From a virus, in IMG/VR virus record IMGVR_UViG_3300025896_000161, positions 1-26,962 of that record: a DNA stretch of 26,962 nucleotides; one strand, given 5' to 3'. Each line of letters begins with the position of its first letter. Positions within the stretch are counted from its first letter, which is position 1. Positions 1 to 26,962 of this stretch are shown in pieces. The notes below the pieces were generated by a model. That model saw nothing but the letters and a program-made list of their open reading frames with translations. It was not told the DNA's origin and did no database searches. The position numbers and the translations under genes are program-made.

Positions 1-806
1 TCCATCTGCTTGGCCAGCGCCAAGTTGAACGCTTCGCGGCGCTTGGCGCGCAATGATCCACCACCGGCCATCGGCACGTTCTCTGCCGTCTCACCGATGA
101 TCTTCATGAACTTGTTGTCGCTCAACTGGTGAAAGTTGATCGGCACTCCGGCGTCGGTGGCCTTGCCGACCAGTTCCATGGAGCGCTGGCTCAGCCGCGG
201 CGTCGCAGCCTCCACGGCGGCATCACCCGCCGCACGTGCAACGTCACGACCGGCGCGCACCGCAGTGCCCACCGCGCGCTCGGGCATCGGGTTCACCAGC
301 GTGCCGCGCGGGCCGGTGCCGACGGCCGGCAGCGCTTGCAGCACCGTGTCGGCGCCTTCGGTGATCTGGCGGCCGAACTGCGTCTCCGGCTCGCCGCCGG
401 AGGTCAGCCGCGTCTGCCGGTAGATGTCGCGCACGACGCCGACGCCGCGCTGCGCGCCCGCCTCCATGTTCTTCTCGGCGCTGCCGCCCGTGACCGGCGT
501 GGCCAGCAGCCCGACCATGCCGCCGGCGCCTCCGCCCACGAGCTTGGCAACGATGTCGAGCGCACCCTCGACGGCGCCGACCACCTTGTCGCGGATCGGG
601 TTGCGCGCCGCGGCTTCCTGCCGCTGCCGGTCGGCCACTTGCTCCGGCGCGCGGCCGGCGGCCCACTCGGGGTCGACGCCTGGCACCGCCGCAGCGCCCA
701 GCTTCCCGAGCGGCACGGCCGGTGCGGGCGGGGGCGCGGGCGGCGCGTCCGGAACGAACCGGCGGCGCGGCGCGGCGGCTTCGGTGGAGTCAGGCACGAA
801 CGGCAT
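1..806 (-). CDS. Large internal virion / DNA-ejection protein, N-terminal part (runs off left edge)
   Basis: Seen: an open frame of 268 codons from ATG at 806 with no stop before the window edge, so only the N-terminus is present. The start shares one base with the TAA of the upstream gene (TAATG), which supports this start. The N-terminus is Pro/Ala/Arg rich and low in complexity. A Gly-rich hydrophobic stretch follows (KLVGGGAGGMVGLLATPV), which could touch membrane. Near the edge, VGKATDAGVPINFHQLS, then NVPMAGGGSLRAKRREAF and FNLALAKQM, resemble the segment with an 'A..AGV.L...QL.......LP..G' pattern seen in large phage ejection proteins. Inferred role: a protein stored in the capsid or neck and injected with the DNA. 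It is last in the visible late operon, the usual place for the largest ejection protein. No catalytic motif is visible in this part. Confidence 0.6.
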   Translation of the reverse strand, partial: MPFVPDSTEAAAPRRRFVPDAPPAPPPAPAVPLGKLGAAAVPGVDPEWAAGRAPEQVADRQRQEAAARNPIRDKVVGAVEGALDIVAKLVGGGAGGMVGLLATPVTGGSAEKNMEAGAQRGVGVVRDIYRQTRLTSGGEPETQFGRQITEGADTVLQALPAVGTGPRGTLVNPMPERAVGTAVRAGRDVARAAGDAAVEAATPRLSQRSMELVGKATDAGVPINFHQLSDNKFMKIIGETAENVPMAGGGSLRAKRREAFNLALAKQM

Positions 807-2734
807 TACTGCCAAGTCCCCGTTTGACCGTTGATCGTGATGCGGTCGCCCGGCTTGAGCTTGCCGGCCTTGGCCGCGGCTTCCGCTTCGGCTTCCGAGG
901 CGAACGTCGGCGTCTTGGCGCCTTGCCCTCGCTCGCGGATGCGCGCCGAGCCTTCGTTGAACTGACGGCGCAGCTGGTCGCGCACCGCGCTCGGTGCCTT
1001 CTCGGCGGCCTTCATCTCGGCCTTCAACTGGTTCATGATCGCAACGAGTGCCGTGTGCCCGTCCGCCCGTGACAGCATGGCGCGGGCGTGATCCTTGTCG
1101 CTGACTGTCGGTGTGCCCACCGGGCTGACCGCGCGGGCATAGGCGTTGATAAACGAGTTGAGTGCAGCGCCGAAAGCTCGGGTCTCCGGATCGCCGGTTT
1201 GATCGTTGTAGGCAATGATGGCCTTGTTGACCGGCATGAAGCTTGTGCGCGAAACCACGGCCGACGTGTTGACGACCAAATCCGCCATCTCCAGCGCTTC
1301 CTTCTCGGCCAAGCCAAAGTTAGCCGTGCGCGTGCCTAGCGTGCGCTGCGCGGCCTTTTGCCCTTGAAACTCTGCTTTGGCCAGCACCTGTTCGGGAACC
1401 GTGATCCCCAACTCATCACCGAGTTCGGTTATGCGATTGCGCAAAGCAACCACGTTTGCTGCGCCTTGCGCGCCGCGGCCTAGGTTGGTGAAAACGGAAT
1501 CGTCACCGTCGAGCGCTTGCATCGCCATCTTGGTAAGTGCTCGATCACTCAGCGTCGGTTCCACTGCAGGTTTGCTGCCGCCGGCGCCGCCAGCGCCGCC
1601 AGCGCCGCGCGGCGCCAAAATGCGCGGCGGCGCGCCGTAAGGAATGTCTTCTTGACTGATCGGCTTGCCAGTCTCGTCGCGCGTGATGAGCCGCACACGG
1701 TCTTTTAAATCAATCTTTTCAACCGTGGTGTTCTTCTTGGTCGGCCGGCTACGCGCGGTCAGATCGTCAAGATACTTCCGTGCCTCCGGACCGCCTTCTT
1801 TCTCGCCTTCAGCCAAACGCTTGGCAATCGCCGGGTTGCGCAGCGCCTCGGCTAGCGTACCGACATTCCCCATGTAGTCAAACCCCCGCTTCAGATCAAT
1901 CGGAACGATTTGATCCTTTTCGTCGGTCGTACCGTCGCGCGTCATTGCTGCGTCGTAGTACAGCGGTTGTCCGTCTGGCCCGATTATGTCGGTGTAAACG
2001 CGCAAGATCGGGTACACCTTGTCGGGGTAGCTGACACCGTTGGCGTCTTGTGCGGGAACAAGCCGCACGACTTCCTTCTTGGTGATCGTGCCGCCGTAAG
2101 GGCTGGGCTCGCCGATGCCGCGTTTCAGATACGTCGGCCCGAGCAACCCGTTGATGCCCTTGATCTGCATGTCGACGTTGCCATACTTCAGCCCGTCAGT
2201 GATGTCGCTGACGTGCTGCGGCATCTGTGCAAGGTCTTGCAGCGTCATGCCCATTGAGCGGACAAGATGCAAGACCAGGTCTTTCGGAGGCACATCATCT
2301 AGGCTTTGTCGGCCCGCCTGCACTCGGGTTAAAAAGTTGATGGACTCTTGGCGAGCGGCGCGCAGTTGAGCCTTAAGCTCACCGTATCGCTTTGCATCTT
2401 CGGGATCCACCGGCATGTTCTGCAACTGCCGGGCCTTGGTGGTGGTTTCAATATCGCCAATGCTTTTCTCAAGCGCGCCAATCGCTTCAGCCGCGCGTTG
2501 GCGACGTTCGTTCTCATCCAACCGTTGCTGCTGACGCTGCTCGGTGGAGCGCATGAGTTCCAAGCGCTCGTTCTCGCGCTTGGCAGCTTGGTCTGCGCGT
2601 TCGTCGGCACGCGCCTTGTAGACATCCTCAACGGCTTGCCGCTTCTGAGTCTGCTCGTCTTGGTAGGCGTCGCGCGCCATTCCATACCCGGTGTTCAAAC
2701 CGGCGGCGAGCCTTGCTGCGAGACCTCGTGCCAT
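806..2734 (-). CDS. Internal virion-like protein, 642 aa
   Basis: Seen: 642 residues from ATG 2734 to TAA 806. The N-terminus (MARGLAARLAAGLNTGYGMA) resembles that of other small and large phage internal virion proteins. It is followed by about 100 residues very rich in Glu, Gln, Arg and Lys, likely a coiled coil (roughly residues 25-130). A globular middle part precedes a Gly/Ala linker (GAGGAGGAGG, about residue 375). A helical C-terminal region ends in PGDRITINGQTGTWQ, a tail common in phage internal proteins. There is no signal peptide or transmembrane segment. The position between a Gly-zipper protein and a large ejection protein suggests a structural or ejection role; this is inference from context and composition. 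Bases of roughly 1150-2650 look less GC-rich than the neighbours and carry more A/T-ending codons, which may mark a different mosaic origin. Confidence 0.65.
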   Translation of the reverse strand: MARGLAARLAAGLNTGYGMARDAYQDEQTQKRQAVEDVYKARADERADQAAKRENERLELMRSTEQRQQQRLDENERRQRAAEAIGALEKSIGDIETTTKARQLQNMPVDPEDAKRYGELKAQLRAARQESINFLTRVQAGRQSLDDVPPKDLVLHLVRSMGMTLQDLAQMPQHVSDITDGLKYGNVDMQIKGINGLLGPTYLKRGIGEPSPYGGTITKKEVVRLVPAQDANGVSYPDKVYPILRVYTDIIGPDGQPLYYDAAMTRDGTTDEKDQIVPIDLKRGFDYMGNVGTLAEALRNPAIAKRLAEGEKEGGPEARKYLDDLTARSRPTKKNTTVEKIDLKDRVRLITRDETGKPISQEDIPYGAPPRILAPRGAGGAGGAGGSKPAVEPTLSDRALTKMAMQALDGDDSVFTNLGRGAQGAANVVALRNRITELGDELGITVPEQVLAKAEFQGQKAAQRTLGTRTANFGLAEKEALEMADLVVNTSAVVSRTSFMPVNKAIIAYNDQTGDPETRAFGAALNSFINAYARAVSPVGTPTVSDKDHARAMLSRADGHTALVAIMNQLKAEMKAAEKAPSAVRDQLRRQFNEGSARIRERGQGAKTPTFASEAEAEAAAKAGKLKPGDRITINGQTGTWQ

Positions 2735-2743
2735 GTCCGTCCC

Positions 2744-3022
2744 TCAGTCGAAGAGGCCGCCGGCGATCGCACCGGCAGTGCCGCCGATCAGCGCACCGAG
2801 AGGACCACCGACCGCGCCTACTTGCGAGCCGGCGTAGAACCCGCCAAGTGCGCCCACCGTCGACCCCAGCTGCACGCGCCCGGCCTTCTCCTCCGCTTCC
2901 AGCATCTGGTTCTGGCTGTTGCGCTGCGTCTCCTGCTGCGCCGCAGCACCGAGCGTGCCCATGGCCTGTTGCTGGGTGTCCTGCCCCAGCGACTGCAAGG
3001 TTGCCCCGACTCCGCGCGCCAT
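2744..3022 (-). CDS. Small Gly-zipper protein, probable ejection/virion component (92 aa)
   Basis: Seen: 92 residues from ATG 3022. The start overlaps the previous stop as TGATG, which argues against the longer frame that extends upstream. The first half is helical and Gln rich (SLGQDTQQQAMGTLGAAAQQ). The second half, about residues 53-92, is a glycine-zipper hydrophobic stretch (VGALGGFYAGSQVGAVGG, then PLGALIGGTAGAIAGGLFD) that could insert in a membrane as a helical hairpin. Such segments occur in phage proteins that help DNA cross the envelope, and also in holins. The position among internal virion proteins favours an ejection role, but a lysis-related membrane role is not excluded. No family name is claimed. 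Confidence 0.6.
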   Translation of the reverse strand: MARGVGATLQSLGQDTQQQAMGTLGAAAQQETQRNSQNQMLEAEEKAGRVQLGSTVGALGGFYAGSQVGAVGGPLGALIGGTAGAIAGGLFD

Positions 3023-3435
3023 CACATGCCTCCCATCGGTGCGGGGTTGCCGAGGATCGACTGCTGCCGCATGCGGGTGGTGTAGCCTGCGGCGTTCTGC
3101 GCGTTCACGTCGGCCAGCGCGCGGGTGAGGCCGGTCTGACGTTGCCGAGCCTGCTGCTGATCGGCGTCGAGCGTCACGCCCAGGCCGCGCATGCGGCGCT
3201 GGAAAGCGCCTTCTTGCGCGTCGAAACTGGCGTTCACGTCTCGGCTGGCCTCGGCCATGTTGTTCGACACCACGTTGGGGTCGGTGGCGTACTGGATCAG
3301 CTGGTTCTCCAGCGGCACAAAGGTGCTGACGTAGTTCGCCCACTGCTGCCGCGTCATGGCCGCGTAGGTGTCCGAAGCGTAGGTCTTCGAACTCTGGCTG
3401 AAGCCGTAGGGGTTGGTGAGCATTGATGTCGCCAT
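3022..3435 (-). CDS. Hypothetical virion protein, Gln/Ala-rich (137 aa)
   Basis: Seen: 137 residues. ATG 3435 lies one base after the stop of the upstream gene. A longer frame reaches further upstream, but its N-terminus is Arg/Pro noise in the shadow of that gene, so the shorter start is chosen; MLTNPYGF four codons later (ATG 3423) is an alternative. The protein is mainly helical. Residues around MTRQQWANYVSTFVPLENQL, the motif TDPNVVSNNMAEASRDV and the region GAFQRRMRGLGVTLDADQQQ recall small phage proteins found beside internal virion proteins. There is no membrane segment. It lies inside the coupled run of internal-protein genes, so a minor virion or assembly role is inferred. Biochemical function is unknown. 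Confidence 0.6.
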   Translation of the reverse strand: MATSMLTNPYGFSQSSKTYASDTYAAMTRQQWANYVSTFVPLENQLIQYATDPNVVSNNMAEASRDVNASFDAQEGAFQRRMRGLGVTLDADQQQARQRQTGLTRALADVNAQNAAGYTTRMRQQSILGNPAPMGGM

Positions 3436-3436
3436 G

Positions 3437-4093
3437 TCACTTCCCGGCTTGCGGATTGGTATAGAAATCATCGGCCTGCGCGCCGAGCACAGTTGGCGTC
3501 GTGCCGGTCGGCAACGGAGATTTCTTTGGGGTGGGACGCATTGCGGCTTGCAGGCCGTAGCCCGCCACGTTGCCGATTGCTTGCCCGACGGCCCCTTGCT
3601 TCTCCAGCGCGGCTTGCGCGTCGGCCTGCGCCTGCGTGGCACTCATGGCGGCCTGCTGCGTCAGCGCGCTGCCGACCGCTGCGGCCTCGCCGCGGCCGGT
3701 GGCGGCCAGACTGGCCAGCGCCTGGGTGTAGGCGTCGTCCACGCTCTGATCGGCCGTCACCTGGCCCATTCCGCGCGAGACAGCCTTGTCGTCGGACAGC
3801 GACGACTCGGCGCCGACTTGGCGGCCGCTGCCGAGACCGACGCCCGCACCGGCGAGCTTCTTCTCCAGCGCGCCTTGCGCTTCGGAGAACGCGATCTGGC
3901 TGTCGACGTTGGCGCGACCGGTGGTTTCCTTGCGCTGCGCGGAGTCGGAAGCGCCCGATTTGGACACCTGGGCCGCCAGCCGGCGCTGCAACGGCAACCA
4001 CCGCTTCTGGTAGTCCTGCAGGCGATTGACGGCGAACTCCGTCATCGCGCGCTGCTGCGCGGTTTCCTTGACTTCTCCACCACCTTTGCTCAC
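3437..4093 (-). CDS. Hypothetical helical virion protein (218 aa, GTG start)
   Basis: Seen: 218 residues if started at GTG 4093, which overlaps the previous stop as GTGA. This matches the overlap style of the whole operon. An ATG at 4135 would add 14 residues lying within the previous gene and looks less likely. The protein is Ala/Gln rich with long amphipathic helices. The N-terminal half (LQDYQKRWLPLQRRLAAQV, then GALEKKLAGAGVGLGSGRQV) and later Ala-rich repeats (QQAAMSATQAQADAQAALEK) resemble internal core or ejection proteins of podoviruses. The C-terminus is Pro/Thr rich and probably flexible. It has no catalytic motif, signal peptide or membrane span. Role inferred from composition and neighbours only. 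Confidence 0.6.
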   Translation of the reverse strand: MSKGGGEVKETAQQRAMTEFAVNRLQDYQKRWLPLQRRLAAQVSKSGASDSAQRKETTGRANVDSQIAFSEAQGALEKKLAGAGVGLGSGRQVGAESSLSDDKAVSRGMGQVTADQSVDDAYTQALASLAATGRGEAAAVGSALTQQAAMSATQAQADAQAALEKQGAVGQAIGNVAGYGLQAAMRPTPKKSPLPTGTTPTVLGAQADDFYTNPQAGK

Positions 4094-4485
4094 GTCACAC
4101 GCCTCATGAACTCGTCGGTTCCGCGGCGGGTCCATTCCGGCCCCAGCCGCCTTGCCCAGCCTCTGCGCCTTGCAACGAAGGCGATTGTCTGTGCACCGAG
4201 ATCGCGTGCTATCGCAAGCAGCGCGGCGTCTTGACGCTCGTAGGCTCCATGCCGGAAAGCTACCGCCAACCAGACGAAGACTTCAAGCCCGTCGGGGCCC
4301 GGCCGAAGGTCAATGACCATCATGCCGTCCTCACAGGCCAGGCATAAAGCCTGCTCGTTTTCACATTGTGCCTGAATCTCCGCGAGTTCGGAAGCCGTGG
4401 CCACGCCTAGCCGGAGCCCTCGGGCTGCGCGGGCAACGAACTCCGGCTCTTTGATCGTGAAGTCAGTCCCCGAGCAGCCGTTCAC
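4090..4485 (-). CDS. Possible GNAT-like small virion/assembly protein (131 aa)
   Basis: Seen: 131 residues from GTG 4485, overlapping the previous stop as GTGA. The same frame is open further upstream, but that part only shadows the previous gene. Residues alternate predicted strands and helices: an acidic helix (ATASELAEIQAQCENEQ), a strand pair (DGMMVIDLRPGPDGLEVFVW), a helix (YERQDAALLAIARDLGAQ), then RRRGWARRLGPEWTRRG. The pattern of a late helix followed by 'GW.R.LGP.W...G' suggests a degenerate acetyltransferase (GNAT) fold. The position just before internal virion proteins parallels T7 gp13, which is reported to be GNAT-like. No acetyl-CoA loop is clear, so enzymatic activity is doubtful. 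The function assignment is speculative; the gene itself is well supported. Confidence 0.55.
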   Translation of the reverse strand: MNGCSGTDFTIKEPEFVARAARGLRLGVATASELAEIQAQCENEQALCLACEDGMMVIDLRPGPDGLEVFVWLAVAFRHGAYERQDAALLAIARDLGAQTIAFVARRRGWARRLGPEWTRRGTDEFMRRVT

Positions 4486-5456
4486 AGCTTGAAGTTCGTG
4501 AACCACGGGTAGCCGTTGGCGCCCACCGTCACGCCGCAGAATTGCCGCGCCTGCACCGATGGGCCGCTGGTGTTGTAGGGGGTGAACGGGCCGGTCGTGC
4601 CCGGGCCATATGCGATCTGCCGCAGCTTGAGAACGAAGCCCTCGCCTTTGGTCTGCCCGAGCAGCTGGATCGGGACGAACCAGACCTTCGCGTTGGAAGT
4701 GTCGCTCAGGATGTCCGTGCTGCTGACCGCCGCGGCCGCCCAGGTGCCTGCCGGCGAGAAGGCCCAGAAGTACACCCTGTCGGTCGCGCCGTAGTTCGTG
4801 CGGATGCAGGGGGTCACCGTGCCGGCGTTGGGCTTGGTCGTCGACCATGTAATCGACGAGGTGATGGCGCTGAAATTCGACATGCTTGCCGTGCCAAACC
4901 CAACCACAGCGCCGTAGGCGTTGTCGGACGCATCGACGAGCAGCTCACCCGCTCCTGAGTAGTAGCCCGTCGAACTCCCTGGATTCTGGAACCCGAAGAA
5001 AACCGCTTCGGCGCTGTCGAAATAGAAGGGTTGGATGCTCGCGCCGTAGATGGTGGCCACCGTCATGGCTGCCCACACCTTCGTGCAGTTAGTATCGCTA
5101 CCGAGGATCGTGCCGCTACTGGCCGTCAGGTTGCTCGGCGTGTCGACGTTGCCGTTCGGGAACCACGCGCCGTAGAGCGAATTGGTCGTTGGCGCTGCGT
5201 CCAAGATCGCGGCGTTGTTGCCTGCCGGCGCACTCGTCCACACCGCCAACAAGATGCGCCCCGCGCTCGCATCCTTGCGCTTGAGCACGATGTAGTTCGG
5301 ACTGGTAGCGGTATTGCTGCTGGCCACCTCCCACGAGAAGGATGAATCCGCGCTCTTACTGTTGACCAGCGCGACGATGTCGGTGATCAGCGCCGCAACG
5401 GTCGTGCCGCTTTTGGTGCCGAGCCCGGAAGAAAACCAAGTCAGGGTTGCGCTCAT
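4482..5456 (-). CDS. Phage structural protein (324 aa), probable tail/fibre component
   Basis: Seen: 324 residues from ATG 5456 (MSATLTWFSSGLGTKSGTTV), overlapping the previous stop as ATGA. The frame extends upstream to 5594, but that extension is Arg-rich shadow of the mini-protein gene. The sequence is rich in Ser, Thr, Gly, Ala and aromatic residues with almost no charged helices, typical of beta-structured virion proteins. The C-terminus (QFCGVTVGANGYPWFTNFKL) has the 'T.G..PWFTNF' ending shared by phage proteins of this type. It is preceded by two W-rich mini-proteins and a fibre gene, and followed by the GNAT-like protein. A role in the tail or fibre assembly is inferred. No enzyme motif is visible. 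Confidence 0.6.
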   Translation of the reverse strand: MSATLTWFSSGLGTKSGTTVAALITDIVALVNSKSADSSFSWEVASSNTATSPNYIVLKRKDASAGRILLAVWTSAPAGNNAAILDAAPTTNSLYGAWFPNGNVDTPSNLTASSGTILGSDTNCTKVWAAMTVATIYGASIQPFYFDSAEAVFFGFQNPGSSTGYYSGAGELLVDASDNAYGAVVGFGTASMSNFSAITSSITWSTTKPNAGTVTPCIRTNYGATDRVYFWAFSPAGTWAAAAVSSTDILSDTSNAKVWFVPIQLLGQTKGEGFVLKLRQIAYGPGTTGPFTPYNTSGPSVQARQFCGVTVGANGYPWFTNFKL

Positions 5457-5653
5457 ACGTAGTCCACCACTTGCCAGCTGTTGTCGATAGTCGGGAACGC
5501 CGCGAGATCCACCACCAAGACGCCGACAACGAAGATCGAGACGCTCTGCCCGGCATTGATCTGCCGCTCCCACCCGTCGCCGTTCCACACCCACGTGCGG
5601 GCGCCGTAGGTGTAGGTCTGGCCAACGGTCGGTGCGCTCGGGAAGTCGATCAT
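5453..5653 (-). CDS. W-rich mini-protein, paralogue of the adjacent 33-aa protein (66 aa)
   Basis: Seen: 66 residues from ATG 5653, coupled at both ends by ATGA overlaps. Residues 1-31 (IDFPSAPTVGQTYTYGARTW, then VWNGDGWER) align almost gap-free with the 33-residue product of the next gene upstream. The shared skeleton is IDFPS-P-G-YT-RTW-WNG-GWER. The rest (VSIFVVGVLVVDLAAFPTID) is a hydrophobic stretch that could be a buried strand pair or a weak membrane segment. Short 'P..G..YT..G.TW.W.G..W' modules are frequent in phage fibre and tail proteins, often as C-terminal appendages. A structural or assembly role at the tail is inferred from this and from the neighbours. Confidence 0.6.
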   Translation of the reverse strand: MIDFPSAPTVGQTYTYGARTWVWNGDGWERQINAGQSVSIFVVGVLVVDLAAFPTIDNSWQVVDYV

Positions 5654-5751
5654 GCGACGCGCTCCCAGCCGCTACCGTTCCACTGCCACGTGCGGCCGTT
5701 GAACGTGTAGCTTTCCCCGGTGGCCGGCGAGCTCGGAAAGTCGATCGTCAT
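5650..5751 (-). CDS. 33-aa W-rich mini-protein
   Basis: Seen: ATG 5751 to TGA 5650, 33 residues: MTIDFPSSPATGESYTFNGR followed by TWQWNGSGWERVA. It overlaps the previous stop and the next start as ATGA on both sides, exactly as its neighbours do, and it is a clear paralogue of the following 66-residue protein. That conservation at the protein level makes a real gene likely despite its size. The fold is probably a small three-stranded sheet with conserved Trp and Gly. The C-terminal 40 residues of the preceding fibre protein (APSSPSDGDEWFDPDTG...) follow a similar plan. A structural role is inferred. Confidence 0.6.
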   Translation of the reverse strand: MTIDFPSSPATGESYTFNGRTWQWNGSGWERVA

Positions 5752-6956
5752 AGCTCGACCCACTGCGACGAGGTGCCGTCGTTCACGTAGCGGTACAGGA
5801 TGCCGGTGTCAGGATCGAACCACTCGTCACCGTCGGACGGGGAGCTTGGTGCGCTACTGCTGTTCGTCCACGAAGGCCCTCCACCTCCGCCGGTGGCCGA
5901 GATCACCAGCGCGCCGGCACTGTTCGGCGAGATCGAGACGTTGGTGCCCGCCACCAGTGAAACCGCCAGCAACGCGAGCACAGTCTCCACGAAATCGGCG
6001 ATGTCCGCCGACTCGATGTTGAGCATCGACTTCACCTGCGCGGCCGTCAACGCTTGCGGCGCGGCCGGGCCGCTCAGGTTCGCGTTGCCGATGATCGTCT
6101 CGGCGGGCAGATCCGCCATCTTGGCCAGCGTGACCTGGCCGTTCTTGATCGTCCAGACCGTGCCGGCGAAGGTGACCTCGACATCGACATAGTCACCATC
6201 GTTGACGTAGCCGCCCCCACCTCCGCCGCCCCCACCGCTGGCAAGCGTGATCAGCTGCCCATCGACCAAGTAGACGTAGCCGTCCCCGGAAGCGAGCAGC
6301 TGCGTCAGTGGCAACAGCGCCTGCGCGAGCAGCTTGTAGGTCACCGGCATGTGCTGCTCGGCGTCGTTATAGACCCCGAGGTACTGCAAGGCCGGAAAGC
6401 CCGGCTTGACCCACAGCGTGGTGGTCGACAACGCGATGCCGATCGGCACCGACACGTTGGTGTACTCCGGCCACTGGGTTAGCCCCTCGATGCCGAGGAA
6501 CACCGGTTCGAAAGCGGTGAACGCCGCTCCCGAGATCGTGCACAGACCCTCGCGTTGCACCAGCACCGACGAGCCCGAGCTCGCTGCGGCACGCGCCACG
6601 CCGAGGATGTTGTAGATCGTCGTGGGGTCGTTCGGGTTCGCTTCGGCGCAGGTGCCGTCGCCGCTGCCGTACACCGGGTAGCTCTGGCGCACCGCCGACG
6701 ACGCCCGCAGCGTCTGCGTCTGCGACGCGGTTGAGCCGGCGCTGCTCAGCGAGTTCACCACTTGCTGAAGCTGCGAGACCTGAATCTTGAGGGTCTGGAT
6801 GTCTGCGGCCGACGTCGGCCCCGGCGCGGTGTTCTGCAATAGCGTGACGAGCCGCTCCAGCGCCTCGATGCGTTGCCGGATAGCCGCAACCAGACCGTTG
6901 ACCTCGCGCGGGTCAACGGTGCGCGCGTTGCCGATGCCTGGGCTGCCGAGCGCCAT
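5748..6956 (-). CDS. Tail-fibre-like protein with coiled coil and poly-Gly hinges (402 aa)
   Basis: Seen: 402 residues from ATG 6956, sharing a base with the upstream stop (TGATG). The N-terminus carries a heptad-like helix (VNGLVAAIRQRIEALERLV, continuing LKIQVSQLQQVVNSL), a likely trimeric coiled coil. A beta-rich middle domain follows (about residues 95-240), then a nine-Gly run and a segment (VEVTFAGTVWTIKNGQVTLA, LPAETIIGNANLSGPAAPQA) common in phage fibres. A second Gly run precedes a C-terminal WTNSSSAPSSPSDGDEWFDP module. These features indicate an elongated trimeric fibre; glycan or surface binding is inferred. The position after the stabilisation protein suits a receptor-facing tail fibre. 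No depolymerase motif was recognised. Confidence 0.65.
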   Translation of the reverse strand: MALGSPGIGNARTVDPREVNGLVAAIRQRIEALERLVTLLQNTAPGPTSAADIQTLKIQVSQLQQVVNSLSSAGSTASQTQTLRASSAVRQSYPVYGSGDGTCAEANPNDPTTIYNILGVARAAASSGSSVLVQREGLCTISGAAFTAFEPVFLGIEGLTQWPEYTNVSVPIGIALSTTTLWVKPGFPALQYLGVYNDAEQHMPVTYKLLAQALLPLTQLLASGDGYVYLVDGQLITLASGGGGGGGGGYVNDGDYVDVEVTFAGTVWTIKNGQVTLAKMADLPAETIIGNANLSGPAAPQALTAAQVKSMLNIESADIADFVETVLALLAVSLVAGTNVSISPNSAGALVISATGGGGGPSWTNSSSAPSSPSDGDEWFDPDTGILYRYVNDGTSSQWVEL

Positions 6957-8845
6957 CAGGTCAACTCCGTCACGTCCTCTGCGATCTGGATCTCTCGGAT
7001 GGTCGACGTGCCCAGCACTTCGATCTCGACCTTGGAGTAGACATCGACCGCGGGCAGCGTGAACTCTTCCTCGCTAGTGACTGCAACTTCATCCACCTGC
7101 ACACCGTCGCCGTACACGCGCATGAGGATGTTGCTGTAGTCCTCGGCCTTGACTTGGGCGATCAGCATGGTCGCCGGATAGGGCAACAGCCACAGCTTGC
7201 CCTTCCAGCGATAGGTCATCAGTTGAGTGTCATCGCCTTCGAACTGCGAGATCACATTGCCGTCGGCGATCCCCGCCGGCGTGGTCGGTGCGACCGGCAA
7301 CGAGGGGTCATCCGGCTCGTCGATGTTGTCGACCACCGTGTAGAGCGTGTCCGTGATCGGATCGACGTGCGCTGCGGAAGCATGGAAAGGCATCTCGACG
7401 ACACCGAAACCGTTGGCCTTCATGTCGAGCGCATATGCCTTGTAGGTCTGCCCCGGCGTGCCACTGCCGCCCTGCTCCGGCGGCCGCGCGAAGAGCCAGT
7501 AGATGTCGTTGTGCTGCACCGCGCGGATCGTGGTCGGGTCCAGGGCCTTCCACTGACGCAGCGTGAACACGCCGTCCGTGAGGTTGCGCACCTGGCCCAC
7601 ACCTTGCACTGCCATCAAGCCGTCAGTGCCCGGGAACACCACACCGATGCCCGTGAGGTAGGCGAAGCCCTGCTTGCTAACCGCGGCGTAGGGCACTTCG
7701 AACTTGCTCATGCTGTACGTCGCCGGGTCGTTGCCGATCGCGACGTAGACGAAACTCTGCGTGCCGATCACCACCGTGTTGTCGACGTTGGCGATGCCGA
7801 CGATGTCGGTGTCCGTGTTGAGCCGGTACAGCGGCGGCCAGGCGTGCGGCCGGTTCTGCGCAGAGAAGCACAGCTGGTTGCGGCGGAAGCCCACCATGAT
7901 GCCGTTCGGCAGGGCCAGGATGCCCTCCAGGTCATCGGGCGGCAGATCCCAGCCGGTGCTCTCCAGCACCTCACCGAGTTGGGCGTCGGTCAGCACGTCG
8001 TCGTAGGTGGCCGTCGCCAACGGGATCTCCGCGACGAACAGGAACTGCGTGCCGGTGTTGCCGGTCGCGGCGCGGTAGATGCGCTTGGTCGTGATGGCGT
8101 AGGCCGCGTCGATCCCCGACGGCACCGCCACCGGCGTGGACACCGTGACGGTCAGGCCGTCCGGTCGGAGGATGGTGGCGCTGGCCGGCGACGGCGCACT
8201 CTCTTCGCCGATGTCGTTGACGAAGGTGTAGACGTAGCTGGTTGCGAGGTTCGCCGGCGTGTAGCCGGTGCTGCCGCTGGCCTGCACCTGCACCTGACGG
8301 ATGTAGGCGTAGGAGGTGCCCCCGAGTTGATCGAACGTGCTGTAGGCCCCGCAGTAGTCCCCGATCGTGGTGCTGACCGTGGTCTCGTAGCTGCCGATGT
8401 CCACATCACCGAGCGTGCGCACGGTGGCGGTGATCTTCAAGCTGCCGTCCGAGTTCGGGACGACCTTGATGCGCATCTTGTAGTAGGTGTCGGCGTCGAG
8501 CGCGAGGCCGGTGGTGTACCCATTGATGCTGCCGTACTGAGCCCACGAGCCCGCAATACCGGCGCCCAAGCGCCACGTCGAGCCGCTGACGCGCTCGATG
8601 ATGATCGCCGTGCCCACCCCGGCGCCGTCGCGCATCACGCCGAAGCCGAGCCGCGAGCGGCCCGCCACGTTGTTGCACGCCCATTCGTAGGTGGCTTCGA
8701 CCACCGACGCCGTGGCCACACCGAAGTTGCGCGAGAGGAACGTCGGGATCTGGCCGCCATTCGTGTCGCGCCACTTCAGCTGGTACACCGTGCCCGAGCC
8801 GCCGAGCGGATCGGAGACCTGGCTGACTTCACTTTCGAAGGCCAT
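6956..8845 (-). CDS. Stabilisation / tail-tube-B-like beta-propeller protein, C-terminal ORF with lectin-like domain (629 aa)
   Basis: Seen: 629 residues from ATG 8845. The first ~190 residues look like a concanavalin-type jelly roll (YEWACNNVAGRSRLGFGVM, DADTYYKMRIKVVPNSDGSL). The rest matches the conserved plan of phage stabilisation / tail tubular B-like proteins: SYVYTFVNDIGEESAPSPAS, KRIYRAATGNTGTQFLFVAE, GILALPNGIMVGFRRNQLCF, NRPHAWPPLYRLNTDTDI and GIGVVFPGTDGLMAVQGVGQ. These repeats form a beta-propeller that joins neck and tail. The ORF is in the same frame as the upstream 168-codon ORF, separated only by TGA and GCC. The two halves are usually one polypeptide in this family, so this ORF may be expressed by restart, by readthrough, or as a broken half. 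Confidence 0.7.
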   Translation of the reverse strand: MAFESEVSQVSDPLGGSGTVYQLKWRDTNGGQIPTFLSRNFGVATASVVEATYEWACNNVAGRSRLGFGVMRDGAGVGTAIIIERVSGSTWRLGAGIAGSWAQYGSINGYTTGLALDADTYYKMRIKVVPNSDGSLKITATVRTLGDVDIGSYETTVSTTIGDYCGAYSTFDQLGGTSYAYIRQVQVQASGSTGYTPANLATSYVYTFVNDIGEESAPSPASATILRPDGLTVTVSTPVAVPSGIDAAYAITTKRIYRAATGNTGTQFLFVAEIPLATATYDDVLTDAQLGEVLESTGWDLPPDDLEGILALPNGIMVGFRRNQLCFSAQNRPHAWPPLYRLNTDTDIVGIANVDNTVVIGTQSFVYVAIGNDPATYSMSKFEVPYAAVSKQGFAYLTGIGVVFPGTDGLMAVQGVGQVRNLTDGVFTLRQWKALDPTTIRAVQHNDIYWLFARPPEQGGSGTPGQTYKAYALDMKANGFGVVEMPFHASAAHVDPITDTLYTVVDNIDEPDDPSLPVAPTTPAGIADGNVISQFEGDDTQLMTYRWKGKLWLLPYPATMLIAQVKAEDYSNILMRVYGDGVQVDEVAVTSEEEFTLPAVDVYSKVEIEVLGTSTIREIQIAEDVTELT

Positions 8846-8848
8846 GGC

Positions 8849-9355
8849 TCAGTCCGTGAAGGGCACGACCGGGGAGATCGTCCACGAGTCATTCAACTGG
8901 TCACCGTTGTCGGTGATGTCCACCGAGAACGTCGTCGCCGTCGTGTCGACGCCCACGCTCAGCGTCGGCGGGCTGTCGGGGTTGGGCACGCCCAGTGGCC
9001 GCGTGGTGACCGGGTAGGGTTCGCTGCCCGTCGTGGCCAGCGCGTAGTTCGTCCACCGCGGCTGCGCATACAGCGCTGGCGCAGTGAGGTAGGTACGGTA
9101 GGTGTCGTCGCCGGGGATGATGCCGCGCGCAACATCCACGTCCACGCCCCACGACAACCACTTGTCATCGAGCAGGTAGATAGTACGCACCGGCACGGGC
9201 GTGGCCAGTGTCTTGGTGATCGAGAACTGCTTCCAGGCCGTGAGGTCGCCCGTCAGCAGCCGAGTGCCGACCGCGGCCTGCGCGGCATTCTCGGGCAAGA
9301 GATGCGGTTCGACGCGCGGGACTTCACCTCGCGGGTTGATGAGGGCGATCTTCAC
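8849..9355 (-). CDS. Stabilisation protein N-terminal ORF (168 aa), ends at an in-frame TGA
   Basis: Seen: 168 residues from GTG 9355 to TGA 8851-8849. The sequence carries the N-terminal signature of the phage stabilisation / tail-tube-B family: INPRGEVPRVEPHLLPENAA, then DDKWLSWGVDVDVARGIIPG, DDTYRTYLTAPALYAQPRW and the 'LGVPNPDSPP' linker. In that family this region normally continues into the propeller, which here is the next ORF in the same frame. The last residues (GDQLNDSWTISPVVPFTD) look like the first strand of the lectin-like domain that continues after the stop. The TGA is therefore either read through, compensated by restart at the ATG six bases on, or a nonsense mutation. Confidence 0.65.
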   Translation of the reverse strand: MKIALINPRGEVPRVEPHLLPENAAQAAVGTRLLTGDLTAWKQFSITKTLATPVPVRTIYLLDDKWLSWGVDVDVARGIIPGDDTYRTYLTAPALYAQPRWTNYALATTGSEPYPVTTRPLGVPNPDSPPTLSVGVDTTATTFSVDITDNGDQLNDSWTISPVVPFTD

Positions 9356-9368
9356 TCGACACGCCCTT

Positions 9369-10010
9369 CTACGCCAGCTTGGTGATCACCACGGACAGGG
9401 TGGCGGTGACCGACTGCTCGGTGTTGTTGAGCTCCAGCACGAAGTTGCGCACCAGATCCCCGCCGCTCATGCTCAGCAAGAAGCTGTCCGTGAAGTCGTA
9501 CTGCTCCTGATCGCCGGCCACGTTGTGCCGGCTGCCCGTGGTCATCTGGTCTGGTCCCGTACCGGAACCGCTGTGCAGCGTGGCGTAGGTCGCCACGTTG
9601 CCGATGTTCAGCGTCAGCCGGGACGCAACGCGCACCTCGTAGACGCCCGCATCGGCGAAAGTGATCTCGTCGGAGGTGTCGTTGAAGCTGCCGACTGAAG
9701 CATCGGCGACGAGCGAGGTGTACGTCCACGATGAAACACCGCTGCCCGAGCCGCTACCGGCGAGGGTGAAGGCCATCACCGGGGTCGACCCCGCCGCCGG
9801 CGTGGACGGGTTGCTGGCGCTCGTCACCGTCACCACGTTGGCGTTTTCGCCTGCGCCGCGCGTGGCCACCAGCGGGTAGACGAAGTCCACCGTGTCGACA
9901 TCGGGCAGGCCCAGATCGACGCCGTCCGCCTGGAACTGGATGTAGTTGGGGAATCCCTCCGGGGCCTGCGAGGGGAAGCCGTTACCAGCGGGGTTGAAGC
10001 CGAAGCTCAT
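9369..10010 (-). CDS. Structural protein with C1q-like C-terminal domain (213 aa)
   Basis: Seen: 213 residues from ATG 10010. The N-terminus is Gly/Phe/Pro rich (MSFGFNPAGNGFPSQAPEGF). Residues after ~90 form a beta-rich domain: GSFNDTSDEITFADAGVYEV, RVASRLTLNIGNVATYATLH and LVRNFVLELNNTEQSVTATL. This strand order, with 'F...G.Y.V......' followed by a hydrophobic C-terminal strand, resembles C1q/TNF-like jelly rolls used as trimeric caps in phage fibres and decorations. The homology is suggested by pattern only. It sits between the adaptor genes and the stabilisation protein, so a neck or tail decoration is inferred. No signal or membrane segment is present. Confidence 0.55.
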   Translation of the reverse strand: MSFGFNPAGNGFPSQAPEGFPNYIQFQADGVDLGLPDVDTVDFVYPLVATRGAGENANVVTVTSASNPSTPAAGSTPVMAFTLAGSGSGSGVSSWTYTSLVADASVGSFNDTSDEITFADAGVYEVRVASRLTLNIGNVATYATLHSGSGTGPDQMTTGSRHNVAGDQEQYDFTDSFLLSMSGGDLVRNFVLELNNTEQSVTATLSVVITKLA

Positions 10011-10013
10011 GGT

Positions 10014-10673
10014 TCACCGTCCCACGACGAAGGGGCGCGGCCGCGCACGCATCGAGCCCGTGTTGTAGGCCCTCTGCTCTTCGGCCTTGCCGTTGCTGAC
10101 TGCGGAGTTCCAGATGGTCTCGTACTCCTTGGCCATCCGGGCGTCGGTCCAGGCTTGGCCCGGGATGCGCAGCAGGTGCATGAGCGCGCCGGCCTCGATG
10201 CCGGTGCTGTACTTCTTCAGCGGCTCGGCAGGCACCTGGGCGACGCCGTCCTTCGGCTGCACGCAGACCGTTACCAGCACGTTGTAGATGTCGTTGGGCA
10301 CCGGCCACACTGCCACCTGCCCTTCCGGCACGTAGGCGTAGCGCGTCGGCCGGTTGTGCGGCGCGTCGGGATCCCACAGCGTTGAGTCCTGCATGCGCAA
10401 GGCGACGGTGTTCTGCAAGGTCGCACTGGCAGGCTGCGCGCCGCACGACATGGCGCGCACGCTGATGATCTCCAGATACGGGTCGCTGCCGAGGTCGTAG
10501 ACCTGGGTGCCATCCACCGTCTGCCCGGGGATGTTGACGCGCAACCAGCGCGTCTCGGCGCACCAGTCGCGGTACGCCTTCACGTAGGCCCGGCGCAGCA
10601 CCGTGCTGGGCGCTTTGCGCGCCACCAGCGCGATTGAGGCCAGTTGATCGAAGACGTTGACGAAGACGGTCAT
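10014..10673 (-). CDS. Head-tail adaptor / neck protein (219 aa)
   Basis: Seen: 219 residues from ATG 10673, overlapping the previous stop as ATGA. The N-terminus is helical (VLRRAYVKAYRDWCAETRWL). It is followed by strands with the plan 'R.NIPGQTVDGTQVYDLGSD' and 'EIISVRAMSCGAQPASATLQ', then PTRYAYVPEGQVAVWPVPND and the helix KEYETIWNSAVSNGKAEEQR. This helix-strand-helix order recurs in phage adaptor or connector proteins coded between capsid and stabilisation genes. No precise family name is claimed. It follows the DUF6682-like gene and is coupled to it, so the pair probably form the neck ring beneath the portal; this is inference from order. Confidence 0.55.
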   Translation of the reverse strand: MTVFVNVFDQLASIALVARKAPSTVLRRAYVKAYRDWCAETRWLRVNIPGQTVDGTQVYDLGSDPYLEIISVRAMSCGAQPASATLQNTVALRMQDSTLWDPDAPHNRPTRYAYVPEGQVAVWPVPNDIYNVLVTVCVQPKDGVAQVPAEPLKKYSTGIEAGALMHLLRIPGQAWTDARMAKEYETIWNSAVSNGKAEEQRAYNTGSMRARPRPFVVGR

Positions 10674-11320
10674 GCGACCCCCGGCGATTGCGCGACCTTC
10701 GGCGCCACGGCGACCTGGCCTTGGGACTTGAGACCGAGCGCGAGACGGGCCTCGTTCATGTACTGCTGGAACTTGCCGAGGTCTTGGCGCTTCGCGTTCT
10801 TGGAGTAGGCCAGCGCGAGCATGATGCGCTCGATCGGGTACTGATACGCCTCCGACAGCGCGAGGGCTTCCCCGCTCGACCCGGTGACCGCGTCGGGAAA
10901 GGCCCCGTAGGTGATGCGCACGCTGCCGCTGCCGTTGTTGGGCGGGAAGACGTAGAACTTGCGCGGCACGCGCGGATCGGCGGCGAAGTTCTCGACCTCT
11001 GTCTGCTGCGTGGCCGCAGGCCAGAAGCGATTCTCTTCTTGCAGCAGCGCGAGATCGGTCTGCGTCACCGCGCGGCCGGTACTCGCGTTGTCGCTGATGT
11101 CGATCAGCGCGGTCGCGTTCGCGGGCAGATCCTGCGCGATGCCCGCCACGAGGCTGACGAAATCGCGCACGGGGTAGGCGTCGAGCTTGAGGTCGCCGCA
11201 GATCATCCGCTGCGCCTCGTTCAAGTTGTCGACGTGCTCAGCGCGACTCCACGTGCGAAAGGCCGTGTCCAACAACGTCCGGGCGACGTTGTTGATGATC
11301 GTCTCGATCGTCACGGCCAT
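10670..11320 (-). CDS. DUF6682-like head-tail adaptor (216 aa)
   Basis: Seen: 216 residues from ATG 11320, preceded by a good ribosome site (GGGAG about 9 bases upstream). The layout fits the DUF6682 phage family: an N-terminal helix with 'L.D..F..W....H...LNEAQ', a 'GI.QDLPANATALIDISDNA' strand region, a conserved FAADPRVPRKFYVFPPNNGS block and a terminal helical part (YPIERIMLALAYSKNAKRQ). Members lie between capsid and tail genes and are thought to act as head-tail connectors. The recognition rests on the remembered pattern of the family (PKVFYVYPP-like core), not on a search. The C-terminus is Gln/Val/Ala rich and probably disordered. Confidence 0.6.
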   Translation of the reverse strand: MAVTIETIINNVARTLLDTAFRTWSRAEHVDNLNEAQRMICGDLKLDAYPVRDFVSLVAGIAQDLPANATALIDISDNASTGRAVTQTDLALLQEENRFWPAATQQTEVENFAADPRVPRKFYVFPPNNGSGSVRITYGAFPDAVTGSSGEALALSEAYQYPIERIMLALAYSKNAKRQDLGKFQQYMNEARLALGLKSQGQVAVAPKVAQSPGVA

Positions 11321-11331
11321 GCGCTACTCCC

Positions 11332-11718
11332 TCACGCGAGGTTGCCCGCCTCGGCCGCCAGGCGGCGCAACTCGGCGCGCAGCTTGTTGTGGTGCAGGGT
11401 CGGGTCCAGCGTGACGCCGTACTCCGACGCGGCGAAGCCGACCATCTCTTCGACGCTGGCCTTACCAATGTCGAATACCGGGGCGTCGGCCAGCGATAGC
11501 GGATCGCCGCCGTTCATGCTGCGCAGCCACGCTTTGCGCTCGTCCGGGCCCGCCTTCGGCGAACCGGTGAATACGCGGTACTTCGGGTGCTTGCGCAAGG
11601 CGGGCACGTTCGGCATGAGCCGACCGTCCTCGACGTGGATGAGGAACGGGAACTTTTTGTCCTGGGAGATGCGGGCGCGGCGCGCGGCCAGCGCGGCTTC
11701 TTGGGCTTCGGTGATCAT
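11332..11718 (-). CDS. Hypothetical protein with SAP/HeH-like C-terminus (128 aa)
   Basis: Seen: 128 residues from ATG 11718, overlapping the stop of the HNH gene as ATGA. The N-terminal half includes PFLIHVEDGRLMPNVPALRK and RVFTGSPKAGPDERKAWLRS. The C-terminal half (SVEEMVGFAASEYGVTLDP, then HHNKLRAELRRLAAEAG) has the helix-extended-helix rhythm of SAP/HeH/LEM-like motifs, with the 'A...YGV.LD......KLRAEL' core seen in several phage virion proteins next to capsid genes. Possible role: minor head protein or adaptor. Function is unknown; the motif call is by eye. Confidence 0.55.
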   Translation of the reverse strand: MITEAQEAALAARRARISQDKKFPFLIHVEDGRLMPNVPALRKHPKYRVFTGSPKAGPDERKAWLRSMNGGDPLSLADAPVFDIGKASVEEMVGFAASEYGVTLDPTLHHNKLRAELRRLAAEAGNLA

Positions 11719-12227
11719 CGGGTAGCTCCGGGGTGATCGTTGAAATGAACCGGCGAATGCGTGAACAGCACGCGCTCGGCAGTGATACGGGCGGCTACGG
11801 CGTCAACGACCGTGTCATGCAACCCCAAGTGCTTCCGCCGCCGATTCATGGCAATGCGGGCGAGCCACTTGTTCTTTGCCGGCAGATACGTGACGCCCCG
11901 GAAGCCGGAAGTCGCATCACTGCGCAGCCCTTGGTTTTGCCTCTGCTCTCCGGCCGTAGCCTCGCGCAGATTGGCCCACCGATTATCGGTGCGATTCCGG
12001 TTCTTGTGGTCGACTTCCTGTACCGGCCACCGGCCAGTCATGTAGAGCCACGCCAGTCGGTGCGCCCGGTAATCGACGCCGTCGATCATAATCCGCCAGT
12101 AGCCTTTGCCGTCAAGACTTCCGGCACGGGCATATGCCACTTTCTTACGGCCGCCGATGTTCCAAGTGAACTCGCCCGTTTCCGGGTCGTAGTGCACTTG
12201 GAGCATGAGCGTCTGCTGATCGAGCAT
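11715..12227 (-). CDS. HNH endonuclease with AP2 DNA-binding domain (170 aa)
   Basis: Seen: from ATG 12227. The frame is open to a GTG at 12257, but that codon lies in the loop of a GC-rich hairpin terminator, so the ATG is preferred; MLQVHYDP at ATG 12206 is an alternative. The N-terminal part (VHYDPETGEFTW...YRAHRLAWLYMTGRWP) leads into the HNH core EVDHKNRNRTDNRWANLREA (about residues 71-90). An AP2-type domain follows: TSGFRGVTYLPAKNKWLARI, then KHLGLHDTVVDAVAA. HNH-AP2 proteins are free-standing phage homing endonucleases that cut DNA and spread their own gene. Its place between the capsid unit and a structural gene, with its stop fused to the next start by ATGA, suggests an insertion that kept the operon intact. 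Confidence 0.85.
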   Translation of the reverse strand: MLDQQTLMLQVHYDPETGEFTWNIGGRKKVAYARAGSLDGKGYWRIMIDGVDYRAHRLAWLYMTGRWPVQEVDHKNRNRTDNRWANLREATAGEQRQNQGLRSDATSGFRGVTYLPAKNKWLARIAMNRRRKHLGLHDTVVDAVAARITAERVLFTHSPVHFNDHPGATR

Positions 12228-12247
12228 GGCGGGCGTCAATGTAGAAA

Positions 12248-12268
12248 CCGGCGCCACAAGGGCGCCGG
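12248..12268 (-). terminator. Probable intrinsic terminator after the capsid unit
   Basis: Seen: a perfect 8-bp inverted repeat, CCGGCGCC / GGCGCCGG, with a 5-base loop. It starts 20 bases after the stop of the 66-residue gene. On the minus strand it is followed by a short, interrupted T tract (TTTCTACATT). The stem is very stable; the U tract is imperfect, so termination may be partial and let some transcription reach the HNH and adaptor genes. Confidence 0.55.
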
Positions 12269-12288
12269 CTGGACGACACGGACTCCGG

Positions 12289-12489
12289 TCAGGAGCCCGT
12301 GGGCGAAGTGCCGGGCGTGTACGCCGGACGCTTCATCTTGCCCGCCTCGCCGTTCTTCTGGGACGGGCCCAGCGGCTTGTGCGGGTAACGCGCCTTGGCC
12401 TTGCCGCTCGCCTGGGACATCTCCTTCTGGATCGTCTCGGGCGGCACACGGACGGTGTCGTTCGCGCCGTAGGGGTTGCTGGTCTTCAT
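12289..12489 (-). CDS. Small hypothetical protein downstream of capsid (66 aa)
   Basis: Seen: 66 residues from ATG 12489 with a strong ribosome site (AGGAG, 7 bases upstream). The protein is basic, Pro/Gly/Lys rich and probably disordered: MKTSNPYGANDTVRVPPETI, then KARYPHKPLGPSQKNGEAGK. No hydrophobic core, membrane span or known motif was recognised. It lies between a stable hairpin after the capsid gene and a terminator, so it shares the capsid transcript. Its strong ribosome site suggests high expression. It could be a capsid-associated minor protein; this is inference from position only. Confidence 0.55.
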   Translation of the reverse strand: MKTSNPYGANDTVRVPPETIQKEMSQASGKAKARYPHKPLGPSQKNGEAGKMKRPAYTPGTSPTGS

Positions 12490-12516
12490 TGATCTGCTCC
12501 TGTGTGTTGGGCGGGC

Positions 12517-12544
12517 AGGATGGGGTGCTCACGCGCCCCATCCT
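12517..12544 (-). promoter_or_regulatory. Intercistronic stem-loop after the capsid gene
   Basis: Seen: a perfect 9-bp inverted repeat, AGGATGGGG / CCCCATCCT, with a 10-base loop, located 7 bases beyond the capsid stop. No T run follows on the minus strand, so it is not a classic terminator. It may protect the 3' end of capsid mRNA or mark an RNA-processing point before the downstream small gene. That role is inferred. Confidence 0.45.
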
Positions 12545-12551
12545 ACACCGA

Positions 12552-13481
12552 TCAGCCCTTGCTGACCACTGCCGTGCCGACGTAGTTCGGGCCGATGACC
12601 TCGTAGCCGAACACCATCAAACCCCGAATAATATACCCGAAGTCGCTGGGGTTGTCGATCATCTGGCACTCGACGATCTGGGACGCGAAGGTCAGGCCGG
12701 CGCTGTGGCCGAACATGACGTAGGTCGCGGGGCCCGGGCTCGTCTGCGTCAGCTGGTTGCGGCTCTGGTAGATCGTGAAGCGGTCGATCTCGCCCACCTT
12801 GCCGTTGCGCAGGATGGACACGCCATCGCCGGCCAGCGACGCGATGCGCAGATCGGACTTCTTGATCAGGGCGATGAACCACGGCGGCGCCACCATCCAG
12901 CGACCTTCGTCGGACACGTTCTGCTCGTCGAGCACCGTGCCGCAGTCGACGATGAAGTCCACCACATCGGTCTTGGAGACCGAGCGCGGGGTCGTCGAGT
13001 CGCCCAGGTTGATGTTGTTCGAATCCGCGCCGGCGGTCGGGCCCGCGTTGTCTGCCGACACGTCCGCGGGGATCGTGGTCAGCATGTCGGCGTCGGCCGC
13101 GATGCGCAGCTGGATCGAACCGTCGTTGGCGAAGATGTCGGCCAGGTCGAGGTCCGACTGGCGCGAATCCACGGTCGACAGGGCCACCGCGAACGACTTG
13201 GCTTGGTCGATGGCCAGCGTCACCGAGTTGTTGGTCGGGTACTGCGGGCTCAGGCCCGCGCCGATCACGTAGTCGGAGATGGTCACGTCCGGGATGGTGC
13301 GGATCTTGACCTGGGCACCGAAGCCGGTGATCTCGCCCTCGTAGTCGGTCGAGGCGATTTCACCGAAGACGGTGGTCTTGTAGAACTTCTCGACCAGCTT
13401 GGCCGAGTACAGTTCCGGGTCGAAGTTGATGGTGCCGCTCGGACCATAGTCCGGGACACCCGATGCGCGAGGAACGCCCAT
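12552..13481 (-). CDS. Major capsid protein (309 aa)
   Basis: Seen: 309 residues from ATG 13481 with a strong ribosome site (AGGAG, 7 bases upstream). The opening NFDPELYSAKLVEKFYKTTV, then FGEIASTDYEGEITGFGAQV and KIRTIPDVTISDYVIGAGLS, has the 'Y....L..F...T.F......DYEGEI...G..V.I..I....I.DY' signature of HK97-fold podovirus capsid proteins. The middle (QAKSFAVALSTVDSRQSDLD) matches the spine helix and sheet region. The C-terminal block includes RWMVAPPWFIALIKKSDLR and GEIDRFTIYQSRNQLT, typical of the P-domain strands. It is preceded by a Glu/Gln-rich scaffold gene, the normal order. Its expression is isolated downstream by a hairpin and a terminator. Subfamily not determined. Confidence 0.85.
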   Translation of the reverse strand: MGVPRASGVPDYGPSGTINFDPELYSAKLVEKFYKTTVFGEIASTDYEGEITGFGAQVKIRTIPDVTISDYVIGAGLSPQYPTNNSVTLAIDQAKSFAVALSTVDSRQSDLDLADIFANDGSIQLRIAADADMLTTIPADVSADNAGPTAGADSNNINLGDSTTPRSVSKTDVVDFIVDCGTVLDEQNVSDEGRWMVAPPWFIALIKKSDLRIASLAGDGVSILRNGKVGEIDRFTIYQSRNQLTQTSPGPATYVMFGHSAGLTFASQIVECQMIDNPSDFGYIIRGLMVFGYEVIGPNYVGTAVVSKG

Positions 13482-13517
13482 GATTAGCTCCTAGTGTCAG
13501 GCGTTGGTAGCCACCGG

Positions 13518-14504
13518 CTACCGCGGGAGCTTCAGTCGCGCTTCGAACTTGGCGAACTCTTCGTCCGACACGTAGCCAGGTTGGCCCGGGCGCTTGGTCG
13601 CGCGGCGGCGGTACATTTCCTTGATCTCGGCCCCGGAAGGCCGACCTTGCCCGGGTTCCGGAGCACGCGGAGGGGTGTCACCACCATTCGCACCGCTGCC
13701 ACTGGGCGCCACGGGAGGCGTCGGTACCGCCGGCGCGGCGCTGCGCAGATAGTCCTTGAACATCTTCGCAACGGCGCGGGCGTTGAGCTTCGCGCAGTGC
13801 GAGGTCAGGATGTCCTGCCGCACCATGCCGGTCGCCTGGTCTTCCTCGTCCAGCCAGGCCAGCCACCCCTCGCTCTTGTCGAGCTCGCGGTAGTTGGGCA
13901 CCTGCTCTTCGATGGCCTCTTCGAACTCCGCGACCTTGCGTTTCTGCTCGGCCTCCGCGTCGTCTCGCTGCCGGTTCATCAGCGGCTCGATCTGCGTCTT
14001 GACGGTGTCCTGTGCCACCTTGGTTGCCGCGGTGACGGCGGCCTGCGCCATCGCCATCGCGTCTTCTTCGCCCAGGTTCTTGATCTGCTCGTCCGTGAAG
14101 AACTGCTTGAGGTCGATCGTGGGCGCAGCCGAAGGTGCTTGCTGCTGGAGTCGGCTGACCTCGGCGGTCAACCTGTCAATCTCCTGACGGAACTCGGCGA
14201 CGACGGCCTTGTGCTCGTCTTCTCGGGCGCGGAGGCGGCCGGCGACTGCTTCGAAGCGGTGCTTCCAGTAGGTCGGGTCGCTATGCCGCGGATCCTCGAC
14301 GGCGGGCGTCTTCGGGGCGTTGGCGTCAGGCGTGTTCGCAGTCGTGTCGGCCGGGGTTTCCGGGGTCGCCGCGACGGCGGGGGGCGGCGTTTCCGAGTCG
14401 GCCGGCTTGGTGCTCGCTTCGTAGCGCTGTTGAACAGCGGCCGAGCGGCGGAGGACGGCGCGAGGGAGTCGCGTTTCGTTCGAAGGCTGTGAAGCCTGCT
14501 GCAT
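13518..14504 (-). CDS. Capsid scaffolding protein (328 aa)
   Basis: Seen: 328 residues from ATG 14504, with GGAG about 9 bases upstream. The N-terminus is Pro/Ala/Thr rich and disordered. Residues ~75-120 (YWKHRFEAVAGRLRAREDEH, AEFRQEIDRLTAEVSRLQQQ) are a clear coiled coil. A helical centre follows (KQFFTDEQIKNLGEEDAMAM, NRQRDDAEAEQKRKVAEFEE). The C-terminus is Pro/Gly rich, then basic and Arg rich (GAEIKEMYRRRATKRPGQP), as in scaffolds that contact the shell with a short helical tail. It directly precedes the major capsid gene. Role: guides procapsid assembly and leaves before or during packaging. No protease triad was seen. Confidence 0.8.
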   Translation of the reverse strand: MQQASQPSNETRLPRAVLRRSAAVQQRYEASTKPADSETPPPAVAATPETPADTTANTPDANAPKTPAVEDPRHSDPTYWKHRFEAVAGRLRAREDEHKAVVAEFRQEIDRLTAEVSRLQQQAPSAAPTIDLKQFFTDEQIKNLGEEDAMAMAQAAVTAATKVAQDTVKTQIEPLMNRQRDDAEAEQKRKVAEFEEAIEEQVPNYRELDKSEGWLAWLDEEDQATGMVRQDILTSHCAKLNARAVAKMFKDYLRSAAPAVPTPPVAPSGSGANGGDTPPRAPEPGQGRPSGAEIKEMYRRRATKRPGQPGYVSDEEFAKFEARLKLPR

Positions 14505-14571
14505 GTGGGTTTCTCCGAGGTCCAGGCGTCACCTGGGGAATCGGTTTTGCAGGGGGCGAACGCGGGCCCTG

Positions 14572-14832
14572 TCAGTGCGGGTCAAACCGGGTCTGCGAGG
14601 CGACAGAGGGTTTGACTCGGGTCAGCTTCTGCTCGGCAGTTGCGATGTCGGCGATCATCTCGTCGACCGCGAGAGCCCGGCCTTGCCAGCGGAGAACCTC
14701 TTCCCCGGTGACGGCACGCAGCTTCTCGTTGCACTCTGCCTGCTTGGCTTGCAGCAACCTGAGCAGTTGACGGCCTTCGGGGGACTTGTTCAGTCGCGCC
14801 AGGAAGGCGAGGTCTTCGGCATTCAGGTGCAT
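14572..14832 (-). CDS. Small helical hypothetical phage protein (86 aa)
   Basis: Seen: 86 residues from ATG 14832. It is almost entirely helical: AEDLAFLARLNKSPEGRQLL, then RLLQAKQAECNEKLRAVTGE and GRALAVDEMIADIATAEQKL. The pattern 'L...F...LN.SP.GR.L...L.AK.AE....LR...G.E.LR.QGRA..L' is familiar from small podovirus proteins coded between portal and scaffold, but no function is known. No SD motif is obvious upstream. It may be a minor head or assembly factor. Confidence 0.6.
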   Translation of the reverse strand: MHLNAEDLAFLARLNKSPEGRQLLRLLQAKQAECNEKLRAVTGEEVLRWQGRALAVDEMIADIATAEQKLTRVKPSVASQTRFDPH

Positions 14833-14872
14833 GTGCGGCGGATTCTATGACTTCTGGTTATGAAGACGCAAG

Positions 14873-15736
14873 TCAATCGTCAGCCAGGTCGTTGGCGGCG
14901 CGCCGCGCGATCTCAGCCTTGCGCTCCGCGTTGATGGCGCGCTTCTCGGCGGCGCGCAGCAGCGCGAGCGTCGTCTCCATGTGCTGCGCGTGCGCACGAG
15001 CTTGCTTCTCCAGGGCCTTCTGAAGCTGGGCAACCTGCTTGGCCAGCCCAACCACCATGCCCTCGACGGAGGCCGTCAGTTCCTCGATCGCCTGCTTGAA
15101 CTCGGCGGAGGCGAGCACCGCCGGCGGCGTGGGCTCCGCCGGAGCGGGTGCGGCTGCTGTCTCGACCGATGCGGGGGCCGGGGCCGGCGCGACGGGCGCT
15201 GGTGACGCCACGACCTTGATCTCGGGGATCTCGATCTCTGGCGCTGCCACCTCGACCGGCGGCAAGACGATCTCGCCCATACCGGTGCTGCGCGGCTTCG
15301 GCGCCGGCGCTGGCGGCGCGAGAGGTTCGGCTGGCGGCGCGAGAGGTTCGGCTGGCGGCGCGGCGAGCTCAGCGGCCTCGGCCGCTGCCGCGTCTTCCTT
15401 GCGCTTGCGCTCCCACCGGATCCGCGTGTTGTGCGACGGGCCTTGGAACTTGGCGTCGGTGAGGTCGACCTCGCCGGTGCTCACCGTGATGGTGACGGTG
15501 CTGCCGGCTGTCGCCTCGGCGCCGCCGGCGGGCACCTGCGAGATGACCGCGCCGGCGGGCACGGTGCTGCTCGCCGCCGTGACGACGGCTACAACGAAGC
15601 CCGCGCTTTGGAGCGCCGTGGTGGCGTCGGCCTGCGTCTGCCCGACGACGTCGGGCACCGTGACCGCCGCGGCAGCCTGCCACGCGGTGCCTGTCCAGGC
15701 CCCGGTAGCCCACGCGCCGGCGGCCCAGGCTGTCAC
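14873..15736 (-). CDS. PASTA-domain and coiled-coil virion protein (287 aa)
   Basis: Seen: 287 residues from GTG 15736, overlapping the previous stop as GTGA. Residues 1-20 are a Trp/Ala/Gly repeat (WAAGAWATGAWTGTAW). Residues ~27-88 form one PASTA domain: VPDVVGQTQADATTALQSAG, VPAGAVISQVPAGGAEATAG and STVTITVSTG. Then come a charged linker, a Pro/Ala-rich region with a duplicated APPAEPL unit, and a C-terminal coiled coil (GLAKQVAQLQKALEKQARAH, ALLRAAEKRAINAERKAEIA). PASTA domains are best known for binding peptidoglycan or beta-lactams in Ser/Thr kinases and PBP2x. Here the domain is in the head module next to fibre genes, so a virion surface or structural role is inferred. There is no signal peptide or kinase part. 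Confidence 0.65.
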   Translation of the reverse strand: MTAWAAGAWATGAWTGTAWQAAAAVTVPDVVGQTQADATTALQSAGFVVAVVTAASSTVPAGAVISQVPAGGAEATAGSTVTITVSTGEVDLTDAKFQGPSHNTRIRWERKRKEDAAAAEAAELAAPPAEPLAPPAEPLAPPAPAPKPRSTGMGEIVLPPVEVAAPEIEIPEIKVVASPAPVAPAPAPASVETAAAPAPAEPTPPAVLASAEFKQAIEELTASVEGMVVGLAKQVAQLQKALEKQARAHAQHMETTLALLRAAEKRAINAERKAEIARRAANDLADD

Positions 15737-16896
15737 GGCGTGCCGCCCCAGTTCGTCGTGGTGCTGCCGTTTTGCTGCACTGCGTCACCGATCACGTGCG
15801 TGATGTTCGCATCGACCTTGCCGGCCACGGTGAAGGTCAGGCTGTCCGTCTTGGCCTTGATGGCGGTCTGGTCCGCAGCGCCGGCCAGTGCAGTGAGCCC
15901 CGCGCCGGCGGCGCCGATCTCTGCGGTGTCGACGAGGATGGCTGCCGTGTCGCTCTTGACTGCCGCGACGTCGGCCGCGAGGCTGGCGCCCGCCGGCGCA
16001 CCGACGCGGTCATAGATCGCCGTGGTGGCAGCGATCACCAGCGATTGGTCGGCCGGGTCGCTCGGCAGGTTGTCGGTCTTCGCCTGGATGGCCGTGGCCT
16101 GCGCGTTGGTGGCGAGGTTGTCGGCGGCGAGATCCAGCCCGGTGCCGTTGGCGATGCACTCCAGCCCGTTGGCGTTGCCGGCCTGCCCCTCGGCCACAAT
16201 GCCGGCACCACTGGTAGATCCACCGAGGCCGTGGATGCCGTGGCCGGTCGGTCCACCAGTGCACATGATGCCGTCCCCGGTGCCGTCTCCTGTTGCGCTG
16301 AAGCCATTGGAGTTGCCGGCGCGCGCCGCCGCGAGGATGCCGGCACCGCTCGACGAACCGCCGAGCGCGTGGATGCCGCGGCCGGTCGAGCCGCCAGTGG
16401 CCGCGATGCCGTCGCCGGTTCCCGCGCCGCTCGCCGACAGGCCGTTGCCGTTGCCGCCGCTGCTGTTCAACGTCAGCGCATCGCCGGAGGCGTTGGAGAT
16501 CGTCACGCCGCCGGTGAACGACACCGCGCTGGAGTTGGTGCCGGTCTTGAGTGAACTGTCGCGGCGCAGGCTGAACGAGAAGACGCAGGCGCCGGCCACC
16601 GACACCCCATCCACCTGGCCATCGGTGATGACGACTTCGAACTGCGAGCCGGCCGAGTAGAAGGTGCCATCAGCCGAGGTGTCGATGGCGACGTGGTTCA
16701 AACCCGCGATGCCATCGAAGTTCGTCGTCAGGGTCACCCCGGCAACGCTCTGCGTGGTGCTGCCGTCCTTGTAGACGCTCACCTGGGGCCCCGATCCCGC
16801 GCTCGCGAGCGCGAAGCACGCACCGGTGCTCGGTTGGTACGTGGTGAACTTGCCGTAGAGCGTGCCGCCGGTGTCGAAGTCGCCGAGGTTCTTCAT
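15733..16896 (-). CDS. Beta-solenoid fibre / decoration protein (387 aa)
   Basis: Seen: 387 residues from ATG 16896. The N-terminal ~115 residues (KNLGDFDTGGTLYGKFTTYQ, ADGTFYSAGSQFEVVITDG) resemble a base domain found on several phage fibres. Residues ~152-257 contain repeats of 11-12 residues, such as GDGIAATGGSTGRGIHALGG and GDGIMCTGGPTGHGIHGLGG. Two larger 46-residue copies are plain, suggesting a trimeric or solenoid shaft. The C-terminal ~120 residues carry IQAKTDNLPSDPADQS, a second IKAKTDSLTF and an end of VDANITHVIGDAVQ, typical of phage fibre proteins. It is coded between portal and scaffold, so it may decorate the head rather than the tail. Ligand unknown. Confidence 0.6.
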   Translation of the reverse strand: MKNLGDFDTGGTLYGKFTTYQPSTGACFALASAGSGPQVSVYKDGSTTQSVAGVTLTTNFDGIAGLNHVAIDTSADGTFYSAGSQFEVVITDGQVDGVSVAGACVFSFSLRRDSSLKTGTNSSAVSFTGGVTISNASGDALTLNSSGGNGNGLSASGAGTGDGIAATGGSTGRGIHALGGSSSGAGILAAARAGNSNGFSATGDGTGDGIMCTGGPTGHGIHGLGGSTSGAGIVAEGQAGNANGLECIANGTGLDLAADNLATNAQATAIQAKTDNLPSDPADQSLVIAATTAIYDRVGAPAGASLAADVAAVKSDTAAILVDTAEIGAAGAGLTALAGAADQTAIKAKTDSLTFTVAGKVDANITHVIGDAVQQNGSTTTNWGGTP

Positions 16897-16905
16897 GGTC
16901 GTGTC

Positions 16906-17517
16906 CTATGCAAGCGGCGCCGAGATCCGGCCGCTCATCGGGTTGCAGACGGAGGATGCGACGTTGTAGTCGAACAGTTGCACCAGTTGCAACTCCGAAG
17001 TCGTCCCGCGGATCCAGATCGCCCCTTGGTCGCCGGGCGACCCGCTCAGACCGGCGCCGGCCCAGGTTCCCGTGAGCGTCGAAACCCCATTGACGTAGCC
17101 GATCAGCGAACCGTCGTCCTGCACCTCCAACCCCAGCACATCGCCGGGCGTGTAGGTGTAGGAAGCCGTGGCCTGCGGAGTAGTGAAGTTGCTGCCGTTG
17201 AACTGCGACAGGTAGAGGGTGCCGGCCTCGTCGCCCAGGAAGACGAAGGCGCCATCGCTGGTGCGCAGGCCCGCGATCGTGGCAAAGCGGATCGAGCCGC
17301 CGGAGTCAGCCAGCGAGCCGCCCGTGACCTCGACGCGGTGGTGCGTCGGCAGCGTGATGGTGCTGATCCGCGCGATGCTGCGCAGCGAATCGTTCGTGCC
17401 TTTGGCAAGGTTGCCGCTGCGCTGGACGGGGTCACCCGCCGCGGTGACCGTGACGTAGGGCGACCCGATGGGGTTCGCATCGGCCCCGTCGAAGTTGTCG
17501 GAGTACAGGAGCGCCAT
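16906..17517 (-). CDS. Lectin-like jelly-roll protein (203 aa)
   Basis: Seen: 203 residues from ATG 17517, seven bases after the portal stop. The sequence begins LLYSDNFDGADANPIGSPYV, and has GGSIRFATIAGLRTSDGAFV, FLGDEAGTLYLSQFNG and TYTPGDVLGLEVQDDGSLIG. It ends with a 'DNF...F' jelly-roll signature typical of concanavalin-A-like glucanase/lectin folds. No catalytic Glu pair (ExDxE) is evident, so binding rather than hydrolysis is likely. A similar fold is inserted in the stabilisation protein at 6956-9355. Its position between portal and the solenoid fibre suggests a capsid or fibre decoration that binds glycans; this is inference. Confidence 0.6.
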   Translation of the reverse strand: MALLYSDNFDGADANPIGSPYVTVTAAGDPVQRSGNLAKGTNDSLRSIARISTITLPTHHRVEVTGGSLADSGGSIRFATIAGLRTSDGAFVFLGDEAGTLYLSQFNGSNFTTPQATASYTYTPGDVLGLEVQDDGSLIGYVNGVSTLTGTWAGAGLSGSPGDQGAIWIRGTTSELQLVQLFDYNVASSVCNPMSGRISAPLA

Positions 17518-17524
17518 GGCCGCC

Positions 17525-19825
17525 CTACTCCGCTTCGGCGCCGGCGATCACGCCGTCTTCGCCGTAGTTGTACTTGATCTTCTTGGCCGGTTGCTTGCTC
17601 TTGGCCTCGGCCATCGCGCCAGCCACGGCCTGTTTGACGATCTCGCGAATGAAGTCGCCCTGCTTGTTCTGGTCTTCGCGGGCGGCGATTGCCTGTTCCT
17701 TGCTGGCGTCGAGGTCCGCTTCGAACTGGATCTTCTCGCGTTCGAACGCGCGTTCTTCCTGTATCTGCTTCTGCGCGGCCTCGGCCTGCGCGGTCTGCAT
17801 CTGCTCCAGGGTCTCGTCGGAAGGCACGGTCTTGTCGACGGGCAGTTCCATGGCGCTGGCCACCTCGCGCAGCAGCGCGGCGCGGTACTTCGCCGTGATG
17901 ATCTGCGCGTCGATGGGGTTGGCCGTCATCGTCAGGAACTGCATGCGGCGCTGCTGGGCCGACTCGCGGATGAGGATCGCCGCGGCGCCGCGCGGCACCA
18001 CGATGTTGTCGCCCTTGATGCTCTGGTCGGGGTTGTAGAGCATCTCGTTGTTGAAGGCGACGTTGATCGTCGGGGCGATCACGTTCATGTCCACGTTGCC
18101 GATGGCGCGCCGCAGACCCTTGGCCGCGTTGTTCATCAGCATCGACAGGCCCTGCGCGGTGTCGCCGGCGCCGGCGGCCACGCCGTTGCCGTAGGTGTAG
18201 CGCGGCACGCCGGTCGAGTCGTCGGCGCGCGCCTCCCACTTCTCGTAGAGAAGCATGAGGTTATTCGTGTTGTCGGCGGCCTGGAAGAAGCCGATGCCGG
18301 GGTTCACGCCCTGCGTCGGATCGCTCTTCAACTGCCACAGCTTCCACGGGAAGATCTCCATGGTCTGCTCGCCGTCGGCCAACCGGTCGGCGTGCACCCA
18401 GACCATCGGCCCGGAGGCCATGCTCATGTTGTTGGCCTGTGCGCACGCGATCGCGTTGCACATCTGCTGCGGGGTGCTGGCCAGGTCCGGGATGCTGCGG
18501 CCCCAGAATGCGCCGGGGATCTCGTCGTAGCACGCCTTGAAGTACGGCCGGATGCCCATCGGGTCCGGATTCATGCGGGCGTAGAGGATGTAGCGGCCGC
18601 ACAGCAGCACGTTGACCTCGTACTCCTGCGAGTCTTCCAAGTCGTCGGCCACGCCCCAGGCCTTGAGCTTCCACCCGGGCACGCTGCCCCAGTAGTTGAG
18701 CGCGTCGATGACGCCCGGGGGCGACAGCCACATGTAGAGCGTTTCCTGCTCCAGACGCTGCCGTTCGGCCTCGGTCCACAGCCAGCCTTCCAGGTGGCCG
18801 TTGCTGTAGTCGATCAGGGCCTGGTCGATCTGGTCGTCCTGGTAGCCCGGCACGCCCTTGAGGTCGTACAGTTCCTCGCGGCGGAAGCGCACGCGCTCGA
18901 TGAAGTCGCCTTGCTGCGGTGAGCGCGACTGCGGCGCCGGGTAGGCGTCGAACGGGCTGACGCGCTCCCACGAGGGCGCCGGGTCGTTGCGGACGATGGG
19001 CTTGAAGTTCTCGCCCCACTCCAGCGTCTTGTGCCGGGTGTAGATCGGCCCCTTGAGGATCGCCGCCGGGTAGGTGACGAAGTCCTCGATGAAGGCGTCC
19101 ATGGCCTTCTCGTAGCCGCCCTGGGCGAGCCGGTCGGCGATCTGCCGCTCCATGCGCTTGGCCCGGCGCGCGGCCGCATCGGCCATGGCCGTCTCGGCCT
19201 CGTCGCGCAGCTTCTCGCCCAACTCGCTGACCAGCTGCCGGAACTCTTCCGGCGCCATGACGCCGCCGCCGGCCTCGGCCGTCTGCTGCATCAGGGCCTG
19301 CGCCTGCTGGATGGCCTTGCCGACGATGCCCTTCTTGATCGGCAGCGGCAGATCGGGAATCGGCGTCGGCTCGACGCCCCACGGCTGCTCGCCGGCGGGC
19401 AGCAGGATCTCGCGGATCCAGGCCGACGCGGCGCGGCACTTGACCTCGGTCAGCGGCGCCCAGATCATGTTCATGCCGCCGAGCACCTGCTCCATCTGGG
19501 CCTGCTGCGCGGCGCTGTAGACGCCGCGGCGGGCCCGGAGGTCGGCCAGCAGCTTCATGTCGACCTTGACCTTGGACAGCTTGTTGCGCATCCAGGCCTG
19601 GCGCACGTGGCCGGCGAGCGCGGAGGCGGCCTGCCAGTGACTGTCCTCGTCGAACAGATCGGTGCCCTCGTCGGGCACCGTCGTGTCGCGTTTCTGCACC
19701 TCGGCCAAGCCGAGTTGCCGGATCAGCGGGTTGACCCCGGAGGTTGTCTTCGGCGGCATGGCCGACGCGAGGCCGCGCGGTTGCGGGGCCGAGGATGCGG
19801 TGGGGCCAAGGCGCGGGACAGCCAT
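17525..19825 (-). CDS. Portal protein (about 766 aa)
   Basis: Seen: an open frame with ATG 19825; a GTG at 19831 would add two residues, and neither has a clear SD. The length suits P22-type portals. Conserved segments include GGYEKAMDAFIEDFVTYPAA (after a helical insertion rich in Ala/Arg/Glu), SWERVSPFDAYPAPQSRSPQ, IPGAFWGRSIPDLASTPQQM and ANNMSMASGPMVWVHADRLA. The C-terminal ~130 residues are a long charged coiled coil (QIQEERAFEREKIQFEADL), the barrel helices of large portals. Function: dodecameric ring at one capsid vertex, serving as DNA entry channel and docking site for TerL and neck proteins. Next to TerL in the normal order. Start choice is the only uncertain point. Confidence 0.85.
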   Translation of the reverse strand: MAVPRLGPTASSAPQPRGLASAMPPKTTSGVNPLIRQLGLAEVQKRDTTVPDEGTDLFDEDSHWQAASALAGHVRQAWMRNKLSKVKVDMKLLADLRARRGVYSAAQQAQMEQVLGGMNMIWAPLTEVKCRAASAWIREILLPAGEQPWGVEPTPIPDLPLPIKKGIVGKAIQQAQALMQQTAEAGGGVMAPEEFRQLVSELGEKLRDEAETAMADAAARRAKRMERQIADRLAQGGYEKAMDAFIEDFVTYPAAILKGPIYTRHKTLEWGENFKPIVRNDPAPSWERVSPFDAYPAPQSRSPQQGDFIERVRFRREELYDLKGVPGYQDDQIDQALIDYSNGHLEGWLWTEAERQRLEQETLYMWLSPPGVIDALNYWGSVPGWKLKAWGVADDLEDSQEYEVNVLLCGRYILYARMNPDPMGIRPYFKACYDEIPGAFWGRSIPDLASTPQQMCNAIACAQANNMSMASGPMVWVHADRLADGEQTMEIFPWKLWQLKSDPTQGVNPGIGFFQAADNTNNLMLLYEKWEARADDSTGVPRYTYGNGVAAGAGDTAQGLSMLMNNAAKGLRRAIGNVDMNVIAPTINVAFNNEMLYNPDQSIKGDNIVVPRGAAAILIRESAQQRRMQFLTMTANPIDAQIITAKYRAALLREVASAMELPVDKTVPSDETLEQMQTAQAEAAQKQIQEERAFEREKIQFEADLDASKEQAIAAREDQNKQGDFIREIVKQAVAGAMAEAKSKQPAKKIKYNYGEDGVIAGAEAE

Positions 19826-19869
19826 GGGCACGGATTATGCACAGGTTGTGCGATGGGGGACAAGCCGCT

Positions 19870-21624
19870 CTACCTCGACCACACCACCACGCGGCGCGGT
19901 ACGGGCTTCACCCGGGCGATGGTGACCTTCCGGTCAATCAAGTCAGGAACGAACGACAGGGCCAACGAATCGGCTTTGTCGGGTGATTTACCCCCATTTT
20001 TTTTGAGATCCTTCTTACTCTGCAGCTGGATCCGGAACTTGGCGTCGTAGCCGTAATCCAGGCTGATGAGTTCTTCAGCAAGCCCGTCATCGTCCGGGAT
20101 CTGCCCGTTCTCAAGGAAGTCGCGCATCTTGCCCCAGCATTCGGAGCGCTGGTTGAAGTACTGCTTGTCGTCCTTGGCCGGCACGCCCCAGGTGACCGGG
20201 ATCAGCGCCGGCAGGCCCTGCATGCGGCGCAGCGCCGAGTCGAGGTCGGCACCGTTGCCGATCGCGTCGTACGCGATGCACGAGATCGGGCCTTCCTTGC
20301 GCACGATTTCGAAGATCCGGCTGGCCAGGTCGACGCCGTCGAAGCCCGACAGCGCGACTTGGAAGTGCACCTTCAGGCCCTGGCGCAGCGTGATCACCGA
20401 GAAGTCGTCGCCGAAGCGCGCCGGGTCGACGGCCAGAATCTTCGGATAGGTCTGGTACATCTGCGCCGTCAGGCGCCGGCGGCGGGCCTGGCTGACGAGC
20501 TCGGGGCTGATGAAGTTGGCGTAGCCGGCGCGCGGGAACTCGCCGCGCACGCGCACACGCACGAAGTCGCTGTCCTCGCCGTATTCCTCCACCCAGGCCG
20601 CGATCTGGCCCTTGTTGGTGAAGCTGACGGTGCGCGAGTCGACGCGCACGTAGGTGTTGCGCTTACCGGTCGTACAGTTCTTGAAGAATCTCCCGCTTGT
20701 CTTGGTCGGGTTGCCGTAGCGCAGCCACAGGATCTGCGTCTTCGCGTCGGTCAGCGCGCCCTCGGTCACGTCCCAGATCAGGTCGTCGATGGCTGATGCC
20801 TCGTCGAAGATCACGAGGATGCGCTTGCCCTGGTTGTGCATGCCGGCGAAGGCTTCCGAGCGTTCCTTCGACCACGGAATCTGGTCGATGCGCCACGTCT
20901 TCTGCCGGTCGGGGTCGCCGGCAATGAACAACGCCGTTGCGGTGAAGCTGAACAGCTGCCGGCCGATGAACAGCTGGTACCACTTGCCGAGTTCCGCCCA
21001 CGTCTTCGTGCGCAGCTGCGTGTCGGTGTTCGCCGTCACGATGCCGCGCGTGTCGGCGCTGGTGCTGATCGCCCACAGGATCATCCACGACACCTCGGCG
21101 CTCTTGCCGATGCCGTGGCCCGAGGCGACGTCTTCCTCGATGACGCAGCCCTCTTGCCCGCCCTCGCGGATGGCCTTGCCGATGCGGGTCAGCTGCTCGC
21201 GCTGCCATTCCTCCGGCCCAGTCATGTCCTCCAGCATCGTGCCCTTCTCGCCCCACGGGAAGGCCCACTTGACGAAGCCCAGGGGGTCGTCGTGGAAGCT
21301 GGCGAGCTTGTCGAGCAACTCGCCGATCTGCGAGCCGGTGTAGGGGTCGGATGAGCGTCGGGTCTGATCCACAGGCACCTCGATCTTGAGCAAGGGGGGT
21401 GGCTCGGCGATGCTGCCGGCCACGTTGATGTTGCGCAGGTTCCCCCGGTTCATCCGCACCGGCTCGTCGCCGCGCATCGCGAGCAGGCGCATCTCGTCGG
21501 GCGCAGGACCCGGCTCGATGTGCTTCTTCCACAGCCCGGCCGACCACCGGTTGAGGGTGCGGAAGCCCTCCGGCCGCGGCCCGTGCCAACCCTGCTTGTG
21601 GTTGTTCGGGCCGGGTCCGGTCAT
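19870..21624 (-). CDS. terL: Terminase large subunit (584 aa)
   Basis: Seen: 584 residues from ATG 21624, overlapping the previous stop as ATGA. ATPase: a Walker-A-like ASGHGIGKS at ~167-175, Walker B ILVIFDEAS at ~269-277 with catalytic Glu, and motif III GNPT at ~304. Nuclease (RNase-H-like): D400 in LAVDPARFGDD, D453 in AYDAIGNGAD and D552 in DKADSLALSF, which matches the usual three-acid centre. Function: motor that translocates DNA into the head through the portal and cuts concatemers. The N-terminal ~80 residues are longer than in compact terminases and look poorly ordered. An A8 run in codons ~539-542, followed by five G, interrupts the otherwise GC-rich gene. Confidence 0.9.
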   Translation of the reverse strand: MTGPGPNNHKQGWHGPRPEGFRTLNRWSAGLWKKHIEPGPAPDEMRLLAMRGDEPVRMNRGNLRNINVAGSIAEPPPLLKIEVPVDQTRRSSDPYTGSQIGELLDKLASFHDDPLGFVKWAFPWGEKGTMLEDMTGPEEWQREQLTRIGKAIREGGQEGCVIEEDVASGHGIGKSAEVSWMILWAISTSADTRGIVTANTDTQLRTKTWAELGKWYQLFIGRQLFSFTATALFIAGDPDRQKTWRIDQIPWSKERSEAFAGMHNQGKRILVIFDEASAIDDLIWDVTEGALTDAKTQILWLRYGNPTKTSGRFFKNCTTGKRNTYVRVDSRTVSFTNKGQIAAWVEEYGEDSDFVRVRVRGEFPRAGYANFISPELVSQARRRRLTAQMYQTYPKILAVDPARFGDDFSVITLRQGLKVHFQVALSGFDGVDLASRIFEIVRKEGPISCIAYDAIGNGADLDSALRRMQGLPALIPVTWGVPAKDDKQYFNQRSECWGKMRDFLENGQIPDDDGLAEELISLDYGYDAKFRIQLQSKKDLKKNGGKSPDKADSLALSFVPDLIDRKVTIARVKPVPRRVVVWSR

Positions 21625-21839
21625 TGCGGCTTGCTAGCGACGGTGAACGCCTCGATGCGAAGACGCAGCATGTCTTGGTAGCCGGCCATGAACGCCGCCT
21701 GCGCGCGCAGCCGCACCTTCTCAGCGTCGGGGAGACCGAGGAACGTCGTGGTGCCGAAGAACGCGCCCAGCTTGACCACCTTCTCGGTCAACTCGCGAAG
21801 CTCGTCGATCACCCGTTGCTGATGCGGGGCGAAGTCCAC
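21621..21839 (-). CDS. Small phage protein, crAss001_48-like (72 aa)
   Basis: Seen: 72 residues from GTG 21839 with a ribosome site (AGAGGA about 7 bases upstream). The sequence FAPHQQRVIDELRELTEKVV, then KLGAFFGTTTFLGLPDAEKV and LRAQAAFMAGYQDMLRLRI, fits the 'HQ.RV..E...L..K...L..F......L...E...L..Q...M..Y...L..RI' pattern of crAss001_48-related small phage proteins, which have no known function. It is two-helix, soluble, and coupled to TerL by ATGA. The family assignment is from memory of the pattern. A regulatory or early role is often assumed for such proteins, but that is not visible here. Confidence 0.65.
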   Translation of the reverse strand: MDFAPHQQRVIDELRELTEKVVKLGAFFGTTTFLGLPDAEKVRLRAQAAFMAGYQDMLRLRIEAFTVASKPQ

Positions 21840-21850
21840 GGCCGGTCCTC

Positions 21851-22153
21851 TCAGCGCAGGGTCGAGCGCTGGGTCGCCAGCAGCGTGGTGCTCACGTCGC
21901 TCTCGTCGCCCAGCGCCTGGTACTCGGCCATGCCCTCGTAGGTCTCGCCGTTGCGGCCCGTGGAGGGGTAGCCCTCGGCGGCCGGCACGGCGCGGCGCTG
22001 CGCCGGCGGCATGTGCTCGACGACCTCCATGGCGCGGTCCTTGCCGGTCAGCAACGAGGCGCCACGCGTCTGTCCGACGCCGGTGGCTTGCGCGCGGAAC
22101 TGCTGGGGGTCGATGGCGCGCGGCTTGTGGGTGGTGGAGTCACCAAATTTCAT
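21851..22153 (-). CDS. Hypothetical protein between TerS and TerL (100 aa)
   Basis: Seen: 100 residues from ATG 22153, starting inside the last codons of TerS (14-base overlap). The protein is basic at the N-terminus (GDSTTHKPRAIDPQQFRAQA) and polar throughout, with no hydrophobic core or membrane span. A Gly-rich segment (TGVGQTRGASLLTGKDRAME) and AEGYPSTGRNGETYEG stand out. Nothing in it was recognised. Its place between the terminase subunits suggests a packaging or head accessory protein, but this is weak inference. Confidence 0.5.
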   Translation of the reverse strand: MKFGDSTTHKPRAIDPQQFRAQATGVGQTRGASLLTGKDRAMEVVEHMPPAQRRAVPAAEGYPSTGRNGETYEGMAEYQALGDESDVSTTLLATQRSTLR

Positions 22154-22898
22154 CGTCGTTCTCCGGTGGTTCAGGGGAAGCGAACGTGTCCGTGGCGGGT
22201 TCGTCCTGCACCAGCACGCCCTCCCCGATGATACGCGCCTCGGTGTCGGCCGACGAGTCGGTCACGACGGCGCGCGGCGCCGGGTACGTGGCGTCGTCGA
22301 TGACCTCATCGACGGGCGGCGGCTCGCCGACGCGCCGCTTGGCGGCGTTGAGCCGGTCGGCCAGCGCCGACGCCAGCATGTTCACCCCGTCGTCCTCGGC
22401 GCCGACGATCTTGAAGTGCCGCGCGAACAGGGTCAGGGCGGCGAGCTTGTCGACGCGCTTGATCTTCTTGACCGTGACGCTCTCGACGGTGGGGTTGCCG
22501 TCCTCGTCCTTCACCAGCTTGTCGCGCACTTCGACTTCGATCTGGGTGATGGTGCGGGCCACCTCGTCGGGCAGCGCGTGCACCGGGATGAGGTTGCCGT
22601 CGGCGTCGAAGAGGTCCGCGGCGTTCTGGAAGGCTGCGTACGCGAGTTCCTGCTTGACGCGCTCGGCGGTGACGCCGATCTCGCGGAACTGCTGCGCGTT
22701 GATGAAGCGGATCCGGTCGACCACGTCCTGGTCGTTGAGCAGCTTCTTCGCCGTGACAACGGTGACCCCCGCGAGGCGAGCCGCTTCGGCCCTGGCGCCG
22801 CCGCACGCAACATAGTGCTGCACGAAGGCTTCGTATTTCGGTTCGGACAGTGCGAGTGCACCGGGGGGCTGCTGGGCGGTTTGGATGGCGTGGTTCAC
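22140..22898 (-). CDS. terS: Terminase small subunit (252 aa)
   Basis: Seen: 252 residues from GTG 22898; no clear SD. The N-terminal part (LSEPKYEAFVQHYVACGGAR, EAARLAGVTVVTAKKLLND) is a helix-turn-helix typical of the Terminase_2 family. It is followed by the family core AAFQNAADLFDADGNLIPVH, ALPDEVARTITQIEVEV and KRVDKLAALTLFARHFKIVG, where the 'LPD..A..I..I' and 'K...L..L..H..' blocks are diagnostic. The C-terminal ~60 residues are acidic and disordered, as in TerS tails that contact TerL. Function: recognises the packaging site and recruits TerL. It heads the terminase-portal block, downstream of the repeat-rich control region, a plausible place for its cos or pac site. Confidence 0.85.
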   Translation of the reverse strand: MNHAIQTAQQPPGALALSEPKYEAFVQHYVACGGARAEAARLAGVTVVTAKKLLNDQDVVDRIRFINAQQFREIGVTAERVKQELAYAAFQNAADLFDADGNLIPVHALPDEVARTITQIEVEVRDKLVKDEDGNPTVESVTVKKIKRVDKLAALTLFARHFKIVGAEDDGVNMLASALADRLNAAKRRVGEPPPVDEVIDDATYPAPRAVVTDSSADTEARIIGEGVLVQDEPATDTFASPEPPENDDEIW

Positions 22899-22920
22899 GG
22901 TTGATCAAGAATCAGGTTTC

Positions 22921-22962
22921 GGTTGCCGGTTTTCGGTTGCCGGTTTTCGGTTGCCGGTTTTC
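22921..22962. repeat. Three perfect 14-bp tandem repeats (GGTTGCCGGTTTTC)
   Basis: Seen: three head-to-tail identical copies of GGTTGCCGGTTTTC, with a partial copy on each side (GGTTTC before, GGTT after), directly upstream of the TerS start. Tandem direct repeats of this size are typical of iterons or of packaging-protein binding sites. Which applies here cannot be told from the sequence. Confidence 0.9.
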
Positions 22963-22983
22963 GGTTCGTATGTTGAACGTGCT

Positions 22984-23017
22984 GATTTTTGCAAACAAAG
23001 TCAAATTTGCAAAAATC
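22984..23017. promoter_or_regulatory. 12-bp inverted repeat, candidate operator
   Basis: Seen: perfect arms GATTTTTGCAAA and TTTGCAAAAATC with a 10-base spacer. Each arm contains the palindrome TTTGCAAA, 18 bases apart start to start. It lies in an AT-rich patch in an otherwise GC-rich genome, upstream of TerS. This spacing suits a dimeric or tetrameric repressor/activator site, or an origin-unwinding element. The binding protein is not identified. Confidence 0.6.
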
Positions 23018-23047
23018 CCCAAAAATTTTGTCCGGGTGGGGCCCCAG

Positions 23048-23101
23048 GAGGGGGTGGAGGGGCTTGCGCAAAAGGGGGCCTCCCCCTACCCCCACCCCCT
23101 C
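23048..23101. other. G-run/C-run inverted repeat, possible quadruplex
   Basis: Seen: 10-bp arms GAGGGGGTGG and CCACCCCCTC. They enclose runs of four or five G, an inner GGGGG...CCCCC hairpin and an AT-containing linker. Just before the left arm lies GGGTGGGG. The plus strand therefore has several closely spaced G runs, and the minus strand has GGGGGTGGGGGTAGGGGGAGG. Both strands could fold into quadruplexes or a hairpin. Function is not known. Confidence 0.55.
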
Positions 23102-23218
23102 TTTTCCTGGCGAACTTCTCCAGCGCGCTTTTCCTGGCGCGACATACGCCCCGGTCCCCGAGCCCCGACCGCTGCAGGCCTGGCCCGCCAAGCCGAGCGC
23201 CCGACGAGGCGCCGCGGG

Positions 23219-23227
23219 TTATCCACA
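23219..23227 (+). promoter_or_regulatory. Perfect DnaA box TTATCCACA (box 1)
   Basis: Seen: the consensus host DnaA-binding 9-mer TTATCCACA, in the control region between the divergent operons. A second identical copy in the same orientation is 110 bases to the right. Binding by host DnaA is inferred. Confidence 0.5.
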
Positions 23228-23272
23228 GTCGGGGGACAACGGTTTTCAAGGCGTCACGGGGTGCGAGCGGCG

Positions 23273-23286
23273 ATAACGGGCGTTAT
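23273..23286. repeat. 6-bp palindrome ATAACG-GG-CGTTAT
   Basis: Seen: arms ATAACG and CGTTAT separated by GG, lying between the two DnaA boxes. This compact inverted repeat could be a small operator. No protein is assigned. Confidence 0.4.
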
Positions 23287-23300
23287 GTCTACTCTGCCAA

Positions 23301-23630
23301 CTAGTGTTGTGGTGGGGGCAGCGGGATGTTATCCACAGCCTGCGCGATGCTGGCGCGTAGCCTGGTGTTCCACTCGCGGATATGGTGCGCGCAGCCTGCG
23401 ACTGCCGAGACCCAGTTTGTATTGCGGATGGCGGCTTCGATGCTGGGCGAGGTGGGCATTTTCATAAGAGAATCAAGCACTTGCGCGGTGCAAGCTTTCG
23501 CGAGCTCGACGGGATCAGCGACCGGCGCAGCGCTGCGCCAGCTGGCGGCTTTCGTCAGATTACCTCCAAAATCGAACAGAATCCCGCCAATTTCCGGGCT
23601 ATCACCCTCCAAACGGTGAAGATTGGCCAT
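23301..23630 (-). CDS. Hypothetical leftward protein of the control region (109 aa)
   Basis: Seen: 109 residues from ATG 23630, with a probable promoter just upstream and only a weak GGA ribosome site. The composition is protein-like and unlike a shadow frame: GGILFDFGGNLTKAASWRSA, then TAQVLDSLMKMPTSPSIEAA and CAHHIREWNTRLRASIAQAV. The middle and end are helical; there is no membrane segment. The fold was not recognised. As the first gene on the leftward side of the divergent region, a small regulatory protein is conceivable, but no helix-turn-helix is obvious. The second DnaA box lies inside its 3' end. Confidence 0.55.
   Translation of the reverse strand: MANLHRLEGDSPEIGGILFDFGGNLTKAASWRSAAPVADPVELAKACTAQVLDSLMKMPTSPSIEAAIRNTNWVSAVAGCAHHIREWNTRLRASIAQAVDNIPLPPPQH
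23329..23337 (+). promoter_or_regulatory. Perfect DnaA box TTATCCACA (box 2)
   Basis: Seen: a second copy of TTATCCACA, same orientation as box 1, inside the 3' end of the leftward 109-residue gene. Being in coding DNA weakens it as an independent signal; two exact 9-mers so close together are still unlikely by chance. Confidence 0.45.
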
Positions 23631-23659
23631 GAATTTTCCACGTGGTGAAAGACTTAGAC

Positions 23660-23688
23660 AGTATATTGCATAAGCGCAGGGAAAACAA
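23660..23688 (-). promoter_or_regulatory. Probable sigma70 promoter for the leftward 109-aa gene
   Basis: Seen on the minus strand: -35 TTGTTT at 23688-23683 (3 of 6 consensus bases), a 17-base spacer, and -10 TATACT at 23665-23660 (5 of 6). The predicted start near 23653 gives a leader of about 20 bases before ATG 23630. The AT-rich setting stands out from the genome. Confidence 0.5.
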
Positions 23689-23719
23689 GCAAAAAATTGC
23701 TAATCGAATTTTGTGTGTC

Positions 23720-23771
23720 GGCTATCGCCGGGCGCTGTGCCATAGTTTTTGACTATCCCAGAGGGCTATCG
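23720..23771. repeat. Repeated CTATC sites, candidate operators
   Basis: Seen: GGCTATCG at 23720-23727 and again at 23764-23771, with GACTATCC at 23751-23758 between them and the inverse GATAG-like CATAG at 23741. Repeated short sites between divergent genes suggest a regulator-binding array. The regulator is not in the window. Confidence 0.35.
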
Positions 23772-23798
23772 GTGCTGTCGTTTTAATAGTTTGTGGCT

Positions 23799-23820
23799 AA
23801 CGTGCAGAAATTTTCACGTT
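23799..23820. promoter_or_regulatory. Inverted repeat AACGTG...CACGTT
   Basis: Seen: 6-bp arms AACGTG and CACGTT around a 10-base AT-rich spacer (CAGAAATTTT), about 85 bases before the first rightward gene. A site for a dimeric regulator is possible. Confidence 0.35.
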
Positions 23821-23904
23821 TGAGGGGGTCCGATCTACAAAGTTTTCCGCTTTTCTTTGCAGGTTTCTGCGCCGATACTCTAGCCATCGCAACTGGAGAC
23901 CTAC

Positions 23905-24114
23905 ATGCTGCATCGCATCCCCGCATCGTTCACTGACAAGCGCACAGCGCAAATCGCGCTCACTGAGTTTCGCAAGCGCTACCGCATCGCGCTGCGTGGC
24001 GCGGTTGTCATCGGCCCGGATTATTTCGGCGCCTATTACCTGCACGTGCCTCTCGGTGGCACGGGCTTCTCCGCCGCTGAAATGGCATCTGCGCTGCGCG
24101 CAGGCAACTACTGA
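23905..24114 (+). CDS. Small hypothetical protein, first of rightward cassette (69 aa)
   Basis: Seen: 69 residues from ATG 23905, preceded by CTGGAGACCTAC (GGAG ribosome site). The sequence mixes a basic helix (DKRTAQIALTEFRKRYRIAL) with strands (GAVVIGPDYFGAYYLHVPLG) and a short C-terminal helix (AAEMASALRAGNY). It looks like a compact alpha/beta domain. Not recognised. Its leader shares 14 identical bases with the leader of the gene at 24643, so the two may be co-regulated or derived from a duplicated segment. Confidence 0.6.
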   Translation: MLHRIPASFTDKRTAQIALTEFRKRYRIALRGAVVIGPDYFGAYYLHVPLGGTGFSAAEMASALRAGNY

Positions 24115-24125
24115 GGATTGACACC

Positions 24126-24617
24126 ATGCAACGCCCCCTGACACCCGAATTCACTTTCGCGGGCTTCACTTTCCCGCGCTACGTGGCAACCCTAGCGATT
24201 GGCATCCCTGCACTCCGGCGCCAGCGCGAACTCCGCAAGGTCTGCGGCGGTTACTTCCATGCGCCGCGCCCGAACGACAACCGCGGCCGCGGGTTCTACC
24301 TCGGCGATGCCGGCATGCCCTGCGAGCGCTGGGAGTGGGCATCCGACACTGAGTGGTACTGCGACGAATTCGGAGACCAAACCATGCGCGGGCTCATCCT
24401 GCGCCTGCCTCACGGCCGATTCCTCGCGGGCTACAGCATGGGCGAGGGTATGTCCTCCGCAGTCTCTGCCACTGTCTACACAGACGAGGACGAAGCCCGC
24501 GCAGCTGCAGACGAGGAAGCCCGCTGTGTCGCAGAGTCTGAGCGCGAGTATCAGGAATCCGAGCGCGCTCGGCTTGACGAAGAAGAGCGCGAAGCCGCGC
24601 TCAATTCTGAAGACTAA
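24126..24617 (+). CDS. Hypothetical phage protein with acidic C-terminal helix (163 aa)
   Basis: Seen: 163 residues from ATG 24126, 11 bases after the previous stop, with GAGGA upstream. The N-terminal two thirds are Gly/aromatic rich (RKVCGGYFHAPRPNDNRGRG, GMPCERWEWASDTEWYCDEF, ILRLPHGRFLAGYSMGEGM). The last ~40 residues are an acidic helix (YTDEDEARAAADEEARCVAE, EREYQESERARLDEEEREAA). The four Cys are scattered and do not form a clear zinc site. Similar proteins occur in accessory regions of proteobacterial phages, but function is unknown. Confidence 0.65.
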   Translation: MQRPLTPEFTFAGFTFPRYVATLAIGIPALRRQRELRKVCGGYFHAPRPNDNRGRGFYLGDAGMPCERWEWASDTEWYCDEFGDQTMRGLILRLPHGRFLAGYSMGEGMSSAVSATVYTDEDEARAAADEEARCVAESEREYQESERARLDEEEREAALNSED

Positions 24618-24642
24618 CCCCTACTCACTGGAGACCTACACC

Positions 24643-25017
24643 ATGCCCACTATCACGCAAGCTCAACGCGACGAAGCCCGCGCCGAACTCCGCGCCATGC
24701 TCAAGCCTGGCCAGACTGTTCACACCAAGCTCAATCACTGCTCGCGCTCCGGGATGATGCGCGTCATCGATCTGTTCATCATCGAAGACAACGAACTGCG
24801 CCGCATCACGTGGCAAGCATGCCGCGCCACTGGCACCACGTACAACGAAAAGCACGAGGGCATGCGCATGGATGGCTGCGGCATGGATATGGGATTCGCG
24901 GCCGTGTACGACCTCGGGCGCAGCCTGTGGCCTGACGGCACGCCTGAGCCGCACGGCACGCGCAACGGCGAGCCCGACCGCGATGGCGGATACGCGCTCA
25001 AACACCGGTGGCTCTGA
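24643..25017 (+). CDS. Conserved phage protein of unknown function, CGMDMGF family (124 aa)
   Basis: Seen: 124 residues from ATG 24643 with leader CACTGGAGACCTACACC. A longer same-frame start at 24199 only shadows the previous gene. The N-terminal helix (QRDEARAELRAMLKPGQTV) is followed by the conserved blocks LNHCSRSGMMRVIDLFIIED, RRITWQACRATGTTYNEKHE and MRMDGCGMDMGFAAVYDLGR, ending YALKHRWL. This 'SRSGM.R.I' plus 'GCGMDMGF..VY.LG..L' family is widespread in phages and plasmids and has no established function. The conserved Cys, His and Met are notable. Confidence 0.75.
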   Translation: MPTITQAQRDEARAELRAMLKPGQTVHTKLNHCSRSGMMRVIDLFIIEDNELRRITWQACRATGTTYNEKHEGMRMDGCGMDMGFAAVYDLGRSLWPDGTPEPHGTRNGEPDRDGGYALKHRWL

Positions 25018-25154
25018 TGCTGCGCCTCGCCCTCGCCCTCGCGCTTGCCCTCGCATGCGCGAACCCTCCCAGCGATCCCGATACCGCCGAGTGCATCACG
25101 GATAGTTGCGTCGGGTGCATCGATGACTGCCTTACCCCTCAAGCGGAGGACTGA
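25017..25154 (+). CDS. Cys-rich mini-lipoprotein (45 aa)
   Basis: Seen: 45 codons from ATG 25017, overlapping the previous stop as TGATG. MLRLALALALALACANPPSD is a short signal peptide (Arg then a Leu/Ala core) ending in ALAC, a lipobox-like site, so C14 may be lipidated. The mature part has four more Cys (AECITDSCVGCIDDCLTPQA) in a tight cluster and is acidic. The classic lipobox has Leu at -3; here it is Ala, so the call is tentative. Rz1-like spanin lipoproteins are small but Pro rich; this one is Cys rich and lies far from any visible lysis gene. Its partner is unknown. Confidence 0.5.
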   Translation: MLRLALALALALACANPPSDPDTAECITDSCVGCIDDCLTPQAED

Positions 25155-25158
25155 CAAC

Positions 25159-25368
25159 ATGCAATTCACCATCATCCGCCCTGACGGCCGCCGCGAGGTG
25201 CGCCAGCACACGCCCTACGCCGTCAAGCAAGCGGGCCCGCAAGAATGGCACGCTATCGACCCGCGCGACGGCCGCCTGTTGGCCCGCGACTTCGTGAGCG
25301 CGGAACACTTGCGCCAGTCGTGCGACTCGCGCACCGAGCACGTCAGGTACGTCAACGAAGGGGAGTGA
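25159..25368 (+). CDS. Small hypothetical protein (69 aa)
   Basis: Seen: 69 residues from ATG 25159, with a strong GGAGG site 10 bases upstream. The same frame is open further left, but the mini-lipoprotein gene occupies that part. The sequence (MQFTIIRPDGRREVRQHTPY, WHAIDPRDGRLLARDFVSAE) looks like a small beta-rich domain with a C-terminal helix. No membrane segment. Function unknown. Confidence 0.65.
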   Translation: MQFTIIRPDGRREVRQHTPYAVKQAGPQEWHAIDPRDGRLLARDFVSAEHLRQSCDSRTEHVRYVNEGE

Positions 25369-25373
25369 CTGCC

Positions 25374-25508
25374 ATGCGCCCCGTTTTTATCCCCTGCACC
25401 TACGCCGGCAAGCCTGCCGTGCTCGATACGAAAACCCGGGTGTTCTACACCTGCGCCACCTATGCGCGCGCCCGTGAGTGGGCCCGCGAACTCAACGAAG
25501 GGAAGTAA
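25374..25508 (+). CDS. Small hypothetical protein (44 aa)
   Basis: Seen: 44 residues from ATG 25374 with GGGGAG upstream, five bases after the previous stop. The sequence MRPVFIPCTYAGKPAVLDTK, then VFYTCATYARAREWARELNE, suggests a beta hairpin and a helix with two Cys. The short size, good ribosome site and protein-like composition support a real gene. Function unknown. Confidence 0.6.
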   Translation: MRPVFIPCTYAGKPAVLDTKTRVFYTCATYARAREWARELNEGK

Positions 25509-25513
25509 CCGCC

Positions 25514-25816
25514 ATGCCCGCTCATATCGACTACGGTGCCCACGTGCGCATCTACGATTACCCCAAAACCGCTGACCGCTACACCATCTTGCCCCCGCGC
25601 ACCGCGGGTGACGACTGGCGCGGCCGCGGCCGTGACTGGCTCGGCATCGCGGCATCCGCGCATCCGTTTCACCCGCAGGGGTTCGGCCAACATATCGAGG
25701 CTGCCGCGGGCTCGCATCTCGGCAAGCGCCTGCACTGGCACGAACTCCCCGCCGACGTGCAGCGCTTCGCGCGCCAGACTTTCCCGGCCGCCTGGCTGCC
25801 TCAATCGGAGAACTGA
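25514..25816 (+). CDS. Conserved phage protein of unknown function, HPFHPQGFGQH type (100 aa)
   Basis: Seen: 100 residues from ATG 25514, five bases after the previous stop; the longer frame from 25478 overlaps the previous gene. Blocks include DYPKTADRYTILPPRTAGDD, SAHPFHPQGFGQHIEAAAGS and LGKRLHWHELPADVQRFARQ. The His/Phe/Gln-rich HPFHPQGFGQH box followed by 'LG..I....LP.D....' is familiar from accessory proteins of many phages and plasmids with no known role. A nucleic-acid or metal-binding function is possible given the His cluster, but this is speculation. Confidence 0.7.
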   Translation: MPAHIDYGAHVRIYDYPKTADRYTILPPRTAGDDWRGRGRDWLGIAASAHPFHPQGFGQHIEAAAGSHLGKRLHWHELPADVQRFARQTFPAAWLPQSEN

Positions 25817-25820
25817 CACC

Positions 25821-26231
25821 ATGCCCGCACCCGAACAAATCGCCGTGATGGCGAAGCATTACGTGATCGCTGCAATCTGGGCTGAGTGCCCGGAAGGCAC
25901 GCGCCCGCGCGCCACGGCCGCCGCACACGCGCATGCGCTCAAGGTCTGCACCGCCTTTGCCGAGCTCGCAGGCCCGCTACTGGAGGGAGCCGTCACGCGC
26001 GACGGCTACGGCTCGCATCCCGACTGCGGCACGGTGCACCCCGCCTACGCGGCTGCCGGGCATGACCTGTGGCTCACTTCGCAGGGGCACGGCGCCGGCT
26101 TCTGGGACCGCGAGCCCTTGCAGGCTGGCCAGCTGGGCGAGCGCCTGAGCAAGCTCGCCGAACACTTCCCGGTCGCCGCGGAGTTCTATCGCGGCTGGCT
26201 GTACCTCTACGGGGGGTTGCCCCGTGGTTGA
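25821..26231 (+). CDS. Conserved phage protein of unknown function, GHGAGFWDR family (136 aa)
   Basis: Seen: 136 residues from ATG 25821, four bases after the previous stop, with GGAG upstream; earlier in-frame starts overlap the previous gene. Features: helical N-terminus (MAKHYVIAAIWAECPEGTRP), central AGHDLWLTSQGHGAGFWDRE and a C-terminal helix plus AEFYRGWLYLYGG. The 'D.WLT..GHGAGFWDR' motif marks a family common in phages and conjugative plasmids; no activity is established. The His and Asp in the motif could be functional. Confidence 0.75.
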   Translation: MPAPEQIAVMAKHYVIAAIWAECPEGTRPRATAAAHAHALKVCTAFAELAGPLLEGAVTRDGYGSHPDCGTVHPAYAAAGHDLWLTSQGHGAGFWDREPLQAGQLGERLSKLAEHFPVAAEFYRGWLYLYGGLPRG

Positions 26232-26352
26232 CTTCTTCCGTCTCATCTTCCGCGGCCTCGCGCTTATCCTCGCGTTTCTCACGCTGAGCACCGTCGCCTA
26301 CATCCACCACGAACGCGAAGCCCGCAAGCATCGCCGCCACTCGGAGCACTGA
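26224..26352 (+). CDS. Tiny single-span membrane protein (42 aa)
   Basis: Seen: 42 codons from GTG 26224, overlapping the previous gene by eight bases, with GGGGGG upstream as ribosome site. One hydrophobic span, LALILAFLTLSTVAYI, is flanked by an N-terminal Arg-containing part and a C-terminal basic tail (HHEREARKHRRHSEH). The predicted topology has the basic tail in the cytoplasm. It may be a small accessory membrane protein; it is much shorter than most holins and the locus lacks lysis genes, so function is left open. Confidence 0.55.
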   Translation: MVDFFRLIFRGLALILAFLTLSTVAYIHHEREARKHRRHSEH

Positions 26353-26354
26353 AC

Positions 26355-26549
26355 ATGGATCAAACTTACCCCTACATGATGCGCGCCGCCTACAACGTAG
26401 AGGTAGGCGCCCCGCGCAACGGACGCCCCGGTTACCGCTGGGTGCAAGGCTGGATAGTGCGCTACGGCCCTGACCGTGAATCCATGCCGATGCGCCGTCG
26501 TGACGCAGTGGCCGCCTTGCGCGAAGCGCGCGACGCGAAAAAGGCCTGA
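26355..26549 (+). CDS. Small hypothetical protein (64 aa)
   Basis: Seen: 64 residues from ATG 26355, two bases after the previous stop, with GGAG upstream. The sequence (MDQTYPYMMRAAYNVEVGAP, YRWVQGWIVRYGPDRESMPM) looks beta-rich, followed by a basic helix (RRRDAVAALREARDAKKA). No membrane segment. It resembles small phage accessory proteins, but no family is recognised. Confidence 0.6.
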   Translation: MDQTYPYMMRAAYNVEVGAPRNGRPGYRWVQGWIVRYGPDRESMPMRRRDAVAALREARDAKKA

Positions 26550-26551
26550 CC

Positions 26552-26638
26552 ATGCGCCGCCACCTCGCCTACATCCTGACCGCGCTCAACTCGATCCTTT
26601 GGGCGTACATCCTCGCCACCCTCTCACGGAGCCTCTAG
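26552..26638 (+). CDS. Tiny single-span membrane protein (28 aa)
   Basis: Seen: 28 codons from ATG 26552, two bases after the previous stop: MRRHLAYILTALNSILWAYI then LATLSRSL. A basic N-terminus precedes one hydrophobic helix, as in small N-in membrane proteins. Its tight fit between two genes without gaps supports translation, but at this size chance cannot be excluded. Function unknown. Confidence 0.45.
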   Translation: MRRHLAYILTALNSILWAYILATLSRSL

Positions 26639-26640
26639 CC

Positions 26641-26962
26641 ATGCCCACATACACCCTTCTCGACTCTGATACCGTCACCGCGCCCAGTGGCGCCACGCTC
26701 TACCGCATCCAATACGCGGACGGCACACGCGGCGGATACCTGCAGTCAACCGCGAACCTTAGTTCAAGAGGCAGCGCACGGGTCTCCGGCAACGCGCAGG
26801 TCTTTGGCGACGCGCAGGTCTCCGGCGACGCGTGGGTCTCCGGCAACGCGCAGGTCTCCGGCGACGCGCAGGTCTCCGGCAACGCGCAGGTCTCCGGCAA
26901 CGCGCAGGTCTCCGGCGACGCGCAGGTCTCCGGCGACGCGCAGGTCTCCGGCAACGCGCAGG
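26641..26962 (+). CDS. Hexapeptide-repeat beta-solenoid protein, N-terminal part (runs off right edge)
   Basis: Seen: 107 codons from ATG 26641 with no stop before the edge. Residues 1-44 form a small head domain (MPTYTLLDSDTVTAPSGATL, YRIQYADGTRGGYLQSTA). From residue 45 the sequence is an unbroken hexapeptide repeat of the type A-Q-V-S-G-N/D: units SARVSG, NAQVFG, DAQVSG, DAWVSG, then only NAQVSG or DAQVSG. The period and the Val-x-Gly-[ND]-Ala pattern suit a left-handed parallel beta-helix, as in hexapeptide transferase-like and polymer-forming phage/bacterial proteins. No catalytic domain is visible so far. It is last in the small-gene cassette within the window. Confidence 0.7.
   Translation, partial: MPTYTLLDSDTVTAPSGATLYRIQYADGTRGGYLQSTANLSSRGSARVSGNAQVFGDAQVSGDAWVSGNAQVSGDAQVSGNAQVSGNAQVSGDAQVSGDAQVSGNAQ
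26773..26962 (+). repeat. 18-bp coding tandem repeat (GGCAACGCGCAGGTCTCC)
   Basis: Seen: about 10.5 units of 18 bp up to the window edge. The last seven differ almost only at one base (AAC/GAC, Asn/Asp). DNA-level identity well beyond what protein conservation needs points to recent copying or slippage. The end of the array is not in the window. Confidence 0.9.

Follow-up and report, generated by a model that had tools for sequence, protein, structure and literature searches.

A conserved in-frame stop codon divides a predicted podophage nozzle gene within its lectin-like insert

The nozzle (tail hub) proteins of the podophages P22 (gp10), Sf6, SU10 (gp17) and T7 (gp12) are single polypeptides, and a continuous chain is to be expected here because the nozzle must contain pressurised DNA and open on cue. 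The nozzles of SU10 and T7 are described as consisting of a platform, a seven-bladed propeller and further domains (PMC9509320, PMC6702177), with the N- and C-terminal parts of the SU10 protein coming together both in the platform and at blade 1, in its velcro closure (PMC9509320). The nozzle of phage GP4 (8jov_A, named in the fold search as the portal-tail complex of this phage) is also one chain, of 577 residues, which has its N part at residues 5-113 and its hub from about residue 117-124 and carries no lectin insert. Two-chain legume lectins, such as pea lectin, are cases of a ConA-type jelly roll made from two chains. In lectins of the pea type the break is made post-translationally by a protease, while in the nozzle described here it is made by a stop codon. 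This nozzle differs from those of P22, Sf6, SU10 and T7 in being encoded by two ORFs, and it lies in the window, that is, the whole stretch of viral DNA that was analysed (26,962 bases).

The nozzle gene pair and its products

The two ORFs (Table 1; hereafter N chain and C chain) share one frame in the open-reading-frame list of the virus record. The N-chain ORF ends with GTG CCC TTC ACG GAC TGA, followed by GCC and then by the ATG at 8845, which confirms on the minus strand the arrangement of same-frame ORFs parted by TGA, GCC and ATG that had been read from the sequence beforehand. The pair sits in a tailed-phage structural operon with terminase, portal and head genes. From the head protein onward, the intergenic gaps of the ORF list are 294, -4, 11, -4, 3, 13, 3 and -1 bases, the second of the 3-base gaps being the junction in question, and with such gaps around it the N/C junction resembles the ordinary junctions next to it.

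A number of other features were recorded in the window. An HNH endonuclease gene (phrog_99, E-value 3e-61; 11715-12257, minus strand) lies among the structural genes, and a 642-aa ORF (806-2734, minus strand) has no PHROG match at E 0.001. The 402-aa protein encoded downstream of the C chain shows a weak match to a tail-fibre family at its C-terminal end. An antisense open frame of 743 codons (7154-9385, plus strand) covers nearly the whole nozzle gene pair and is probably a shadow of GC-rich codon use.

Table 1. Coordinates of the nozzle gene pair and of neighbouring structural genes in the window
Feature	Position	Strand	Remarks
Terminase large subunit	21624-19870	-	Operon neighbour, upstream of the nozzle genes
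Portal/connector	19831-17525	-	Upstream of the nozzle genes
Major head protein	13481-12552	-	Upstream of the nozzle genes
Structural proteins	11320-10014	-	Upstream of the nozzle genes
N-chain ORF, 168 aa, GTG start	8849..9355	-	N-terminal part of the predicted nozzle and first ~27 residues of the predicted lectin fold
N-chain tail, residues 142-168	8852..8932	-	Lectin fold in the model; legume-lectin alignments, secondary structure
GGA, putative minimal Shine-Dalgarno	8853..8855	-	7 nt before the ATG; weak, an inference
TGA stop of the N chain	8849..8851	-	Same-site stop in relatives
ATG start of the C chain	8843..8845	-	3 nt past the stop
C-chain ORF, 629 aa	6956..8845	-	Remainder of the predicted lectin-like domain and larger portion of the nozzle hub
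Lectin-like ConA-type jelly roll, C residues 1-192	8270..8845	-	Predicted models and fold search
Nozzle hub, C residues 201-629	6959..8245	-	phrog_511, 8jov_A, fold search
402-aa protein	5748-6956	-	Downstream; Phage_cement_2 at 21.6 bits, below the cut-off of 24

Both chains match the same families by sequence. The N chain corresponds to positions 320-455 of the phrog_511 profile (E-value 7e-21) and the C chain, from its residue 202, to positions 464-858 (E-value 2.8e-98), while against 8jov_A the N chain matches residues 5-113 (E-value 1.3e-15) and the C chain residues 124-418 (E-value 2.2e-47). A model of the read-through protein, built with the TGA as tryptophan, reached a pLDDT of 88.9 and a pTM of 0.68 and has the same fold as the GP4 nozzle (Z 36.3 over 456 residues, rmsd 2.6). 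The fold is common to the P22, Sf6 and SU10 chains (Z 20-22, or 20-24 with Pa223 included); T7 gp12 is absent among the matches listed. In view of these phrog_511, 8jov_A and fold matches, the N and C chains together are predicted to be a podophage nozzle (tail hub) protein. Fold and profile thus agree with the P22 gp10-type nozzle that the sequence-only reading had proposed.

The model also contains the jelly roll that had been anticipated from the sequence, as lectin-like chains align to its residues 142 to 362, approximately (Z 16.9-17.8; 179-195 residues). By fold, the inserted domain is predicted to be a legume-lectin-like (ConA) jelly roll; a shared fold shows no function. The lectin part gave no match to Pfam up to E 1, nor, taken alone, to the phage collection at E 0.01. 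For most of the lectin structures the alignment begins at model residue 142 and the stop falls at residue 169, which would leave about 27 residues of the lectin fold on the N chain. Residue 169 is within a coil (165-173), after the short first strands and ahead of the first long one (174-181). The earlier placing of the stop inside the jelly roll therefore stands, at about 27 residues into the predicted fold, with the qualification that in the model the legume-lectin-like domain is broken in a loop rather than in a strand.

The two chains could also be used apart, the N chain serving as an adaptor-like piece on its own and the C chain as the nozzle. The ORFs are indeed separate and the lectin part is predicted confidently without the N chain. 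However, when the C chain was modelled alone (mean pLDDT 72.8, pTM 0.37) much of the hub was predicted poorly, a loss of confidence which supports but does not prove assembly of the two chains, as it is confounded by the unequal alignment depths of the two models (49 and 29 rows). In GP4, moreover, this N part is contained in the nozzle chain, and separate use of the chains is regarded as quite improbable.

Conservation of the break

The TGA is found at the same place in the contigs of L001 (N chain 89% and C chain 95% identical to those of the window) and L002/L143 (84 and 87%, respectively). Between the window and L001 and L143, synonymous differences amount to 0.30-0.57 per site in two segments of the N-chain tail (codons 135-168). 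The corresponding pN/pS values are 0.04-0.31, with the last of these segments reaching 0.50 on ten changes between L001 and L143, and pN/pS is 0.12-0.22 over codons 1-14 of the C chain. These segments are short and hold few changes, and both sides of the stop look to be under purifying selection.

That the stop is a sequencing error, or a nonsense mutation newly arisen in a gene under decay, would suit the fact that most homologues have no stop at this point. However, the same stop is kept in both of these other contigs in spite of the synonymous differences and with low pN/pS on either side, and a stop occurs at the equivalent place in L205, which belongs to a genome record of Piscinibacter sakaiensis 201-F6. 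With a stop that is heritable and pN/pS that is low, error and decay were rejected and are considered scarcely plausible.

In all, stops at the equivalent point were identified in three distant relatives. The junctions read PFSD TGA GCGAGCACC ATG in L159 (identical to L205 and 48% identical to the window), PYSD TGA ACC ATG in L242 and PFSD TAA CCG ATG in L207. The stop codon is thus TGA at five of the six lectin-site loci and TAA at one, and the base 3' of the stop (G, G, T, G, C and A) passes through all four letters. The gap between stop and ATG is 3 nt in the window, L001, L143, L207 and L242 and 9 nt in L159, and the residues of the spacer are unconserved (A, A, S, AST, P and T). What is kept at all six are the chain ends, P[FY]xD at the close of the N chain and MA[FY] at the beginning of the C chain, together with a reading frame that continues in phase. 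Taken together, the lectin-site break looks to be a heritable gene boundary, and neither an error nor a read-through signal.

Opal recoding or selenocysteine insertion at the TGA would be in keeping with the use of this codon at five of the six loci, but it does not explain the TAA of L207 and the C-chain ORF itself terminates at TGA. Furthermore, the window holds no tRNA gene, a search for RNA families at the site gave only one weak unrelated match, and no consistent hairpin was found downstream of the stop. Both mechanisms were rejected on the TAA and the lack of an RNA signal at the site, and their probability is considered negligible. Because the stop codon and the base after it vary, codon-specific readthrough is disfavoured as well.

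The sequence-only reading had preferred readthrough or error to two natural proteins, a preference that is not supported, as there are homologues with two ORFs split at the same point. Its further suggestions fared differently: one homologue with TAA and another with a 9-nt gap speak against a readthrough specific to TGA, opal recoding and nonsense mutation do not fit a conserved break with a TAA variant, and the stop-restart coupling of two subunits, which it had listed among its options, is now the best reading. Alignment of homologues gave a divided answer, as most relatives are unbroken while others keep the lectin-site stop.

Unbroken counterparts are the fused lectin-bearing nozzles of IMG/VR, for example L144, L145, L146, the contigs of L003-L005. 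They have the same N part, insert site and hub in one open frame, and their C part is 56-58% identical to that of the window. At the linker, the 50 fused rows have 13-20 codons, compared with 20-26 in five broken rows with the stop counted, a comparison made without L242, which did not pass the filter. With regard to further searches, a genome scan with the three close sequences as query found nothing, and one with alignment A2 as query found three loci. A scan of viral contigs with a short DNA pattern returned at least 119 stretches, and among the matches listed the only tblastn relatives were L029 (contig of L002) and L052 (contig of L006). The A3 scan kept 80 of 90 relatives.

Breaks across the nozzle family

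Profile scans identified 139 loci with both parts of the nozzle, amounting to 85 distinct hubs; these were told apart by an 80-aa anchor, under which L001 and the window fall together. A single ORF encodes 73 of these hubs, in agreement with the earlier statement that one polypeptide is usual in the family, and several ORFs encode the other 12. An ORF was counted only where it carried a profile match, and since many contigs are fragmentary and some end within the gene, the number of breaks is a lower bound; L227 and L238, which are close to the broken L225, both run out at profile position 488, where their DNA ends or nearly so, and were counted as single. Lectin-site breaks account for five of the 12 (six with L001), among 77 with a lectin-type segment.

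The remaining seven breaks lie elsewhere, namely near hub profile position 440 (L016, L191, L220 and L264), near position 490-504 (L198 and L225) and in the N part near position 70 (L199). All seven have 142-364 aa outside profile coverage at the break. Counted from the first base of the stop, the restart is at -1 in L016 (as in L178, on the same contig), L264, L198 and L225, at +3 in L199, at +4 in L191 and at +7 in L220. Six of the seven are out of frame, so readthrough would be unable to join their ORFs. Similar insert sites are filled inside one ORF in L181, L185, L217, L221, L226, L211, L176, L192 and L193, among others.

Some of these loci have arrangements of their own. L198 carries a tandem pair of ORFs, both of which encode a LamG domain (PF13385) followed by a C-terminal hub part, and these chains are perhaps alternatives. 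In L225 (8445-9398; also L228) a 212-aa ORF without a Pfam match interrupts the nozzle hub, and the end of the hub follows on an ORF of 103 aa. In L016, L178 and L209 (for example L178, 5437-5913) a 159-aa domain forms its own ORF within the hub gene, and this ORF overlaps its neighbours through ATGA before and TGATG after it, as read by eye.

The history of the lectin-site break was followed in trees of the whole protein and of its parts. The whole-protein tree held 63 of 75 unique loci, those dropped being loci without the lectin or with low coverage and nine divergent names on a hand-written list; the trees of the parts were also made without L012, L182, L188, L189 and L276, leaving 58 rows. 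The six broken rows cluster together when the lectin part is used; their group has an SH-aLRT of 96 in the quick tree and a UFBoot of 87 and SH-aLRT of 88 in the careful tree, where one change suffices in 88% of 200 bootstrap trees. In the hub tree, by contrast, the broken rows are scattered; four changes are needed, of which at least three are forced, and constraining the broken rows to one clade is rejected (p-AU 5.5e-119, quick tree). The whole-protein tree needs two changes, and the N-core tree, with four changes and one forced, is not decisive. As the lectin tree groups the broken rows and the hub tree does not, movement of the cassette between backbones is probable, and the break probably arose once in the lectin cassette and spread to several nozzle backbones by recombination. 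The lectin clade is moderately supported, however, so the break may also have arisen a second time or been reverted.

Translation across the junction and its meaning

The most probable reading, held with good confidence, is that termination-reinitiation yields two chains which assemble into one nozzle subunit, and that the break spread with the lectin cassette. The ribosome would terminate the N chain at the TGA, remain on the mRNA and restart 3 nt later at the ATG. The C chain would then supply the remainder of the lectin-like domain and the hub, and the two chains would co-fold as one nozzle subunit, with a contact of N- and C-terminal parts like that of SU10 keeping the separate N chain in place. 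The repeated breaks at inserted domains suggest that assembly of the hub tolerates an interrupted chain at such sites, and the lectin-site break may be tolerated because breaks of this kind leave hub assembly intact.

A study with experiments in E. coli and Haloferax reports that reinitiation depends strongly on distance, treats distances between -8 and +10 nt as a predictor of termination-reinitiation and gives overlaps of -4 and -1 nt as by far the commonest; in E. coli, it finds a 4.5-fold enrichment of gene pairs within the predictive range for subunits of complexes (PMC10666635). The gaps of +3 and +9 nt at the lectin site both fall inside this range, the 9 nt of L159 being near its limit. 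In this respect the nozzle pair is like the bacterial pairs described there, which likewise start within -8 to +10 nt and whose products are likely to be parts of one complex (PMC10666635). Unlike these pairs, the two subunits encoded in the window correspond to a single protein in most relatives, and their boundary falls inside a domain.

No strong Shine-Dalgarno sequence was found before the C chain, where the duplex energy of -3.2 kcal/mol is about that of the random median (-3.1), and several other starts in the window are equally weak. All five loci with a 3-nt gap retain a GGA located 7 nt ahead of the ATG, and CGGAC precedes the stop at all six lectin-site breaks. However, G is the last base of 36-45% of the Ser, Thr and Ala codons of these genes, which makes the CGGAC merely suggestive. 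The GGA is put forward as a possible minimal Shine-Dalgarno element.

Programmed or leaky readthrough would instead yield the short N chain together with a small share of full-length nozzle chain, so that hexamers would be mixed. It would account for a C chain without a strong Shine-Dalgarno sequence and for a frame that is open on both sides and in phase at all six lectin-site breaks, although common descent explains the latter too, since the six may share one origin and so count as a single event. The TAA of L207, the variation of the next base and the unconserved spacer all speak against it, as does the RNA from the stop onward, which folds no better than shuffled sequence (z -1.19 to +0.52), and six of the seven breaks at other sites are out of frame. 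Readthrough is considered unlikely, though a low level of it is conceivable because all six lectin-site breaks stay in frame, and it is not strictly exclusive of the two-chain reading, with which it is partly compatible. With respect to the literature, in a narrow open-access search on phage readthrough, none of the matches listed contained the phrase 'stop codon readthrough'. A narrow word search of the same kind found neither split phage tail genes nor domain insertion in a nozzle, which is a weak sign of novelty for a split nozzle and does not imply absence from print.

If two chains made by termination and reinitiation do form the nozzle subunit, the naturally split lectin may, tentatively, be viewed as an exchangeable fastener, through which a cassette moves among backbones and a nozzle is built non-covalently from separate modules. 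The order of such a cassette would be lectin strand 1, stop, restart and remaining lectin.

The finding also carries a warning for annotation, in that an internal stop of a conserved phage gene can mark a heritable boundary rather than an error or readthrough. Recurrent breakage at inserted domains points to a hub that can assemble from pieces. If so, domain swapping would be easy, as a match at both ends would not be required of a cassette that brings its own start. The nozzle family offers a natural set of points at which nozzles and lectins can be divided into two chains.
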